From positions 1-64,000 of the forward strand of contig CAJOFL010000007.1 in NCBI GenBank assembly GCA_905233895.1: DNA of 64,000 nucleotides. The letters run 5' to 3'. Positions within the stretch are counted from its first letter, which is position 1, and every line of letters starts with the position of its first letter. Shown here piece by piece: positions 1-64,000 of this stretch. Under the pieces are notes generated by a model that did not search any database, was not told the DNA's origin, and worked only from the letters and a program-made list of their open reading frames with translations. Origin of the DNA: an uncultured Bacteroidales bacterium (GTDB lineage Bacteria; Bacteroidota; Bacteroidia; Bacteroidales; P3). A program made the position numbers and the translations under genes.

Positions 1-385
1 CGGTACCGGCACCATGGAAGACCTCCAGGCTCTGCGCAACCTCGCTGCCGTCATCAAGGACAGCGCTCTCTGCGGCCTCGGTCAGACCTCTCCGAATCCT
101 GTTCTTTCCACCCTCGACAACTTCTGGGACGAGTACGTCGAGCACGTCGTTGACAAGAAGTGCCGTGCAGGTGTCTGCAAGAAACTTATGCAGTATGTCA
201 TCGATCCCGAAACCTGTATCGGTTGTGGCAAGTGCGCCAAGGGCTGCCCGGTCGAGGCTATCAGCCGTACCGACTACACCGCTCCCGGCCACAAACTCGC
301 TTCGATGGCTATCGACAGCACCAAGTGCATCAAGTGCGGTGCTTGTATCAACAACTGCAAATTCGGTGCCATCTCGATTAAATAA
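1..385 (+). CDS. hydB: [FeFe] hydrogenase NuoF-like beta subunit, C-terminal part
   Basis: This is the 3' end of a gene that begins before the window; the frame is open to the left edge. The visible part ends in a 2x[4Fe-4S] ferredoxin domain with motifs CIGCGKCAKGCP and CIKCGACINNCK. Before it lies a helical segment with CGLGQTSPNP, typical of the end of the NuoF/HydB core that carries a [4Fe-4S] cluster. In this family the subunit binds FMN and NAD(P)H and passes electrons to the hydrogenase catalytic subunit. The hydA and hydC genes follow on the same strand, which supports a trimeric, possibly electron-bifurcating enzyme. Bifurcation itself is inference, since the flavin domain is outside the window. 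Confidence 0.85.
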   Translation, partial: GTGTMEDLQALRNLAAVIKDSALCGLGQTSPNPVLSTLDNFWDEYVEHVVDKKCRAGVCKKLMQYVIDPETCIGCGKCAKGCPVEAISRTDYTAPGHKLASMAIDSTKCIKCGACINNCKFGAISIK

Positions 386-389
386 AATT

Positions 390-423
390 GTCCGACCAGT
401 CTGACTAGTCCGACTAGTCCGAC
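390..423. repeat. Intergenic microrepeat (gtccgacta units)
   Basis: Between hydB and hydA lies a run of imperfect 9-nt units (GTCCGACTA / GTCTGACTA) ending 19 nt before the hydA start codon. It is non-coding. Similar short-unit tracts lie before hydC and before the hydrogenase-like gene at 60098. Confidence 0.6.
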
Positions 424-442
424 ATAAAAACAATAACAAACA

Positions 443-2236
443 ATGATTAACGTAACAATAGATCATAAAGCGATTCAGGTCCCCGAAGGCACTACTATTC
501 TGAAAGCTGCCCGCATGGCCGGTATCGATATCCCGACGCTCTGCTATTTCGAGCTCGACGGAATGAAATTTGAAAACAAACCTGGCGGATGCCGCGTCTG
601 CATGGTTGAGGTAGTAAAAGACTTCAACGGCAAGCCGCGCCGCAACCTCGCCCCCGCTTGCGCTACCGACTGCGTCGAGGGCATGGAGGTTCTCACTGCC
701 TCTCCGCGTGCTTTGAACGCTCGCAAAACCGTCGTTGAGCTTATCCTCAGCGACCACCCGAACGACTGCCTCCAGTGCGAGAAGAGCGGCGACTGCGAGC
801 TGCAGGCCCTCGCCGCCCGCATGGGCATCCGCGAGATCCCCTTCAAAGGCGAGCAGAGCACCTATGTGAAAGACACCACCCTCAGCGTCTACCGCGACAT
901 GGACAAGTGCGTCTACTGCCGCCGCTGCGAGACCATGTGCAACAAGTTCCAGAGCGTCGGCGCCCTCAGCGGCGTCAACCGCGGCTTCCCCTCGGTGGTG
1001 GCTCCCGCCTTCGAGCAGAAACTCGGCGACAGCTCCTGCGTCAACTGCGGCCAGTGCGTCCAGGTGTGCCCCGTGGGTGCCCTCACCCTCGTCGACAACA
1101 TCAGCGATGTTCTCAAGGCCATCGCCGACCCGACCAAGAAGGTCGTCGTCCAGACCGCTCCCGCCGTCCGCGTCGCCCTCGGCGAAGAGTTCGGCATGGA
1201 ACCAGGCACCATCGTCACCGGCAAGATGGCCGCTGGCCTCCGCCGCCTCGGCTTCGACTATGTCTTCGACACCGACTGGAGCGCTGACCTCACCATCATG
1301 GAGGAAGGCACCGAGCTCCTCGGCCGCGTGAAACAGTTCCTCGCTGGCGACAAGAACGTCAAGCTGCCGCTGTTCACCAGTTGCTGCCCCGCTTGGGTCA
1401 CCTTCTATGAGAAGAACTTCCCCGACCTGCTCGACTACCCCTCGACCGCCAAGTCGCCCCAGGGTATGTTCGGCGCCGTCACCAAGAACTACTTCGCCAA
1501 CAAGATTGGTGCCAAGCGCGAAGACGTCGTCTGCGTCTCCATCATGCCCTGCTTGGCCAAGAAGAGCGAGTGCGCTCGCCCCGAACTCGGCAAGGACGGT
1601 ATGCAGGATGTCGACTTCAGCCTCACCACCCGTGAGCTGGCTCACATGCTCAAACAGAGCAACATCGACCTCAACAACCTGCCCGAAGAGGACTTCGACA
1701 GCCCGCTCGGCCAGTCGACCGGTGCCGCCGTTATCTTTGGCGCTACCGGCGGTGTTATGGAGGCTGCCCTCCGTACCGCCTACGAGGTTCACACCGGCAA
1801 GACCCTCCCGAAGGTCGACTTCGAGGAGTGCCGCGGTATCTTCGGCGAGAGCATCCGCGAGGCCACCGTCGACTTCGACGGCCTGCCCGTGAAGATTGCC
1901 ATCTGCTATGGTCTCAGCAACGCCCGCAAGCTCATGGAAGAGGTGCGTGCCGGCAACCCCAACGGCTACCACTTCATCGAGGTGATGGCCTGCCCGGGTG
2001 GCTGCATCGGCGGCGCCGGTCAGCCCTACCACCACGGCAAGAGCGACATCATCAAGAAGCGCATGGAAGCCACCTACCGCGAGGACGCTGGCAAGCCCAT
2101 CCGCAAGAGCCACGAGAACCCCGACATCATCGCCATCTACAAGGAGTACTACGGTGAACCCTGCGGCCACCTCAGCCACGAGCAGCTCCACACCCACTAC
2201 TTCGACAAGAGCGACAAAGTCGAGATCATGAAATAA
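443..2236 (+). CDS. hydA: [FeFe] hydrogenase catalytic subunit
   Basis: A 597-residue enzyme that reduces protons to H2, or the reverse, at an H-cluster in the cytoplasm. Domains in order: N-terminal [2Fe-2S] domain (Cys34, Cys50, Cys53 visible), the His-Cys3 [4Fe-4S] motif (His105, Cys109, Cys112, Cys118), two ferredoxin clusters (CVYCRRC from 156, CVNCGQC from 199), then the H domain. All three H-cluster signatures are intact: P1 TSCCPAW (312), P2 MPCLAKKSE (368), P3 MACPGGCIGGAGQP (515). Length and domain order match the group A, NAD(P)-linked trimeric type. It sits between hydB and hydC and is probably co-transcribed with them. Assignment is very secure; the exact electron partners are inferred. 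Confidence 0.97.
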   Translation: MINVTIDHKAIQVPEGTTILKAARMAGIDIPTLCYFELDGMKFENKPGGCRVCMVEVVKDFNGKPRRNLAPACATDCVEGMEVLTASPRALNARKTVVELILSDHPNDCLQCEKSGDCELQALAARMGIREIPFKGEQSTYVKDTTLSVYRDMDKCVYCRRCETMCNKFQSVGALSGVNRGFPSVVAPAFEQKLGDSSCVNCGQCVQVCPVGALTLVDNISDVLKAIADPTKKVVVQTAPAVRVALGEEFGMEPGTIVTGKMAAGLRRLGFDYVFDTDWSADLTIMEEGTELLGRVKQFLAGDKNVKLPLFTSCCPAWVTFYEKNFPDLLDYPSTAKSPQGMFGAVTKNYFANKIGAKREDVVCVSIMPCLAKKSECARPELGKDGMQDVDFSLTTRELAHMLKQSNIDLNNLPEEDFDSPLGQSTGAAVIFGATGGVMEAALRTAYEVHTGKTLPKVDFEECRGIFGESIREATVDFDGLPVKIAICYGLSNARKLMEEVRAGNPNGYHFIEVMACPGGCIGGAGQPYHHGKSDIIKKRMEATYREDAGKPIRKSHENPDIIAIYKEYYGEPCGHLSHEQLHTHYFDKSDKVEIMK

Positions 2237-2241
2237 ATGTA

Positions 2242-2330
2242 GAATGCGTGAATGCGTAAATGTGTGAATGCGTGAGTCCGGCTGCGCCAACGATTAACGA
2301 ATTAGCACATTAACACATTAACAAATTAAT
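2242..2330. repeat. Microrepeat tract between hydA and hydC
   Basis: Two low-complexity blocks fill the gap between hydA and hydC. The first has units of the form GAATGCGTGAATGCGTAAATG (2242-2276). The second has ATTAACACATTAACA-like units (2301-2330). The first block is the reverse complement type of the tract at 5481-5572. Confidence 0.6.
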
Positions 2331-2337
2331 AAAGAAT

Positions 2338-2814
2338 ATGGCAAACATCAAAATATCCGAAGAAAAGATCAACGTTATCAAAGAGATCGCCAAGAGCTTT
2401 GGTAACCGTGCCGGTGAGGTCATCAACGTCCTCCACCAGGTGCAGGGCAAATTCGGCTACCTGCCCGCCGAGGTCCAGGAAGTCGTCGCCCACGAGTTGA
2501 ACATCCCCGTGGCAAAGGTCTATGGCATCGTCTCTTTCTACAGCTTCTTCACCATGGAGCCCAAGGGCGAGCACCCCATCGACATCTGCCTCGGTACCGC
2601 CTGCTACGTGCGTGGCGCCGAGAAGGTCCTCGATGCCTTCCAGCGTAATCTGGGCATCCAGGTCGGCAAGTGCACCCCCGACGGCAAGTTCTCGCTGAAC
2701 ACCCTCCGTTGCGTCGGTGCCTGCGGTCTCGCCCCCGTCGCCATGATTGGCGACAAGGTCTACGGCCGCCTCACCCCCGACCTCGTCCCCGGCATCCTCG
2801 CCGAGTACAAATAA
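2338..2814 (+). CDS. hydC: NuoE-like [2Fe-2S] subunit of the [FeFe] hydrogenase
   Basis: A 158-residue thioredoxin-fold ferredoxin of the NuoE/HydC family. The four cluster ligands are Cys84 and Cys89 (CLGTACYVRG) and Cys125 and Cys129 (CVGACGLAP), with the usual 4- and 3-residue spacing. The N-terminal helical half (LHQVQGKFGYLP) is also typical. It would pass electrons between the NuoF-like HydB and HydA. It follows hydA on the same strand and is followed at once by a strong terminator hairpin, so it looks like the last gene of the hydrogenase operon. Confidence 0.93.
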   Translation: MANIKISEEKINVIKEIAKSFGNRAGEVINVLHQVQGKFGYLPAEVQEVVAHELNIPVAKVYGIVSFYSFFTMEPKGEHPIDICLGTACYVRGAEKVLDAFQRNLGIQVGKCTPDGKFSLNTLRCVGACGLAPVAMIGDKVYGRLTPDLVPGILAEYK

Positions 2815-2834
2815 GTCAACAGGTGACCAACAGC

Positions 2835-2871
2835 AGAGAGGGGCATCCATTCGGATGCCCCTCTCTTATTT
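2835..2871 (+). terminator. Intrinsic terminator after hydC
   Basis: A perfect 14-bp stem (2835-2848 with 2853-2866) with a 4-nt loop ATTC, followed by TATTTTT. The T tract is on the plus-strand side only, so it ends the hydrogenase operon 20 nt after the hydC stop. Confidence 0.9.
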
Positions 2872-2888
2872 TTGCTGTCAACCCATAT

Positions 2889-3989
2889 TCACAATATCTT
2901 TCCGGCCCGCCGCATGCGGTCGGCAAGTGGTGTCGGGGTGGCTATTACAGCCGAGGTGGTGACATCGCGCTGTTCGCCGTCGATGTTGAACATCAAGGTA
3001 GCTCCGTCATTCCGCACATCAATGGTTACGGGAGCGCCCATGACGAGGGGCAGGTTCACGTCACCGTGGCCGGCGGGAAATCCGCAGAGCATAGGTATGC
3101 CGTAAGGCTCCACCAACAGGCGTATCATCTCCTCTATATTCTCGTAGGTAAACTCCGATCCACAGTCCTCGAACTCGCCCAGGATGATTCCCTTGCAGCG
3201 GTCGAGCACGCCGTTCATCTGCAGGATGCGCATTTGACGGTCGATGTTATGCATCGACTCACCGACCTCCTCGACAAAGAGGATGAGGTCCTGCCCCATC
3301 GTGGCGTCGGCTTGCGAGCCCAGGTTGGGCGTGAAGGTGCAGAGATTGCCTCCCACCAGCACGCCACTTGCCACCCCAGGAATGTTTTGGGCATGGGCTG
3401 GCAGGTGATAGCAGGGAACAATTCCCATCAGCAGGTCACGCATCATAGTACTGGTCTCGTCGGTTCCGCCATTTGCCAGAAAGGAACTCATAGTGCCATG
3501 GACACTCATCACACCGGCACGGCTCAGCAGGCCGTGCAAGGTGCTGATGTCGCTGAATCCTACAAGCCATTTGGGTGAAGCGGCCAGTTCTGCAAGTGGA
3601 ATGTGGTCGATAAGATGTATGGTTCCGTAGCCGCCGCGGTTGCATATAATGGCCTTAATAGTCGGCTCGTTGAACGCCCATAGTATGTCGCTGACGCGCT
3701 CGGCGACAGTGCCTGCATATTTCCCGTCGACTATCTTACCCACATTGGGGCCGATGACGGGCACCAGCCCCCACGACCGTAACAGATTAGCGGTTGCCTC
3801 GACATTCTCCATCGGGGTGTAATAGGCCGGAGAGATAAGTGCCACCGTGTCGCCGGCACTCAGATAGGCAGGTTTCACGCAGCTGAGCACCAGGTTACCG
3901 TCGGGCGTGGGTTCTGGCCGGACTTCTTCCTTTCCGCACGATGCGAAGACCAACGTCGCAAAAGTCAGTAATAGCAGTGTTTTTCTCAT
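2889..3989 (-). CDS. LD-carboxypeptidase-like lipoprotein (peptidase family S66)
   Basis: A 366-residue protein with an N-terminal lipoprotein signal (lipobox ending FASC at residue 18). The S66 core contains GDTVALISPA near the start, the conserved RGGYGT segment, the nucleophile-region pattern LVGFSDIS, and VGGNLCTFTPNLGS. S66 enzymes cleave the L,D bond of peptidoglycan tetrapeptides during murein recycling. Here the lipobox places the enzyme in the envelope rather than the cytoplasm. A second S66 gene without a signal peptide lies at 58284. The gene is transcribed towards the hydrogenase operon, and the hydC terminator separates them. Confidence 0.88.
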   Translation of the reverse strand: MRKTLLLLTFATLVFASCGKEEVRPEPTPDGNLVLSCVKPAYLSAGDTVALISPAYYTPMENVEATANLLRSWGLVPVIGPNVGKIVDGKYAGTVAERVSDILWAFNEPTIKAIICNRGGYGTIHLIDHIPLAELAASPKWLVGFSDISTLHGLLSRAGVMSVHGTMSSFLANGGTDETSTMMRDLLMGIVPCYHLPAHAQNIPGVASGVLVGGNLCTFTPNLGSQADATMGQDLILFVEEVGESMHNIDRQMRILQMNGVLDRCKGIILGEFEDCGSEFTYENIEEMIRLLVEPYGIPMLCGFPAGHGDVNLPLVMGAPVTIDVRNDGATLMFNIDGEQRDVTTSAVIATPTPLADRMRRAGKIL

Positions 3990-4015
3990 AATAAGTATGT
4001 TTTTTTTTCAGAATG

Positions 4016-4023
4016 CAAAGATA
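4016..4023 (-). promoter_or_regulatory. Bacteroidetes -7 element TATCTTTG upstream of the S66 gene
   Basis: Read on the minus strand the sequence is TATCTTTG, a match to TAnnTTTG, placed about 27 nt before the start codon. A clear TTTG -33 box at the usual spacing is not seen. Confidence 0.5.
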
Positions 4024-4044
4024 CAAATTTTATGCATTCTTTAG

Positions 4045-4926
4045 TTAGTATTTTATCTTGAAATAGTCAAGCAGAACCTTGTAGTGGTCTTGCGCCGTCA
4101 AGCACGTGTCTCGTAAATATCCATTGACATGTCCCCAGTTCTGTATGCCACGGTAATAATACAAGCGCAACTCTTCGGTGATAATGAACGGCACGGTTCC
4201 TGCTTGCAGACATTGCCAGAACATCAACAGGCGACCGATGCGGCCGTTGCCGTCTTGGAATGGATGGATGCGCTCGAACTGTACATGGAAGTCAAGAATA
4301 TCGTCAAACTTGACCTGCTTCAACGTATTATATCGCACAATTAAGGTCTTCATCTTCTTGTGCACTTCCTCCGGCTTTGCAGTCTCTTCACCACCCACTT
4401 CATTTGCCAGCCGTTTGTAATTGCCCACAGCAAACCAATCTTTCTGGCTGTCGGAGGTGTTTGTCTTCAACAACCCATGCAGTTGCTTGATATGAGTCTC
4501 TGTTATCTTCTCTGTGGCATGGTCGATAATATAGTCGATGCAACGGAAATGATTGACTGTCTCCAAAATATCGTCGATGCGAGTGTTTTCGGTGGTGATG
4601 CCGAGAGTATTGGTTTCGAAGATATAACGGGTCTGCTCTTTTGTCAGACGGCTTCCTTCAATGTGGTTAGAGTTGTAGGTGAGATCAATCTGAGTCCGAT
4701 GATAGATTCCTCCTTTGAGCCTGATGTCCTTTTCTTCTATCAGTCTTGTCAGTAGCGGGGTGCATTTAGTCTTGTGCTTGACAGGCAATGGAGCGTCTAC
4801 AGGGATATTCCATGTCTTTCCCGTAAGGAAAGCCCCCTCTATTTTCCCTGATGCACAGTAATTTCGAGCGGTACGCTCACTGATACCGTATTTCTCAGCA
4901 TACTGAATAACAGACAGATATTCCAT
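4045..4926 (-). CDS. Fic family protein with N-terminal HTH domain
   Basis: A 293-residue protein. Residues 1-45 form a MerR/excisionase-like helix-turn-helix (YAEKYGISERTARNYCASG). The Fic core has the full catalytic motif HPFQDGNGRIGR (221-232). An inhibitory helix of the S/TxxxE(G/N) type precedes the core (SNHIEG, residues 86-91), which makes it a class II, self-inhibited Fic enzyme. Fic proteins usually transfer AMP from ATP to a target protein hydroxyl; the target here is unknown. Repeats of the form TATCGGCAAG surround its promoter, suggesting that the HTH autoregulates the gene. Confidence 0.92.
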   Translation of the reverse strand: MEYLSVIQYAEKYGISERTARNYCASGKIEGAFLTGKTWNIPVDAPLPVKHKTKCTPLLTRLIEEKDIRLKGGIYHRTQIDLTYNSNHIEGSRLTKEQTRYIFETNTLGITTENTRIDDILETVNHFRCIDYIIDHATEKITETHIKQLHGLLKTNTSDSQKDWFAVGNYKRLANEVGGEETAKPEEVHKKMKTLIVRYNTLKQVKFDDILDFHVQFERIHPFQDGNGRIGRLLMFWQCLQAGTVPFIITEELRLYYYRGIQNWGHVNGYLRDTCLTAQDHYKVLLDYFKIKY

Positions 4927-4928
4927 TT

Positions 4929-4994
4929 TATCGGCAAGTTTTCAATTAAAATACATTGCAAAGATACAACTTTTTGCCGATACCGGCAAGTTTT
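4929..4994 (-). promoter_or_regulatory. Fic promoter with three putative operator sites
   Basis: The minus-strand -7 box TATCTTTG is at 4959-4966. A TTGC -33-like box is at 4986-4989, with 19 nt between. Three copies of one motif surround it: TATCGGCAAGTTTT at 4929-4942, inverted TTGCCGATA at 4974-4982, and TACCGGCAAGTTTT at 4981-4994. The outer copies are spaced 52 nt start to start, close to five helical turns. The sites overlap the -33 box, the spacer and the leader, as expected for repression by the HTH of the Fic protein. Confidence 0.6.
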
Positions 4995-5107
4995 ATTCAA
5001 AGAATACATAAAGTTTCCTTCGGTGATCCTTCGGCGATGGGTCGGCGACGGGTCGGCAGTTTCTCTAAATGAAACTGACCCATTCTTGGAGGGGTTGCAC
5101 ATCAAGT

Positions 5108-5319
5108 TTACGCCTCCAGGCTGTTCTTGTCGGACAGAAAATGCATTAGGCCCATCGTGACAATACCATTCTCATCGTGTCTGACATTCTGGTGGTCCAT
5201 CGAGAGCAAAATCTTCTTGAATGAGTCGTTAATATGTAGCAGGGAGCGCTTCTCCTGTATCATCTTTCCACCAGTCCATTTCCTCGTGCATTCATCAGTT
5301 GTTCAATATATTTCGGACG
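5108..5319 (-). pseudogene. Remnant of the C-terminal end of an AAA ATPase (DUF4143-like)
   Basis: On the minus strand, one frame reads RPKYIEQLMNARG and then must shift to continue as REKRSLLHINDSFKKILLSM and on to a stop at 5110-5108. The ending, with ILLSMD, NGIVTMG and a final FL, resembles the C-terminal strand pattern of bacterial AAA/DUF4143 ATPases, which end in a 'YVLSMD...GI.H.N..DFL' pattern. No intact ATPase precedes it. It is probably the tail of a deleted gene. An intact relative lies at 15965-17104. Confidence 0.4.
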
Positions 5320-5480
5320 TTAAATGGTCATTGTGTTTCGATTTTGTGGTTATACATCCATTTTTTCGAAATGCAAAAGTACAACTATTTTTGAAATTGG
5401 AAAAATTTTTTATAAAGACCCCGTCAGCCAGATTGCCGTTACCCCACGACGAAGTCTCGTTAGCGTTTCGAAAAAAGACT

Positions 5481-5572
5481 AACGCATTCCCACATTCACG
5501 CATTCGCACACTCTCAAAGCGCATTCCCACGTTAACGCATTTACGCATTTTTTAAAGCATTCACACATTCAA
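5481..5572. repeat. Microrepeat tract (ACGCATTC-type units)
   Basis: About ten imperfect copies of a short unit (ACGCATTCCCAC / ACGCATTTACGCATT) lie in the non-coding stretch 4995-5758. The unit is the reverse complement of the one between hydA and hydC. The rest of that stretch holds the ATPase remnant, short GATCCTTCGG-type repeats (5024-5056, 5590-5600) and the KAP promoter. No intact gene is seen in it. Confidence 0.6.
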
Positions 5573-5723
5573 GCTTATTGTTTCTTCAGTGATCCTTCGG
5601 CAATGTTGGCTCGTTGCCCCTTCTTTATGGCTTCTTCGATCCTTCTTTGAGGGTTCTTTGTGCCTTCTTTAGAATTAACAAATGTGTTGATAAATATGAT
5701 GTATTTATTCCACCACTTTTTTG

Positions 5724-5731
5724 TATCTTTG
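5724..5731 (+). promoter_or_regulatory. Putative -7 element of the KAP NTPase gene
   Basis: TATCTTTG lies 27 nt before the start codon. No TTTG box is found at the usual distance; TTTA occurs 16 nt upstream, so this promoter is a partial match. Confidence 0.4.
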
Positions 5732-5758
5732 CAAAAATAAATTTAAACAAGTATCAGA

Positions 5759-8320
5759 ATGAAAACAAATCAAATAACAAAAATATTTATATACATTTTT
5801 TTATTGCTGTTATTATATTTTACATCCGATATGCAAAACGAATGGGTGTTTGTGCATTGGGGGGAAACGATATCTAACATCAGCAACTATCTAAATGAAA
5901 ATGGTGATGTGAACACATTACTATCATTAGCAACCATATTTATAATGTTTTATTTCTCCTATATAAACCTTACTGATTATTCTAAAAAGTATTTTGGCCT
6001 ATATATTGTAATAGTTTTAGATTGCATATTATTGTTTTCAACTAAATATTGGGTATGGAACAGGTCCTTATTTGGAATAAAATGGTGGCTTTTATTGTTG
6101 TTGTCAATTACAGTTCCTGTCGTTGTCTCATTGATTTTCTCAAAGAAAAGCAAAAGAAGTTTTATAAAATGGTCTGAGCAAGGCATTCGGAATATTCAAT
6201 CAAAAGCAAAAGGCATAATAAATAAAAACTTTGAGAAATCTAATATAGACTCAATTGAGGAAGATGATATTTCAGGATTCTGCATAGATAATGTCGAAGA
6301 AAATACAACAGACCCGCATATTCGACAACCTTATGCAGATTTAATTATTAAGAAAGTCCTTGCGACCAAACAAAAAGACTCCTTGGCAATTGGTATTTCC
6401 GGAGATTGGGGGTCTGGAAAAACGCTTTTCCTTAAGCATATAGAAAACTCCATAGTACAACAACAGAAGAACAATAGTAATATTTTGATAGTCAATTTCT
6501 GTCCATGGGAGAGTTCAGATAGCAGGCAAATAATTGTGGATTTTTTTAACACATTATGCGAAAAGGTTGCTCCGCATTATTCGGCAGTAAAAAAGCCAAT
6601 ACTGAAATATGCCGAATTACTCACAATGGTGGATGCACCTAATTGGCTGGTTTCAGTATCAGAAATACTGGAAAAGAAAAAACATCCAACCATTAGCAAG
6701 CTGAAAGAAAGAATTTCTGTTCTTCTTTCCGAATTGGGTGGAAGGATTTTTGTCCTCATTGATGATGTCGACCGATTAAATGAACAAGAAATATATGAAA
6801 CATTTAAACTAATCCGAAATACAGCAGACTTTGCTAATGTTGTTTATATTGTTTCATATGATAAAGGATATGTCTGTGAGCAATTGACAGCTTTGGGTAT
6901 CAAATCATCAAATTTGTATATTGAGAAAATATTCCCTATAGAGCTTAAACTTCAGTGCCCTGAGCCGCACTTCCAGTCAAGATGTTTGGTTGAATCTTTT
7001 CAATTGATGACAAAGGATGAAATAATAAAGGAATCCGCAGTAAGTGTGATAAAGTATTACAATGATATAATTAGTAATATTCTTAACACATATCGCCAAG
7101 TAAAAAGATTTGCAAGGCAACTCGCATTAAACGTTGAAGCACTAAAAGAAAATAGACTATATAATGAAATTAGTTTTGAAGATTTTTTCTTGCTTGAGCT
7201 ACTTTACTATCACAATGCGGATCTGTATAATACGTTAAGGAGCAATCCAACGAAGATCTTGGTTGCAAAAAAAGATTCAAAATACAATATAAACATATTT
7301 ACCCTTCGCGCAGGATTTGATGGAGCTCCTGTTAATCCTGCTGAATTATTTCCCTACAAGGGAGTTCCTGTGGATGAACAAAGTGCTGTAATACTTAAAC
7401 AAATATTTAATAAACATACCAAATATAGAAAAGTCATACAATTGGCATATACAGAATCATACCATAAATACTTCTCATTTGGAATAAGCTTTGATCAAAT
7501 ATCACAAACGGAGCTTTATGGCTTCGTAAATGGGACAAAAGACATTGACCCACAGGTTGAAGAATGGTGTTTGAATCACAAGCACAATTCCCTTTATAGG
7601 TTATTAATATCTTATGTTCTAAATGATGATGTTTTTGTATGCAAAAGATATATAACTGTAGTTTTGTCATTTGTCGCACATTATCCTTCAAGTAAAATGG
7701 AGGTTGAAAGATTTCTTTCTGTGACGTTAAGGGCAAAAAAATATGATGAAAAAAAAATACAGGAATTACAACAATTCACAATTTCGGAACTAAAAAGATT
7801 CATTTATGGATTTGCTCATATTCAAGAATATGTACTTTTTTCTAAAGGACTCGCACGAATATTTCGTGATGAATATGAAGAATCTCAACGTACCGGAAAT
7901 GAAGGATATTCACTTGTGGGCAGCTGCGACAATGCCAAATCTTTGATAATAGAGAATGTTGAGACTTTCCTGTCAAAAAATCCAAATTCAGCAGATAATC
8001 TGTTTGATGACACTTGTGCAATTAACGCATTGGTGAAGGCTTCTGCTATTTCTTTGGACACAGACGGTGCGGAAGACTACCATATGTCTGTGCTTTTTGA
8101 CACTTTGCTCAGATACTTCTCTGTCCATAAAGGGCATAATAAACATAGAGCCGAAATGTATTTTGAAGTTAACATTTCGGATTCTCCGTCGGAAGAAGAA
8201 TTGGAAGATAGACAATTGGAAAGCAATAGACTGCTGGATCAAATGTTCACGAAACGGGAGAATTATATAAAGATATTAAAAGAATGTTTTGATGCCGGAA
8301 CTGACAAAGTCATGTCATAA
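5759..8320 (+). CDS. KAP family P-loop NTPase, membrane-anchored
   Basis: An 853-residue protein. Four hydrophobic segments lie near residues 9-22, 54-70, 80-95 and 109-127, with cytoplasmic sequence after them. The KAP NTPase domain follows: Walker A GDWGSGKT (215-222), the family-typical NFCPWESSD (246-254), and Walker B FVLIDDVDRL (331-340). The C-terminal 450 residues match no domain I recognise. KAP NTPases with inserted membrane helices include PifA, which blocks T7 growth, so a defence role is plausible but not shown. The gene is AT-rich, unlike the conserved genes around it, and lies alone on the plus strand of the island. Confidence 0.85.
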   Translation: MKTNQITKIFIYIFLLLLLYFTSDMQNEWVFVHWGETISNISNYLNENGDVNTLLSLATIFIMFYFSYINLTDYSKKYFGLYIVIVLDCILLFSTKYWVWNRSLFGIKWWLLLLLSITVPVVVSLIFSKKSKRSFIKWSEQGIRNIQSKAKGIINKNFEKSNIDSIEEDDISGFCIDNVEENTTDPHIRQPYADLIIKKVLATKQKDSLAIGISGDWGSGKTLFLKHIENSIVQQQKNNSNILIVNFCPWESSDSRQIIVDFFNTLCEKVAPHYSAVKKPILKYAELLTMVDAPNWLVSVSEILEKKKHPTISKLKERISVLLSELGGRIFVLIDDVDRLNEQEIYETFKLIRNTADFANVVYIVSYDKGYVCEQLTALGIKSSNLYIEKIFPIELKLQCPEPHFQSRCLVESFQLMTKDEIIKESAVSVIKYYNDIISNILNTYRQVKRFARQLALNVEALKENRLYNEISFEDFFLLELLYYHNADLYNTLRSNPTKILVAKKDSKYNINIFTLRAGFDGAPVNPAELFPYKGVPVDEQSAVILKQIFNKHTKYRKVIQLAYTESYHKYFSFGISFDQISQTELYGFVNGTKDIDPQVEEWCLNHKHNSLYRLLISYVLNDDVFVCKRYITVVLSFVAHYPSSKMEVERFLSVTLRAKKYDEKKIQELQQFTISELKRFIYGFAHIQEYVLFSKGLARIFRDEYEESQRTGNEGYSLVGSCDNAKSLIIENVETFLSKNPNSADNLFDDTCAINALVKASAISLDTDGAEDYHMSVLFDTLLRYFSVHKGHNKHRAEMYFEVNISDSPSEEELEDRQLESNRLLDQMFTKRENYIKILKECFDAGTDKVMS

Positions 8321-8340
8321 GCTCTTCTTTTAGTAAAACC

Positions 8341-8415
8341 ATGAGCATGATTCCGTGAAATCATGCTCATGATTGGTGTATAATTATGCTCATGTTTTTC
8401 TGAAATCATGAGCAT
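8341..8415. terminator. Double hairpin between convergent genes (ATGAGCAT repeats)
   Basis: Two stem-loops lie between the KAP gene and the convergent 588-residue gene. The first pairs ATGAGCATGA (8341-8350) with TCATGCTCAT (8361-8370). The second pairs 8386-8394 with 8407-8415 by the same core word in the other order. The word ATGAGCAT or its complement therefore appears four times in 75 nt. A bidirectional terminator is the simplest reading. Confidence 0.55.
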
Positions 8416-8427
8416 GTTTAAAAAAAA

Positions 8428-10194
8428 TCAAAACGGTAGGTCATCGTAGTCTTGCTTGTCTTTAATCTCGTCCGTATTCACTCCCTTTTGCATCTCCAAT
8501 ATTCTTTTATAAATGTGTGCCTTCAGATTCCGTACTTTATCATTTTGTGTTGGACACTCGTTTAGATATGCATAGGCCTTAAGCAGGTCTGCAAATTCAT
8601 CCTTCAAGCCATAGAATAAACCAAAATCGTGCCTTTTGTATTCTCCATAGTCTCGAAAGTATAACAACCCTAAATTATATAGCGCATATTGCAGAACCAT
8701 ATTGCAATAGCTATCCTTTTCTTTCTGGTTCTCGCTTTCATCTTCTATCTGCTTGTAACATTCATCAATTGTTTTTTTGTATAGTTCCTCTGCTTTGTCA
8801 ATCAATGGTGCTCCACTAAAAACGACGGAATGATATGTCACAGCATCATTGTACAATCCAACGAGATGTCCAGACATTGCTGCCTGATGAGTGTAGTTAA
8901 GAAAGCGAGAGCTTTCACCTTCTGCGTAGTACCATAGTGACAGGTTCAGCATGGCATTTGCAACACCATGGTTTGCAGCTTTTGTGAAGTAATCGATGGC
9001 TTTTTCGATATCTTTGTTAAGCAGTTTCACTGCAAGATTGTTATATGCTTCATATACTCCATTGTTTGCGGCATTCAACAGTTTGTCTTCTATCGTTCCT
9101 TCTATAGGATTATCGCATTGTTTCAATACATCCCATATTGTCTCCAAATAGACCTGACCATGAATACCCATCGGTTCTGGGTCTTTCAACTCCACAAGGC
9201 CATCTTCTGAACTCAATGCATTTTCGATGTACTCATTATTACCTATTTTTGGGGAGCGATACCCCGGTGCAACAGAATAGTGAATGTCACGATAGTGCTC
9301 CACAATATCTTCGCAATGGGGACAGAATGATACTTTGCCGCAGAGCGGTAAACTGTCATAGCCGAACCATAAGAGTTTCGAAGACTCTAATCCGCATTTT
9401 GGACAAGGGAGATGCTTTCCAATGTCAAAACCAGTCATCACTGGGTCAGGTACCAGTGATTCCAATGTGGATAACAAATCTTGTTTTCCCTCAAGGAAAT
9501 GAGTGTACCCGATATTTGTACCTGTGAAAATAATCTGATGAATCTTTTCTTGAGCATCAAAAGAAAACAGCACAAGCAATGCACCGCAATAACGCTTGTC
9601 CTTATCGTATAATCCAATCTGTAAGGCGGCAGTCTGGAAGTATTTAGCCCTTATGATTTTGTATTTATGTGTCATTCCATTCTCGGATTGTTGGATCAAC
9701 CATCCGTTCCAATATCCTTCAATATCTGACTTGCCTTTGATTTTTTCAAACGTTTTTTTATTATTTCTTTCATCGTATACTGTTTGGAGTACATTGTCAT
9801 CCACTAAGGACAAGAATATAGAGAGGTTTTTGTCAAGAAGACCTCTTGCTAACAACCAAGATGCATTTTTATGTAATGATTCCTCTAAGCCATCTTCGAA
9901 ATCCACCTTGTCAACATTCAGTTCCTTATATTCTTTTTCAAGATCATACTCCGTCTTTAGATACTTCTTTACATTTCTTCTGCGACGCTCTTTGGGGTCA
10001 AAAGCCTGTATCAACACATAAAATATGCCGACGATAGGATATATGGGTAATGGCAAGATTATTTTCCAAAGAGGTTTCTTCTCTATTAAATCACTCCAAG
10101 GCCTAGGGTCATGTTGTCTACGGTATATGACAATAGACATTATGGCAATCGCCACAACGAAATATACGATTAAGATAATACCAAAAGGGCTCAT
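8428..10194 (-). CDS. Membrane protein with zinc ribbon and SEL1-like repeats, unknown function
   Basis: A 588-residue protein that I cannot assign to a named family. Two hydrophobic segments lie at about 4-23 and 43-63. Residues 120-235 have a pattern compatible with an NTF2-like fold (weak). A zinc ribbon follows, with CPKC at 264-267 and CPHC at 291-294. From about 375 to 440 there are SEL1-type repeats (AANNGVYEAYNNLA, AANHGVANAMLNLS), and the rest is helical. It is the last gene of a three-gene operon, 27 nt after the small membrane protein. Low GC and lack of household relatives suggest an acquired accessory system. Confidence 0.7.
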   Translation of the reverse strand: MSPFGIILIVYFVVAIAIMSIVIYRRQHDPRPWSDLIEKKPLWKIILPLPIYPIVGIFYVLIQAFDPKERRRRNVKKYLKTEYDLEKEYKELNVDKVDFEDGLEESLHKNASWLLARGLLDKNLSIFLSLVDDNVLQTVYDERNNKKTFEKIKGKSDIEGYWNGWLIQQSENGMTHKYKIIRAKYFQTAALQIGLYDKDKRYCGALLVLFSFDAQEKIHQIIFTGTNIGYTHFLEGKQDLLSTLESLVPDPVMTGFDIGKHLPCPKCGLESSKLLWFGYDSLPLCGKVSFCPHCEDIVEHYRDIHYSVAPGYRSPKIGNNEYIENALSSEDGLVELKDPEPMGIHGQVYLETIWDVLKQCDNPIEGTIEDKLLNAANNGVYEAYNNLAVKLLNKDIEKAIDYFTKAANHGVANAMLNLSLWYYAEGESSRFLNYTHQAAMSGHLVGLYNDAVTYHSVVFSGAPLIDKAEELYKKTIDECYKQIEDESENQKEKDSYCNMVLQYALYNLGLLYFRDYGEYKRHDFGLFYGLKDEFADLLKAYAYLNECPTQNDKVRNLKAHIYKRILEMQKGVNTDEIKDKQDYDDLPF

Positions 10195-10221
10195 TGTTTC
10201 AATGTATTATGGTGTTAATAA

Positions 10222-10767
10222 TTAAGGTCTGCGTATTGGCTCCGGCGCGTACTCTTCCATTTCTTCTTTGCAGCAGTCGCAGAATTCCAGGCCTTTGTCT
10301 CTAAGCTCATAACCTTTGGCAACATAGGTAGAAAAACTCATCCTCTCGCATTTATTGTTCCAATGATAAATGCCATTTGGCTCGTCCACATACCATTCGG
10401 CACATTCAAACCTGTATTGTTTTTTGTGATTATTGGTTAAAATGCACGCGCCAATTCCTGCCATTATCAAAGCAATACCCCAAATTACGGTTGCCAAGTA
10501 TTTGGGAGGTTTATGATTGAAAACTCGATACAGGAATAATCTGTCAATAATGAATATTACAGAAATAATGTATGCAATGAACAGCAGGGAGAAACCACTG
10601 ACAATAGAGTACAGATTACATATAATACTCCAATGGCATAAATAAGACAGTCCCAACAGTACAAAGAACACTGGAGTTCCAATACGAACTATTGGTATTG
10701 CAAGATCCGAGACGAAGTTATAGAAATCGCTAGTAATACGCATGAAGAAAGATTCTCGTTGTTCCAT
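10222..10767 (-). CDS. Small membrane protein with Cys/His C-terminal motif
   Basis: A 181-residue protein with three hydrophobic segments (about 22-42, 50-75, 90-110) and a soluble tail. The tail contains YHWNNKC (His135, Cys140) and, about 20 residues on, FCDCC (Cys163, 165, 166). This H-x4-C...C-x-C-C arrangement resembles small metal-binding tails that read 'YH...C...C..C', but no family can be named. It lies 12 nt after the TerB-like gene and before the zinc-ribbon/SEL1 gene, so the three are probably one transcript. Confidence 0.7.
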   Translation of the reverse strand: MEQRESFFMRITSDFYNFVSDLAIPIVRIGTPVFFVLLGLSYLCHWSIICNLYSIVSGFSLLFIAYIISVIFIIDRLFLYRVFNHKPPKYLATVIWGIALIMAGIGACILTNNHKKQYRFECAEWYVDEPNGIYHWNNKCERMSFSTYVAKGYELRDKGLEFCDCCKEEMEEYAPEPIRRP

Positions 10768-10779
10768 GATTTAATTGTT

Positions 10780-11298
10780 TTATTGGGGATTATATCCATC
10801 ATTTTCAAAATATGACAAAAGTCCGCTCATACGCTTCATATCGGTGTCATTGCGTTGTGACAAATAGACTATACATGAATAAACATGATTTTTATTTAGC
10901 CCCATTTTATTTGCTATTTGATAGCATAATTGAATTTCTTCAGTAGTACATTCTCCATCTGCAATCATAAGAGATACCACCCAAAGCAGATACCTTAACT
11001 TCTTTTTTTCTGATTTCGGATAAGGCAAACTATCCCATTCTCTCATTTTCTTTTCCATCATCACTTTCGGCAAGGCCAATCCGTCACCGACTAAAGCAAG
11101 GGAACCTGCCAAAGAGAACTTTCCGTCCTTTAGGTTGACATCACCGACGGTGTCTGTTAGTGCTTGCATCAGTGTTATTTCCTCATCAGAGTAGTTTCCG
11201 TCAGCAGATGCCATTTGCAGAAGGTCTGCGTACAAGCGTTGTTTCTCTCTTGTCGCTTTACCCTCTTTGATGTTCTGTAATAAAGATAAAAGTCCCAT
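10780..11298 (-). CDS. TerB-like domain protein
   Basis: A 172-residue, mostly helical soluble protein. It carries the two ADG-acidic motifs of the TerB/DjlA-N fold: ASADGNYSDEE and MIADGECTTEE. TerB-like domains bind metal ions and often sit in membrane-linked stress and phage-defence complexes. This gene starts a minus-strand operon and, unusually for this genome, has a Shine-Dalgarno-like AGGAG at 11308-11312, 9 nt before the ATG. Upstream is a long structured leader or separate RNA. Fold assignment is fairly good; function is unknown. Confidence 0.75.
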   Translation of the reverse strand: MGLLSLLQNIKEGKATREKQRLYADLLQMASADGNYSDEEITLMQALTDTVGDVNLKDGKFSLAGSLALVGDGLALPKVMMEKKMREWDSLPYPKSEKKKLRYLLWVVSLMIADGECTTEEIQLCYQIANKMGLNKNHVYSCIVYLSQRNDTDMKRMSGLLSYFENDGYNPQ

Positions 11299-11342
11299 TT
11301 ATAAAATCTCCTTTTTTGCCCAGGCACCAAGGTGATATTTTT

Positions 11343-11556
11343 TCAACAAAAGAAGCGTGGGCCTGTATGTCTCACATTGTACTTGAAGGTCGTCGGAAAC
11401 CTGAATTATCGAATGTAATAACAGCCCACGCTATCAGCGTGAAGCCATTATACAACCTTGATAATTCCACTTGAAAAGTTCCGACGTTCTCAAGTACAAG
11501 GAAGCATAACGCTTCTAATCATTAACTTTCGGCCTTGAGATTTCACCCTCAAAACC
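11343..11556 (-). ncRNA. Structured RNA (or long 5' leader) upstream of the TerB-like operon
   Basis: Nested complementary arms close in order: AGAAGCGT (11351-11358) with ACGCTTCT (11509-11516); TTGTACTTGA (11377-11386) with TCAAGTACAA (11490-11499); CGTCGGAA (11391-11398) with TTCCGACG (11479-11486); GAATTATC (11403-11410) with GATAATTC (11460-11467); and a terminal hairpin CACGCT-ATC-AGCGTG (11427-11441). An alternative pairing AGCGTGGGC (11354-11362) with GCCCACGCT (11424-11432) competes with the outer stem, so two folds are possible. A consensus minus-strand promoter lies just upstream. In the minus direction the outer stem is followed by TTTT, so it may end there as a discrete RNA or continue into the TerB-like gene. 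I do not recognise the family. Confidence 0.65.
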
Positions 11557-11561
11557 GACTG

Positions 11562-11592
11562 CAAAAATACACATTATTTCCAACATGGCAAA
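11562..11592 (-). promoter_or_regulatory. Consensus Bacteroidetes promoter for the structured RNA / TerB operon
   Basis: On the minus strand: TTTG (11592-11589), 19-nt spacer, TATTTTTG (11569-11562). This matches TTTG-N19-21-TAnnTTTG, and predicts a start near 11555, just before the structured region. Confidence 0.7.
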
Positions 11593-11775
11593 AAATAAAA
11601 AATACAGGATTCTTCAAATTAGCTTGTAATGAACTTCTCAATCAGGAAAACTATTGTAAGGATGTGAATTATTGATAATATTTTTTTAATTGATTTTAAT
11701 ATTTGAGTCGAATATCTATAGTTGGGTGACAAAAAGGGGTGTTGGTATTTGTGTTGAAAAAAATAATACGAAATG

Positions 11776-11807
11776 TTTGTCTGTAAATGATATAATGTGT
11801 AGTTTTG
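11776..11807 (+). promoter_or_regulatory. Consensus promoter of the nucleotidyltransferase-dGTPase pair
   Basis: TTTG (11776-11779), 20-nt spacer, TAGTTTTG (11800-11807), on the plus strand 38 nt before the start codon. The stretch 11593-11775 between this and the opposing promoter is AT-rich and shows no gene. Confidence 0.7.
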
Positions 11808-11845
11808 CAAATCAAAATTTGAATGATAGTTTTACATGAATCAGT

Positions 11846-12535
11846 ATGGTTCAGTTTAATGATAAAAAAAACATAGCAGGATTTGTAAATTTTCTCCACA
11901 AAGATGTGTTAGGGAAAGAGTTGTCTTTATTATTGGATGAATACACGCAAAAATCCGATGTGTATGTTTTTAGTGGTATCATTAGAGATTTCTTATTAAA
12001 AAGAAAAAAAACAAGAGTTCGTGATGTTGATTTAGTTGTTACAGCAATTCCCGATGTTGATGCTTTGTCCAAAATTTGGAAAAAATATAAGGGGCAAAGA
12101 AATAGTTTTGGCGGGGCGAAGTTCCAATATGAAAATATTTCTGTAGATGTGTGGGAAATGGGGAAAACATGGGGTATTGTTGAAAAAAAAGAGGTGCCTA
12201 GTGTTGATGCATTGATAAACAGTTCTTTTTTTAATTGTACAGCAATTGTCTTTAATGTAAAAGAAAAGGTTTTTGTCTATAATAATCATTTTTCTGATTT
12301 TATAGAGAATAGGATCTTAGATATTGTTTACGAGAAAAACCCTAACCAAGCTTTATGTGTAGTAAACTCTTTCTTATACATGAAAAAATACGATGTTACA
12401 TTGTCTGATAGGCTTAAACAATGGATACGTGTTGTTTCGCAAAATATAAATGATTACGAAAAAGCACAAGAGACCCATTACCACAAAATAATATATAGTA
12501 ATAAAAAAATAGAAAAATTAATCAAACAATTATGA
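11846..12535 (+). CDS. Nucleotidyltransferase with poly(A) polymerase-head fold
   Basis: A 229-residue protein whose first 70 residues carry the signature of the polymerase-beta superfamily as seen in tRNA nucleotidyltransferase/poly(A) polymerase heads: VFSGIIRDFLL, then RDVDLVV with the catalytic Asp60 and Asp62. It lacks the long helical RNA-binding tail of CCA-adding enzymes, so it is a stand-alone head domain. The start ATG follows a good promoter. Its stop overlaps the start of the dGTPase gene by 4 nt (ATGA), so the two are translationally coupled. Such solitary nucleotidyltransferases are often toxins or defence effectors that modify tRNA or protein; this role is inference. Confidence 0.8.
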   Translation: MVQFNDKKNIAGFVNFLHKDVLGKELSLLLDEYTQKSDVYVFSGIIRDFLLKRKKTRVRDVDLVVTAIPDVDALSKIWKKYKGQRNSFGGAKFQYENISVDVWEMGKTWGIVEKKEVPSVDALINSSFFNCTAIVFNVKEKVFVYNNHFSDFIENRILDIVYEKNPNQALCVVNSFLYMKKYDVTLSDRLKQWIRVVSQNINDYEKAQETHYHKIIYSNKKIEKLIKQL

Positions 12536-14031
12536 GTGTTTTATACAAGATAGACTGGACTAAATATTTAAGCGACGGTAGGTATAGAAAGTCGGGGGAA
12601 AGGCCTGATGGAGGGGAATGGGACAAAAGGACTCCCTTTGAAAGTGATTATGGGAGAGTACTATTTAGTTCCGCTATTCGTAGAATGCATGATAAGACAC
12701 AGGTTATTCCTCTAACAAATGGAGATTCTGTTCTTACGAGACTTACTCACTCCATTCATGTGATGAATTTGGCAGAGTCACTCATAATAAATTATTGCCG
12801 TGATAATGATTTTAAGAAAAAATATGGTGATGAATGGGTGGAATTGATGGCTAATCTTGTTGCAGTATCGAAAGCCGCAGCATTTGTTCATGATGTCGGA
12901 AATCCTCCATTCGGGCATTTCGGAGAAACTGTTATACAAGATTATTTTGAAAGAAATAGAAAAATATTAAAAGAACAGTTCACATTGGAAGGCAGAAAAA
13001 ATCTTAATACAAAAATTATAGATTTTACACAATTTGATGGTAATGCCCAAGGTTTTCGCGTTCTTACACATCTACAATACATTGGGTCATTAGATGGATT
13101 GAACCTTACCTATGCCACATTAGGTGCTTATATGAAATATCCAAATATTAGTGATGGCGATAAATCATATAAACCATATATTGGAAATAAAAAACATGGC
13201 GTTTTCTATACGGAAAGAGACGTGTTTGAAAAAACCATTTTGGCCTGTAATCTAACGGCTAATAACAAAATAAAAAGACATCCATTATCTTTTATTGTGG
13301 AGGCGGCAGATTCTATCGCGTATCGAGTAATGGATATTGAGGATGGTTTTAATCTTGGGTGGTATTCGTTTGACGAAATGATAGAGCTCATAAATGGTTT
13401 TCTTAAAAAAAGAAGGGTAAAAAAGAGTATTTTTGAAATCATTGGGTTCAAAAGTAATGCAATTGACTTTTTGAAACTGAAATGTCAAGATGGTGCTGAT
13501 AAAAAAGCCATGGTTGATTTCAGAGTGGCATTGATACAATACTTGGTAAATTTAGCGAATAAAAACTTTAAGAAACATTTAAAAGAAATTGACTTTGGTG
13601 AATATTCAAATGAACTTATACAGGATGATGTTAACTGCGTAGAGAAAGCATTGGGTGATTTTACGAAACAATTAATATTCTCTCAACGTACAGTATCTTT
13701 GATGGAAATGACAGGTAAATCTGTCATAGAAGGGCTTCTCAATATTTTGGGTTCATATGCATTTAGTGATGACGAATCTTACCATAATAGGTTTAAAAGT
13801 ATAATTTCACCGTCGAGAATAGCAATAGCATATCATGAGAAAATGTATAATGATGGAGAGTGCACTGACCCTACTAAATTCTTGTTACATTCAAGCAAAA
13901 AATTGCGAGAATTTAAAATAGGAGATTTGTCTGCTTATGAAAAATGGAGACTGATTGTTGATTTTATATCTGGTATGACAGACAAGTTCGCCGTAGATTT
14001 ATATCAGCAATTGAGTGGGCAAAGAATATAG
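12532..14031 (+). CDS. dgt: dGTPase / dNTP triphosphohydrolase (HD superfamily)
   Basis: A 499-residue protein, close in length to E. coli Dgt (about 505). HD-fold metal ligands are visible: His73 (RLTHSIHV), His120-Asp121 (FVHDVGNPPFGHFGE) and Asp260 (EAADSIAYRVMD). FDGNAQ (168-173) is also typical of dGTPases. The enzyme removes triphosphate from dGTP, giving deoxyguanosine. Some phage-defence dGTPases deplete dNTPs during infection. Coupling to a nucleotidyltransferase by a 4-nt overlap and location in an AT-rich accessory island favour a defence role over housekeeping. The biochemical family is secure; the biological role is inferred. Confidence 0.9.
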   Translation: MSVLYKIDWTKYLSDGRYRKSGERPDGGEWDKRTPFESDYGRVLFSSAIRRMHDKTQVIPLTNGDSVLTRLTHSIHVMNLAESLIINYCRDNDFKKKYGDEWVELMANLVAVSKAAAFVHDVGNPPFGHFGETVIQDYFERNRKILKEQFTLEGRKNLNTKIIDFTQFDGNAQGFRVLTHLQYIGSLDGLNLTYATLGAYMKYPNISDGDKSYKPYIGNKKHGVFYTERDVFEKTILACNLTANNKIKRHPLSFIVEAADSIAYRVMDIEDGFNLGWYSFDEMIELINGFLKKRRVKKSIFEIIGFKSNAIDFLKLKCQDGADKKAMVDFRVALIQYLVNLANKNFKKHLKEIDFGEYSNELIQDDVNCVEKALGDFTKQLIFSQRTVSLMEMTGKSVIEGLLNILGSYAFSDDESYHNRFKSIISPSRIAIAYHEKMYNDGECTDPTKFLLHSSKKLREFKIGDLSAYEKWRLIVDFISGMTDKFAVDLYQQLSGQRI

Positions 14032-14192
14032 TTTCAAATAATCTCCAACAAAAATCTCAGTTTATTAATAAGCCGAGCTTTATTATAAACATAATCGTTT
14101 TAAGTCTGTAGAAAATTACACTTCTTTTTATTATATTATTCACACTACAAATATACACATCAAATCCGAATCGACTAAATCGCATTTCGAAA

Positions 14193-15251
14193 TCAAATGT
14201 CCATGTAATTCTCCCAGCGCATTTGGGCGGCCTCCAGGCCTTTGTGCAGCTGGCGTTGCAGCAGTTCTTTGGAGGGCAGCTCGGTCATATACTGCGCCAC
14301 CTTGATGCCGGATTTGTCGAGTTGCAGCAGCTCTATTTGCTCGTCACCACCTTCGGTGCAGAGCAAAAGACCGAGGGGCTGCTCCTCGCCAGCCTCCATC
14401 TCGTGGGCTTCGAGCCAACGCAGATACAACTCCATTTGGCCTTTATACTGCGCCTTGAATTTGCCAAGTTTCAAGTCGATGGCTATCAGACGGTGCAACC
14501 TGCGATGGTAGAAAAGCAGGTCGAGGTAGAAGTCCTCGCCGTCGATAATCATACGCTTCTGCCGCTCGACGAAAGTGAATCCATTGCCCAACTCCAAGAT
14601 GAACTGCTCCAGATGCGCCACCAAGCTATCTTCTAGACTCTTCTCGCTATACATCCCCTTGAGACCAGTAAACTCAAGGAAGTAGGGGCTCTTGAAAACC
14701 AGGTCGGGGGTGAGGACATTGTTCTCCCGCAGTTCCGTCAGCTCCTGCTTGATCAATTCGTCGGGCTTCGTCGCAATGGCGGTGCGCTCGTAGAGCATGC
14801 CGTCAATCTCCTTGCGAAGCTGACGAATAGACCATCTTTCGGAAGCAGCCAACGTCAGGTAGAATTCCCGTTGAAGGTCGTTCTTCAAGGGAATAACCTC
14901 TATAAAATGAGACCATTGCAATTGTCGCGACAGCGTCGCGACAATTTGGAATTCAGGAAACAGGGATGCAAATTGCATCATACGACGAATACTTTTCACA
15001 TCGAACCCCTTTGTTCCAAACTCTTCCTGCAATTGTCGCGACACCGTCGCGACAATTTGTTTGCCGTATTCGGCGCGCTCGTTTCCAAGTACTTCGCGAT
15101 TAATACGCTCGCCGATATGCCAATACATCAGAGTGAGTTCGGCATTGACATTGACGGCGACGCGGTTGCGCGTCTGGTTGATTATCTGCCGCAGGTCGTC
15201 GACCAACGGCATAAGATTGCTGTTCTTTTGTATGGTTATACTGTCTGCCAT
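14193..15251 (-). CDS. DUF1016 / YhcG-type PDDEXK nuclease-domain protein
   Basis: A 352-residue protein. The N-terminal DUF1016_N part includes YWHIGERI and the paired QIVATxSRQLQ segments. The C-terminal part has the nuclease-like core: DGEDFYLDLLFYHRRL followed by LIAIDLK, matching the D...(E/D)xK pattern of PDDEXK enzymes. Members are common in restriction and defence neighbourhoods and some act on branched or phage DNA; the exact role is unknown. Two near-identical palindromic DNA segments inside the gene encode the two repeated peptides. A -7 box lies 29 nt upstream. Confidence 0.88.
   Translation of the reverse strand: MADSITIQKNSNLMPLVDDLRQIINQTRNRVAVNVNAELTLMYWHIGERINREVLGNERAEYGKQIVATVSRQLQEEFGTKGFDVKSIRRMMQFASLFPEFQIVATLSRQLQWSHFIEVIPLKNDLQREFYLTLAASERWSIRQLRKEIDGMLYERTAIATKPDELIKQELTELRENNVLTPDLVFKSPYFLEFTGLKGMYSEKSLEDSLVAHLEQFILELGNGFTFVERQKRMIIDGEDFYLDLLFYHRRLHRLIAIDLKLGKFKAQYKGQMELYLRWLEAHEMEAGEEQPLGLLLCTEGGDEQIELLQLDKSGIKVAQYMTELPSKELLQRQLHKGLEAAQMRWENYMDI
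14919..15059. repeat. Two in-gene copies of a 30-bp palindromic repeat
   Basis: The copies at 14919-14948 and 15030-15059 differ by one base. Each contains ATTGTCGCGAC and its complement GTCGCGACAAT separated by 3 nt, so each can form an 11-bp hairpin or cruciform. They encode the two QIVATxSRQLQ segments of the DUF1016 protein. Confidence 0.75.
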
Positions 15252-15279
15252 CAGGTAATTGTTAGCTGAATTTTATTTG

Positions 15280-15310
15280 CAAAGATACAAATCTTTTCTT
15301 GTTTGGTAAA
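15280..15310 (-). promoter_or_regulatory. Putative promoter of the DUF1016 gene
   Basis: Minus-strand TATCTTTG (15287-15280) with TTTA at 15310-15307 after a 19-nt spacer. The -7 box is exact; the -33 box is one base off. Confidence 0.5.
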
Positions 15311-15317
15311 ATAATCT

Positions 15318-15911
15318 TTAGTGAATGTCGAAGCCAATCCGTACGGTATGGCTCTCTTTTTCTTTGGGGTACATCTCTTCGGTTACAACGGGTAGGATAA
15401 TGGAGAATCGCTGGCCTTCGCCGATGGTGAAGCTCTCCTCGTCATAGTTCGGTCCGAAAAACATGTTGTCGCGGATGGAATATAAAGTGTAGTCGTCGCT
15501 GCCCAGGATTCTTATCTCAACCATGTCGTCGCTACCGACGGTTCGATTATGGACAAACTCCGGCTTACCGCCAGTATACGACAGTCCTCCTCGGTTTAAG
15601 GTTAAACATTTGCCAACGGGAACGGAATCTTCTAGGATGATAAAGGTGTTCTTTACCAGTTTGCCATCTTCTCCTATCAGATTCTCCGATTCGACTTGGA
15701 CAATATTCGCAGGGCCATAATTGCTCGTGGTCGTCAATTGCATGGTGCTGTCGTGATCAGCAGTAAAACGAACCTTGTAGTCGATGGCGTATTCAATCTT
15801 GTCGATGTTGTCCCAGTCGAACGCGGAATGCTTTGCTTCGCCTTGGTTCTGTCCGCATCCAGACAATGCCATTAATGCTGCAAAAGCAATAAAAATGATT
15901 CTGTTTTTCAT
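15318..15911 (-). CDS. Hypothetical lipoprotein
   Basis: A 197-residue protein with a lipoprotein signal peptide (MALSGC, Cys at residue 19). The mature part is rich in beta-strand patterns and contains no catalytic motif I know. It is probably exported and anchored in the envelope. It lies between the AAA/DUF4143 ATPase gene upstream and the DUF1016 gene downstream on the same strand, but with gaps of about 50-65 nt and a separate promoter for DUF1016, so no functional link is claimed. Confidence 0.7.
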   Translation of the reverse strand: MKNRIIFIAFAALMALSGCGQNQGEAKHSAFDWDNIDKIEYAIDYKVRFTADHDSTMQLTTTSNYGPANIVQVESENLIGEDGKLVKNTFIILEDSVPVGKCLTLNRGGLSYTGGKPEFVHNRTVGSDDMVEIRILGSDDYTLYSIRDNMFFGPNYDEESFTIGEGQRFSIILPVVTEEMYPKEKESHTVRIGFDIH

Positions 15912-15964
15912 CTTATTCCTAAATCGTATTTCTCAATTGATAGCTGCAGTTGCGAGGGTGGGCT

Positions 15965-17104
15965 TCAGAATATCTTACCTTCCCAAAGCATCTTAAGGAA
16001 GTCCAGGACATAGATGATTTCTTCGTCGCCTGATTTGCGGGTTATCGGGTCTAACGACACGAGTATTAACCTACAATCTGGATGCTCTTCCTTGAATGCT
16101 TTGAGACCTTTTTTATGCTTGGTATCCACATGCTCGGTGGATTTGATTTCAATGGCCACTTTGGCATCGCCGATGACAACATCAACTTCCTTCTTGTCGT
16201 AGGTGTGCCAATAGGATATTGCGTCCCGCTTGTCGTTGTACCCTTTGTATGCTATGATTTCCTGTATCACGTAATGCTCGAAAGCGTGTCCATAGTCATC
16301 GGTGCCTCGCTTCAGGTAATGTCGCCCCATGAGATAGTTGGCAAGTCCGACGTCAAAGTAATAGAATCGCGGAGCCTGCACAACCTTGCGCTTGATTTCC
16401 TTCCGGTAGGCAGGAAGTTCGTAGCCGATAAGGGTGTCATAAAGGATTTGGAAATACGACTTGACCGTTTTGGCCGATACACCACAATCGGAGGCTATGT
16501 TAGAGTAATTCAGCATTTCGCCGTCGGAAATGGCGGCAATCTCCATAAAACGTTCGAATGCATCAAGTTCTCTCACTTCTCCCTCTTCCCGTATTTCTTC
16601 GTCGAGGTATACTTTCACATAGCCAGACAAGCGTTTTGTGGCATCTTCTACCATATAATGTCGCGGAATCATGCCGTTCTGGACGGCACGGTCGATCTGA
16701 AAGTCGGTTACCTCAGGCCAAACAAGGGGATAGAGTGTTTCCGGTATGGCGCGGCCACCGAGCGTGTTGGCTCCGGAACGCTTGAGCTTTCTGGAACTGG
16801 AACCGCTGAGAATGAAAAACAAACCTTTGTCCACCATCAAGGAGTGTACTACATCCAGCAGTTCGGGTACCTTCTGAATCTCATCCACTATCACTATGGT
16901 GCCGGCAGGCTTATCTTGAAGTGCCTCCCAGAGGGAGTTGGGGTTCAGTTTAAAGGCTTTTCTTACATTCGGATTGAGCAAATCATAGTAGATTGCTCCT
17001 TTGAAACGCTCTTTTAGCAGAGTGGATTTCCCCGTCTGGCGTGCGCCAAACAGAAACATTCCTTCGTCTAGTTTGCTCTCAATGTCAAAAATTCTCTTGT
17101 ACAT
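15965..17104 (-). CDS. AAA ATPase with C-terminal DUF4143 domain
   Basis: A 379-residue protein. Walker A is GARQTGKS (20-27), Walker B IVIVDEIQ (70-77), and the arginine/sensor region is FFILSGSSSRKLKR. A winged-helix part (residues 170-225) is followed by a PDDEXK-like core with EVDVVIGD and AIEIKS. Such AAA_14/DUF4143 proteins are frequent and mobile in Bacteroidales, and their role is not established; links to toxin-antitoxin behaviour or nuclease activity have been suggested. The protein is intact here, while a related C-terminal fragment is found at 5108-5319. Confidence 0.88.
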   Translation of the reverse strand: MYKRIFDIESKLDEGMFLFGARQTGKSTLLKERFKGAIYYDLLNPNVRKAFKLNPNSLWEALQDKPAGTIVIVDEIQKVPELLDVVHSLMVDKGLFFILSGSSSRKLKRSGANTLGGRAIPETLYPLVWPEVTDFQIDRAVQNGMIPRHYMVEDATKRLSGYVKVYLDEEIREEGEVRELDAFERFMEIAAISDGEMLNYSNIASDCGVSAKTVKSYFQILYDTLIGYELPAYRKEIKRKVVQAPRFYYFDVGLANYLMGRHYLKRGTDDYGHAFEHYVIQEIIAYKGYNDKRDAISYWHTYDKKEVDVVIGDAKVAIEIKSTEHVDTKHKKGLKAFKEEHPDCRLILVSLDPITRKSGDEEIIYVLDFLKMLWEGKIF

Positions 17105-17316
17105 AAAATCTCCAAATATTGTGACTGTATTCCCGATTTTATTGCAAAATTCGGGAGTATGGTAACAAATTTTACACCTTGTATATCTCCTGTTTTTTGA
17201 TTATACAATCTGGTACTTAGTTATTTATGTTATTATTAATTATGTTCTGCAATTGCAAATATAAGAATTTTTATTCTTTTGACAAAAAATAGTTTTTCGA
17301 CCTGGGTGTTTCAGTT

Positions 17317-17460
17317 GTTTCAGTTTCAGTTCGGTTTTTGAGGGGATGCTGTTTCTCAAAAGTTATTTCTTATAGTATATAAGCATTTAATAGTTACTAT
17401 ATTATACATTAAAAAAAAAAGGTACCATTAAAAAACAACTGTAACAACTGAAACTGAAAC
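17317..17460. repeat. Inverted repeat with 15-bp arms
   Basis: GTTTCAGTTTCAGTT (17317-17331) is the exact complement of AACTGAAACTGAAAC (17446-17460). The loop of 114 nt is AT-rich and non-coding. The arms themselves are made of a repeated CAGTTT word. This and the next element fill much of the gene-free stretch 17105-18299. Confidence 0.65.
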
Positions 17461-17517
17461 GACTCAAATTATAATAGCTTGATAGAGAGAATTTTGCTTC
17501 TATATCATTTCGGTTCC

Positions 17518-17687
17518 AGTCTCAAATCTCAAATCTCAATTAAAAAAATTGATACCATCCAACTCCTAAGTACATTATTATTTTATTTATAATTTATTAA
17601 TTATTAAATATATAGATATAAGAATAGACAAGATGACAGGAGTTGTAGATGACTAAAAAAAATGATTGAGATTTGAGACTTGAGACT
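17518..17687. repeat. Inverted repeat with 23-bp arms (CTCAAAT units)
   Basis: The arm at 17518-17540 (AGTCTCAAATCTCAAATCTC and on) is complementary to 17665-17687 with one mismatch. Inside it CAACTCCT (17560-17567) pairs with AGGAGTTG (17638-17645). The loop is almost pure A/T. It could be a miniature mobile element or a large-loop terminator; no target-site duplication is obvious. Confidence 0.6.
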
Positions 17688-17940
17688 AAAACAAACTTAA
17701 AATGCTTAAAGACAATCTATTAAATACCCATCACCAGCATCTCAAGCCTATAAAATGGGTCAGATAGTATCAAAAAAGGGCTCTTTTTGACCTCAAAAAT
17801 GATAAAAAAAGACCTTGTTCGGTTGTTTTTCCCTCTACTTGGCTCGCGTCTCAGCGATGCGTTTTTTTGCGATTCCGCTCCTTTGGGAGGCAATATTGTG
17901 GCCAAATGGTGCAATACCCACCTAATCGCCTTTAAACACC

Positions 17941-18009
17941 GAAATCGCACGAAATCGCACGAAATCGTCAGCAATCGCACGACCCACTCGAAAAAAGGTC
18001 GTATCTTTG
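17941..18009 (+). promoter_or_regulatory. Decamer array next to an orphan -7 box
   Basis: GAAATCGCAC is repeated about four times at exact 10-nt spacing (17941-17983, later units imperfect). TATCTTTG follows at 18002-18009. No TTTG box is present, and only an 18-codon reading frame (GTG at 18022) follows before a stop near 18078. The rest of 17688-18211 shows no supported gene; 18098-18130 has a short AGGACGGACTYAG repeat. Confidence 0.3.
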
Positions 18010-18211
18010 CATTGTCGAGAGTGGGCAAAGGCCGCTGCCAACAAGATGCTAACAAGCGCACTACAAGCCTCCGATAAGGGTACCCGGGCGTGTAGATACG
18101 GTGTTAGGACGGACTTAGGACGGACTCAGAGAGGTGAAAGGTGAAATTCAAAAAAAAATTCGTAACTTTGGCTTACGCCGACGTTACTCCATTTCGGATA
18201 TGTCAAAATAT

Positions 18212-18242
18212 TTTGCCATATCGCTCAACTTTCGTAACTTTG
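18212..18242 (+). promoter_or_regulatory. Consensus promoter of the C69 dipeptidase gene
   Basis: TTTG (18212-18215), 19-nt spacer, TAACTTTG (18235-18242), 57 nt before the start codon. Confidence 0.75.
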
Positions 18243-18299
18243 CAAAAAATTTCATGCTCGAAAGAATAAGAGTATTGGAAGCAAATCATTAGATAACGG

Positions 18300-20031
18300 A
18301 TGAAACGACTGATTCTTTTAGTGATGCTTATGGGGGCGACGGGGGCAATGGCATGCACCAACCTCATCGTCGGCAAGAAGGCCTCGAAGGACGGCAGCGT
18401 GATGTGCAGCTACAACTGCGACGGCTTCGGCTTCGCGGGCTCGCTTTTCTACAGCCCTGCGGGGCGACACACTCCCGGCGAGCCGGTGGCCATCCACGGA
18501 TGGGGCCCGCAACACGAGGGACAATACGTGAAGCAGGTGGAGTATACCTACAATGTCGTGGGGCTGATGAACGAGCGTCAGGTAACCATCGTGGAGAGCA
18601 CCTTCGACGGGCGTCTGGAGCTGCAAAACCGCGAGGGGCTGCTCGACTATTTCAGCCTGATGCGGCTGGCGCTGCAGCGCTCGACGACGGCCCGCGAGGC
18701 AATCCGCTGCATGGCCGAACTGGTGGAGGAATACGGCTACAACAGCACGGGCGAGAGCATCACCATCTGCGACCCCAACGAGGCGTGGATTATGGAAATC
18801 ATAGGCAAAGGGCCCGGCCGCAAAGGCGCTGTATGGGTGGCGCTGCGCATCCCCGACGACTGCATATGCGCCCACGCCAACCTCAGCCGCATCTGCTTTT
18901 TCCCACGCGAAGGTGAATGCTGGGACAACGGCTTTATTGTCAAACAGAAAATCAAGAAGACGAAGGACTTCAAGAGCATCAGCAGCAAGCATTTGGAGTA
19001 TATCAGCCAGCCGCAGGTAGAGTGCGTCTACGCATGGGATGTGGTCGGCTTTGCCCGCGAGAAAGATTTTTATAACGGTCTCGACAATGAGTTCTCGTTC
19101 CGCGACGCCTACTGCCCCATCGACTTCGAGAATGTGCGCTATGCCGACGCCCGCGTGTGGAGCTTCTTCCGCCACCACCGCTCGGATATGGACCAGTATC
19201 TGCCTTATATCGAAGGCCATTTCGACATCTGCGAAGCTCTGCCGCTGTGGGTGAAGCCCGACGAGCCGCTTTCGCTACAAGATGTGCAGCGCGACATGCG
19301 CGACCACTTTGAGAACACACCGTTGGACATGACCGCTGACATGACCGCCGGTCCGTGGGGAATGCCCATTCGTCCGCTGCCCATGCACTTCCGCGACACG
19401 AACGGTGTGAGCTATTTCCGCGAACGGCCCCGCCACGCAGCAGAGCGGTTTCACAATGACCTGCCAGATGCGCTCGTGGCTGCCCGACGACGTGGGCGGC
19501 GTTACGTGGTTCAACTGCGACGACGCCGATATGGTGGCCTATGTGCCGCTCTACTGCTGCCTCACGCAGGTGCCCGACTGTTTCCGACCGGAGAACAACC
19601 TGCGCACGGAGTTCAGCTTCGAGTCGGCCTTCTGGATGAACAACTGGGTGGCCAATATGGTTTATCCGCGCTATTCGATGATGATTGGCGACCTAAGGGC
19701 GGCGCAGCGCGAGCTGGAGGAGTATTATTTCGCCGACCAGGACAGCGTGCTCCTCGCCGTCAAGAAGATGACCTCCGCCGACCGGCGCGACTACCTGAAC
19801 CGCAAAAGCATCGCCTATGCCGACCGCATGATGCAGCGGTGGGACCGCCTGGCGAAGTTCCTCATCGTGAAATACAACGACCAAGTGGTGCGCCGCACGG
19901 ACGAGAACGGCAACTTCCTCCGCTGGGGCTACGACACGCCGGGTTATGACCAGCAGTTCATCGATGCCGTCGCTCCCGCCACAGGCAACCGCTACCGCCT
20001 GGAGAAAGTCATCGACCGCCGCGAGCGGTAG
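18300..20031 (+). pseudogene. C69 family dipeptidase, disrupted by one frameshift
   Basis: The first frame (from 18300) begins with a signal peptide and the Ntn nucleophile segment MACTNLIVGKKASKDGS, with Cys19 as the expected processed nucleophile, typical of peptidase C69 (dipeptidase A type). Homology-like sequence runs to FRERP near 19427, then becomes low-complexity. The family pattern resumes in the +1 frame as TQQSGFTMTCQMRSWLP and continues to the stop at 20031. The switch is at the CCCC run 19428-19431. Removing one C gives a single frame of about 576 residues, a normal family length. It is either a true inactivation, phase variation at a short run, or an assembly error. Confidence 0.8.
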
Positions 20032-20052
20032 AAACAATAAAAAACCGACAAG

Positions 20053-20286
20053 ATGACAACTATCGACACCACCAATATGTGCTCGCACCTGCAGCGAAAA
20101 CTGTTCGACAAAGAGGGCGAATACCACCAAGTTTGGCTGGAGCTGCAGGACGACCCGGAACTGACGGCTGTGGTGCGCTCGCGCCAGCTGCATATCTACC
20201 GAAACGATAAAAAAGTTCTTGTGCTGGCCGGCAAATCGGCCCCGAAGATTATCCGCGAGGATCCCGTCTGCGAGATGCTGAATTAA
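20053..20286 (+). CDS. Small hypothetical protein, 77 residues
   Basis: A short reading frame between the dipeptidase and the ThrE-type exporter, 21 nt after the former. Its GC content and codon use fit the neighbours. The sequence has an amphipathic N-terminal helix and a VVRSRQLHIYRND strand-like part; I recognise no family. No signal peptide or membrane segment is present. Confidence 0.55.
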   Translation: MTTIDTTNMCSHLQRKLFDKEGEYHQVWLELQDDPELTAVVRSRQLHIYRNDKKVLVLAGKSAPKIIREDPVCEMLN

Positions 20287-20332
20287 TAATGATGAGGGCA
20301 TGAGACTTTTTTGAAAGAAACAGACAACGACT

Positions 20333-21562
20333 ATGGATACACAACAGGAGAAAGCGCTGCAACTGGCTACCGATGCGGGCCATATCTTGCTCGAGAATGG
20401 AGCCGAGATCAATCGCGTGGAAGACACCATGCAGCATATTGCGTCGGCCTACGGCATCGAGGGCGAGAGCTTTTATGTGCTCAGCAATGGCATCATCTCC
20501 ACTGGCGAACATTTTGCCCGTGCTGAGTTTATCCCCATCCGAGGCACCCAGTTGAGCCGTGTGGTGGAGGTGAACCAACTTTCGCGCGAGATAAATGCTG
20601 CCGCACCGATGCCGCTCGACGAACTGGAATGCCGCTTACGCTCTATTCGCCAGAGTCCATCCAAGCCATGGTGGGAACTGGTGGTGGGCATCGCACTTGG
20701 GGTGTCGTCGTTCAGCATCTTGTTCGGAGGCAGTTTCGTCGATGCTGGAGCTACCTTCGCGGCGGGTCTCCTGCTTGGCCTCTTCATGACCTTTGTCGGG
20801 AGCCGTATGAGCCGCATCTTCAGCAACCTTCTGGGCGGTCTCGTGGGCGGCTTGCTGTGCATCCTCGCCGTGAGGATCGGCCTTGGGCAGCATCTGCCCA
20901 ATATGATTATCGGCACCATCATCGCCCTTGTCCCCGGGGTGCCGTTCACCAACGGCATGCGCGACCTTGCCAACGAGCATTACCTTGCAGGCACCACCCG
21001 ATTGCTCGACGCTTTCCTGGCATTCCTCTGCATTGCCCTCGGTGTGGTGGTTTCGTTGCTCGCCGACGGTATGCTCGCCGGAGGTATGGTGCAATTGGGA
21101 GCACCTGTGGCCGATGCCGTCACGCAGCACTGGTATGTGCAACTTCCGGCGGCATTCATCGGCACGGTGGGCTTCGCTGTCCTCTTCGGCACACCGCGCC
21201 GCTACTATCTCACCTGTGGCCTTACGGGGATGGTCGGCTGGGCGGTGTATGTGATGTTTTCGCTGTACACGGGATTGCTCACCGCAACGGGAGCGGCCTT
21301 CTTTGGCGCGCTGGCGGTGGCGCTGACAAGTACGCTGCTGGCCGTATGGCGCAAATGTCCCACGACGGTGTTCCTCATCTGTGGCATCATCCCGTTGGTG
21401 CCGGGCGGTGGTGTATTCTGGACGGCCTACCATCTTGTGGCCAACCACCTGCGCCTCGCCGCCACAACGGGTTTCTCCGCCATCAAGGTCACCATAGCCA
21501 TCGCCGGCGGCATAATCATCGCTGCAGCCCTCGCTTCGCGACTAAGGAAAAACAAGAAGTAA
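20333..21562 (+). CDS. Threonine/serine exporter family protein (ThrE-like)
   Basis: A 409-residue membrane protein. The N-terminal 110 residues form the soluble ThrE domain (LENGAEINRVEDTMQHIASA; SNGIISTG). About ten hydrophobic helices follow, with the fused ThrE_2-type half (ICGIIPLVPGGGVFWTAYHL) at the C-terminus. Both halves in one chain match ThrE of Corynebacterium; in many other bacteria they are two proteins (YjjP/YjjB). It probably exports small amino acids or related metabolites across the inner membrane. It is 7 nt from the YdeI-like gene. Confidence 0.88.
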   Translation: MDTQQEKALQLATDAGHILLENGAEINRVEDTMQHIASAYGIEGESFYVLSNGIISTGEHFARAEFIPIRGTQLSRVVEVNQLSREINAAAPMPLDELECRLRSIRQSPSKPWWELVVGIALGVSSFSILFGGSFVDAGATFAAGLLLGLFMTFVGSRMSRIFSNLLGGLVGGLLCILAVRIGLGQHLPNMIIGTIIALVPGVPFTNGMRDLANEHYLAGTTRLLDAFLAFLCIALGVVVSLLADGMLAGGMVQLGAPVADAVTQHWYVQLPAAFIGTVGFAVLFGTPRRYYLTCGLTGMVGWAVYVMFSLYTGLLTATGAAFFGALAVALTSTLLAVWRKCPTTVFLICGIIPLVPGGGVFWTAYHLVANHLRLAATTGFSAIKVTIAIAGGIIIAAALASRLRKNKK

Positions 21563-21569
21563 AACGACA

Positions 21570-22145
21570 ATGGAAATCACCACCCTGCTTGACATTCATA
21601 CCCGCGAGGAACTTTACCGCTGGTATCAGGAGAACCACGACAAGGCCTCCGACTTCTGGCTGCGCATCAACCGCGCAGAAGCCGACTGCCCTGGAGTGGT
21701 GCGATATGTCGATGCCGTCGAGGTGGCTCTCTGCTTCGGGTGGATTGACAGCACTATGAAGCGCATAGACGACGGGAAGCCTATCCAACACTTCACGCCG
21801 CGCCGCAAGGGCAGCAACTGGTGCGAGCAGAACCTCGTGCGTTGCCGCCGCCTTGTCGAGACGGGCGAGATGACACCTGCCGGACTTGCCGTAATCCCCG
21901 ATATCGACCCGTCGCATTTCGTCTATGAAGATTGGGTCATCGACGCCATCAAGGCCGACAGGCAGGCGTGGAAGCATTACCGTTCCTTCCCCGAAAACTA
22001 CCGCCGCATCAAGGTCGACCGCATACAGCATTACTACCACACCCACCGCGAATACTATGCCTTCAAAACCTTGCGGAAATTCATCGACGACTGCCACAAC
22101 GGCAAAATGCAATCCGGCTGGAGCGATTTCGGGCGGCTGGGATAG
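21570..22145 (+). CDS. YdeI/OmpD-associated family protein
   Basis: A 191-residue protein with the family pattern: ELYRWYQENHDKASDFWLRI, then a repeated aspartate/tryptophan-rich core VEVALCFGWIDSTMKRID, FTPRRKGSNW, and a C-terminal basic helix. YdeI-like proteins have been linked to bacteriocin tolerance and envelope stress, but the biochemical role is unknown. It is cytoplasmic by sequence (no signal peptide). It follows the ThrE-like gene by 7 nt and precedes the cupin gene by 18 nt, so it lies within one transcription unit. Confidence 0.8.
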   Translation: MEITTLLDIHTREELYRWYQENHDKASDFWLRINRAEADCPGVVRYVDAVEVALCFGWIDSTMKRIDDGKPIQHFTPRRKGSNWCEQNLVRCRRLVETGEMTPAGLAVIPDIDPSHFVYEDWVIDAIKADRQAWKHYRSFPENYRRIKVDRIQHYYHTHREYYAFKTLRKFIDDCHNGKMQSGWSDFGRLG

Positions 22146-22163
22146 AAAACAAACAAAAACACT

Positions 22164-22550
22164 ATGGAAGAACAAAAGACAATGGAGCAAGTAGAAACCA
22201 CAGAATTGATCCGCACCTCGCAGAGCTGGGATGGAGCGGAGTTGCCCGACTACCCGCAGGTGCGCCCCGAGCTGGTGGCGATGAAATATGTGTTCCCCGC
22301 CGGCATGAGGCTCGGATGGCACCACCACGAGGTGATGAATTGCGGTGTGCTGGTGCAGGGCGAGCTGACTATCGTGGCGCAGGACGGCACGGAGAAGGTT
22401 GTCCACGAAGGCGAAGCCGTCGTCGAGATGGTCGGCACCATCCACCACGGCGAGAACCGCGGCACCAAGCCCGTCATCCTCTATATGTTCTATCTCGCGC
22501 AGCAGGGCACGCCGCTGTCGGTGCAACATCCCGAAATACCAACAGTATGA
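22164..22550 (+). CDS. Cupin domain protein
   Basis: A 128-residue single-domain cupin. Motif 1 is GMRLGWHHHEVMNCGVLVQG with three His and a later Glu-like position; motif 2 is GTIHHGENRGTKP. The cluster of His residues fits metal binding. The substrate is unknown. The stop overlaps the start of the PhzF-family gene by ATGA, which implies translational coupling and possibly a shared pathway. Confidence 0.82.
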   Translation: MEEQKTMEQVETTELIRTSQSWDGAELPDYPQVRPELVAMKYVFPAGMRLGWHHHEVMNCGVLVQGELTIVAQDGTEKVVHEGEAVVEMVGTIHHGENRGTKPVILYMFYLAQQGTPLSVQHPEIPTV

Positions 22551-23410
22551 AATACTATATCGTCGACGCTTTCACCAAACGCCCCTTTGGCGGAAACCCC
22601 GCTGGGGTGGTACTGCTGGAGGGTGACACCTTCCCGGAAGAGGACCTGATGCTGCATATAGCGGCCGAGTTGCGTTATTCCGAGACTGCGTTTGTGCGGC
22701 GTCTGTCTCCGACACAATACCATCTGCGTTACTTCACACCTGTGGCCGAAGTGGAACTCTGCGGACACGCCACCGTAGCCACCTTCGCCTTGCTGCACAA
22801 GCTTGGGTTGGCCGAAGGACGCTGTCGGTGTCATACGTTGGCAGGCGACCTCGCGGTGGAAGCCGGCGAGCGGGTGCTGATGCAGATGGCGAATCCCCGC
22901 ATCGTAGAAACCATCACCGACATTGCGCCCATCTACCAAGCCCTGGGGCTCGATGGCTACCGCCCCGAGTTGCCTGTGCAGGTGGCCTACGCCGGCCTCA
23001 ACGACATCATGATACCGGTGCCCGATGTGGTGACCCTCGACGGCTTGCAGCCCGATATGGAGGCCGTCGCCGCCGTCACCCAAGCATACGATGCCTGCAG
23101 CTTCCATGTTTTCGCCCTACCTACTCAAGCAATCAGCCACTCAAGCAATCAAACTATTACCGCCCATGTGCGCGACTTTGCGCCGCTCTGCGGCATCCCA
23201 GAGGAGTCGGCCACTGGCACCGCCAACGCCGCATTGACACACTATCTGGCCACGAACAAGGTTATCCCCGTGCAAGGCGACTTCAATTTCTTGCAGGGCG
23301 AGGCGATGGCACGACCCTCGGTGGTGGCCACGCGTGTTGCGTCGGATGGCACTATCTACGTCGGCGGCACCGCCGCCATCGTGGCAGAAGGAGAAATTAA
23401 AACACAATAA
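22547..23410 (+). CDS. PhzF family isomerase/epimerase
   Basis: A 287-residue protein that starts MKYYIVDAFTKRPFGGNPAG, the standard PhzF N-terminus. The catalytic glutamate lies in YSETAF (Glu46). The pattern RYFTPVAEVELCGHATVA and the C-terminal CGIPEESATGTANAA region are both typical. PhzF-like enzymes catalyse isomerisation of trans-2,3-dihydro-3-hydroxyanthranilate or related proton shifts; most members outside phenazine clusters have unknown substrates. No phenazine genes are nearby. Start chosen at the ATG overlapping the cupin stop. Confidence 0.9.
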   Translation: MKYYIVDAFTKRPFGGNPAGVVLLEGDTFPEEDLMLHIAAELRYSETAFVRRLSPTQYHLRYFTPVAEVELCGHATVATFALLHKLGLAEGRCRCHTLAGDLAVEAGERVLMQMANPRIVETITDIAPIYQALGLDGYRPELPVQVAYAGLNDIMIPVPDVVTLDGLQPDMEAVAAVTQAYDACSFHVFALPTQAISHSSNQTITAHVRDFAPLCGIPEESATGTANAALTHYLATNKVIPVQGDFNFLQGEAMARPSVVATRVASDGTIYVGGTAAIVAEGEIKTQ

Positions 23411-23412
23411 TT

Positions 23413-24453
23413 ATGAAACGGATACTTATGATTACGCTGTTTGCGGCAATGGCCGCGGGGTGCGGTGGCGCACAGAATGGAAAGATTACGACCGTCGGCG
23501 TCGAGGAGTTTGCCAAGATTATGGCACAGAAGGATGTGTGGCTCATCGACGTGCGGACACCCAAGGAATATGCCGAAGGACACTTGGCGGCTGCGGCGAT
23601 GATCGACGTTAAGGCGGCCGACTTCGCCGAGCGTATCGATGGCATCAAGGGCACGGTGGCTGTCTACTGCCGCAGCGGCAAGCGCAGCCTCATGGCCGCC
23701 GAACAACTCGCCAAGCAGGGTTGCACCGTCTACAACCTCGACGGTGGCATCCTCGCCTGGCAGAAGGCTGGCAAGCCGACGACAACGGTGGAGACCGATA
23801 TCTTCACCACCAAGAGCGGCAAGTTGGTCAAGTTCCATGCCCTGCTGCACTCGAGCATCCGCATAGAGTACGACGGACGCGAGATTGAGATTGACCCCTG
23901 CAGCAACCTGCGCGGCCGCACGGTGGATTACTCTGCGATACCAAAAGCTGACATCCTCCTCGTCACCCATGAGCATTTTGACCATTACGACTCGGCATCC
24001 ATCGTGCTGCTCACCAAAGAGAAAACACAGCTTATAATGAACTCACGCTGCGTGGAACTCTACGGCAGCGGTACGGCGATGAAGAACGGAGACAACTATC
24101 AGCTCTCTGGCGACATCACTCTCGAAGCTGTTCCCGCCTACAACACCACCAAGGGGCGTGAGCAGTTCCACCCCAAGGGGCGCGACAACGGCTACATCCT
24201 CACCCTCGACGGCCTGCGCATCTACATCGCCGGCGACACCGAGGACATCCCTGAGATGGCCGGCATCAAGGATATCGACGTTGCTTTCCTGCCCTGCAAC
24301 CAGCCCTACACGATGACTCCCGGGCAGCTCGTCAGTGCTGCCAAGATAATCAATCTGAAGGTCCTTTTCCCCTACCACTACGGCGACACCGACGTGAGCG
24401 GCATCCCCGCCCAACTTCCCGCCATCGACGTCCGCATCCGCCACTACGAATGA
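23413..24453 (+). CDS. Lipoprotein with rhodanese domain fused to metallo-beta-lactamase-fold hydrolase
   Basis: A 346-residue protein. It begins with a lipoprotein signal (MAAGC, Cys17). A rhodanese domain follows with the active-site loop CRSGKRS (near residue 79). The rest is a UlaG-like metallo-beta-lactamase fold with the metal motif HEHFDH (near residue 181), further metal ligands near YIAGDTED, and a late His (FPYHYGD). The order, rhodanese first and hydrolase second, is the reverse of ETHE1-like persulfide dioxygenase-rhodanese fusions. A role in periplasmic sulfur or thiosulfate chemistry is possible but not shown. Confidence 0.87.
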   Translation: MKRILMITLFAAMAAGCGGAQNGKITTVGVEEFAKIMAQKDVWLIDVRTPKEYAEGHLAAAAMIDVKAADFAERIDGIKGTVAVYCRSGKRSLMAAEQLAKQGCTVYNLDGGILAWQKAGKPTTTVETDIFTTKSGKLVKFHALLHSSIRIEYDGREIEIDPCSNLRGRTVDYSAIPKADILLVTHEHFDHYDSASIVLLTKEKTQLIMNSRCVELYGSGTAMKNGDNYQLSGDITLEAVPAYNTTKGREQFHPKGRDNGYILTLDGLRIYIAGDTEDIPEMAGIKDIDVAFLPCNQPYTMTPGQLVSAAKIINLKVLFPYHYGDTDVSGIPAQLPAIDVRIRHYE

Positions 24454-25340
24454 ACGGCCATTACATCGCTTTCGCGCCGCTGCAGGGGTATACCGACGCT
24501 GTGTACCGACGGGCACACCGGGAGTGTGTCGGCGGGGTGGACGAGTACTACACGCCGTTCGTAAGGATTGAAAAGGGAGATGTGCGGCGAAAAGACCTGC
24601 GCGATACCGCCCCCTCGGCCAACGATGGTGTGCCTACGGTGCCCCAGGTGATAGCACGCGACGGCGACGAGTTCGCCCGCCTCTGCGACGCGCTGCAAGG
24701 GCAGGGGTGGGGCAGGATAGACCTTAATATGGGCTGTCCGTTTCCCATGCAGGTGAAGGCAGGCCGCGGAAGCGGACTGCTGCAACAGCCAGATAAGGTG
24801 GATGAGATATTAAAAGAGATGCTACGGCGACCCGAGGTGACCTTTTCCGTCAAGATGCGACTTGGACAGGAAAGCGAAGAGGAAGGGATGGCTGTGCTGC
24901 CTATCATCAATGAGATGCCGCTGCTGCATGTCACATTGCATCCAAGGCTGGGTCGACAACAGTACAAAGGAACGGCCGACAAGGAGGCGTTCCTGCGGTT
25001 CATGGAGGTGTGCAAGCACCCGATGGTGTATAATGGAGACGTTGTGGAAGTGGAGAACGGAGAGTGGAGAGTGGAGAATATCAAAGGAATTATGCTGGGT
25101 CGCGGATTGTTGGCACGGCCGTGGATGCTCGGCGACAAGGAGCCTCACGAGGTCATCAAGGAGATGCATGACATCGTCTATCGCCACGCCACGGAGCACC
25201 TCTGCGGCGACAGCCAGATACTATCGCACCTACACGCCTTCTGGGAGTATCTCGACATCCCTCACAAGCAGAAGAAAGCAATCATGAAAGCCACCACGCT
25301 ACTGCGCTACCGCGAGGCGGTGGCTGCTCTACAATTGTAA
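24450..25340 (+). CDS. tRNA-dihydrouridine synthase family protein
   Basis: A 296-residue flavoenzyme of the Dus family, which reduces uridines in tRNA with FMN and NADPH. Visible marks: APLQGYTDAVYRR at the start, the FMN/substrate segment DLNMGCPFPMQVKAGRGSGL with the catalytic Cys, and the GIMLGRGLLARPWM loop. Its start overlaps the stop of the rhodanese-MBL gene (ATGA). An extra VEVENGEWRVEN stretch encoded by a GTGGAGA microrepeat lies just before the GIMLGRG loop. Which tRNA position it modifies cannot be told from this reading. Confidence 0.88.
   Translation: MNGHYIAFAPLQGYTDAVYRRAHRECVGGVDEYYTPFVRIEKGDVRRKDLRDTAPSANDGVPTVPQVIARDGDEFARLCDALQGQGWGRIDLNMGCPFPMQVKAGRGSGLLQQPDKVDEILKEMLRRPEVTFSVKMRLGQESEEEGMAVLPIINEMPLLHVTLHPRLGRQQYKGTADKEAFLRFMEVCKHPMVYNGDVVEVENGEWRVENIKGIMLGRGLLARPWMLGDKEPHEVIKEMHDIVYRHATEHLCGDSQILSHLHAFWEYLDIPHKQKKAIMKATTLLRYREAVAALQL
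25045..25079. repeat. In-frame microrepeat inside the Dus gene
   Basis: Units of GTGGAGA(GA) and GAACGGAGA run over about 35 nt and are translated as VEVENGEWRVEN. The tract looks like the intergenic microrepeats elsewhere in the window but has stayed in frame. Confidence 0.5.
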
Positions 25341-25345
25341 CAGGA

Positions 25346-26128
25346 TTACCTAACCTTGTACCAAATCTTCGTCTCCATACGGTTTGGCAACAGCTTAATC
25401 AGCACGGGAACAATGTAGTTCATCAAGCCGGGCTTCACCACATGTCGGCGGTGCAACATGCCTCGAAGAGCGCGACGCACAAGCCATTGGGGTGTGCGAA
25501 TTAATCCAATGGCGATGCCGAGTTTCATCAATCTCGGGTTCATCTGATAGAGCGGCGTTGCAACTGCGGCCGGTAGTACTGTTGTAACGCCGACGCCGTA
25601 GGGCCGCATCTCAAAAAACAACGACTTGGAGTAGCTCTTGAGATATGCTTTCGTGGCCGAATACATCGTGATGCCAGGAGCGGGAATCTGGGCAGTCATC
25701 GATGACATGTTGACGATGTATCCACGGCGGTGTTCTTTCATGGCCTCGCCGAAGAGCATCATCAGCCGCGTTGGAGTAGAGACTTGCAACTGCAGCATGG
25801 TGAGGGCCTTGTCCTGCGTAGCGGTATCTATCTCGTGGAAGAAAAATATACCGGCGTTGTTGACCAGTATATCGATATCAAGCTGCTGCTGACGGCAGTA
25901 TTTCCAAATCTCGTCGGCTGCTTCATCGCTTGCGAGGTCAATATAGAGACCCCACGTTTGCACACCATACTTTTCGGAGATTTCCTTTGGAAGTACTTCG
26001 AGCAGTTCCTGTTGGTTAGACACCATCAGCACGTTGCAACCCATAGCGGCCAACTGGCGACAATATTCCAGGCCCATACCCGAAGTGCCACCAGTAACCA
26101 ACGCATTATATCCTTTAATGTCTCTCAT
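25346..26128 (-). CDS. Short-chain dehydrogenase/reductase
   Basis: A 260-residue SDR enzyme. The nucleotide-binding motif is TGGTSGMG (12-19), followed by NNAG and the catalytic S...YSATK set. The C-terminal tail has a hydrophobic stretch (LMNYIVPVLIKLLPN) like SDRs that act on lipids or ketoacyl groups, so membrane contact is possible. The substrate is unknown. It is the last gene of the eight-gene minus-strand operon and ends 5 nt from the convergent Dus gene. Confidence 0.88.
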   Translation of the reverse strand: MRDIKGYNALVTGGTSGMGLEYCRQLAAMGCNVLMVSNQQELLEVLPKEISEKYGVQTWGLYIDLASDEAADEIWKYCRQQQLDIDILVNNAGIFFFHEIDTATQDKALTMLQLQVSTPTRLMMLFGEAMKEHRRGYIVNMSSMTAQIPAPGITMYSATKAYLKSYSKSLFFEMRPYGVGVTTVLPAAVATPLYQMNPRLMKLGIAIGLIRTPQWLVRRALRGMLHRRHVVKPGLMNYIVPVLIKLLPNRMETKIWYKVR

Positions 26129-26140
26129 TTCCCGGGAAGA

Positions 26141-28363
26141 TTATTTTTTGTACCGTTCTATTAATTCGGAACGGTATTTCTCGGCAATCTTGCGGGCTAT
26201 CGCCACTCCGTCGCCCATGGGAACGGCGCTGAACGATCCGATGCGTTCGCGCCACCATTGGCCTTCGTAGCGGCAAATCCGGTCGTGGAAGGCTTTCTCG
26301 TCGAAAGGTTTGCCGGCTTCGACGGCGGCATTGACATCCTTGAAGAACTCGCGCCAACGATAGGCGTAGTAGGTCGCGGTGAGGCCCGCCCATGCGCGGC
26401 TGCCGTATTCGTTGAGCAGCGCGTCGTCCTCGCCCCAGGTGGTGATGAGGTTGCGGGCGTTGCTTTCGTAGTAGTCTTTCTCATCGTCAGTGGTGCCGAT
26501 GGCTCGTGCGTCGCGAATCCAACGGCCCAGCAGGAAGGCGCTCTCGGTGGCCAGCAGCGAGTCGGTGTCGTCAAGGATGGTGGTCATGCGCTGCTCAAGT
26601 TCACGCATATGGTCGTAGTCCTTCTCCTTGTAGGCTTTCACATAGTCGGCGTAGAGGTCGCCGAACCAGTTGCCCAGCAGCTGGCGGGTGATGTTTACGA
26701 TGTCGAAATGGCGGGTGCGGCTCTCGCTGCCGGCGGCCAGCAGGTTATCGAGCACGTCGAGCAGCACGATATTGCTGTAGCGGTAGGTCGGCGCTATGTA
26801 GTACTGATGGTATTCGCCCATCGTGGGTCGCTGGTTGATGCGCACCATCTGGCCGGGCGACGAGACTTTGTTGTATACGCTGTCGGCCAGCAGTTTCCAT
26901 GCCGCCCGCATCGCGTCGTCCACCTTTCCGGCCCTTTGGTCGGCCAACCGCTCGACCCATGCGCTAACGTCCTTCGTGAGCGGGTTGTTCCATGCCTTCT
27001 CGAAGACATACTCATACATGAATGGGTTGCAGTCGAAACCCTCGAGGGTCGAGCCAATGCCCGCGAAGTTGCTGCCGCCATGCTCGAAAGCCCGTTCGAT
27101 GCGGACGTTGACCGTATCGAGGTTGCCGGCGAGCATCGAGTTGCCTCCGAAATTGCCCAGATAGCACCAGATGTACGGTACACCGTAGTAGGCGTTGGTG
27201 CGCTCCCATACCGGCTGACGCTCGCAGTAGTAGTCGAGCAGCAGGCGCTGCTCCTTGGGCATCGAGGTGATGTAGGCTTCGATACGGTTGTCCACCTCCC
27301 AGTATTGGCGCTCGTTCCAGAAGAGCCATGTCATCTCGAGCCAGGTGGCTTCGGGGTCGGCGGCCACGAGCGACTCGTAGACCTGACGGCTCACGCGCCC
27401 CAGATATTCAGGCTCCCAGCTGGGCGGTATCATCTCATTGAAGATGTCGATGCCGTAGATATGGTCTGTGCCGAACATTTCGATTTCCTTCTCGATGAAT
27501 CGCTTCTGTATCTCGGCATAGAGCGGACTTTCGGGGTCGAGGAACTGGCACCAGCAGGTGGTGTCGAATCCCGCCCAGTCGCCCAGCGAGGCCAACGGTG
27601 CGTCGGGGTGGATGCGCTTGATGCAGGGCGGAACATGGCCGGCGAAGCCAGGCAGTACGGGCTTCATGTTCAGTTCCCGCTCGCGGGCGACAATCTTCTT
27701 CTGCAGTTCTTTCTGGTTCTCGAGCCAGCCCATGGGCAACGGGCCTCCCCAGCGGTCGATGTTTTGCATGCGGTGCCACGGGAGATGTGCCGGACCAGTA
27801 AAGTAGCTTCGTATCTCCTCATCGGTGAGGCCCATCTCGCTCCACACTTCGTACCATACGGCTTCCTGACCCGTGATGGCCAGCGGCAGGTTGATGCCCT
27901 GCAAGGCCATCCAATCGATGAAATGTTCCCACTGCTCCCAGTTCCACCACGGCATGGTGTAGCCGTAGGTGCAGTAGTTGAGGAAGAAACGTTCCGGCAC
28001 TCTAGCCTGGAGGCTCACCTTATTAGGCACCTTGGGCATCACAGACGGCACCTCAAGAGGCTCCTCTTTAAACCACGAATACTGCGCCAGACAGTAGTAC
28101 TTCAGGTAGTGGTTCAGACCCACGGCCATACTGTTGGCGTTGTTGCCGCGGATGATGAGTTTGCGGCCTTTGCTCTCCAGCTCGAAACGGTCGACTGAAT
28201 CGGATGGTAGTTGTTCCAAGACGATGTATTTGGCATATTGCGGCACCACACGTTTAACAAGCCCACGCATGGCGACAATGTCGGGCTCATGCTCTGTCAG
28301 TGTGCAGGCCAAAAGTCCAAATATAAGGAACAGACCCAATACCAAACCAAGCGTTTTCTTCAT
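26141..28363 (-). CDS. Alpha-N-acetylglucosaminidase lipoprotein (GH89)
   Basis: A 740-residue protein with a lipoprotein signal (GLLAC, Cys20). The NAGLU domain order is clear: a small N-terminal alpha/beta domain, a catalytic barrel with MPWWNWEQWEHFIDWMALQG and the catalytic-Glu segment YGIDIFNEMIPPSWEP, and an all-helical C-terminal domain. The enzyme removes terminal alpha-linked GlcNAc, as found in heparan sulfate and some mucin glycans. The lipobox suggests a surface or periplasmic location. It lies in an operon with a lipoprotein of unknown role and an SDR, not within a typical SusCD locus. Confidence 0.93.
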   Translation of the reverse strand: MKKTLGLVLGLFLIFGLLACTLTEHEPDIVAMRGLVKRVVPQYAKYIVLEQLPSDSVDRFELESKGRKLIIRGNNANSMAVGLNHYLKYYCLAQYSWFKEEPLEVPSVMPKVPNKVSLQARVPERFFLNYCTYGYTMPWWNWEQWEHFIDWMALQGINLPLAITGQEAVWYEVWSEMGLTDEEIRSYFTGPAHLPWHRMQNIDRWGGPLPMGWLENQKELQKKIVARERELNMKPVLPGFAGHVPPCIKRIHPDAPLASLGDWAGFDTTCWCQFLDPESPLYAEIQKRFIEKEIEMFGTDHIYGIDIFNEMIPPSWEPEYLGRVSRQVYESLVAADPEATWLEMTWLFWNERQYWEVDNRIEAYITSMPKEQRLLLDYYCERQPVWERTNAYYGVPYIWCYLGNFGGNSMLAGNLDTVNVRIERAFEHGGSNFAGIGSTLEGFDCNPFMYEYVFEKAWNNPLTKDVSAWVERLADQRAGKVDDAMRAAWKLLADSVYNKVSSPGQMVRINQRPTMGEYHQYYIAPTYRYSNIVLLDVLDNLLAAGSESRTRHFDIVNITRQLLGNWFGDLYADYVKAYKEKDYDHMRELEQRMTTILDDTDSLLATESAFLLGRWIRDARAIGTTDDEKDYYESNARNLITTWGEDDALLNEYGSRAWAGLTATYYAYRWREFFKDVNAAVEAGKPFDEKAFHDRICRYEGQWWRERIGSFSAVPMGDGVAIARKIAEKYRSELIERYKK

Positions 28364-28378
28364 ATCGGTTCTCTATTA

Positions 28379-29359
28379 TCAGTTCTCATCTATTTTTACT
28401 GCCGGCCAGCCGTAATCCTGATAGTAGTGGACGGGGAGTCCGTTTTGCTGTACGTATTCGGCTAGCTGTTCCTTGCGGACGGCTTCGCGCACCTGCTCGT
28501 TGGAGTGCATGTTCTGGTAGATGTCGTAGTGCTCGCCGAAGATACGCTTGGCACTCGCCTGATTGAATGCACCGTCGACCGTCTGCTCGAAGAAAAGCAC
28601 CCTGTAGGTGTCGTCGATCTTCTCGAGGGTCATCAGGCCAGAATGATTGCCGCCTGAGACGCACTCCAGCGTATCGCCCGAGGCGGTGTACCACAGCACC
28701 CAGAAGTCGCCCCACACGAAGCATAACGATGCCGTGTTGTCGCCCTCATCTTCGGAAGCGCAGCGGGAGTCTTCTTCGTTCATTTCCGACACAATCATCA
28801 GCACAGGAACGCACAACTCGCCTTTGAGATACTGTTCGCCGATTTCAGCAACCAGATAGTCGCTTATGGCTTTGCGGACGGCCTGCTCCTCGCGGTTGAT
28901 GGCGATATGGTGGATGCAGTCGGCCTTGTGCAGGTCGAAGTCGGACATCAGCCAGCGTCCGTCCACCTTCTCCATATAGAGTTTGTGCTCTTCGATATCA
29001 CTCTCGGGGTCGAAACTACCGTCCTCCCACTTCTGGCGCACATTGATGGTGGCAGTGGCATGAGTCCGGTCCACCCGCTTGACTTCCTTCACCATGTAGT
29101 CGGCAATCGTGCCGCCGTTGCCGGTAACGAAATAGTAGAGCCACTCGTGATCCATCGCCTCGTGGTTAGGGAGGTGGTTGAACATCGTGTCGAGCACATT
29201 ATAGAAATCCTCCGTCATATAGTCGCGCGACTGCTCCAGCAGCTCGTGGTCGGGGATGTACTTGCACAGCTCCGCTGCGCGTTCCTTCAGTTGCTTTTCG
29301 CTGTCGCCGCATGCCGTAAGCAGCAGCGCTGTAGCCAGTATCAGAAGTGTTCTTTTCAT
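28379..29359 (-). CDS. Hypothetical lipoprotein
   Basis: A 326-residue protein with a lipobox (LLTAC, Cys17). Mature sequence is acidic and mixes helices with beta patterns; the segment EEHKLYMEKVDGRWLMSDFD resembles NTF2-like or 'DUF4348-like' lipoprotein segments, but I cannot assign it. Its start overlaps the stop of the methyltransferase gene by 4 nt and it precedes the GH89 gene by 15 nt. It belongs to the long minus-strand operon. Confidence 0.7.
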   Translation of the reverse strand: MKRTLLILATALLLTACGDSEKQLKERAAELCKYIPDHELLEQSRDYMTEDFYNVLDTMFNHLPNHEAMDHEWLYYFVTGNGGTIADYMVKEVKRVDRTHATATINVRQKWEDGSFDPESDIEEHKLYMEKVDGRWLMSDFDLHKADCIHHIAINREEQAVRKAISDYLVAEIGEQYLKGELCVPVLMIVSEMNEEDSRCASEDEGDNTASLCFVWGDFWVLWYTASGDTLECVSGGNHSGLMTLEKIDDTYRVLFFEQTVDGAFNQASAKRIFGEHYDIYQNMHSNEQVREAVRKEQLAEYVQQNGLPVHYYQDYGWPAVKIDEN

Positions 29360-29817
29360 ATTGGATTGTGTTGTTTTTCTAATTGCAACAGGAATTGCTT
29401 CTTCTCAATGCCATAGGCGTAGCCGGTCAGCGAGCCGTCGCTACCAACGACTCGATGGCAGGGAACGATGATTGCTATGGGGTTACGGCCAACGGCCTGA
29501 CCTACCGCTTGCGCCGAGCGGCAACCGACGCGGCGGGCCAACTCTCCATACGATATCGTTTGTCCGTAGGGGATTTCCACGAGGGCCTGCCAGACGCGCT
29601 GCTGGAAATCTGTTCCCCTGAGGGAAATAGGTGGCATGAAGTCGGGCTGACGGCCAGAGAAGTAGAAGTCGAGCCAACGGAGAGAGACTTCAAGACATCG
29701 AGACTTCAAGACTCCAAGACTCGGAGAGGTACCAAAACGGAGGCCAACGAGGACTTCGCCGTCTAAGGTCAGCGAAATGAGGCCGATGGAGCTGTCGTAT
29801 AGGGCCGTGTGGGTCAT
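29356..29817 (-). CDS. ogt: Methylated-DNA-protein cysteine methyltransferase
   Basis: A 153-residue repair protein that takes O6-alkyl groups from guanine onto its own cysteine. The active site IIVPCHRVVGSDGSLTGY is intact, with the helix-turn-helix part (YGQTISYGELARRVG) before it. The N-terminal domain is short and includes a GTCTTGAAGTCTC-type microrepeat stretch (29684-29731) coding for LGVLKSRCLEVSLRW. It overlaps the CDF gene upstream and the lipoprotein gene downstream by 4 nt each, so translation is coupled. Confidence 0.93.
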   Translation of the reverse strand: MTHTALYDSSIGLISLTLDGEVLVGLRFGTSPSLGVLKSRCLEVSLRWLDFYFSGRQPDFMPPISLRGTDFQQRVWQALVEIPYGQTISYGELARRVGCRSAQAVGQAVGRNPIAIIVPCHRVVGSDGSLTGYAYGIEKKQFLLQLEKQHNPI

Positions 29818-30698
29818 TTGGTAGGCTCTACGTGAAGGGTGATATGGGTACGGTCGCCGAAACGGGCCTTAAGGGCCTGTTCTATCTCGCAGGTGCAAGC
29901 ATGCGACTCGGCAAGGGGCATATGGCCGTCCATGCGGATATGCAGCTCGATGGCGTAGCGGCTGCCAATGCGGCGGGTGCATAGGTGGTGCGGGTCGCGT
30001 ACGTCGGGGAAGGAGGTGACGATATCTAGTATTTCTTTCTCCACATCGTCAGGCAGCGAAGCCTCCATCAGTTCGTCTAAGCCACCCTTCAGCAATTTCC
30101 ACGCCACACGGAGGATGAACAGCGAGACGACGAATCCCGCCAGCGGGTCGAGTACCGTCCAGCGGTCGCCAAGGAGTATGGCTCCGCCAATACCCAACAA
30201 GGTGCCGAGCGACGACAGGGCGTCACTGCGATGGTGCCAGGCATTGGCCTCCACAGCAGGGGAATTCAACGCTTTGCCGCGTCGCACGGTATACTGGTAC
30301 ACCAGTTCTTTCAGCAATATGGATACCACCGCAGCCCACAGAGCCAGCATGCCAGGGGCTGGAAGCGTGCCGCCGTGATACCAGAACAGCAGCGATTCTA
30401 CCGCCTTACAGCCGATGCCAACGGCAACCGCCGCGAGCGCAATGCCGATAATGGTGGTTGCCAGCGTCTCGTATTTCCCGTGGCCATAGTCGTGGCCAAC
30501 ATCCTCGGGCTTGCCGCTGATGCGCACAAAGAGGAACACCACAGCATCAGTCAGCAGGTCGGAGAGCGAATGCACCGCGTCGGCCGTCATGGCGGCGCTA
30601 TGCCCCACAATGCCTGCCACAAACTTAAACACAGTGAGCAGAACATTCGCCGCACTGCCCACCAACGTCACCTTGAATATCTCTTTTTCTCGTGACAT
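29814..30698 (-). CDS. Cation diffusion facilitator transporter
   Basis: A 294-residue inner membrane protein of the CDF family, which exports divalent metals such as Zn, Fe, Mn or Co in exchange for protons. Site A residues are seen in helix 2 (TADAVHSLSDLLTD) and helix 5 (EANAWHHRSDALSS), the HDYGHGKYE loop follows helix 2-3, and the cytoplasmic C-terminal domain ends with ITLHVEPTK. Six membrane helices can be counted. Metal specificity cannot be read safely. Confidence 0.92.
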   Translation of the reverse strand: MSREKEIFKVTLVGSAANVLLTVFKFVAGIVGHSAAMTADAVHSLSDLLTDAVVFLFVRISGKPEDVGHDYGHGKYETLATTIIGIALAAVAVGIGCKAVESLLFWYHGGTLPAPGMLALWAAVVSILLKELVYQYTVRRGKALNSPAVEANAWHHRSDALSSLGTLLGIGGAILLGDRWTVLDPLAGFVVSLFILRVAWKLLKGGLDELMEASLPDDVEKEILDIVTSFPDVRDPHHLCTRRIGSRYAIELHIRMDGHMPLAESHACTCEIEQALKARFGDRTHITLHVEPTK

Positions 30699-30704
30699 TG
30701 TCGA

Positions 30705-31445
30705 TTACAGTTCCTTGACGGGGAAGGCGAAGTAGGTGTCGGGGAAGGGCTCGTCCTTGAGGGTGAAATGCCACCATTCGCAGTCGTAGGGCTTGAAGCC
30801 GTGGGCCAGCATGGCGCGACGCAGAATCATGCGATTCTCGAACTGCTGAGCGGTGAGTGAACCCCCGGTATACTCCCCGGTCTCAAGATTGCCACAATAG
30901 TCGGGGTGGCTCTCGCGACCAAACCAGTCGAAGGTGCCGCCCATGTCGACTTCCTTCTCGCTGCGCATGTCAAAAAGCGTCAGGTCGAGCGTCGAGCCGC
31001 GCGAGTGGCCACTCTTAGTGGCAATATAGTCTTTGATAAATAGGCTGTCCTTCGACTCGTTAGGGTAGAAGTAGGGCTTCATAAGCGTGTCGGCGAGGTC
31101 TTTGCCCCAGCGCACGAAGTGGTCAACTCCCATCTGCGGACGATAGGCGTCGTAGATCTTCAGGCGGTAGCCCATTGCTTTTAGGTCGTCGCTTACGGCC
31201 TTCAGACTGTCGGCAGCCTCGCGAGTGAGGAGTGCCGTAGGCTGCAGATAGCCATCGATACGCGTTCCAACGAAGTTATAGGTGCCGAAGTAGCGTATCT
31301 CCAGAATAGCGTCGGGCACCACATCGGTGATGTTGACAAACTGCGAGGCGTCGTCCTCAGGTGCCAACTGGATTTCTTTGTCGGCGCAGCTACATGCAAG
31401 GGCGAGTAAGCTGCACAGCATGACTGGAATAAGTGCTTTTTTCAT
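30705..31445 (-). CDS. D-alanyl-D-alanine dipeptidase-like (VanX type, M15)
   Basis: A 246-residue exported protein with a lipoprotein-like signal (LALACSC). The zinc-enzyme pattern SGHSRGSTLDLTLFD gives the SxHxxGxxxD ligands, and EWWHFTL supplies the catalytic Glu and third ligand His. AYRPQ is the family's substrate-binding arginine region. Such enzymes split D-Ala-D-Ala; here a role in cell-wall turnover or nutrition is more likely than glycopeptide resistance because no van ligase or regulator is present. Confidence 0.9.
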   Translation of the reverse strand: MKKALIPVMLCSLLALACSCADKEIQLAPEDDASQFVNITDVVPDAILEIRYFGTYNFVGTRIDGYLQPTALLTREAADSLKAVSDDLKAMGYRLKIYDAYRPQMGVDHFVRWGKDLADTLMKPYFYPNESKDSLFIKDYIATKSGHSRGSTLDLTLFDMRSEKEVDMGGTFDWFGRESHPDYCGNLETGEYTGGSLTAQQFENRMILRRAMLAHGFKPYDCEWWHFTLKDEPFPDTYFAFPVKEL

Positions 31446-31447
31446 AA

Positions 31448-31894
31448 CTATTTGATGATTTGCGACGTATGATTCTTAGTATCCACCTTGCCAATTGCAT
31501 CGACGATGACGCCTTTCTCATCTATGACGTAGGTTGTGCGGAGGGTGCCCATTGTAACCTTGCCGTAGTTTTTCTTCTCGCCCCAGGCTTCGTAGGCCTT
31601 GAGAATGGTCATGTCGGTGTCGGCGATGAGGTGGAACGGCAACTGGTACTTTTCGATGAACTTCTGGTGCGAGGCGGCACTGTCCTTGCTCACACCGAGC
31701 ACGTTGTAGCCCAATGCTAGGAACCGCTCGTAGTTGTCTCGCAGGTCGCAGGCCTCGGCAGTGCAGCCAGGAGTGCTATCCTTCGGGTAGAAATACAAAA
31801 CCAGCTTCTTGCCTTTGTAGTCGGCGAGGCTTACCCGCTCGCCCGTTTCAATCACGCCCTCGAAATGAGGGGCTTTGGTACCAATCTGTAACAT
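31448..31894 (-). CDS. bcp: Thioredoxin-dependent thiol peroxidase
   Basis: A 148-residue peroxiredoxin of the BCP/PrxQ group. The motif DSTPGCTAEACDLRD contains the peroxidatic Cys and the resolving Cys five residues on, the atypical 2-Cys arrangement. It reduces hydrogen peroxide and organic peroxides in the cytoplasm with thioredoxin. It starts 12 nt after the DUF4153 gene and ends 2 nt before the dipeptidase gene, inside the same operon. Confidence 0.95.
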   Translation of the reverse strand: MLQIGTKAPHFEGVIETGERVSLADYKGKKLVLYFYPKDSTPGCTAEACDLRDNYERFLALGYNVLGVSKDSAASHQKFIEKYQLPFHLIADTDMTILKAYEAWGEKKNYGKVTMGTLRTTYVIDEKGVIVDAIGKVDTKNHTSQIIK

Positions 31895-31906
31895 ATTTTG
31901 AATAAG

Positions 31907-33592
31907 TTAGTCTTTTATCAATGCACACAAAACCTCGCCGAATCCCATGTGGTTGCTGGCGGAGTCGCACTCTATGTGGAAGAATTCGAATACCATCAGA
32001 ATACGCCCGTCAGGCGAACGGTAGGTGCAGAGTTCCTCCTCGTGGTTCTCCACCGTCTGGCGATCGAGGTTGCTTTCGAGGGTATAACCTATCTTTGCCA
32101 ACTGAACGGCGAGCACAGAATCGGCTTCTATGATAGTGTCGTCGAGCCTAATTTTCCCGTCGCTAACACTTATATGGGAATACAACCGGCTGTAACCGCC
32201 GATATCTGCAATCTCGATAGACTTATTGGGATTTACCCATATCTGCTTGGCAACCGGTTCAACCTCAAGTTCCTCTGGATAGTCGTTGTAGCGGTCAACA
32301 CTCCACGAAACTGCATAGTCGGCCGTTTTCCTAGAAAGGTGGTCTATGTATTCCGCTTTGGTTACGCCGAATCGATTCTGGACGGTAGCGGAATCAGCAA
32401 GGTCGTTCTCTATATATTTCATTGCTTGATAGACAGCGCGATGCTCTCGGCGGTAGGCAGAATCGGCCTCGTCGCGCGAAGGTAGCGTCAATACACCGTC
32501 GTCGGTCAGGAGATTCAGTTTTTCAGCGTACTGCTTAATCACAGCCGTCTGCGAGCGCAGCGACACCTGACGGGCTGACAGTGGGCCGCCCACGGCCACA
32601 ATCAACCCGACGACAACATATCCAGCAAGGAACCAATATCCACCGCGTGAGGTCTTGAACAGCGACAATATGGCGAACGCCGTCATCAGCACACCGGTGG
32701 CCACCAATATGCATCGGTCGATAGTGAAGCCATACTGGCCGATGCGGTAGCCTGTGGCCACCCAGAACAGCACCACCAAAGGCAGCGCTATCAATCCGAA
32801 CCAGCGGAAGTACCACCCCAGGGGCTGCTTCTGCAGCATTGGCCGCAGCCAGCGCACCGCCACGGCTGCGCCAATGAACATCGACACCATCGTGGCCACC
32901 GACCCTTTGGGCAGGTCCCAGCGTATCACAATCATTGCCAGATAGACATACAGCACCACGTTGTATATCAGCAGGGCAATGGTGAGCAGCCAATTTACCA
33001 GCACTTGTTCGAGGCGTCTGGCCGCAGGTCTCTCGTTGCTGCTCTCCATGCCGATGAACAGCATCGGTGTGAGCAGCACAAAGCAAACGATTGCTATGTA
33101 TTCTTCGGCATTACGCCACGACGGCGAGAATAGGGTCTGGATAGAAACATCGATGAGCAGGAGTAGGATGAACGTCAGCATCCCGATACCGGCGGCCACC
33201 ACCAACGAGCGTACCAAGCTGAAGAAGCGCGCATTGAAGTCGCGGTAGCCACGTGCCAGCATATACACCGCCGGAAGCAGCGCCGTCAAGAGCCAGTATT
33301 CGGTCATCCCGTGCCACTCTGCCGACAGCAGTGCCGTCAGTGCATAGAGCGGCAGCACGGCCCAGTAGGCCACAGCCACCCACCACTTGCTGCGATGGAA
33401 CGACAAGCACAACGCCGCCACTGTGGCGAAACTGGCGTAGTAGGCCGGCATCTGCCACCAAGGGGTGCCCTTCAAAATCGTCGACACCGTGGCATGTAGC
33501 AGCACAATCAGTTCCACAGGGTGGCTCGTAAACCCTTTCCACATCCGCATCACCCAGGCGGCGACACGCTCAGCAGACTTCTTCTTGCTCAT
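31907..33592 (-). CDS. DUF4153 multi-pass membrane protein
   Basis: From the chosen start it has 561 residues: a basic N-terminus (MSKKKSAERVAAW), about ten to twelve membrane helices, and a soluble C-terminal part of about 190 residues with a final FEFFHIECD. The pattern matches DUF4153 proteins, whose function is unknown. A longer frame opens at 33670, but a consensus promoter lies at 33615-33646 within it, so the ATG at 33592 is preferred. It is the first gene of the eight-gene minus-strand operon. Confidence 0.8.
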   Translation of the reverse strand: MSKKKSAERVAAWVMRMWKGFTSHPVELIVLLHATVSTILKGTPWWQMPAYYASFATVAALCLSFHRSKWWVAVAYWAVLPLYALTALLSAEWHGMTEYWLLTALLPAVYMLARGYRDFNARFFSLVRSLVVAAGIGMLTFILLLLIDVSIQTLFSPSWRNAEEYIAIVCFVLLTPMLFIGMESSNERPAARRLEQVLVNWLLTIALLIYNVVLYVYLAMIVIRWDLPKGSVATMVSMFIGAAVAVRWLRPMLQKQPLGWYFRWFGLIALPLVVLFWVATGYRIGQYGFTIDRCILVATGVLMTAFAILSLFKTSRGGYWFLAGYVVVGLIVAVGGPLSARQVSLRSQTAVIKQYAEKLNLLTDDGVLTLPSRDEADSAYRREHRAVYQAMKYIENDLADSATVQNRFGVTKAEYIDHLSRKTADYAVSWSVDRYNDYPEELEVEPVAKQIWVNPNKSIEIADIGGYSRLYSHISVSDGKIRLDDTIIEADSVLAVQLAKIGYTLESNLDRQTVENHEEELCTYRSPDGRILMVFEFFHIECDSASNHMGFGEVLCALIKD

Positions 33593-33614
33593 AACATCGT
33601 TGGTTTTCAAACTG

Positions 33615-33646
33615 CAAAAATACACTTTTTTTGCAACACCGCCAAA
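33615..33646 (-). promoter_or_regulatory. Consensus promoter of the eight-gene operon
   Basis: Minus strand: TTTG (33646-33643), 20-nt spacer, TATTTTTG (33622-33615). The predicted start lies about 15 nt before the ATG at 33592. Confidence 0.75.
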
Positions 33647-33781
33647 TTTACATTCCATTACAACTGGCAATCAAACTCCTGAACCATCCGCCGCCCATCC
33701 AGCACCAGCCCGAACCGAGCCAAACAAGCCGTCAAAAGCAAATGTTAAAACAAAACGCATAATCATCTATATTTCAGCATT

Positions 33782-33876
33782 TTATAATGTTAAAATTTAC
33801 ATAACACCAAGAACGCCAGATGGTTAGACCCACCTTCGCCTGATCAACGCCTGATCAACGCCTGATCAACGCCTGC
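33782..33876 (+). repeat. Dispersed intergenic repeat, copy 1
   Basis: Contains TATAATGTTAAAATTTACATAAC, shown here in parts as TATAATGTTAAAA then TTTACATAAC, followed by AAGAACGCCAG, GGTTAGACCCACCTTCG and three units of CGCCTGATCAA plus CGCCTG (33837-33875). Copies 2 and 3 are at 46840 and 58169 in the same orientation. It lies between the divergent DUF4153 and glucan synthase promoters. Confidence 0.85.
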
Positions 33877-33925
33877 CCTGCTCCGCACCCTCCAACATAT
33901 ATAAAAAACATTCTTGAAAAAAAAT

Positions 33926-33956
33926 TTTGCCATGTCGCCTTTTCTTCGTAATTTTG
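33926..33956 (+). promoter_or_regulatory. Consensus promoter of the cyclic glucan synthase-like gene
   Basis: TTTG (33926-33929), 19-nt spacer, TAATTTTG (33949-33956). It lies inside the longest open frame, which starts at 33914, so the true start is the downstream ATG at 33977. Confidence 0.75.
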
Positions 33957-33976
33957 CACTTCAAATTTTTTTTCGA

Positions 33977-36900
33977 ATGAAGAACTCATACAAGATATTC
34001 CGCGAAAGCGTCAAGACAATAACCCAATACTACATGCTGCTGGTTGAAGAGACCAAGAGCCAGCGGCTGGTTGGAAGCACCAACGAATGGGTGCTCGACA
34101 ACTACTACATGATAAGCGAGCAGGAGAAGGTGATGAAAGAGGAGCTGAAAGGCATTCAGCGCGGCGAGTGGAAAGTCGACAGCCGCAGGATTCAGGTGCT
34201 CTGGGACCTGCTGGAGAACTACCTGCGCCGTTGCCACTTCCAGGTGGACAAAGCCCTCCTCTTCCGCTACCTCACGCAGGTGCAGCAGCGCCAGAAAGAC
34301 TACCTCGCCTACCCCGAGGTGACCGCCCTGCTACCACTGGCCAAAGCCGTGCTCATCAGCGAGTTGGCCGCCCTCTGCCGCAGGCTCGAGGAGCAGAAGT
34401 CCTACCTCTACAAGCCCACCGACAAGAGCCAGGCCGACATGGAGCACCTCAACAAAGCCGCCATGGACAACCTGCTGATGATGAACATCTTCAACTCGCT
34501 GAAGAAACTCACCAAACTGCCCATGGCCGAACTGCTCGACGCCGTCAGCTTCTCGGAGAAGATGCTCAAGGGCGAGAAGGCCGGCATGTACGACCAGATG
34601 CAGGACAAGACCAAGGAGGACTACCGTGGCAAGGTGGTGCGCCTCTGCCGCAAGCAGAAAACCAAGGAATACGACATGGTGAAGGCCTTGGTGGCCGCTG
34701 CCGACGAGAAAGGCGAGCATGTGGGTTGGCAGCTCTTCCCGCCCAAACGCTGGAATGCCCGTGCCCACGGATATATCACGATCATCTCTCTCGCCTCGCT
34801 GGCACTGGCCTTCGGATTCGCAAGTGCCGCCACCTGGGGTCATGGATTCACATGGGTTACCGCCCTCCTCACCGTAATCATGTGTGTGCCGATGAGCCAG
34901 GTGGTTATCGACCTCTTCAACTGGCTACTCGGCAAACTGCACCACCCCAGCGGCACTTTCAAACTCAAGTTCAAGGACGGCCTCATTCCCGACGAATACG
35001 CCACCATGGTCATCATGCCCACCATCCTCAAGAACCGCGCCAAGGTCGAAGAACTGATGGGGGTGCTGGAGGTCTATTACCTCAGCAACATCAACCGCGG
35101 AAGCGGCCATAGTTTCAGCGGTGCCAAAGGGCAGAACCTCTACTACACTCTGGTTGGCGATGCTGCCTCCTACAAGGAGGAGGATGCCCCGTGGGATGAC
35201 GAGGTGGTCGAAGCCGGCCTCGCCAAAGTCAAGGAACTCAACGAGAAATACGGAGCCCCGATATTCAACTTCGTCTACCGCCGCCGCGCCTGGAGCGACG
35301 GCGAGCGCACCTGGCTTGGCCACGAGCGCAAACGCGGCGCCATCCTCCATTTCAACGACCTGTTGCTCGGCCAGACATCCGATGAGGACAAGGCCCGTCG
35401 CTTCCGCTGCGAGACTGTCAGCCAATGGTTGGCAGAAGTGGAGAATGCTACCCGCTACCCCCTATCCACCATCCACTGCCCCATAAAGTTCATCATCACT
35501 CTCGACACCGACACCGAACTGGTGCTCTACTCGGCCCAGAAACTCATCGGCGCCATGGCCCACCCGCTGAACCAGGCGGTGCTCTCGCCCGACGGACGCC
35601 GTGTGGACCGCGGCTACGGCATCATGCAGCCGCGCGTGAACGTCGATGTGGAGGTAACCAACAAGAGCCGCTACGCCCAGCTTATGGCCGGCCTTGGCGG
35701 ACTGGACGTCTACACCACAGCCAGTTTCGAGCTCTACCAGGACATCTTCAACGAAGGTTCCTTCTGTGGCAAGGGCATCTACGACCTGCGAGTGTTCCAG
35801 CAGGTGCTGAAAGGCACTTTCCCCGAGAACCTTATCCTCAGCCACGACTTGCTTGAAGGCTGCCATATCCGCTGCGGCCTCATCAACGACGTGGAAGTGT
35901 TCGACGACAACCCCTCGAACTATATCGACGACGCCAAGCGCCACCACCGCTGGACTCGTGGCGACTGGCAGATTATCTCGTGGCTCGGCGGCAAGGTGCG
36001 CAACGAGCGCGGCGAACGCGTCAAGAACCAGGTGAACACCATCGGCCGCTGGAAGATATTCGACAACCTGCGCCGCTCGGTGCTCAGCCTGGCACTGCTG
36101 ATTGTCCTCTTCGTGGGCTTTGTTGGAGTCACCGGGTTCCACCCCGTGTGGTTCCTCGTGGCCGCGCTGGTGGCTGTAGCCTCGCCCATAGTCTTCTTCA
36201 TCATCGGACAGATAACCACCCTGCCGCGTTTCGGCAAGCGCTACAAATACTACATGACCCTCATGCGCGGCTTCCGCGTCATCCTCTACCGTTCGCTCGT
36301 CCAATTCGCACTCCTGCCCAAGGAGGCCTGGATGTATACCGACGCCGCCGTGCGCGCCTGCTGGCGCATGTGGTTCTCACACCGCGACCTCCTGGCATGG
36401 ATAACCAGCGACGAAGCAGCCAAGAGCACCAAAGGCACCCTCGGCGACTATATCGGCAAGTTCTGGTTCAACTATGTAGCCTCTGTCATCCTAGCCGTCC
36501 TCTTCTTCCTCGGCTGGGGCAACTGGGTCGACTTCGTAGCCATGCTCTTCTGCGTGGTGGTATGGTGCGCCGCCCCCTTCCTGATGTACCGCCTCGGACG
36601 CAAGTTCCCGCAGGAAAAGAAGACCCTCAACGAACAGGAGACCGCCGAAGTACGCCAAGTGGCCCAGGACACATGGCACTTCTTCGACAGTCTTATCACC
36701 GAAGAGAACAACTGGCTCATCCCCGACAACTACCAAGTGGGCCGCGAGCCGCTTACTGACTACAAGACCTCGCCCACCAATATCGGCTATTCCATGACCG
36801 CCGTCATCAGCGCCGCCGAACTGGGATTCATCACCCAGAAGGAGGCAATCAAACGGCTCGAACACATCATCGACACCGTCACCCGCCTCGAGAAATGGAA

Positions 36901-39900
36901 TGGCCACCTCTACAACTGGTATTCCGTCAGCACACTCAAAGCGCTGCCCAACTTCTTCATCTCCACCTGCGACTCAGGCAACTTCGTCGCCTGCCTCTAC
37001 ACCGTCAAAGGATTCCTCATCGAAAACTCAGAACATTCCGAACACTCCGATGCCCTCCTCGCCAAGATCCAGCGCCTTATCGACCAGACCGACTTCACCA
37101 AGCTCTACAACCCCGAACTCGACGTGTTCAGCATCGGCTACGACTCGGGCAACTACACCCTCCTCCCCTATCACTACAACAACTTCGCCTCCGAGGCGCG
37201 ACTCACCTCGTTCCTCACCATCGCCCAAGGCGACGCGCCCTACAAACACTGGTTCTGCCTCGACAAGACCCTCGTCCAGTACCGTGGCTACAAAGGGGTG
37301 GCCTCGTGGTATGGTACTATGTTCGAATACTTCATGCCCCTTATCTTCCTCCCCACCTACCGCCACACCCTCATGGACGAGACCTACAGCTTTGCCATCC
37401 GCGCCCAGCGCGCCTTCGTCCACGACCCGCTTCCCTGGGGCATCTCCGAGACAGCCTACAACGAACTCGACGACGCTCAGAACTACAAGTATCACGCATT
37501 CGGGGTACCCTACCTCAAGTTCCAGAACACCACGCCCGACCGCATTGTCCTCTCGCCCTACAGTTCGCTTATGGCCATCGGGGCCGACGACCGTGCCGTC
37601 TACAACAACATGCAGCGCTTCCGTTCACTGGATATGTATGACAACGGCCTTGGATTCTTCGAAAGCTACGACGACGAAGACCACGTACCTGTCCGCGCCC
37701 ACTATGCCCACCATCAGGGTATGATTTTGGCCGCACTCACCAACTACCTCTGCCACAATTGTCTGCAGCAATACTTCATGCAGGATCCCGCCATGCGCTC
37801 GATGGAGACTCTCCTGAAGGAAAAGGCCCAGGTGAAACCCTATATCGACCTCAAGGTGACGCAGTACAAGCGCTACCAATACTCCAAAGTGCAGACCGAG
37901 AGCGATGCCCGCGACTTCGACACCATCGCCAACGTGCCGGAAATCGGTGTGATAAGCAACGGCCAATACACCGTACTGATGAACGACCGCGGAAGCGGCT
38001 TCTCGCGCTATAAGAGCGTCCTTCTCAACCGCTACCGCAAGATTTCTTCCGACCACTACGGCACCTACCTTTACATCCGCGACCTCCGCACCGACCGCCT
38101 CTGGAGCGCCACCTACGCCCCACTCGACGTCATGCCGGAGAACTACCACGTAAGTTTCGCAAGCGACAAACTCAGTTTCCTCCGCGTCGACGACGGCATC
38201 GAGACCAAGACCGAAGTCACCGTCCTCAAGGACCGCAGCGCCGAACTGCGCCGCATCACCTTCACCAACAACAGTGGCCGTGACGTGGACCTCGAGATAA
38301 CCACCTACGGCGAAGTGGTGCTTGCCTCAGGTGCAGAGGACGAGAACCACCGTGTCTTCAACGGAATGAAAGTCGCCTCGGAATACGATTCCGACCATCA
38401 GGCACTCGTCTTCAGTCGCCCGACATCCAGCGGAAGCCGCAACTACATGCTGCACAAACTCTGGATTGGCGAAGAAAATTCAGAACTCAAAACAACCAAC
38501 TCCGAGCTGGTTGAATACGAAACTTCGCGCCTGAAATTCCTCGGCCGTGGTAACAGCCTCCGCCATGCCGACATTATCGAAAGCCGCCGCACACTCACTG
38601 GCACCGTGGGCACCACCCTCGACCCCGTGATGAGCATGCGCCGACGCCTGCATATCGACCACGGCAAGAAAATGGAGGCCTTCATCCTCACCGGCTACGG
38701 CAAGGGACGCGACCAACTGCTGCAACTCACCGAGCAATACCAAAGCTCGATGGACGTGGAGCATGCCTTCAAGACCGCATCCGTGTTCAACAATATGCGC
38801 ACCAGCCTTTCCCTCCTCAAGGGAAGCCAGATGCGTCTCTACTGCAGCATGGCCAAATACATGGCCCAGACTGCCACCCTCGGCAACAACCGTAACGACC
38901 TACTGGCCCGAAACACCCTTTCGCAGAGTGGTCTCTGGCGATTCGGCATCAGTGGCGACCTGGCCATCCTCCTCGTCGAAATCGACAGCATGGAACACTC
39001 CGGCCACGCCAAGGAGATGCTCCGCGCCTTCGAGTACTTCAAAGTCCATGGCCTACGGCTTGACCTCGTTTTCATAAACGACGCACCGGAACGCGACCGT
39101 GACGGACTGACACACTTCATCAACGGCATGGCCGGCACCGAGCACCTCTGGGCAGAACACACAGACGAAGGCCGCGTCTACGTCCTCGACGGAAACGACG
39201 TAACCGACGCCGAGCGCACACTGCTTCATACCGTGGCCCGACTGGCATTCTCGACCAAGGAAGGCATCACCATCGCCCAACAGCTGCGGCGTCTTGAAGT
39301 GGCCAACCAGCACTACCAGGACAAGATTGAATACCCGGTCTTGCGGCCCAAGAAAGAATTCCGAGTGTGGAGCAACCTCGAGTTCTACAACCAGTATGGC
39401 GGTTTCGACAACGACGGGCGCGACTATGTGGTCACAAACACCAACACGCCTATGCCGTGGATTAACGTGATTGCCAACGAACAGCATTTCGGCTGCATTG
39501 CGAGCGCCACCATGGCCGGATTCACCTTCGCACACAACGCACAGCAGTTCAAACTCACCGGCTGGAGCAATGATATAGTCCGCGACAATGCCAGCGAAAT
39601 GCTACTCATCAACAAGAACAAGTTCGTGCCTGCCACCGCGCGCCACAGTCAAGGCTGGTCGGCATTCGACGCCGAATACGACACGCTGAGCGTCGCCGTC
39701 CGACTCTTCGTAGCCAGCGACAAACCTGAGAAATACTACCAAATAAAGGTCATCAACAAAACCGACGAACCCCAGCAGGTACAGCTCGACATGGTTTACA
39801 AACTCGTCCTCGGCATGTGCGAAGAACAGACAGCGCGCTACCTGCATTCCGAGTGGGATGAGGCCTCGAACAGCCTCCTCGTTCGCAATGTCTACCATCC

Positions 39901-41575
39901 CATCTACCACGATCAGGTCGTGCGCCTTACAGCCACATCCCCACTTACCGACATATCCCTCAACTACCCCAACCGCAAACGCCTCGGCCTCACACTCGAC
40001 TTGCCTGCCTCAGGCCAAAAGGAAGTGGCTTTCATACTCTCCACCAGTAATGATAGCACTACCTGCAGCCTAGAAGCCATCAACCAAGAGTTTCAACGTG
40101 TGGTCGACTACTGGGATGACAAACTCTCACACATCCAAGTCGAGACTCCCGACCGCTCGTTCAACCACATGCTCAACCGGTGGTATCTCTACCAGGTCTA
40201 CGCATCGCGTCTCTTCGCCCGTGCCGGCTTCTACCAAGTTGGCGGCGCCACAGGATTCCGCGACCAGCTGCAGGACGTCATGTCCGTCCTCTACTCCGAC
40301 CCCGCCTACGCACGTCGCCAGATACTCGACCATGCTGCACACCAGTTCGCCGAAGGCGACGTACTGCACTGGTGGCATGAAAGCCTGCATATGGGCGCAC
40401 GTACCACATTCAGCGACGACTATCTCTGGCTCGTCTTCGTCACCTATCAGTATGTCCACGTTACTGGCGACACCTCCATTCTCACCGAGCAGGTGCCCTT
40501 CTGCCAAGCCGACCAGTTGCCTGCCGGAGTGGCCGAACGCGGCGTGACCTACAACCAATCCCATGAAAGCGCCACCCTCCACGAACACCTGCGACGCTCC
40601 ATAAGCCGTTCCATGAGCCGTACCGGAGCCCATGGGCTACCCCTGATGGGCTGCGGCGACTGGAACGACGGCATGTCATCCGTCGGCGTCGAAGGAAAGG
40701 GCGAGAGCGTTTGGGTTGCCTTCTTCCTCGCCGACCTTCTGCCAAAGATGGAGCAACTCACCCAGATGACCCCTGGAGCCGACCTCTCCTGGTGCGAAGA
40801 GCTCACCGACTACCGCCGCAAGCTTGTCGACGCCATTCAGCACAGTGCATGGGATGGAGCATGGTTCCTCCGCGCATACTTCGACAATGGCGATCCCATG
40901 GGCAGCCGCAACAACATCGAATGCCAGATTGACCTCATCTCACAGGCTTGGAGCATCCTCACCGATGTCGCTACAAAAGAGCAGAAAGCCTCCGTCATGC
41001 GTGAGACAGACAACCGCCTCGTCAACCGTGAGCACGAAATAATCCAACTCCTGACTCCCGCATTCCAAAACTCGCAACCTTCGCCCGGATACATAATGAA
41101 TTATCCTGTCGGTGTGCGCGAAAACGGTGGCCAGTACACCCACGGCGCTATGTGGTACATCATGGCCCAACTGAAGGAAGGCCGTTACGATATGGCTTAC
41201 TACCTCTACTCTATCATCAACCCCATTCACCGTACCAACTCACTAGCCGACGTACTAAAATACAAGGTAGAACCTTACTGTATGGCTGCCGATATCTACA
41301 GCAACCCGCAGCATCCCGGTCGCGGCGGCTGGACTTGGTACACCGGTTCAGCCTCATGGGCTTACAAGACAGGCATCGAAAACATACTTGGCCTCCGCAA
41401 AGAGGGCAACACACTGACTATGAATCCTTGCGTACCCACCGACTGGCCTGCCTTCACTGTACGCTACCGCCATGGCTCCAGCACCTACATTATCAAATAC
41501 GAACGCAATAGCCAGAATCCGCACTCAATAGACCTCGTCGACGACGGTCAGGAACACGTGATAGTGCTGAACTAA
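33977..41575 (+). CDS. Cyclic beta-glucan synthase-like protein (GT84-glycoamylase-GH94)
   Basis: About 2532 residues from the chosen ATG, near the 2800 of rhizobial NdvB/Cgs. In order: an N-terminal helical region; membrane helices around residues 270-320; a GT84-type glycosyltransferase with FIITLDTDTELVL, LSHDLLEGCH and HRWTRGDWQ; four more membrane helices; a glycoamylase-like domain (YSMTAVISAAELGFI; WNGHLYNWYS); and two GH94-type parts, the last with GGATGFRDQLQD and the catalytic-Asp motif GCGDWNDGM. Family members make cyclic beta-1,2-glucans on the inner membrane, adjusting chain length by phosphorolysis. Start fixed by the promoter at 33926-33956. The product in this organism is inferred. 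Confidence 0.92.
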   Translation: MKNSYKIFRESVKTITQYYMLLVEETKSQRLVGSTNEWVLDNYYMISEQEKVMKEELKGIQRGEWKVDSRRIQVLWDLLENYLRRCHFQVDKALLFRYLTQVQQRQKDYLAYPEVTALLPLAKAVLISELAALCRRLEEQKSYLYKPTDKSQADMEHLNKAAMDNLLMMNIFNSLKKLTKLPMAELLDAVSFSEKMLKGEKAGMYDQMQDKTKEDYRGKVVRLCRKQKTKEYDMVKALVAAADEKGEHVGWQLFPPKRWNARAHGYITIISLASLALAFGFASAATWGHGFTWVTALLTVIMCVPMSQVVIDLFNWLLGKLHHPSGTFKLKFKDGLIPDEYATMVIMPTILKNRAKVEELMGVLEVYYLSNINRGSGHSFSGAKGQNLYYTLVGDAASYKEEDAPWDDEVVEAGLAKVKELNEKYGAPIFNFVYRRRAWSDGERTWLGHERKRGAILHFNDLLLGQTSDEDKARRFRCETVSQWLAEVENATRYPLSTIHCPIKFIITLDTDTELVLYSAQKLIGAMAHPLNQAVLSPDGRRVDRGYGIMQPRVNVDVEVTNKSRYAQLMAGLGGLDVYTTASFELYQDIFNEGSFCGKGIYDLRVFQQVLKGTFPENLILSHDLLEGCHIRCGLINDVEVFDDNPSNYIDDAKRHHRWTRGDWQIISWLGGKVRNERGERVKNQVNTIGRWKIFDNLRRSVLSLALLIVLFVGFVGVTGFHPVWFLVAALVAVASPIVFFIIGQITTLPRFGKRYKYYMTLMRGFRVILYRSLVQFALLPKEAWMYTDAAVRACWRMWFSHRDLLAWITSDEAAKSTKGTLGDYIGKFWFNYVASVILAVLFFLGWGNWVDFVAMLFCVVVWCAAPFLMYRLGRKFPQEKKTLNEQETAEVRQVAQDTWHFFDSLITEENNWLIPDNYQVGREPLTDYKTSPTNIGYSMTAVISAAELGFITQKEAIKRLEHIIDTVTRLEKWNGHLYNWYSVSTLKALPNFFISTCDSGNFVACLYTVKGFLIENSEHSEHSDALLAKIQRLIDQTDFTKLYNPELDVFSIGYDSGNYTLLPYHYNNFASEARLTSFLTIAQGDAPYKHWFCLDKTLVQYRGYKGVASWYGTMFEYFMPLIFLPTYRHTLMDETYSFAIRAQRAFVHDPLPWGISETAYNELDDAQNYKYHAFGVPYLKFQNTTPDRIVLSPYSSLMAIGADDRAVYNNMQRFRSLDMYDNGLGFFESYDDEDHVPVRAHYAHHQGMILAALTNYLCHNCLQQYFMQDPAMRSMETLLKEKAQVKPYIDLKVTQYKRYQYSKVQTESDARDFDTIANVPEIGVISNGQYTVLMNDRGSGFSRYKSVLLNRYRKISSDHYGTYLYIRDLRTDRLWSATYAPLDVMPENYHVSFASDKLSFLRVDDGIETKTEVTVLKDRSAELRRITFTNNSGRDVDLEITTYGEVVLASGAEDENHRVFNGMKVASEYDSDHQALVFSRPTSSGSRNYMLHKLWIGEENSELKTTNSELVEYETSRLKFLGRGNSLRHADIIESRRTLTGTVGTTLDPVMSMRRRLHIDHGKKMEAFILTGYGKGRDQLLQLTEQYQSSMDVEHAFKTASVFNNMRTSLSLLKGSQMRLYCSMAKYMAQTATLGNNRNDLLARNTLSQSGLWRFGISGDLAILLVEIDSMEHSGHAKEMLRAFEYFKVHGLRLDLVFINDAPERDRDGLTHFINGMAGTEHLWAEHTDEGRVYVLDGNDVTDAERTLLHTVARLAFSTKEGITIAQQLRRLEVANQHYQDKIEYPVLRPKKEFRVWSNLEFYNQYGGFDNDGRDYVVTNTNTPMPWINVIANEQHFGCIASATMAGFTFAHNAQQFKLTGWSNDIVRDNASEMLLINKNKFVPATARHSQGWSAFDAEYDTLSVAVRLFVASDKPEKYYQIKVINKTDEPQQVQLDMVYKLVLGMCEEQTARYLHSEWDEASNSLLVRNVYHPIYHDQVVRLTATSPLTDISLNYPNRKRLGLTLDLPASGQKEVAFILSTSNDSTTCSLEAINQEFQRVVDYWDDKLSHIQVETPDRSFNHMLNRWYLYQVYASRLFARAGFYQVGGATGFRDQLQDVMSVLYSDPAYARRQILDHAAHQFAEGDVLHWWHESLHMGARTTFSDDYLWLVFVTYQYVHVTGDTSILTEQVPFCQADQLPAGVAERGVTYNQSHESATLHEHLRRSISRSMSRTGAHGLPLMGCGDWNDGMSSVGVEGKGESVWVAFFLADLLPKMEQLTQMTPGADLSWCEELTDYRRKLVDAIQHSAWDGAWFLRAYFDNGDPMGSRNNIECQIDLISQAWSILTDVATKEQKASVMRETDNRLVNREHEIIQLLTPAFQNSQPSPGYIMNYPVGVRENGGQYTHGAMWYIMAQLKEGRYDMAYYLYSIINPIHRTNSLADVLKYKVEPYCMAADIYSNPQHPGRGGWTWYTGSASWAYKTGIENILGLRKEGNTLTMNPCVPTDWPAFTVRYRHGSSTYIIKYERNSQNPHSIDLVDDGQEHVIVLN

Positions 41576-42546
41576 ATAAAAAACAGACTGACACCCGCCA
41601 CGCTTACCACAGCGCCAATCACTTCGCGAACCGTAACCTTCTGACGGAAAAGCCAAGCGGCAGGAGCAATTATAAGCACTGGTGTAAGGGCAAAAAGCGT
41701 TTGAGCGATACCTGTCGAGGTATACTGTGTTGCCAGCAGCGAAGCACTCACACCCACAAAGGGGCCGAATACCGTGGCCCCCAGCACACACCATATCGCT
41801 GTACGGTCGTGCACTGCATGGCCAAGTTTTGCCTTCCAGTCCTTGTTGAACAGCACCAACAACAAAAAGAAGCCTAATAAACCCATCGTAGCACGAATCA
41901 TTGTAGCGGCAAACGGCACACTCAAAAAAAGCGGCATAGGCAACAACGCCCCGTCAGGTACTGCCTGCTGGCTGACGCCAAGTGCAGCTATAGCGGCATC
42001 GTAATGCTGCAACCCAATCTTACTAAGCACCAAGCCAAAACCCTGACAGATACCAGCCATGGCAGCGAAGAAGATACCCTTCCTCGGCAAGCTCAGACTC
42101 ACTGTATCCCCCTTCTTCGATAATATCGACATTGCTATACCGCTTAGCGTCACGACCATACCTATAATGGCCAAGGGGCGCATCTGTTCACCAAGAAACA
42201 ATCGCCCGGTGAGCGCCGCCGTCGGGGCAGAAAGAGTCATAAACAACTGGCCAAATCGCGAACCGATAAGGATATACCCTTGCATCAAGCAGTAGTCACC
42301 TATGACATAACCCACCACTCCACTTAGCAACAGCCACATCCATGTCGACACGTCAGCATATCTCGGCCACGGCATCCCCAAAGTCAGCCACAGAGTAACA
42401 ATCAACAACGAGAGCGACATGGTCATCCTCACAACATTGAGCGGCAGCGAACCCATGCGTTTCGATGCCACATCGGCAAAAAGTGCCGTGACCGTCCACG
42501 ACACCGCCACACCCAATGCTATCAACTCGCCCAAATACATAATCAA
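41572..42546 (-). CDS. EamA/DMT family transporter
   Basis: A 324-residue protein with about ten membrane helices in two EamA repeats (YLGELIALGVAVSWTVTALF; later GLGFFLLL-type and ATVFGPFVGVSASLLATQYT regions). Drug/metabolite transporters move small metabolites; the substrate is unknown. Its stop codon shares bases with the stop of the convergent glucan synthase (CTAA at 41572-41575), so the two messages overlap at the 3' ends. Start could also be the ATG 6 nt downstream. Confidence 0.88.
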   Translation of the reverse strand: MIMYLGELIALGVAVSWTVTALFADVASKRMGSLPLNVVRMTMSLSLLIVTLWLTLGMPWPRYADVSTWMWLLLSGVVGYVIGDYCLMQGYILIGSRFGQLFMTLSAPTAALTGRLFLGEQMRPLAIIGMVVTLSGIAMSILSKKGDTVSLSLPRKGIFFAAMAGICQGFGLVLSKIGLQHYDAAIAALGVSQQAVPDGALLPMPLFLSVPFAATMIRATMGLLGFFLLLVLFNKDWKAKLGHAVHDRTAIWCVLGATVFGPFVGVSASLLATQYTSTGIAQTLFALTPVLIIAPAAWLFRQKVTVREVIGAVVSVAGVSLFFI

Positions 42547-42623
42547 CTAGAATAACGGACTGTACCACCCTTTATTGTACACGCCCATACAATAAGTTAC
42601 AACACTTGACGTTAGTATGACAT

Positions 42624-43379
42624 ATGATAGATCAAGCCACTCGAAAACTGCTACTGCGCCTGGCCAACCGCTACGAGAACTCCGCCTTCATCGAAGGCGA
42701 TCCGTCGTGGTGGATGCATCAAGTGGAAGGGGCAAAGAACCAGGAAGCCACGGCTTTTGTTGCCTCGTCTCTGAGTTATGGAAGCCGCAGCCAATTCATG
42801 CCCAAAATAGGTTCACTGCTCGAAATGGCCAATTGCGATATGGATCACTGGCTGCGTTCCGGAGCATACCGTAAACATTTCGACGAAGGCGACACGACAT
42901 GTTTCTACCGACTCTACAACCGAGGCACAATGCGGTGCTTCTTCGATGCATACTCCACCCTCCTCAATCAATATGAGAGCCTCGGAAACTATGTAGGCCA
43001 TCGCAATGGGCTGGAGGCCGTAGAATGCATCTGCCACTGGTTTGCTCACCAAGGGGCAAGCATCGTTGTACCCAAAGACAGCACTTCAGCCTGCAAACGA
43101 ATCTGCATGTTCCTCCGCTGGATGGTACGCAGCGACTCTCCAGTTGACATCGGTCTCTGGGCCGACAAAATCGACAAACGAAGCTTGATAATGCCGCTTG
43201 ATACACACGTACTCTCCGAAGCCATGAAACTCAACCTGATTCATAGCCGATGCGCCAGTATGGTCTCTGCGCGCCGTCTGACTGCGACACTCGCCGAGGT
43301 GTTTCCAGACGACCCTCTGCGCGGCGACTTCGCCCTCTTCGGATATGGCATTGACAACAATGAAAAAAGCCCCGCATAG
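42624..43379 (+). CDS. TIGR02757 (DUF2400) family protein
   Basis: A 251-residue protein that fits the Bacteroidetes-typical TIGR02757 family: N-terminal LANRYENSAFIEGDPSWWMH, then an all-helical core (KDSTSACKRICMFLRWMVR and MPLDTHVLSEAMKL) that resembles HhH-GPD DNA glycosylases at the level of the MPLDTHV turn. No catalytic assignment is established. It ends 12 nt from the convergent tRNA-Val gene. Confidence 0.85.
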   Translation: MIDQATRKLLLRLANRYENSAFIEGDPSWWMHQVEGAKNQEATAFVASSLSYGSRSQFMPKIGSLLEMANCDMDHWLRSGAYRKHFDEGDTTCFYRLYNRGTMRCFFDAYSTLLNQYESLGNYVGHRNGLEAVECICHWFAHQGASIVVPKDSTSACKRICMFLRWMVRSDSPVDIGLWADKIDKRSLIMPLDTHVLSEAMKLNLIHSRCASMVSARRLTATLAEVFPDDPLRGDFALFGYGIDNNEKSPA

Positions 43380-43391
43380 CGGAGCTTGGAG

Positions 43392-43466
43392 TGGTCTGTG
43401 GGAGATTCGAACTCTCGACCTCTTCCGTGTGAAGGAAGCGCTCTGAACCAACTGAGCTAACAGACC
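43392..43466 (-). tRNA. tRNA-Val (anticodon CAC)
   Basis: A 75-nt cloverleaf on the minus strand. The acceptor GGTCTGT pairs with ACAGACC, the D arm is GCTC/GAGC, the anticodon stem CTTCC/GGAAG closes the loop TTCACAC with CAC at positions 34-36, and the T loop is TTCGAAT. The T stem GAGAG/CTCCC has one A-C mismatch. CCA is not encoded. It would read GUG valine codons. Confidence 0.93.
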
Positions 43467-43525
43467 AAGAATCTTGAGGGTTTTCGCTTTCGAAAACGGG
43501 TGCAAAAGTACAACTTTTTTATGAT

Positions 43526-44239
43526 ATGACAAAATTTTTCTCAAAAAAAGGCGACGACAAGAGACAACCAACACACTCACAAGTGGTAGGAATAGTCTGG
43601 TTGTCAGCATTATTACTTGTAATAGTCAGTCTGTTTATTTTTCTGCCACGAAAGAGCGAAACAGAAGAAGGAAAAGATTCTGCAGAGGTGTCAGATACTG
43701 CATTTTTGACGAAAAAGGAAGACTCTGTATATCGGCAACGATGGCATACATCTCACACTACTAGGCAATGGAGACAGGAGACACCAACCGCAACGGAACA
43801 TTACGACACCTTGCATCCTGTAAAACGGCAACCACTTATTGTAGAACTCAACTCGGCCGACACCCTCACCCTCCAACTCCTGCACGGCATAGGATCTACC
43901 CGTGCACACCGAATAGCGGCCTATCGCGACCGTTTGGGAGGATTCCTTAAGGCGGAGCAACTGCTCGAAGTATACGGCATCACGCCGGAACTGCTGGCCG
44001 ACCTAGCACCGCACTTGACAATAGACACTTCGTTAATCCAAAAAATCAGCATAAACAGCATAACACTGAAAAAGTTGATACGGCACCCTTACATTGAATA
44101 CTATCAGGCACGAGACATAATAAACCTGCGTTCAAATGGCCAACACTTCAACTCTGCCGAAGATTTGCGGGCAGTGCCGTCGATGGCCGACTCAACGCTG
44201 GAACGGTTACTTCCGTATATTGACTTCGGGATACAATAA
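43526..44239 (+). CDS. Membrane-anchored helix-hairpin-helix protein (ComEA-like)
   Basis: A 237-residue protein with one N-terminal membrane helix (IVWLSALLLVIVSLFIFL). Two helix-hairpin-helix units follow: VELNSADTLTLQLLHGIGST with RAHRIAAYRDRLGGF, and a second at LINSITL-KKLIRHPYIEYYQA. The layout matches Bacteroidetes HhH proteins of the ComEA type, which bind DNA non-specifically at the envelope. A uptake role is possible but not demonstrated for this family. It converges with the HerA-like gene across a hairpin. Confidence 0.82.
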   Translation: MTKFFSKKGDDKRQPTHSQVVGIVWLSALLLVIVSLFIFLPRKSETEEGKDSAEVSDTAFLTKKEDSVYRQRWHTSHTTRQWRQETPTATEHYDTLHPVKRQPLIVELNSADTLTLQLLHGIGSTRAHRIAAYRDRLGGFLKAEQLLEVYGITPELLADLAPHLTIDTSLIQKISINSITLKKLIRHPYIEYYQARDIINLRSNGQHFNSAEDLRAVPSMADSTLERLLPYIDFGIQ

Positions 44240-44271
44240 GGGCCTTAACGGCGAAATAATCCTTAAGGCCC
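44240..44271. terminator. Hairpin between convergent HhH and HerA-like genes
   Basis: GGGCCTTAA (44240-44248) pairs with TTAAGGCCC (44263-44271) across a 14-nt loop. It starts just after the HhH stop and ends 10 nt before the convergent stop. There is no strong T run, so it may act for both strands weakly. Confidence 0.55.
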
Positions 44272-44281
44272 CTAATGTTAA

Positions 44282-45868
44282 CTATTTAACCAGGTTTCCA
44301 AGAATGCTCCGCGTCAACTCGCGGGTAATAGTGCGGGTGGCAGCAGATGTGGTGTTCTTGACTATCTTTTGACCCGTCGAGGTCTTGCTCTTGGTTTTCT
44401 TACCGGAAATGGCGTCACTTGCAGCAGTACCGACTGACGTGGCGATAGTGGCGGTCACAGCCGTTATAACTGCCTTGAGCACCTTGGAACCCACTCCTGT
44501 AGATTTTTTGGCGGGTTTGGTAGTCTTATTACTCGAAACATCATGTACACTCGGAGTATTCGGAGCAACCTCCACGGCGGTTTCTTCTGCCTGTTTTATA
44601 AGCTGTTCAAAAGCGCTCTCGCGATCAACCATCGTGTCGTATTTGCCCATTAGGCGACTGCTGCGGATGATGGCGGAACGTTGCTCGGGAGTGATGGCAC
44701 CTATTTGCGAAAGCGGGAAGAGAATCTTGGCGCGCTGAACCACCGAAGGCGCGCCCTTCTCGTCGAGGAAACTGACAAGTGCCTCGCCAGTCTCAAGGTT
44801 CATGATAGCCTCGTCAGTCTTGAACGACGGATTGGCACGGAAAGTATCTGCAGCGGTTTTCACTGCCTTCTGGTCCTTGGGGGTGTAAGCACGCAGAGCG
44901 TGCTGCACACGGTTGCCCAACTGGCCGAGGATATTCTCGGGAATATCAGTAGGGTTCTGGGTCACAAAATATATTCCAACTCCCTTGGAACGGATAAGGC
45001 GTATAACTTGTTCAATCTTGTCTACCAATGCCTTGGAAGTGTCTTCAAAAAGCATGTGAGCCTCGTCGAAGAAGAAAACAAGGCGCGGAAGCTCCTGATC
45101 GCCAACCTCAGGAAGGGTACTGTAGAGTTCGCTGAGGAGCCACAGGAGGAAGGTGCTGTAGAGCTTGGGCTGTAGCATCAGCCGGTCGGCGGCGAGAACA
45201 TTCATCACACCGCGACCGTTCTCCACCTGCAAGAGGTCCATAATATCGAAACTCGGCTCACCAAAGAATTTATCTGCCCCCTGGGCGTCGAGCTGCAACA
45301 AAGCACGTTGGATGGCACCTACGGTGGCAGTGGATATGTTTCCGTACTGAGTGGTGTACTCCTTGGCATGCTTGGCCACATAGTCGAGCATGGCACGGAG
45401 ATCCTTCATATCGAGAATTAAAAGCCCACGCTCGTCGGCAATGCGGAAGACAATGTTGAGAACGCCGTCTTGAGTCTCGTTCAGGCCAAGCAGACGCGAG
45501 AGCAGTTGCGGCCCCATCTGGCTTACGGTGGAACGAATGGGATGGCCCTGTTCGCCAAACACGTCGAAGAAACGAACCGGACAGGCAGCGAACTGCGGGT
45601 CGGGGATACCGAAGGCATCCTTGCGTTTCTCGATGAAACCACTCATCTGTCCAGCCTGGCTGATACCGCTGAGGTCACCCTTCATATCGGCCATAAAACA
45701 GGGAACGCCAGCCTGCGAAAAGGTTTCAGCCATCACCTGGAGGGTGACGGTCTTGCCAGTACCGGTGGCACCGGCAATCAATCCGTGACGGTTAGCCATA
45801 CGGCCAACTATGCTCAAAGGCCCTTCATCGCAGTGGGCGATGTAGAGTCCACGTTCTTTGTCGTACAT
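44282..45868 (-). CDS. HerA-like ATPase, DUF853/YjgR family
   Basis: A 528-residue P-loop ATPase. It begins [20 protein letters not shown] and has Walker A GATGTGKT (33-40), [13 protein letters not shown], and Walker [16 protein letters not shown]. The C-terminal 90 residues are a Ser/Thr/Lys-rich region with [20 protein letters not shown]. Length and motifs match the DUF853 (YjgR) group of HerA/FtsK-related ATPases. The substrate is unknown; DNA translocation is likely by family resemblance. It lies directly after (6 nt) the outer membrane barrel gene. Confidence 0.9.
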
Positions 45869-45874
45869 AAGGCG

Positions 45875-46735
45875 TTAAAACTTATAGTTGAAACCTAAAC
45901 GCAGCATGGGGCTTTCCCACTTCAGAGTCTCCATCAGGGTGTTGAGACCTGCATAAAGGGTGCTGGTAGTTTCCTTGTGAGGCGGGGTGACATGGGTGTA
46001 TGCCACGCTATTCACAATATACTCAGATGACGTACTGCCGTCGATAATACGGGTATCCGAGACATATCCAACGCTAAGAAAATCAAGCGAAAGTTCGGCA
46101 CTAAGGTGGCGAGAAAACTCATATACCAGCGTCGGACGCAGGCTCACACTCCAAGTAAAGTTACTGATACTGTCAAGTATAGGGTCAAAATCCTCAATTT
46201 CGCCGCCGTCAAACGGTTTGTTATACGACTCTCGAAGTGTGGTGTAACCCAGTGAACGGATAGTACCTTGAAGCATCAAGTTGAAGTGCATATTGCCATA
46301 TTTGACCACTTCATAGCGCACAATCGGGGCAACCTGCCATCCACTGCGCTCCCAGGTGAAAAGATGGTTGTCAATCGGCATCCACATACCAACGTAATCA
46401 CTATGTGCGCGCTCGTCGACAAGGATTGAATCGCGGAGGAGGGAACGCTCGGACGAGAGGTTGATGATACCACCCATCACGCCGGCGTAGATTTTCGGAG
46501 TGATTTGATAACCGATTTGCACACCAGCAAGCCATGTGGTTTTTGACGAAGTGAGTTCAGTTGTGGTCATACGGCCACGGGCAAGCTGGCTCGCACCGTC
46601 GTTGTACACGGTGTCAAACATCGCATCGAAGAAGCCCTGCTGGTAGTAACCGCCTTGTAAACCAACGACAATCTGAGCGTTAGCACTCGCCATAAACGCC
46701 ACGGCGGCAATCAGAAACACTATTTTTTTCATCAT
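45875..46735 (-). CDS. Outer membrane beta-barrel protein
   Basis: A 287-residue protein with a signal peptide (KKIVFLIAAVAFMASANAQ). Alternating hydrophobic strands with aromatic ends follow and the chain ends in F (RLGFNYKF), as expected for a BAM-inserted barrel. It is probably a small porin-like or OmpW/PorT-like family member, function unknown. A longer frame starts at 46834, but it spans the promoter at 46757-46786, so the ATG at 46735 (or 46732) is used. Confidence 0.8.
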   Translation of the reverse strand: MMKKIVFLIAAVAFMASANAQIVVGLQGGYYQQGFFDAMFDTVYNDGASQLARGRMTTTELTSSKTTWLAGVQIGYQITPKIYAGVMGGIINLSSERSLLRDSILVDERAHSDYVGMWMPIDNHLFTWERSGWQVAPIVRYEVVKYGNMHFNLMLQGTIRSLGYTTLRESYNKPFDGGEIEDFDPILDSISNFTWSVSLRPTLVYEFSRHLSAELSLDFLSVGYVSDTRIIDGSTSSEYIVNSVAYTHVTPPHKETTSTLYAGLNTLMETLKWESPMLRLGFNYKF

Positions 46736-46756
46736 ATTTGCAAATATTTCAAAGTG

Positions 46757-46786
46757 CAAAGATACAAATTTTTTACGACATACCAA
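46757..46786 (-). promoter_or_regulatory. Promoter of the outer membrane barrel gene
   Basis: Minus-strand TATCTTTG (46764-46757) with TTGG (46786-46783), spacer 18 nt. The -7 box is exact. Confidence 0.6.
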
Positions 46787-46839
46787 TGGAAAATTTCTAT
46801 TTCTGCCAAAAACAGCCAAATTACTGTATTTCAATGTTA

Positions 46840-46935
46840 TATAATGTTAAAATACACATAACAGCAAGAACGCCAGTGGGTTAGACCCACCTTCGCCTGA
46901 TCAACGCCTGATCAACGCCTGATCAACGCCTACCT
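46840..46935 (+). repeat. Dispersed intergenic repeat, copy 2
   Basis: TATAATGTTAAAATACACA, then TAACAGCAAGAACGCCAG, GGGTTAGACCCACCTTCG, and three CGCCTGATCAA units plus CGCCT (46894-46931). It lies between the divergent outer membrane barrel gene and the T9SS plug gene. Confidence 0.85.
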
Positions 46936-47015
46936 TATACCGACATAAAAACGACCAAAATTTAGCGATTCCAATCGAGGAAAAACATTTTTCGACGCAT
47001 GTCAGGAAAAAATGC

Positions 47016-47023
47016 TATCTTTG
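47016..47023 (+). promoter_or_regulatory. -7 element of the T9SS plug gene
   Basis: TATCTTTG ends only 4 nt before the GTG start codon at 47028. The expected transcription start is at or after the start codon, so the message is probably leaderless. The -33 box is weak (TTTC about 22 nt upstream). Confidence 0.6.
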
Positions 47024-47027
47024 CATT

Positions 47028-48293
47028 GTGAAAAAACTGTTATTTATAGCCATCTGCCTGACTATAACGGCAATAAGTGCCGCTCAACGACCCGTCGGCG
47101 ATTCGGCCTGGCGCGGCGACGTGAAGACTGTGATACTCAGCCGTCCGGCAAGTACACTTGAGGAGCCATTGCTGACGCTCGACGAGGAGACTCACCGCCT
47201 GGCGCTGCAGTTCGACATCCTGGCCGATAATCCCGAGGCACTGCGCTGGAGTATAAGCCATTGCGACGCCGACTGGCGCCCCGACGGTCTCGAGCCATAC
47301 GATTTTATGCAGGGCTTCGAAAGCGGTCCTGTGGACAACTACGAGTTCTCATTCACCACCCTCACACCATTCATCCATTACACGCAAACCATCCCTGCTA
47401 TGGGTGCCCGCTTCATCCACTCGGGCAATTACCTCCTTACCGTAAGCCTCGAGGACTACCCTGACAGTGTGCTCCTTACACGACGCTTCCGTGTAACAGA
47501 GCAGTCGGTGAAACTCTCAACCGAGACTGCCCTCCCCTACGACGGAATGTCCACCGACCGACGGCAGGAGGTCGACGCCTATGTCGAGGCCATACCGGGA
47601 GTGATGGGGCTGACGCTCAACGAGCAATATCTCAAGGTAATAGCACAACAGAACGGTCGTCTTGACACACGGCGTGAACTGCCGTTCAGCGGCTACATCG
47701 GCGACGCCCTCGCCTATCGCAACCGACAGCAGAACATTTTCGACGGCGGCAACACTTTTCGATTCTTCGACCTGAGTAACCTGCGCACACCGATGTACAA
47801 CGTGCAACGCGTGGAACGCTACGGCGGCGAGACCTTTGCCATCATCACTCCCTGCGAGAACCGCTCACGGCGGCATTATACCGTCGACGCCGCTCTCAAC
47901 GGCGACATGAAAGTGAACGTCTGGGACCGCCAGAACAAAGCACTCGAGGCCGACTACGTATGGGTCAACCTCAGCCTTCCGATGGACCAGCCACTGCTAG
48001 GAGGAAGCATCCATGTGGTGGGCGAACTGACCGGATGGCGGCTCGACGAGGAGTCACGCATGGAGTATCGACCTGAATACAAAGCATATACCAAAAGACT
48101 CCGGTTAAAGCAAGGGTACTACGCCTACCAACTTATCTATCTACCCGTGCGCTCGACGCAAGGCGAGACGGCACAAATAGAAGGCGACCACCGCGAGACA
48201 CCTAACACCTACACTGTCAGTGTCTATTACCGTTCGCCGGCCGACATTGCCGACCGACTGCTGGCCGTCCGTACAATTAAGGCCGGAAACTAA
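47028..48293 (+). CDS. Type IX secretion system plug protein (DUF5103)
   Basis: A 421-residue protein with signal peptide (KKLLFIAICLTITAISAAQ). The DUF5103 pattern is recognised in LQFDILADNPEALRWSISHCDADW, YEFSFTTLTPFIHYTQTIP, LDTRRELPF and LRLKQGYYAYQLIYL. In T9SS the Plug protein closes the periplasmic side of the SprA outer membrane channel when no substrate is present. The gene starts with GTG and is convergent with the gldN duplicate; their stop codons share CTAA. Its place next to porP-gldKLMN supports the role. Confidence 0.88.
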   Translation: MKKLLFIAICLTITAISAAQRPVGDSAWRGDVKTVILSRPASTLEEPLLTLDEETHRLALQFDILADNPEALRWSISHCDADWRPDGLEPYDFMQGFESGPVDNYEFSFTTLTPFIHYTQTIPAMGARFIHSGNYLLTVSLEDYPDSVLLTRRFRVTEQSVKLSTETALPYDGMSTDRRQEVDAYVEAIPGVMGLTLNEQYLKVIAQQNGRLDTRRELPFSGYIGDALAYRNRQQNIFDGGNTFRFFDLSNLRTPMYNVQRVERYGGETFAIITPCENRSRRHYTVDAALNGDMKVNVWDRQNKALEADYVWVNLSLPMDQPLLGGSIHVVGELTGWRLDEESRMEYRPEYKAYTKRLRLKQGYYAYQLIYLPVRSTQGETAQIEGDHRETPNTYTVSVYYRSPADIADRLLAVRTIKAGN

Positions 48294-49147
48294 TACTCCC
48301 ACATATCGTCACCAATCTCGAACACCTTCTCCTCTATGGCCTCAGCCTCGAGGATGGCGTCGATTCCTGTCAGATACCTTGAGACTTCACGCAGGTAACG
48401 GTTGCTTTCGCGGGTTACATAGGCACTGTAGCGCTGCGCGACAAAGATATAATCCCATGAGGGCTGCAAAGCGCTGTTGAAACCGTCGGTATAGGCAGTG
48501 TGGCGCGAAAGATAAGTGCGCACCACCGGATTCTGCATCGGAATCCAAAAAATTGGCATACGACCAAGATATATGCCCTCCTCGTCGTCGCCAAACTTGC
48601 GGTACGTGTTCTTGAGCGGCGCAAGGGCAATGCGGCGTGAGTCCTGTCGGGTATCCTGCTTCCCGATGAACCACACCTCACGCAAAGCATACCAGTAGAA
48701 CTCTGCCCCATCAAAGTCGCGCGGACGAATCGAATACTCATACATCTCGTTGTCGTCATCGTCGTAGCCAATCTCCAGCCGAACCGTATCGGCCTTAGTA
48801 TACTGCTGTACAAATATGGAGTTATCAAGCGGAATCTTCAACTCGTCGTCCTCAAAGATAGGTATCTCCCCCGACACTACACCATCCCAGATAACATATG
48901 CCAGACTCTTGCGCTCGTCGCAACGGAATGTGTCGATAGGGAAATACATGTACTGATTGAACGCCTCATGGAGATCTATGGTCTTCCACAAGCAGGTCGA
49001 CCACACCACGTCACTCTCACGAAGGAACGGATACGGCATTGGCGACTGCCTAGAATTCATACCCACACCCCACAATGCACCTTCATCCACCTGACCGGTG
49101 GCACCCAAGGACATGACGAGCAGCAGTATTACCGAAAGCCTCCGCAT
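48290..49147 (-). CDS. GldN paralogue (second gldN-type protein)
   Basis: A 285-residue protein from the chosen ATG, with signal peptide (RRLSVILLLVMSLGATGQ). It matches the preceding GldN along its length: PYPFLRESDVVW, FNQYMYFPID, EVWFIGKQDTRQ, YSAYVTRESNRY, and the C-terminal EAIEEKVFEIGDDMWEY. GldN forms the periplasmic ring with GldK in T9SS. F. johnsoniae also has tandem copies, gldN and gldO. The start at 49147 follows the terminator hairpin. The duplicate has diverged clearly, so it may have a distinct use. Confidence 0.87.
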   Translation of the reverse strand: MRRLSVILLLVMSLGATGQVDEGALWGVGMNSRQSPMPYPFLRESDVVWSTCLWKTIDLHEAFNQYMYFPIDTFRCDERKSLAYVIWDGVVSGEIPIFEDDELKIPLDNSIFVQQYTKADTVRLEIGYDDDDNEMYEYSIRPRDFDGAEFYWYALREVWFIGKQDTRQDSRRIALAPLKNTYRKFGDDEEGIYLGRMPIFWIPMQNPVVRTYLSRHTAYTDGFNSALQPSWDYIFVAQRYSAYVTRESNRYLREVSRYLTGIDAILEAEAIEEKVFEIGDDMWEY

Positions 49148-49150
49148 AGC

Positions 49151-49194
49151 AAAAAACAAAAAAGGAGCCAAGAGACGAACTCTTAACTCCTTTT
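49151..49194 (-). terminator. Intrinsic terminator between gldN and its paralogue
   Basis: On the minus strand, AAAAGGAG (49194-49187) and AAGAG (49184-49180) pair with CTCTT (49174-49170) and CTCCTTTT (49167-49160), with a 5-nt loop. The T-rich TTTTTTGTTTTTTG follows directly and runs up to the start codon of the paralogue. It would reduce read-through from gldKLMN into the second copy. Confidence 0.7.
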
Positions 49195-49225
49195 CTCGCA
49201 TTCAATCCAACAATCAAACAACTGA

Positions 49226-50104
49226 TTAGTATTCCCACATGTCGCTCTCGATGTCGAAGATTTTCTCCTCGATCATCTGCGACTCATAGATTGCGTCAAC
49301 ACCTGTCAGATAGTCTGTAATGGCACGGTTGTGAGTATTCGACTCGCGCGTGATATAACTATCGAAATAACGCTGTACAAAGATATCATCATACGAGCGC
49401 TCGGCGACATCATTGGTCTCGACATAGGCGTTGGCGTTGATAAGCACCTGACGGACGGTCATAAAGTCCATGGGCACCCAGAATGTCCAGTCAGTCTGCG
49501 TATCCTGGTTACCAGCCTTGATAACATCCTTGGTATACTGGAACGACATACCAACAATACGCACCTTCTGGCGGGTATCCTGCTTGTCAATATACCAGAA
49601 CTCCTTCAACTGGGCCATCTTAACCGAAGCGGCATCCAGCGGGTCGCGAATGGTGTCAATCTGGATAATGGGTTCTCCCCATTCATCCTCACCCACCTCG
49701 TTCTCCTTGGTGGAGACACTCATGGTCTGACGCAAGGCAGTCTCGACATCCTGAGGAATCTTCATATCATCATCCTCATAGATTTCAAAAGAACCGTTAT
49801 TGACAGCCTTAAGAATTAGGTTGACAAGGTTGATACGCCCCTGGGTGTTCTTCTCAGCCTCAAAGGGGAAATAGAAGAACTGATTAAAACTCTCATTAAA
49901 GTCAATCTTACGCCAGATAGTAGTACGCCATACCACATCGCTTTCACGGAGGAAAGGATAAGGAATAGCCTTTTTTCCGACCACAATACCCTGCTGATAG
50001 AAGTCGTTGGGATTGCGACCGTCGTCGGCATCAATGACACTCTGCGCATTGGCAGCCATTGCAAAAGCCACCAGGGCAAAAATGCTTAAGAGAACCTTTT
50101 TCAT
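49226..50104 (-). CDS. gldN: Gliding motility / type IX secretion protein GldN
   Basis: A 292-residue protein with signal peptide (LLSIFALVAFAMAANAQ). Typical GldN/PorN marks: AIPYPFLRESDVVWRTTIWR, FNQFFYFPFE, EFWYIDKQDTRQKV, FDSYITRESNTHNRAI, EEKIFDIESDMWEY. GldN interacts with the lipoprotein GldK in the T9SS periplasmic ring. It comes 44 nt after gldM and is followed by a terminator and a paralogue. Confidence 0.95.
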   Translation of the reverse strand: MKKVLLSIFALVAFAMAANAQSVIDADDGRNPNDFYQQGIVVGKKAIPYPFLRESDVVWRTTIWRKIDFNESFNQFFYFPFEAEKNTQGRINLVNLILKAVNNGSFEIYEDDDMKIPQDVETALRQTMSVSTKENEVGEDEWGEPIIQIDTIRDPLDAASVKMAQLKEFWYIDKQDTRQKVRIVGMSFQYTKDVIKAGNQDTQTDWTFWVPMDFMTVRQVLINANAYVETNDVAERSYDDIFVQRYFDSYITRESNTHNRAITDYLTGVDAIYESQMIEEKIFDIESDMWEY

Positions 50105-50148
50105 ATTGTCATTATTTTAGTTTGTTATCAAACATTTGTTGTTACACA

Positions 50149-51795
50149 CTACTTGTTGAGAGTAATGACACAGTTTGCGGGCTGAGGCTTGCCATCAGGC
50201 ATCATGACCTGAGCAGTAACATAAACCTTGTCGCCACGGTTGGCTCGCTTGATAGCCGAAAGGGCATCAGCCTCAAAGTTGTCACCATTGCAGGTAAAGC
50301 CCTTGTTGCCCACATAAATCTCGAGACTCATCACACGGATGGAGCCCTTCGGAATCTTGAAGTCGAAGCCTTCTGCAGCACGGGCAGCCACCTTGACTCC
50401 TGAAGCCAAACTGCTACGAGAAGCCTTGGCACCGTCGCGCAAACCACCGACAGTGATAAGCGGCGCGGGTATTGTTTTCACTTTGAATACCGGGGAACCC
50501 ATGTGCTGAGTGCCCTTGTCTATGGAAGCATCGACACTGAGGACAATCTTCTTGCATCCCATGGCAGGAGTTAGCATATACTTGCCATCACCCTCAGAGG
50601 CCACAATCTTGCCCTGGCCCTCAGAAATAGAGACCTTAATGTTACGGCTGTCAACACCGGGAACCGATGCCGTGATGGGGTTCTCGATACCGGCATAAAG
50701 CACCTGCATATTGTCAAGCGAGACAACAGCCACAGGCTTGGCCACAAAATAACTATCGCTGATTGGATACTCCTTCACGCCACCATCGGGATTAGAGACA
50801 TAAGCCGTACCATTAACCTTCTGCAGACCAACATTATTGCACACAACACGGTAGTGGACAGAACCGCTGTCGTTGCTGTGGAGCTGCTGGCCATTGATAG
50901 TAGCGGTAAATTCCTGATGGGAGTCGTATGCGGCCACGTTAACATCGGTCTCATAAACACCGCCTAAGATAATATAACTCGACTTGGGACGTGAAATCAT
51001 TCGTACCTGGTCGAACTTGAAGTCGCCCTTGTTGACGTGCTTATAGAGCGTATTGACTGCATCGAACTCGGTATTCATGGTCTCAGCACGCAGACGTGTG
51101 AGCGTAACCAGCGATGAGCCCGACACCACCTCCTCAAAGTTAACAACTTCCCAAGCCTCAAGCTTGTTGTCGGGGGTCAAAAGGCTGTCCACATTCAATG
51201 CAATATTGACATTCGAAGAGTCCTCAGCAAGAATTTGGCGTATTTTCTTCTTATATTCAAGAATCTTCGCCTTCAATTCGGGGCCCTTGCCAGCCTTCTC
51301 GGCAGCAAAAAGGTTTGTACTTTCATGTAGTTCATCCATCTTCAACCAACGGAAACCATCCATGGCAATAGCCTTCTTGATACTATCAAAGTTTGGCGAT
51401 TTGTCAGGATTAACAACCGTCATCTTTATAGTTTCCTTGGGATTCTTGGGATTGGGATGGATTTCAGCAGTGGGGTTAATCTTGGCCATCAACACATACT
51501 GAAGACTGTCGATATAACTACCAAGTTCGGCAGATAGTTTGCGTACCTCCTGCGCCTTGTCATAGTCTGCCTGTACCTTGTCCTGGCTATTGGCAAGTGC
51601 GGCCTCAAAGTTGGCGTATGTATCATCGAGTTTCACCTGCAAGTTCTCATTGCTTTTGGTCATTGCCGAACCGACAGTCTTGAAACCGTCAACGACCTGT
51701 GCCGACACATTGAGAGCCAACATAGCGGTGTACACGAGGTACATCATTGTGATCATCTTTTGTCGCGGGGTTTCCGGACAGTTTGTTGCACCCAT
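50149..51795 (-). CDS. gldM: Gliding motility / type IX secretion motor protein GldM
   Basis: A 548-residue protein with one N-terminal membrane helix. The start region PRQKMITMMYLVYTAMLALN keeps Arg11, the residue matching the key Arg9 of F. johnsoniae GldM, and the large periplasmic part (four domains, D1-D4) follows. Together with GldL it forms the proton-driven rotary motor of T9SS. It is 55 nt after gldL and upstream of gldN, the standard order. Confidence 0.96.
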   Translation of the reverse strand: MGATNCPETPRQKMITMMYLVYTAMLALNVSAQVVDGFKTVGSAMTKSNENLQVKLDDTYANFEAALANSQDKVQADYDKAQEVRKLSAELGSYIDSLQYVLMAKINPTAEIHPNPKNPKETIKMTVVNPDKSPNFDSIKKAIAMDGFRWLKMDELHESTNLFAAEKAGKGPELKAKILEYKKKIRQILAEDSSNVNIALNVDSLLTPDNKLEAWEVVNFEEVVSGSSLVTLTRLRAETMNTEFDAVNTLYKHVNKGDFKFDQVRMISRPKSSYIILGGVYETDVNVAAYDSHQEFTATINGQQLHSNDSGSVHYRVVCNNVGLQKVNGTAYVSNPDGGVKEYPISDSYFVAKPVAVVSLDNMQVLYAGIENPITASVPGVDSRNIKVSISEGQGKIVASEGDGKYMLTPAMGCKKIVLSVDASIDKGTQHMGSPVFKVKTIPAPLITVGGLRDGAKASRSSLASGVKVAARAAEGFDFKIPKGSIRVMSLEIYVGNKGFTCNGDNFEADALSAIKRANRGDKVYVTAQVMMPDGKPQPANCVITLNK

Positions 51796-51850
51796 TGTCT
51801 ATTCCTTTCTTTTAGTTTACACGTTAGTTCTTGGTTAGACGTGCTGTGGA

Positions 51851-52720
51851 TTAAAGACGGGTTTGCATTGCGGCAAGCATGTTGCCATAGACATTATTGA
51901 GTTCAGCAACCTTGCGGGTGAGGGCGTCAACCTGCTCCTTGTACTTGGAAATTCCGTCGACCGAGGAGGCGAAATTGGCTATCATGGTATTCATCTTCTC
52001 GTCAAATTCCTTGTTGATTTGCATCTGGTTGGAGGCATTGTTAATCTGCATCTCGTACATAGCGTTAATACTGCTAAGGCTGGCAGACATCTTCTTCATC
52101 TCCTCAACATAGGAAACATCACCATTTAGAGCCTGGGCAGTCTCATGATAGATTGTAGAGAGTGTCGATACCGCCTCCGGAGCGCCCTGCATGCTTTGCA
52201 ACAGGCGACCAGCCTGATCGGCGACGCCGTCCATCTGATTTACAAACTTGTCGGTGGCTGCTGTAGCGCTGGCCATATTGTTCATCGAGTTGGCGCTATC
52301 TGCAAGGTTGGACATACCCTGACCAAGACGATCAATAAGTTCGGAACTGATGTTAGCATCCTCGAGCATCTTGTCAATCTTTGCAGTGAGAGGATCCTTG
52401 CTAACGGGAAGATTCTCACCTTCAATGAGGTTACCATCCTCGTCATACTGTGGTTCACCCATGACGTTCTCCTCACTCATTCCTGAAAGTTCGGGGTAAA
52501 CAAGACTCCAATCCCACTCTTTGTGAGGCGGTTCGAAAGCCGAAAGAAAGAAGATGACGGTCTCGGTACCCATACCTGCGATAAGCATGATGTTAGCACC
52601 AGGCCAGTGCATAATCTTGAACAAAGCGCCGATAATAACGACGGCGGCACCCCAACCATAGAGGTAACCCATGAATGTCTTGTAGCTCTTACTGCGGACG
52701 AGGTTGTCGATGAAGCTCAT
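51851..52720 (-). CDS. gldL: Gliding motility / type IX secretion motor protein GldL
   Basis: A 289-residue inner membrane protein. Two membrane helices (residues 15-35 and 42-60) contain GYLYGWGAAVVIIGALFKIM and GMGTETVIFFLSAFEP; Glu53 is the position of the conserved proton-path glutamate. The cytoplasmic remainder is a long coiled coil. It pairs with GldM as the T9SS motor stator and lies between gldK and gldM. Confidence 0.96.
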   Translation of the reverse strand: MSFIDNLVRSKSYKTFMGYLYGWGAAVVIIGALFKIMHWPGANIMLIAGMGTETVIFFLSAFEPPHKEWDWSLVYPELSGMSEENVMGEPQYDEDGNLIEGENLPVSKDPLTAKIDKMLEDANISSELIDRLGQGMSNLADSANSMNNMASATAATDKFVNQMDGVADQAGRLLQSMQGAPEAVSTLSTIYHETAQALNGDVSYVEEMKKMSASLSSINAMYEMQINNASNQMQINKEFDEKMNTMIANFASSVDGISKYKEQVDALTRKVAELNNVYGNMLAAMQTRL

Positions 52721-52774
52721 AATTTCAGTTTTTAGTGTGTTTGCTTATTGTGTTATTATATTTTTTTTCTTTAT

Positions 52775-54142
52775 TTATCTAGCCACGTTGGATGCGGTGC
52801 GGAGGTTGTCACCCTTGACACGGCCGAGGTACGGCTGTACGCAACGGAAACCAATATAGCACTTGGCAGTATCCATAAACTCATAAGTACGAGTCTGGAC
52901 CTGTATGAAATACTTCTGATCCTTCCAGCTGCCGCCACGGACCACTTTGCGCTTCATGGCGAGGTCATCCTCATCCTTGGCATCGTAGTTGTAATATGGG
53001 GTCATAGCATTCGCCACCTGATATGTAGTCTCGTTGAAAGCATCAAGGCACCACTCACTTACGTTTCCTGCCATGTCATACAGACCATAGTCGTTCGGGG
53101 CATAGTGACCAACCATAAGGGTCTTCACACCACCATCATCGTCATAAGCACCTTTAAGGGGTTCGTAGTTTGCGAGGAAGCAACCATTCGGGTTACGCAC
53201 ATAGGGTCCGCCCCAAGGATAACTCTGACTAGCAATACCACCACGGGCAGCAAACTCCCATTCGCTCTCGGTGGGCAGACGGAAGTCGTTGAGTGTAGTG
53301 TAGTCAATACTCTCAAGATACTGGTTGAGCATATTGGAACGCCACACACAGAAAGCCTTAGCCTGACGCCAACTGACACCGACGACAGGATAATTGTCGT
53401 AAGCAGGCGAGGAGAAGTAACTGCGGGTGAAGTCCTCATTCATGCTATAGGCATAATCATGAACCCAGCAGAGGGTATCAGGATAAATATTGATATATTC
53501 ACGCTGGATCTGCGAAGAACGGTTGTTGAGACCTTTGGGGCGTACAGCGAAACTGGTGCCGCGATGCTCGGCCTTAGCAGTGACGCCGTTCTCCTTTTGG
53601 GCGGCATTGGTATAATCTATATAATAGTATTCATAATTCATCTTGGAAACATCAAGCACACGACGATGGTTGATATCTACCAAATAATAACCGCCATCGA
53701 TAAGAGCCTGACGTACATCGGCATCCTTATAGTCGATTTTTGCCTTGCGGTTAAGCAGCGGGGGATCGAGCGGTTCACCATACTGATCTTCTTCAATGAG
53801 GAAACCATCAATACCAGCCTCACCAAGAATACGACGGGCTACTGAGTCACGGACTGCGTCAACAAATTGACGATATTCGTTGTTGGTTATTTCCGTTTCG
53901 TCCATGAAGAACGATGCCATCTGCATCTTGCGGGGCTGAGTTGTGGTGGCGTCACCGTAGGTGACATTTTGGACACCGGCACCCATGGTGTAGTTGCCTT
54001 GATTGATGAACACCATGCCCTTGAGGTCAATATCCTCGAAATAGGGGCGATCGTTGATACCGACGAGCTCGCCACGATTGGACGAGCCGCAACCGTAAAA
54101 GATGGTTGCCGAGACGGCGAGGATGAAAAACAACTTCTTCAT
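52775..54142 (-). CDS. gldK: Gliding motility / type IX secretion lipoprotein GldK
   Basis: A 455-residue lipoprotein (lipobox FYGC, Cys18) with a formylglycine-generating-enzyme (SUMF1-like) fold: TEITNNEYRQFVDAV, YPVVGVSWRQAKAFCVWR, LPTESEWEFAARGG and GNVSEWCLDA. GldK/PorK forms the periplasmic ring with GldN in T9SS and lacks enzyme activity in known cases. It starts the gldK-L-M-N order, 75 nt after porP. Confidence 0.96.
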   Translation of the reverse strand: MKKLFFILAVSATIFYGCGSSNRGELVGINDRPYFEDIDLKGMVFINQGNYTMGAGVQNVTYGDATTTQPRKMQMASFFMDETEITNNEYRQFVDAVRDSVARRILGEAGIDGFLIEEDQYGEPLDPPLLNRKAKIDYKDADVRQALIDGGYYLVDINHRRVLDVSKMNYEYYYIDYTNAAQKENGVTAKAEHRGTSFAVRPKGLNNRSSQIQREYINIYPDTLCWVHDYAYSMNEDFTRSYFSSPAYDNYPVVGVSWRQAKAFCVWRSNMLNQYLESIDYTTLNDFRLPTESEWEFAARGGIASQSYPWGGPYVRNPNGCFLANYEPLKGAYDDDGGVKTLMVGHYAPNDYGLYDMAGNVSEWCLDAFNETTYQVANAMTPYYNYDAKDEDDLAMKRKVVRGGSWKDQKYFIQVQTRTYEFMDTAKCYIGFRCVQPYLGRVKGDNLRTASNVAR

Positions 54143-54217
54143 ATTTCTACGATTTATTTTATTCTTTAACGTTTAATTTGCGTTTTTGTTTCGATATTAT
54201 ATTGTTTTTAATATTTT

Positions 54218-55261
54218 TTAATATAAGTGGATTGTATTGCGCGAAACCGTCGGAGGACGTTTAGGCACATTAATCTGGAAACTTCCGTTGAGGAACAGTT
54301 CCACAGAACCCACGCTACGTCCATTGCCGAAGCCCATTTTCGAAGTGGTAAGGTCGTAAGCGATGCCAACCTTAAGATATTTAAGGAAGTTGACACCGGC
54401 AAGGATATTGAAAGAATCCCCCCAACGATAACCGAGACCGCCCCAGAAAACATTCTCATAATCAACAAGACATGCAAAATCAGCCTGGAACACAGAAAAT
54501 GCAGCAGTCTTGACGAGCATCGAGGGCTTGAGTGTTATCGAAGGGTTATAGGGGAAGTGATATTCATAACCTGCCATGAGGTAGAATGTACGCACATTAC
54601 TGAAATTGAATGCTTCGCTCTTGGAACCAAGTAAATTCTTGGCGGAAAGGCTAACATACCATAGCCCCGGAACCTGATAATAGAGACCCGTAGAGAAATC
54701 AATTAGGAAATCGGAAGTAGCACGCCCGTCGACTAGAGGGTCACCAGACGACGAAGATGTGGACGAAGGATCGCCGTCAAGGTCATCAGGGCCACGCAAA
54801 TACTCAGTGCTGAACTTGTAGTTGTATAGGTCAACCTCAAAAGCGGCCGCCAAGTTACCTGGCCCCCAGAAAATGCGGAATGCATAGTCAAGTGCCATAT
54901 TCAGATTATCATGGTAACCAACTTTTTCCGAGTTAAAGTTGAGTCCAATACCGCCATGAAGCCACGAGACAGGCATGTCGAAACTGAAAAGCATGTCAAC
55001 CGGCTTTGAACCAGCCTGCGAAACACCAGTAGGCGCCTGCAGATTAAGGCCTAGCCACTGGTTACGATAGAGGGCTGTGAGGGAGATATTGCCAGAACTG
55101 CCAGCGTAGGCAGGGTTGTAACTGAGCCGATTGAACATAAAATGGGTGTATTGACCCTCGTTTTGAGCGTTGGCGGCAGTCAAAAACAGCACCATTGCGA
55201 CCAAAAAAATCGCTATTTTAGGAGTTCGGTGCAGGTTGTTCTGTCGGTTTATAATAGCCAC
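54218..55261 (-). CDS. porP: PorP/SprF family outer membrane protein
   Basis: A 347-residue beta-barrel of the PorP/SprF family. A signal peptide (FLVAMVLFLTAANAQ) is followed by GQYTHFMFNRLSYNPAYAGS, the hallmark of the family, and by alternating strands up to the C-terminal KYLKVGIAYDLTTSKMGF region. PorP/SprF proteins are T9SS outer membrane partners and tether type B substrates. It heads the porP-gldK-L-M-N order seen in Porphyromonas and related genera. A consensus promoter precedes it. Confidence 0.94.
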   Translation of the reverse strand: MAIINRQNNLHRTPKIAIFLVAMVLFLTAANAQNEGQYTHFMFNRLSYNPAYAGSSGNISLTALYRNQWLGLNLQAPTGVSQAGSKPVDMLFSFDMPVSWLHGGIGLNFNSEKVGYHDNLNMALDYAFRIFWGPGNLAAAFEVDLYNYKFSTEYLRGPDDLDGDPSSTSSSSGDPLVDGRATSDFLIDFSTGLYYQVPGLWYVSLSAKNLLGSKSEAFNFSNVRTFYLMAGYEYHFPYNPSITLKPSMLVKTAAFSVFQADFACLVDYENVFWGGLGYRWGDSFNILAGVNFLKYLKVGIAYDLTTSKMGFGNGRSVGSVELFLNGSFQINVPKRPPTVSRNTIHLY

Positions 55262-55338
55262 AACAGCTTGTATTTTAGTATTTTATCAGTTCCAAATCCA
55301 TGCATTCAACTGCGAAAATGTACTCGCATTTGAATATG

Positions 55339-55371
55339 CAAAGATAGCAATAATATTTTAATTATAACAAA
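55339..55371 (-). promoter_or_regulatory. Consensus promoter of the porP-gld operon
   Basis: Minus strand: TTTG (55371-55368), 21-nt spacer, TATCTTTG (55346-55339), about 78 nt before the porP start. Confidence 0.65.
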
Positions 55372-55443
55372 AAAAGTTAATTTTTTTTTCAAAAAAGTGG
55401 TCTGACGGGGTCGTAAACCAGCGTTTTCAAACGCAAACAACGG

Positions 55444-56235
55444 TCACTGACACTCAGCAATTTTCACGTCGGGGAAATTGCGTTTGAGGGCTCGGCATAG
55501 GTCGTCAGCCTTGTCACGACGAAGGTGCAGGTCAAGATAGACGAGCAATCCGCCATCGTCAGCGAGGGTTTCAACCGAAGCCCGCTCCTGATAAATATCG
55601 GGGAGCATACGTATCATGCCGTAGGCAGCAGCATGATTGTCAACAATACCAAGGAGAATACGGTAGCAGTCATCCTCACGACGGGATTGTACGGAATGAT
55701 GGGGCGATGGCTTCGATGCAGCAACGGCAAGCTTTTCCACTGGTTTTGTGGCGGGAGATACCTCGGGGCCAGAATGCGGATGCAGCCGGGAACTAACCGA
55801 ATCGAACACCGCATCCTGTGCCAATCGGCGCTCTTCATAGCCTTCGGGAAGGATTCGCAAACGCACTGGCTGACTACCGCGAATGCCTATGGCAGTGGCG
55901 GCACGGTGGCTCAAATCCAGAACGCCATGTTTCGGGCAGCGGTCATTGACCTTGACAATCACCTGAAGACCTGTATTTTCGTTGGTCACCAAGAGGTAGG
56001 TGCCAAGTTTTATCTTCCAGTGGGCAGCAGTGAACCCATTCTGGTCGAAGATTTCGCCACTGGCAGTCTTGCGGCCTTCGAACTTGTCGTGATAGAAAGT
56101 GCCCTTGTGTCGATATTCGGTAACAGTATCATTCACAGGGAATTCCTGTGCATTTGCGGTACCTATAGCAAGAACAGTGAGGGCAGCCACAAACAGTCGT
56201 ACCGACGTAACACGATATGAACCAAGGATTACCAT
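55444..56235 (-). CDS. RlpA-like double-psi beta-barrel protein with SPOR-like tail
   Basis: A 263-residue protein with signal peptide. The DPBB domain of septal lytic transglycosylase RlpA is seen in GTFYHDKFEGRKTASGEIFD, TAAHWKIKLGTYLLVTN, VKVNDRCPKHGVLDLSHRAA. The C-terminal part (residues 185-263) fits the SPOR peptidoglycan-binding domain in size and pattern (YRILLGIVDNHAAAYGMIRM). It probably cuts or binds denuded glycan strands at division. Its start overlaps the kdsC 3' end by 7 nt. Confidence 0.85.
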   Translation of the reverse strand: MVILGSYRVTSVRLFVAALTVLAIGTANAQEFPVNDTVTEYRHKGTFYHDKFEGRKTASGEIFDQNGFTAAHWKIKLGTYLLVTNENTGLQVIVKVNDRCPKHGVLDLSHRAATAIGIRGSQPVRLRILPEGYEERRLAQDAVFDSVSSRLHPHSGPEVSPATKPVEKLAVAASKPSPHHSVQSRREDDCYRILLGIVDNHAAAYGMIRMLPDIYQERASVETLADDGGLLVYLDLHLRRDKADDLCRALKRNFPDVKIAECQ

Positions 56236-56750
56236 ATCACCGCGTCTTCGTGGAACCAGTCGCCGCGCAGTCTGAGCACCTGTTCAATGACATCGCGTAC
56301 ACACCCATGACCACCTGAGAATGGGGAGATATAATCCACCATTTCCTTGATTTCCACCGCAGCATCCGCCGGACAAGTGCTAACCCCAGCACGTCGGAGT
56401 AGCGGATAGTCAGGCAAATCGTCACCCATACAAAGCACTTCGGAATCGGTCAATGAGTTGATTCTAAGGAATTCGTTGTAGGTATGAATCTTGTCGCCGC
56501 AGCCAGTATAGCATTGACTGACACCGAGCATCTGCATCCGGTTGTCGATACTGGCCGAGGTGGCACCTGAGATGACAGCGACAACATAGCCTTTTTTTAC
56601 AGCATATTGCACTGCAAATCCGTCTTTTATATTGCCACAACGGACGGTCTCGCGGTCGGCATATACCCACACGGAGCCATCGGTCATCACGCCATCGAAG
56701 TCGAAAACGAAGGCACGGACCGTGGAAAGTTTTTCTTTATAATTAATCAT
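56229..56750 (-). CDS. kdsC: KDO-8-phosphate phosphatase-type HAD hydrolase
   Basis: A 173-residue class C0 HAD enzyme. Motif I is FDFDGVMTDGSVW, the second aspartate acting as acid; VISGATSASIDNRMQMLG is motif II; CMGDDLPDYPLL is motif IV. No cap domain is present, as in the tetrameric KdsC group. It removes phosphate from KDO-8-P in lipid A core synthesis. It lies between the deacetylase-like and RlpA-like genes, with overlap to the latter. Confidence 0.92.
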   Translation of the reverse strand: MINYKEKLSTVRAFVFDFDGVMTDGSVWVYADRETVRCGNIKDGFAVQYAVKKGYVVAVISGATSASIDNRMQMLGVSQCYTGCGDKIHTYNEFLRINSLTDSEVLCMGDDLPDYPLLRRAGVSTCPADAAVEIKEMVDYISPFSGGHGCVRDVIEQVLRLRGDWFHEDAVIW

Positions 56751-56756
56751 TGTCTG

Positions 56757-58079
56757 TCAAGGTGTTAATGGTTTGGCATAATCCACCATGTTTTCGTATA
56801 CCTCGCGCCACCCTTTCCAGCCGAAATAGTCCGAAAGATTCTGGTTATGAACTATGCAGCAGAAAGTACCGCCAACGGCTCGAACCGAGTCAATAAGACG
56901 ATGGTAGGCTGAAACGGCCTCGTCTGGGCTGAGTTTCAAGTATTTCTGCATCGTGGTATCCATGGCGCAGAAGGGGTGTATGGTAAGTTGAGTCTCTGTG
57001 TCGCGCTCGAGGTCATAGAAGGGATAGGTTGAACTGATACCAGCCCGGAAACCAAGCACATCGGCATAGCCCATCGTGTAGTCGTGGCGTATTCCCGCAT
57101 GAGCAAGAATACGGTACGACTGCGGTAGCCGGAGACGTAGGAAATGATAGCGGGCACGCACTATTGTACGGTGGAGAATCTCCTCCAGTCGTTGTGTTTC
57201 AACCTCCACATTACCAGGATTTTCCAACGACGAATAACCTGGATGTATGCCCACTTTGGCATGGTCGCACAGGTGCTGCAGAAGCTCGCGGTGGCGATTG
57301 TTGTGGAACGAGGCCGGTTTATCGTACTGCCCATAATCGGCCAAGAGGCTGAAAAAGATGAGGTAAGAGTCGCGCGAACGCTCGCTATGGGCAATGATGT
57401 AGTCAAAAGTGTCGAAGGGGTCAGGCTCACGACCCGCAAGAACGCGGTAGCGCAGGCGCACCTCATCCCAGTTTCGGCGCCAGAACGCATCGCGCAAAGT
57501 ACCTGTAACCGTGCGGAATAGGCCTTTATGCAGATAGCACCAGGCTGCATCTATGTCCACCGTCTGCACGAACCGGTAGGTGCGCGGAGTGGGCGCCTCG
57601 ACGGGATAGCGGGCGGCAAGGGCGGATGCAAGCATGTCGGCCCATTGGTCGACTACCGGCTGGTCTAGAAAACCATGGATAAACGCAAGGCTGTCCTCTG
57701 GCATAAATCGGCCATGAACATCCTCACGGTGAGGCATATACTCCTCATATCGGCTCACCAGATAGAAGGTCGCCGCCAAGGGGTCGAAGTCAAAGTCGAG
57801 GTCTCGACCGTAGACAGGGAACAATTTCCATTGTCCGCCGTCGCACCATGGACGAGGTTCCTGGTCGGTAATCGATGTTTCGAAAAGCAGGTCGGCAGAT
57901 TTAATGAACAGACTGTCGCCCAGCCGCTTGTGGCCATAGCAGAGACGCATCCCGCCGAACGCCAGAAAATCGGCCTCACTGGTAGTGATACTGAACTCGA
58001 TGCGCAGCACATGTTTCAGCAGCACATTGAGCGTATAGCCCAGGCGATTGGTCAGTTTCGGTACGTGGACAAGCAGCAT
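56757..58079 (-). CDS. Polysaccharide deacetylase-like protein
   Basis: A 440-residue protein. The N-terminal 130 residues resemble the DUF7033-like region that precedes many Bacteroidetes deacetylases (NRLGYTLNVLLKHVL; FLAFGGMRLCYG). The NodB-like part has RFVQTVDIDAAW as motif 1 (the paired Asp), HPGYSS as motif 2, and RHDYTMGYADVLGFRAGIS as motif 3. It probably removes acetyl groups from a surface or wall glycan. It is 6 nt upstream of kdsC. Confidence 0.82.
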   Translation of the reverse strand: MLLVHVPKLTNRLGYTLNVLLKHVLRIEFSITTSEADFLAFGGMRLCYGHKRLGDSLFIKSADLLFETSITDQEPRPWCDGGQWKLFPVYGRDLDFDFDPLAATFYLVSRYEEYMPHREDVHGRFMPEDSLAFIHGFLDQPVVDQWADMLASALAARYPVEAPTPRTYRFVQTVDIDAAWCYLHKGLFRTVTGTLRDAFWRRNWDEVRLRYRVLAGREPDPFDTFDYIIAHSERSRDSYLIFFSLLADYGQYDKPASFHNNRHRELLQHLCDHAKVGIHPGYSSLENPGNVEVETQRLEEILHRTIVRARYHFLRLRLPQSYRILAHAGIRHDYTMGYADVLGFRAGISSTYPFYDLERDTETQLTIHPFCAMDTTMQKYLKLSPDEAVSAYHRLIDSVRAVGGTFCCIVHNQNLSDYFGWKGWREVYENMVDYAKPLTP

Positions 58080-58168
58080 CGCGTCGGTGTTGTTTGATTG
58101 GAATAACGCAAAAAAAGCCGAATTATTGTGTTAAAACGAAAAACATCATCTTGCTATAAATCAGCCTA

Positions 58169-58266
58169 TTATAATGTTAAAATTCACATAACTACAAGAA
58201 CATCAGGAGGTTAACCCCACCTTCGCCTGATCAACGCCTGATCAACGCCTGATCAACGCCTGCCCT
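58169..58266 (+). repeat. Dispersed intergenic repeat, copy 3
   Basis: TTATAATGTTAAAATTCACA, then ACATAACTACAAGAACATCAG, a diverged GAGGTTAACCCCACCTTCG, and three CGCCTGATCAA units plus CGCCTG (58224-58262). It lies between two minus-strand genes (deacetylase-like downstream, S66 upstream). Confidence 0.85.
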
Positions 58267-58283
58267 CTCCTACCCCATCGGCA

Positions 58284-59189
58284 TCATTCCACCGCGAGGG
58301 TCACTTCCGACGCTTCAACCTTGATTTTGACCGGCATTCCAAGCGGCAGGGCCAAGTTGTCTGACCCGAGGTGGCCGAACGGTGCGCCGAACAGCACCGG
58401 ATAGGGCCGGTCGCCCACAGCGTCGAGCACTATCTGCTCGGGAGTGCGACCGAAAGGCACGGTATTGTCGTGCATATCGGTCATCCCACCAACAATCAAC
58501 GCCTTAAGGCCGTCGAGCATCCCCGCACGTCCAAGGGCCTGCATCATGCGATCGATATGGTAGAGGTATTCGTCGAGGTCTTCGACGAGGAGTATTTTTC
58601 CGCGCGTATCTATTTGAGAACGTGAGCCAAGGAGGCTGTAAAGAATTGAAAGGTTGCCGCCAACAACGGTCGCGGTGTTCAGTGCGAAGTGTTCAGGGTT
58701 CAGCGTTGAACGCCAGTGGTATTCAAGGGGTTCGCCGAAGAGGGCCTTGCGGAGGCTTTCCGACGCCTTGGAGGGCTCGGGGCCGAAGTTGACAGGCATG
58801 GTGGCGTGGAGGGTCGGCAGGCCAAGGGTGCGCTGGATATGGCTGTGCAATACCGTCACGTCGCTGTAACCAACCACCCACTTGGGATGTTCGGCGAAGC
58901 GCGAGAAGTCAATGCGGTCGATGATGCGGACGGTGCCGTAGCCGCCACGGCAGCAGATGATTGCCTTTACTGTAGGGTCGTCGAGGAGGTTCTGGAGCAT
59001 GGCGGCGCGGTGTTCGTCAGTGCCGGCATATTGGTTATCGCGCTCGTAGAGGCCTTCAGGCACAACCACTTGCAGCCCCCAGGAGGAGATTTCTGCCACC
59101 GCAGCGGCCATCTCGTCGGGGCTCACGGCGCGGGCGGTGGCACAGAGGGCCACACTGTCGCCCGCCTTGAGGTACGGAATCGTATTCAT
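58284..59189 (-). CDS. ldcA: LD-carboxypeptidase (peptidase family S66)
   Basis: A 301-residue protein from the chosen ATG (MNTIPYLKAGDSVALCATAR); a longer start at 59207 is possible. Conserved marks are RGGYGTVRIIDRID, KWVVGYSDVTVLH, TLHATMPVNF (nucleophile region), VVGGNLSILYSLLGS, and the C-terminal GHLGSDNLALPLG. No signal peptide is present, so it is cytoplasmic, unlike the lipoprotein S66 at 2889. It converts murein tetrapeptide to tripeptide for recycling. Confidence 0.9.
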   Translation of the reverse strand: MNTIPYLKAGDSVALCATARAVSPDEMAAAVAEISSWGLQVVVPEGLYERDNQYAGTDEHRAAMLQNLLDDPTVKAIICCRGGYGTVRIIDRIDFSRFAEHPKWVVGYSDVTVLHSHIQRTLGLPTLHATMPVNFGPEPSKASESLRKALFGEPLEYHWRSTLNPEHFALNTATVVGGNLSILYSLLGSRSQIDTRGKILLVEDLDEYLYHIDRMMQALGRAGMLDGLKALIVGGMTDMHDNTVPFGRTPEQIVLDAVGDRPYPVLFGAPFGHLGSDNLALPLGMPVKIKVEASEVTLAVE

Positions 59190-59231
59190 ATCACACATAA
59201 CGAGCAATAAAAGAAATTATTGTATATAAAA

Positions 59232-59263
59232 TTTGGCCGTATCGGATTTAATTCGTATCTTTG
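59232..59263 (+). promoter_or_regulatory. Consensus promoter of the DRTGG-HATPase-hydrogenase-like operon
   Basis: TTTG (59232-59235), 20-nt spacer, TATCTTTG (59256-59263). An earlier possible start at 59261 overlaps this promoter, so the ATG at 59303 is used. Confidence 0.75.
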
Positions 59264-59302
59264 CATTTTCAAAAACTAATCAACTCTAACGACATAAAGA
59301 TT

Positions 59303-59644
59303 ATGACTTTACAAGCAATTGTAGACAAACTTGGAGCCACCGTTGGCCTTGGAAGCGACAAACTGGGCATGGAGGTGGAGCACTGCTTCGCCTCTGACCT
59401 CATGAGCGACGTGCTCACCCTGAAGGACACCCCGGTGCTCATCACCGGCCTCTGCAACGTGCAGACCATCCGCACATGCGACATGGCGAACCTCGACGTG
59501 GTCATCTTCGTCCGCGGCAAGCGCCCCACCGAGGACATGGTCGAACTGGCCGACGAGAACGACATGGTGCTCATCTGCACCACCTATTCCATGTTCAAGA
59601 CCTGCGGCCTGCTGTACGAGATGGGCCTCAAACCTTTATATTAA
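59303..59644 (+). CDS. DRTGG-domain protein
   Basis: A 113-residue single-domain protein that reads like a stand-alone DRTGG domain (DKLGATVGLGSDKLGMEVEH; SDVLTLKDTPVLITG; DVVIFVRGKRPTEDMVELA). DRTGG domains occur next to CBS, HprK or phosphotransacetylase domains and in hydrogenase-linked operons of anaerobes, usually as sensory or regulatory units. It is the first gene of a three-gene operon with the ATPase at 59649 and the hydrogenase-like protein at 60098. Confidence 0.85.
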   Translation: MTLQAIVDKLGATVGLGSDKLGMEVEHCFASDLMSDVLTLKDTPVLITGLCNVQTIRTCDMANLDVVIFVRGKRPTEDMVELADENDMVLICTTYSMFKTCGLLYEMGLKPLY

Positions 59645-59648
59645 GATT

Positions 59649-60062
59649 ATGCACCAAGAATATACCGTAATAGAAGGCGACTTCGTCAATGCCGGTAAGG
59701 CCTCCAGCTCGGTCAAGAAGACGCTGAAGCAGCTGAACGTCAACCCGCAGGTGGTCAAGCGCGTGGTGGTAGCCCTCTACGAGGCCGAAGTCAACGCCAT
59801 CGCCCACGCCTACGGCGGCACGGTGAGCGTCGACATCGACGCCGACAAGATACGCATGGTGGTGGCCGACCGCGGCCCCGGCATCCCCGACATCGCCCTG
59901 GCCATGCAGGAAGGTTACTCCACCGCCCGCCCCGAAGTGCGCGACATGGGCTTCGGCGCCGGCATGGGCCTTCCCAACATGCAGAAGAACGTCGACAAGA
60001 TGAACGTCACCTCCGAGGTCGGCGTCGGAACCACCGTCGAAATGGAAGTGAATTTCCAGTAG
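59649..60062 (+). CDS. Anti-sigma factor-type ATP-binding protein (HATPase_c)
   Basis: A 137-residue protein with a GHKL ATPase fold like RsbW/SpoIIAB. The N box is ALYEAEVNAIAHAYGG, the G1 box VADRGPGIPD, and the G2 box GFGAGMGLPNM. RsbW-like proteins phosphorylate anti-anti-sigma partners or bind target regulators. It lies 4 nt after the DRTGG gene and 35 nt before the hydrogenase-like gene, which suggests that it relays a signal from them. No cognate sigma or STAS protein is in the window. Confidence 0.87.
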   Translation: MHQEYTVIEGDFVNAGKASSSVKKTLKQLNVNPQVVKRVVVALYEAEVNAIAHAYGGTVSVDIDADKIRMVVADRGPGIPDIALAMQEGYSTARPEVRDMGFGAGMGLPNMQKNVDKMNVTSEVGVGTTVEMEVNFQ

Positions 60063-60091
60063 TCAAGTAGTTAAGTAGACAGTAGTCAAAT
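60060..60091. repeat. Microrepeat tract before the hydrogenase-like gene
   Basis: TAGTCAAGTAGTTAAGTAG and TAGTCAAAT units fill the gap between the ATPase and the hydrogenase-like gene, ending 7 nt before the ATG. Confidence 0.5.
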
Positions 60092-60097
60092 AAAAAA

Positions 60098-61462
60098 ATG
60101 GCATTTTATCACGCTTTACAGATTGACGAGCCGCGCTGCATCGGATGCTCGCGCTGCATGAAGATTTGCCCCACCGAGGCCATCCGCATCAACGGTGGCA
60201 AGGCCGCCATCCAGGAGCACCGCTGCATCGACTGCGGCAAATGCTACGAAGTCTGTCCGGCACAGGCCATCACCATCAAGGACGACGACTTCGAGGCCTT
60301 CCGCCGCTACCGCCACTCGGTGGCCCTCCTGCCTGCCGTGTTCATGGGCCAGTTCCCCGACGAGATAAGCGTCTCGCAGGTCTACGCCACCCTCTACGAA
60401 CTCGGCTTCGCCCACGTCATGGAGGTCGAAAGCGCTGCGCTCATCTACAAGGAGGCCAAGGAGAAATACGCCCGCGAAAACCCCGACACCAAGCCCTGGA
60501 TTTCCTCCTTCTGCCCGGCCATCGTGCGGCTCATCCAGATAAAATACCCCTCGCTGGCCGAAAACATCATGCCCATCAAGGCACCCCTCGACCTCAGCGC
60601 CATGTACGCCCTCGAGGAACTCCTCAGTCGCGGCATACCGCGCGAGGAGATAGGCCTCTTCTACGTCACTCCCTGCGCCGCCAAGGTGTCGGCCGTCAAG
60701 GCACCTGTGGGTGAGGAGAAGTCCATCATCGATGGAGTGATAAACATGAACCTGCTCTACAATCGCGTCTACAAGCAAATCAAGGACAACGGCAAGAACC
60801 ATCAGTACAAGCCCCTCTCCCGCCAGCGCCTCAGCGCCGACGCCATCCTCTCCACCCTCACCAACGGCGAACGCCGTATTTGCACCGCCAAACGCTCCTA
60901 CTCCATCGACGGAATCCAGAACGTCATGGACTTCCTCGACAAGATGGAGAACGACGAAGTCGAAGGCGTCGAATTCCTCGAGCTCCGCGCCTGCGACCAG
61001 AGTTGCGCCGGCGCCCTCCTCTCCTGCGACAACCGTTTCCTCTGCGGAGAACGCATGTACGCCCGTGCCCGCAAGGCCGCCGAACGTGAACGCAACGGCG
61101 AAATGCCGCGCGACCGCGAGATGGACCGCTTCAAGGACTACCTCATCGAGAACGCCCTCGTCGACGAAGTGCAGCCCCGCTCCATGATGGTGCTCGACAC
61201 CGACATATCCAAGGCCCTCGAGAAGATGGAGAAAATAGAACGCCTCAAAGTGCAACTGCCGCAAATCGACTGTGGCGTATGCGGCGCCCCCACCTGCGAA
61301 GCTTTCGCCACCGACGTGGTGTGCGACAAGGCCTCTCTCCACTCATGCGTCTTCTACCGCATCCACCTCGAGCAAAACGGTAAGATGACACTGAAAGAAG
61401 GCGGCGCCAACATGAAATCAATATGGGGCGAAGACCGCATAGAAAAAGAGATAGAAATCTAA
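60098..61462 (+). CDS. Hydrogenase-like iron-sulfur protein, likely sensory [FeFe] type
   Basis: A 454-residue protein. It has an N-terminal ferredoxin pair (CIGCSRCMKIC from 14, CIDCGKCYEVC from 43), an H-domain with altered motifs, and a C-terminal Fes domain (CGVCGAPTC from 392). P1 reads SSFCPAI: the proton-relay cysteine before the ligand is Phe. P2 is TPCAAKVSA (Cys193). P3 is ACDQSC with Cys299 and Cys303, lacking the glycine-rich tail. So four cysteines at the H-cluster ligand positions remain (139, 193, 299, 303). This fits the putative sensory or regulatory hydrogenase groups. It shares an operon with a DRTGG protein and an RsbW-like ATPase. Confidence 0.88.
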   Translation: MAFYHALQIDEPRCIGCSRCMKICPTEAIRINGGKAAIQEHRCIDCGKCYEVCPAQAITIKDDDFEAFRRYRHSVALLPAVFMGQFPDEISVSQVYATLYELGFAHVMEVESAALIYKEAKEKYARENPDTKPWISSFCPAIVRLIQIKYPSLAENIMPIKAPLDLSAMYALEELLSRGIPREEIGLFYVTPCAAKVSAVKAPVGEEKSIIDGVINMNLLYNRVYKQIKDNGKNHQYKPLSRQRLSADAILSTLTNGERRICTAKRSYSIDGIQNVMDFLDKMENDEVEGVEFLELRACDQSCAGALLSCDNRFLCGERMYARARKAAERERNGEMPRDREMDRFKDYLIENALVDEVQPRSMMVLDTDISKALEKMEKIERLKVQLPQIDCGVCGAPTCEAFATDVVCDKASLHSCVFYRIHLEQNGKMTLKEGGANMKSIWGEDRIEKEIEI

Positions 61463-61473
61463 CAGGCCGATAT

Positions 61474-61932
61474 ATGAAAAGGATTCTCATCATCCTGCTG
61501 ACCCTCCTTTGCATCTGTCCTGTCATTGCGCAGAACACGCTGAACGACAAGGCCGACAATATTGTCGGCACCTACAGCGGCAAGCAAGGCAACGACAAGT
61601 TCAAGGTGAAAATCGTAAAACTGAAGGACGGCACCTACCGCGGCCAAGTGATATGGATGGAACACGACCGCGATGCCAAAGGAAATAAGCTCCTCGACAC
61701 GAAGAATCCCGACAAAAGCCTCCGTTCGACTCCTTCCGACCGCACCGTAATCTTCTCCGGCCTGAAATATGACTCAAAAAAGCGTTGCTGGGGCGACACA
61801 AAAATCTATGACCCCCAACGTGGCATTAAAGTCAACATGACTGCCGAATTCATGGCAGACGGGCGCCTGCGCATCAAAGGAAAGGTGCTGGGTATCGGCG
61901 AGAGTGTCTATTGGACACGCGAGACTGACTGA
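61474..61932 (+). CDS. DUF2147 exported protein
   Basis: A 152-residue protein with signal peptide (RILIILLTLLCICPVIAQN). The mature part matches DUF2147: NIVGTYSGKQGNDKFKVKIV, YRGQVIWMEH, and the C-terminal GKVLGIGESVYWTRE. It folds as a small lipocalin-like barrel in related structures; its function is unknown. It starts 11 nt after the hydrogenase-like gene and its 3' end overlaps the convergent sialidase gene by 25 nt. Start chosen at 61474 because of the signal peptide. Confidence 0.85.
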   Translation: MKRILIILLTLLCICPVIAQNTLNDKADNIVGTYSGKQGNDKFKVKIVKLKDGTYRGQVIWMEHDRDAKGNKLLDTKNPDKSLRSTPSDRTVIFSGLKYDSKKRCWGDTKIYDPQRGIKVNMTAEFMADGRLRIKGKVLGIGESVYWTRETD

Positions 61933-63035
61933 GCCAGCCATTGCCGATTGAAGCGGTAGTACCAGAGCTCGCAAGCCCCCGAGGGATTACGCTCCACATA
62001 GAATCCTATCGTGCCGTCTTTCAAAAGCGTCATCGACGAGTAAACTGAAGGCCCCGGTGTCATCAACACGGGGCTTTTCCATGTCTGCCCCTCGTCGTTC
62101 GAGGTGAAGATACTGACATCCTCCCTCTGCATCGAGTTGGGCACCGAGTGTAGCAACGTAGTATCGTCCAGGCGGAGCATATCGCCGTTGCATGCATTCA
62201 CCGTCATCTCGTGCCAGAGGCCCTGCTGGCCCCAAGTCTCGCCGCCATCGTTGGAACGGTTGTATCCTCGTGCACCGCTGCGGCGAACACTTATAAGGAT
62301 GCTGCCGTCGGCCAGTTCCATCAGTTTGGCCTCGTCACCGGCGCAGAAGGCCATCTGCGAACGCTGCCAAGTATAGCCATTATCATCACTGTAAATCACA
62401 TAATTATCACTCACCCACTCGCTGCGACGCACCAGCGCGGCCGCAAAAAGCAATCGTCCGGCATGGGAACCATGCTTCAGTCGCAATCCGTTGCCCGAGG
62501 CTACGAACGAGCCGCGGTAGGGAGACGAGGCATCCCACAGCACCCTAGTAAGGTTGACGGTATCGCCCCAAGTCAAGCCACGGTCAGTGCTTCGCTTCAA
62601 AAAGACACATATCGGGTCGGAATCTGTCGACTGAAAATAGCCGTTGTGACCTGCGAAAATACAGAGCACATCTCCATTTTCACATTGAACCAAGGCGGGA
62701 TCGCCGTAGCCGCGACCTCTTCCCTGCCCTTCAATGATGGCCTGCGGCTCGCTCCAAGTACGACCGTTATCTGCCGAACGGCGGCAGACAATATCAATAT
62801 CCTCCGGTAGGTCGGTCTCGTTATACTTGCGTTTGTCGTTGACAGCCAAGAGCGTACCGTCGTCCAGACAAAGTATAGCAGGGATACGCCAGTTGGCCGA
62901 GCCGTAGTCGCCAGGTCGGTAGAGGCATACGCTATCGATGAACGGTTCATCCTGCGGCACAGGGTTATCGTTAGGCTTGCGGCAAGCCGTAGCCACGAGG
63001 ATAAGCATCGCGGCAAAAGCAAGTATCTTTTTCAT
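61908..63035 (-). CDS. Exo-sialidase-like lipoprotein (GH33 type)
   Basis: A 375-residue protein with a lipobox (LVATAC, Cys17). It has the sialidase marks: the RIP motif (WRIPAIL), five Asp-box motifs (SADNGRTW, STDRGLTW, SDDNGYTW, SNDGGETW, SNDEGQTW), and later Glu and Arg residues (EAKLMELADGSILISVRRSG). It probably removes terminal sialic acid from host glycans at the surface. The start at 63035 overlaps the stop of the upstream 2TM gene by 4 nt (ATGA), which fixes it. Confidence 0.9.
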   Translation of the reverse strand: MKKILAFAAMLILVATACRKPNDNPVPQDEPFIDSVCLYRPGDYGSANWRIPAILCLDDGTLLAVNDKRKYNETDLPEDIDIVCRRSADNGRTWSEPQAIIEGQGRGRGYGDPALVQCENGDVLCIFAGHNGYFQSTDSDPICVFLKRSTDRGLTWGDTVNLTRVLWDASSPYRGSFVASGNGLRLKHGSHAGRLLFAAALVRRSEWVSDNYVIYSDDNGYTWQRSQMAFCAGDEAKLMELADGSILISVRRSGARGYNRSNDGGETWGQQGLWHEMTVNACNGDMLRLDDTTLLHSVPNSMQREDVSIFTSNDEGQTWKSPVLMTPGPSVYSSMTLLKDGTIGFYVERNPSGACELWYYRFNRQWLAQSVSRVQ

Positions 63036-63547
63036 TCCCATTTGAAGTTGCGGTTCCACAAATAACTGTTATAGTCGGCGTTGATGCGGTTCATAAGCGC
63101 ATAGAGGGGAGTTTCCTTTGTGTACTTGATACCACGGCGGTCGGCCTCACGGCGGATGATAATATCTATATCCTCGTCGCGGTTGCCACGGCTGTTTATA
63201 AACATCATCAGTGCGAAGTAGAGCAGGAAAGCCGTCTGCGCCGCCGGAATAATCCACCACGGCGTCCCAGTGTCAATCACGAACCACACCGCAAATGCTG
63301 TCAGCGGCACCATCAGCGCCATCAGTGTAATGCCTATAACCTTCATCTCCTTCTTCCTCACCGCACGGCTGTCGCCCTTGCGCACCTCCTCGGGCCACAC
63401 CGAGCGCACTACTTCCATATCCTTGATAAAAAAATAAAGTGGGTCATCATCTCGATAGTTGGTACGTAGATGGCCAGGCTTGCGCTGGGGCGGCGCCGTA
63501 CGCCGGCGGGCACGGCCCCGATAGCGATTGTCGCGCGTTTGCGGCAT
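63032..63547 (-). CDS. Small two-helix membrane protein, unknown function
   Basis: A 171-residue protein with a basic N-terminus (RGRARRRTAPPQRK) and two membrane helices (IGITLMALMVPLTAFAVWFV; WWIIPAAQTAFLLYFALMMF) separated by a short loop. The tail is charged. The two-helix hairpin resembles '2TM domain' proteins of Bacteroidetes. It is translationally coupled to the sialidase gene and lies 3 nt after the truncated gene upstream. No function is claimed. Confidence 0.72.
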   Translation of the reverse strand: MPQTRDNRYRGRARRRTAPPQRKPGHLRTNYRDDDPLYFFIKDMEVVRSVWPEEVRKGDSRAVRKKEMKVIGITLMALMVPLTAFAVWFVIDTGTPWWIIPAAQTAFLLYFALMMFINSRGNRDEDIDIIIRREADRRGIKYTKETPLYALMNRINADYNSYLWNRNFKWE

Positions 63548-63550
63548 GGA

Positions 63551-64000
63551 TTATTCAGCGTCACGTTTGGCTTTGAACCACTCCACAAACTTGGGCAGGT
63601 CGTCCAAGGGATTGAACCCAGCCTTGAACGGTTCCTCGGGAACGGGAACGGTCTCCATATAGCCTATCATGGTGGCGCAGTCGAACTCGCCCATCAGAGC
63701 CTCGAGTGTAACATAGACGCCCACCTGGAAATCCTCGTCCTGGCTCTCGCCACCTTCCACGGCTACGCGCAGGCCAAGCATCTCGGGCTCCTCCTCGCAC
63801 TCCAGTTGCATGAAATACATCTTGCGGGTATCGAACAGGTAATGGTCGAAACGCACCTTCAATTCGGTGCCCATCGGTTGCTTGAATGCCACAAACTCCC
63901 ACCAGTCCAAGTCGGGAGCGGCGTCGACCAGCTCCACAACATAACGGAAGAGATCGGTGTCGCCTTCGGCACTAAAAGTGAGGGTACGCCCGTTGGCAGT
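63551..64000 (-). CDS. Unknown protein, N-terminal end cut by the window
   Basis: The minus-strand frame is open from the right edge to the stop at 63551, giving 149 visible residues. The GTG at 63937 is internal. Visible patterns are LTFSAEGDTDLFRYVVELVD, LDWWEFVAFKQPMGTELKVR, an acidic EDEDFQVGV-like part, and FNPLDDLPKFVEWF at the end. It resembles small cytoplasmic proteins of the type 'LVLTADGN...LF..V..LV..AP.L..WE', but I cannot name the family. It is co-oriented with the membrane protein and sialidase genes and probably part of the same operon. Confidence 0.7.
   Translation of the reverse strand, partial: TANGRTLTFSAEGDTDLFRYVVELVDAAPDLDWWEFVAFKQPMGTELKVRFDHYLFDTRKMYFMQLECEEEPEMLGLRVAVEGGESQDEDFQVGVYVTLEALMGEFDCATMIGYMETVPVPEEPFKAGFNPLDDLPKFVEWFKAKRDAE

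Follow-up and report, generated by a model that had tools for sequence, protein, structure and literature searches.

The window is a stretch of 64,000 nucleotides from an uncultured Bacteroidales bacterium (assembly GCA_905233895.1, contig CAJOFL010000007.1). Judged from the predicted genes, the part between positions 4045 and 15251 looks like a defence-rich neighbourhood, with genes for Fic (4045-4926), a KAP NTPase (5759-8320), a YhcG nuclease (14193-15251) and a dGTPase-like protein (12532-14031), the latter preceded by a gene (11846-12535) whose 229-aa product matches nothing in Pfam or PADLOC. Within this neighbourhood, the minus strand contains a structured RNA of 165 nt (11515-11351), with a promoter of the Bacteroidota type upstream and a TerB-like gene 52 nt beyond its end (Table 1). 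The folded RNA is probably the 5′ leader of an mRNA, kept in Bacteroidia with two different folds, and an undescribed gene switch. A coding function for the core was rejected, as the ORF listing of the window contains no ORF of ≥70 aa over it.

Table 1. Features of the leader and of the genes behind it (window coordinates).
Feature	Position	Strand	Basis or role
-33 element TTTG, Bacteroidota-type promoter	11589-11592	-	Sequence
-7 element TATTTTTG	11562-11569	-	Sequence; transcription would start a few nt downstream
5′ hairpin at putative transcript start	11530-11558	-	Predicted fold
Structured core, 165 nt	11351-11515	-	Covariance model R1 match end to end, 124.5 bits (the core is one of R1's own training sequences)
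Strand a (GAAGCGUUAUGC)	11504-11515	-	S1: pairs with d and beyond; S2: pairs with b′
P3 left strand (P3L)	11479-11486	-	S1: stem; S2: apical loop of left hairpin
Strand b′ (GUAUAAUGGCUUCA)	11440-11453	-	S1: pairs with c; S2: pairs with a
Strand c (GCGUGGGCUGU)	11421-11431	-	S1: hairpin P5; S2: pairs with d
P3 right strand (P3R)	11391-11398	-	S2: apical loop region of right hairpin
Strand d (ACAGGCCCACGC)	11355-11366	-	Contested by a (S1), c (S2) and, partly, the downstream loop
Left half	11422-11515	-	Alone folds with -34.0 kcal/mol, z -4.56
Right half	11351-11433	-	Alone folds with -28.2 kcal/mol, z -4.51
Downstream loop GGUGCCUG	11321-11328	-	Complementary, with one bulge, to CAGGCCC in strand d
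Weak downstream hairpin	11306-11336	-	Predicted fold; also pairs part of the Shine-Dalgarno sequence (CCUU with AAGG)
TerB-like gene, 172 aa, first behind leader	10780-11298	-	Pfam TerB, 5.1e-7
Second gene, 181 aa	10222-10767	-	No Pfam family
Third gene, 588 aa	8428-10194	-	No Pfam family

The five nested stems that a first-pass annotation had described in this domain are all exact: 8 bp (11509-11516/11351-11358), 10 bp (11490-11499/11377-11386), 8 bp (11479-11486/11391-11398), 8 bp (11460-11467/11403-11410) and 6 bp (11436-11441/11427-11432). The same is true of a 9-bp alternative pairing (11354-11362/11424-11432), which had been presented as a competitor of the outer stem and belongs to a complete second fold. 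The minus-strand promoter is also present as claimed (TTTG-N19-TATTTTTG), and the TerB-like gene does follow, with its ATG (11298) 52 nt past the core instead of the 40-50 nt given. The Shine-Dalgarno sequence had been called unusual, but AAGGAG (11308-11313) is ordinary in form; sites of this type are uncommon in Bacteroidota. The domain had not been recognized as a retron RNA, and the Pfam scan of ten proteins of the window showed no reverse transcriptase.

Folding of the minus strand between 11340 and 11570 gave -85.6 kcal/mol, versus -54.75 ± 4.26 kcal/mol for 200 dinucleotide shuffles (z -7.24), none of which equalled the native value. The plus strand of the same region folds equally well (z -7.2), because the element is a near-palindrome. 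Since the folding energy cannot assign the strand, the promoter, the position of the gene and covariation were used instead.

The RNA belongs to a family with several members in its own genome, where a second copy is 86% identical over 245 nt, i.e. 14% different, and a third one, missed by BLAST, was found by a covariance model. With model R1, built from 60 sequences, this genome yielded three full copies and, at E 3.7e-7 to 1.4e-3, another three that are weak. Counting the own genome, R1 matches occurred in 50 of 148 genomes of the order (E ≤1e-3; 1-17 per genome) and in 73 of 396 genomes of the class (E ≤1e-4), and in a sample of 148 genomes of the phylum the 11 genomes with matches were the own one and ten of the same class. 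Sequence matches (E ≤1e-5) were obtained in 28 of 61 genomes, the own one included, many of them covering the promoter part alone; about a dozen of the 61 contained copies spanning most of the element, which mostly end a few bases from its 3′ end. A gapped pattern of conserved bases, designed after the examination of 33 stretches with copies, matched at least 118 stretches of a species-genome collection and 3 stretches of viral contigs. The 80 titles among the matches listed for the species-genome collection were all Bacteroidota, or groups that we take to be Bacteroidota. The pattern-matched loci amounted to 150, of which 142 were distinct (larger loci and the window). Cultured carriers are Bacteroides gallinarum DSM 18171, Phocaeicola coprophilus, Phocaeicola sartorii, Butyricimonas synergistica and Leyella lascolaii, and eight genomes of named records had 5-10 R1 matches each (E ≤1e-4, weak ones counted).

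The leader was also found in seven records of a plasmid collection and in one phage record. In the Bacteroides uniformis plasmid pBUN1 (NZ_AP019725.1), a copy (L359:2501-2753; loci carry L numbers) stands directly before the class A β-lactamase gene blaMUN-1; the leader travels in this case with plasmid cargo. PMC10989005 reportedly deals with the transfer of this gene between phyla. In a Parabacteroides distasonis plasmid record (L360:2724-4681), the leader is followed by a gene for a DarT-domain protein and then by a DUF6939/NADAR-like gene, a pair that, from its domains, is likely a toxin-antitoxin system. Another observation concerns L050 (8001-8189) and L049, seemingly one locus in two genomes: one of the two leaders is without most of its left half, and the gene is retained.

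Judged by its position between predicted promoter boxes and ORFs, the RNA is a 5′ leader. A same-strand ORF of ≥40 aa starts no more than 120 nt away in 132 of the 142 distinct copies (the other 10 have none within 120 nt), versus 41 of 142 in a divergent control on the other side. The -7 box TAnnTTTG is found upstream of 126 of 137 copies, at a median of 42 nt before the core; after shuffling of the upstream sequence its frequency was 7%, and downstream it occurred in 9 of 137. A TTG at the -33 spacing, 17-23 nt from the -7 box on its upstream side, was seen in just 62 copies. An own promoter box and a same-strand ORF at conserved spacing are the marks of a cis-regulatory leader. The first-pass annotation had offered two roles for the RNA, a regulatory leader, which agrees with its position, and a stand-alone partner of the TerB/dGTPase island, which was rejected because the neighbours differ from copy to copy, TerB being just one of many unrelated genes behind the leader.

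The genes behind the leader appear to encode mostly unrelated, small, exported proteins. The 137 downstream proteins were grouped in 91 clusters, 67 of them singletons. A hydrophobic N-terminus, called by a crude hydropathy rule, was present in 77 of 104 downstream proteins of 100-350 aa; among the remaining ORFs of these loci the proportion was 184 of 594 (p 2.6e-16). In the family scan, which covered 120 of the 137 proteins (set A2), no Pfam or NCBIfam family reached more than 3 of the 120 among the 25 commonest listed of 77 and of 53 families; those listed include PorV, TerB, FISUMP domains and HxsD-like, with no reverse transcriptase among them, and PADLOC families matched one downstream protein each. 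A single ligand theme was looked for and none was seen among the listed families. The largest cluster consists of 16 of the 137, small exported-looking proteins with the motif FLGIPVDGTK..MIQKLKAKGF (e.g., L145:2838-3422 and L185:678-1352), and no Pfam family was found in the two members scanned. Relatives of the 588-aa third gene of the window were recognized by eye, from their N-termini, behind the leader copies L037, L041, L045, L049 and L050.

The idea of a structured RNA depended on covariation among homologues, and this is present; within these alignments, it supports two folds. The first one, S1, is one long rod composed of helices P1-P5. It was evaluated in alignment A1, made of 60 of 64 non-redundant copies (L129, L137, L162 and L175, of 167-183 nt, were left out before aligning), and in alignment A4, made of 104 covariance-model hits at E ≤1e-6 from 99 sources, with a model built from A1 (the weak own-genome copies L248 and L249 lie outside A4). 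In A1, 94.5% of the cells of S1 were paired, versus 36-47% when the strands were slid, and there were 295 double-change cells versus 94.7 ± 10.3 in shuffles, a null that, like the others used for pairing counts, ignores the relatedness of the copies. In A4, an alignment fitted to S1, the corresponding values were 92.8% versus 35-47%, and 915 double-change cells versus 267 ± 16. Helices P1b, P2, P3 and P5 covary, and P3 is nearly perfect, with 99.4% of its cells paired in A1 by pairs of the types GC, AU, CG and UA. G-U pairs are present among the copies. Since the search pattern had fixed GAAGCRTT, GCGTGGRCTG and CCACGCTT in A1, helix P1a and the pairing c:d were uninformative there and were tested on A4 instead, where P1a displayed 41 double-change cells versus 10.7 ± 2.5. 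Helix P4 is apparent in single-sequence folds, but stays outside the pair counts because the alignment is poor in that region.

The second fold, S2, consists of two hairpins side by side, the left one formed by a:b′ plus inner helices and the right one by c:d plus an inner helix. As S1 and S2 share the strands a, b′, c and d, they are mutually exclusive in one molecule. The 9-bp alternative pairing extends to 11 pairs and constitutes c:d, and the competition that the first-pass annotation had proposed is borne out by compensatory changes among the 104 model hits, where c:d was not fixed by the pattern. In them, c:d was 90.2% paired versus 27-53% when slid, with 49 double-change cells versus 19 ± 4, and none of 500 shuffles equalled it on any of five measures. 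Changes on both sides affected 9 of the 11 pairs, for instance G-C to A-U in L293, L309, L311, L322, L217 and L219, and U-A to C-G in L337. The whole of S2 on the 60 copies of A1, including c:d with six of its pairs fixed by the search pattern, was 89.5% paired versus 37-50%, with 152 double-change cells versus 51 ± 11, again with 0/500 shuffles on all five measures. By helices, the cells paired in A1 were 95.1% for a:b′ (in strand a, the pattern fixed just the first eight bases), 88.8% for f, 85.4% for g and 78.7% for e. Whether scored by cells paired, by double-change cells or by covariation, these four helices were equalled by no slide and by 0/500 shuffles; weaker were the pair-type counts of f and g, reached by 27/500 and 33/500 shuffles, and in e the number of double-change pairs, reached by 210/500. 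A further helix, h (AAGG:CCUU), failed its count test.

The halves of the RNA were also folded alone. Hairpin a:b′ formed in 102 of 104 left halves and c:d in 104 of 104 right halves, and z was below -2 in 74 of 104 left halves (30 fall short) and in 102 of 104 right halves. The two hairpins of S2 are not fully independent, because the complementary arms of S1 make the hairpin of one arm partly imply that of the other. When c:d was forced in the leader of the window, the complete other fold was obtained, with -81.0 versus -91.7 kcal/mol (10.7 less stable), and among the copies S2 without kissing was at the median 14.3 kcal/mol less stable than the full fold. The hairpin loops of S2 are complementary over 8 nt, corresponding to P3L and P3R, so that P3 can be available in both folds, as a stem in S1 and as a putative loop-loop contact in S2. 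A role in both folds fits with P3 being the best-kept helix.

Concerning the connection of the leader with the gene, 96 of the 142 leaders have a good downstream partner for part of strand d, a matching loop whose median distance is 24 nt from the core and equally 24 nt from the ATG that follows; the other 46 lack one. The mean pairing score was 5.20 with cognate partners and 4.09 ± 0.08 with re-dealt partners (n=142); with the model hits, and the register shifted by one, it was 4.66 versus 3.84 ± 0.09 (n=104). A closing stem of ≥4 bp was present in the loop hairpin of 69 of the 96 partnered leaders, versus a mean of 44.7 and a maximum of 56. In the fold models, the downstream pairing with strand d is possible in S1 and excluded in S2. 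The leader has in this way the structural trait of a riboswitch, two exclusive folds one of which touches the expression platform in those 96 of 142 leaders. The partner in the window needs one bulge, and its downstream hairpin does not exceed shuffles in stability (61-nt stretch, z +0.85). Other elements are seen in the same region: a GTTGCGCCCGACAC-type element before the ATG in some leaders, and a conserved one like GTTGYRCCCGACACRAATWAGGG just before the ATG in many, among them L037, L039, L043, L044, L052, L060, L069 and L163, for which no Rfam family was found in the copies scanned.

No known RNA had been recognized in the first-pass annotation, and the searches agree with this. No Rfam 15 family reached its gathering cut-off over the core in the window, in 18 diverse loci or in 20 class-level loci, nor was there a match to the domain at relaxed E-value (10, 9 and 14 sources). 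The cis-regulatory DUF805b RNA (RF02914, 35 nt) is found in some of the same leaders, between the domain and the start codon, at L012:1753-1787 (L012 equals L040), L014:1441-1475 (L014 equals L042) and L228:3039-3074, and it is absent from the leader of the window at its cut-off of 35.6 bits. In 15 genomes DUF805b had 49 matches, and by coordinates at least 9 of them, including at least 4 of the 22 above the cut-off, directly follow a leader copy. It is, however, a separate 35-nt module with no overlap with the 165-nt domain, and the other 40 matches are without a listed copy just upstream. DUF805b may be a general start-region module that is joined to several upstream leaders.

The leader belongs to none of the families tested, and it resembles pseudoknot-reading riboswitches and kissing RNAs. 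Riboswitches of the preQ1-II type are read out via a pseudoknot at the start region. The likeness to them is in outline, as an upstream domain competes for the pairing of a strand near the start codon; in the present case the whole leader domain would refold, beyond the expression platform, in a candidate switch without a known ligand. The mRNA hok, CopA/CopT and the retroviral dimer site are bistable mRNAs or kissing-to-duplex RNAs, and the leader shares with them metastable local hairpins, complementary loops and a later extended duplex. In the present case both partners lie in one leader, which is common to unrelated genes, and kissing is an inference. The sRNAs FopS and GibS, to the extent that they are described in excerpts of PMC11697453, are also a multi-copy family of Bacteroidaceae with canonical Bacteroides promoters. 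FopS consists, according to the same excerpts, of a single-stranded 5′ stretch and a terminator hairpin, and this description sets both sRNAs apart from a paired 165-nt domain before an ORF. Word searches of the literature, including parts of the texts of PMC2864571, PMC7366714, PMC10994844, PMC11697453 and PMC8040213, gave no recognized description of the leader, and the main texts of PMC8632094 and PMC11109978 contain no Bacteroides-type name. PMC8040213, as far as its excerpts go, provides 3161 automated candidates, which may include a piece of the leader RNA.

Taking all this into account, we consider it somewhat more likely than not, from the sequence comparisons, that the RNA is a 5′-untranslated leader with its own promoter, which regulates the gene behind it by means of two complete folds. 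During its synthesis, each half would fold locally, the left one into hairpin a:b′ and the right one into hairpin c:d, their loops containing P3L and P3R respectively, which gives fold S2. The complementary 8-nt loops would kiss, and strand exchange would lead to the S1 rod. In S1, strand d would be paired with a, leaving free the CAGxxCC segment of d, which could pair, in S1 only, with the loop of the small hairpin ~24 nt before the start codon, forming a pseudoknot. Most likely, the pseudoknotted state would alter the access of the ribosome to the start region; in the copy of the window, with a hairpin over part of the Shine-Dalgarno sequence, it would lower translation. A shared signal (a metabolite, an ion, temperature or an RNA-binding protein) would set the balance of the folds for a regulon of mostly exported proteins. 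It is a more tentative proposal, to which we give somewhat less than even chances, that this RNA is class-wide, that selection maintains two incompatible folds over all of its 165 nt, which interconvert via intramolecular kissing much as antisense RNAs pair, and that accessory genes, mostly for exported proteins and some of them plasmid cargo, use it as a portable switch of their translation.

Other modes of action have to be weighed. The leader could be a transcription attenuator, in which a stem ending in d (a:d or c:d) plus a U-rich tract terminates, freeing an RNA of ~200 nt, and the switch sets the read-through. The sequence after the core points in this direction, with T at a frequency of 0.53-0.74 at positions 2-7 after CCACGCTT (n=142), a mean of 7.4 U among the 10 nt that follow ACGC (last P1a bases included; 104 model hits) and some copies that resemble stand-alone RNAs; yet in Bacteroidales the U-tract is short and broken, and transcription would stop ahead of the downstream hairpin and pseudoknot. 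In S1 as in S2 a stem abuts the U-tract, which gives no obvious reason for termination to depend on the fold; we regard attenuation as unlikely. A little less doubtful is a strict small-molecule riboswitch with the P3/P4 region as ligand pocket. Second-messenger riboswitches stand before unrelated genes, in many copies and class-wide, as this leader does, and many columns of the alignment are invariant, some of them fixed by the search pattern; nevertheless, pairing in one or other fold accounts for much of the conservation, and no ligand is suggested by the downstream families (25 commonest of 77 and of 53). The leader could also be bound by a shared RNA-binding protein or sRNA, in which case envelope proteins would form a post-transcriptional regulon and the stand-alone copies would act as sponges; this seems as improbable to us as attenuation. 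In its favour are the enrichment of hydrophobic N-termini downstream and the stand-alone-like copies, and Bacteroides possesses RbpB, a global RNA-binding protein according to excerpts of PMC11697453, but such binding does not by itself require two conserved folds. Attenuation, a strict riboswitch and a protein-binding regulon are not exclusive, being compatible with one another.

Very improbable is, finally, that the element is a mobile repeat of the MITE type or a palindrome acting at the DNA level, placed before genes by chance. It is true that it is a near-palindrome with several copies per genome, some of them on plasmid records, and with matches near contig ends in fragmented genomes, although these come partly from genomes of 700-990 contigs. 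Against such an origin, the second copy of the own genome is already 14% different and the third is beyond the reach of BLAST; besides, the copies keep their distance to the promoter box and the ORF, on one strand, and contain G-U pairs. A side observation concerns the copies L238, L240-L242 and L244-L246 of other class members, where a U-run comes right after the core, the ORF is 91-276 nt away and there is no pseudoknot partner; these traits make stand-alone RNAs possible, so that those copies may represent a second use. The genes behind them are, by eye, SusC-like (L240-L242) or sigma-factor-like (L244 and L246).

Bacteroidota dominate the gut and, to our knowledge, few cis-regulatory RNAs are known in them. 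If the leader is, as proposed, a switch between two complete folds, it would give access to a regulon whose exported proteins are largely unknown, and it would be a rare natural case of a bistable RNA recorded by evolution. The cultured carriers make the leader testable now.
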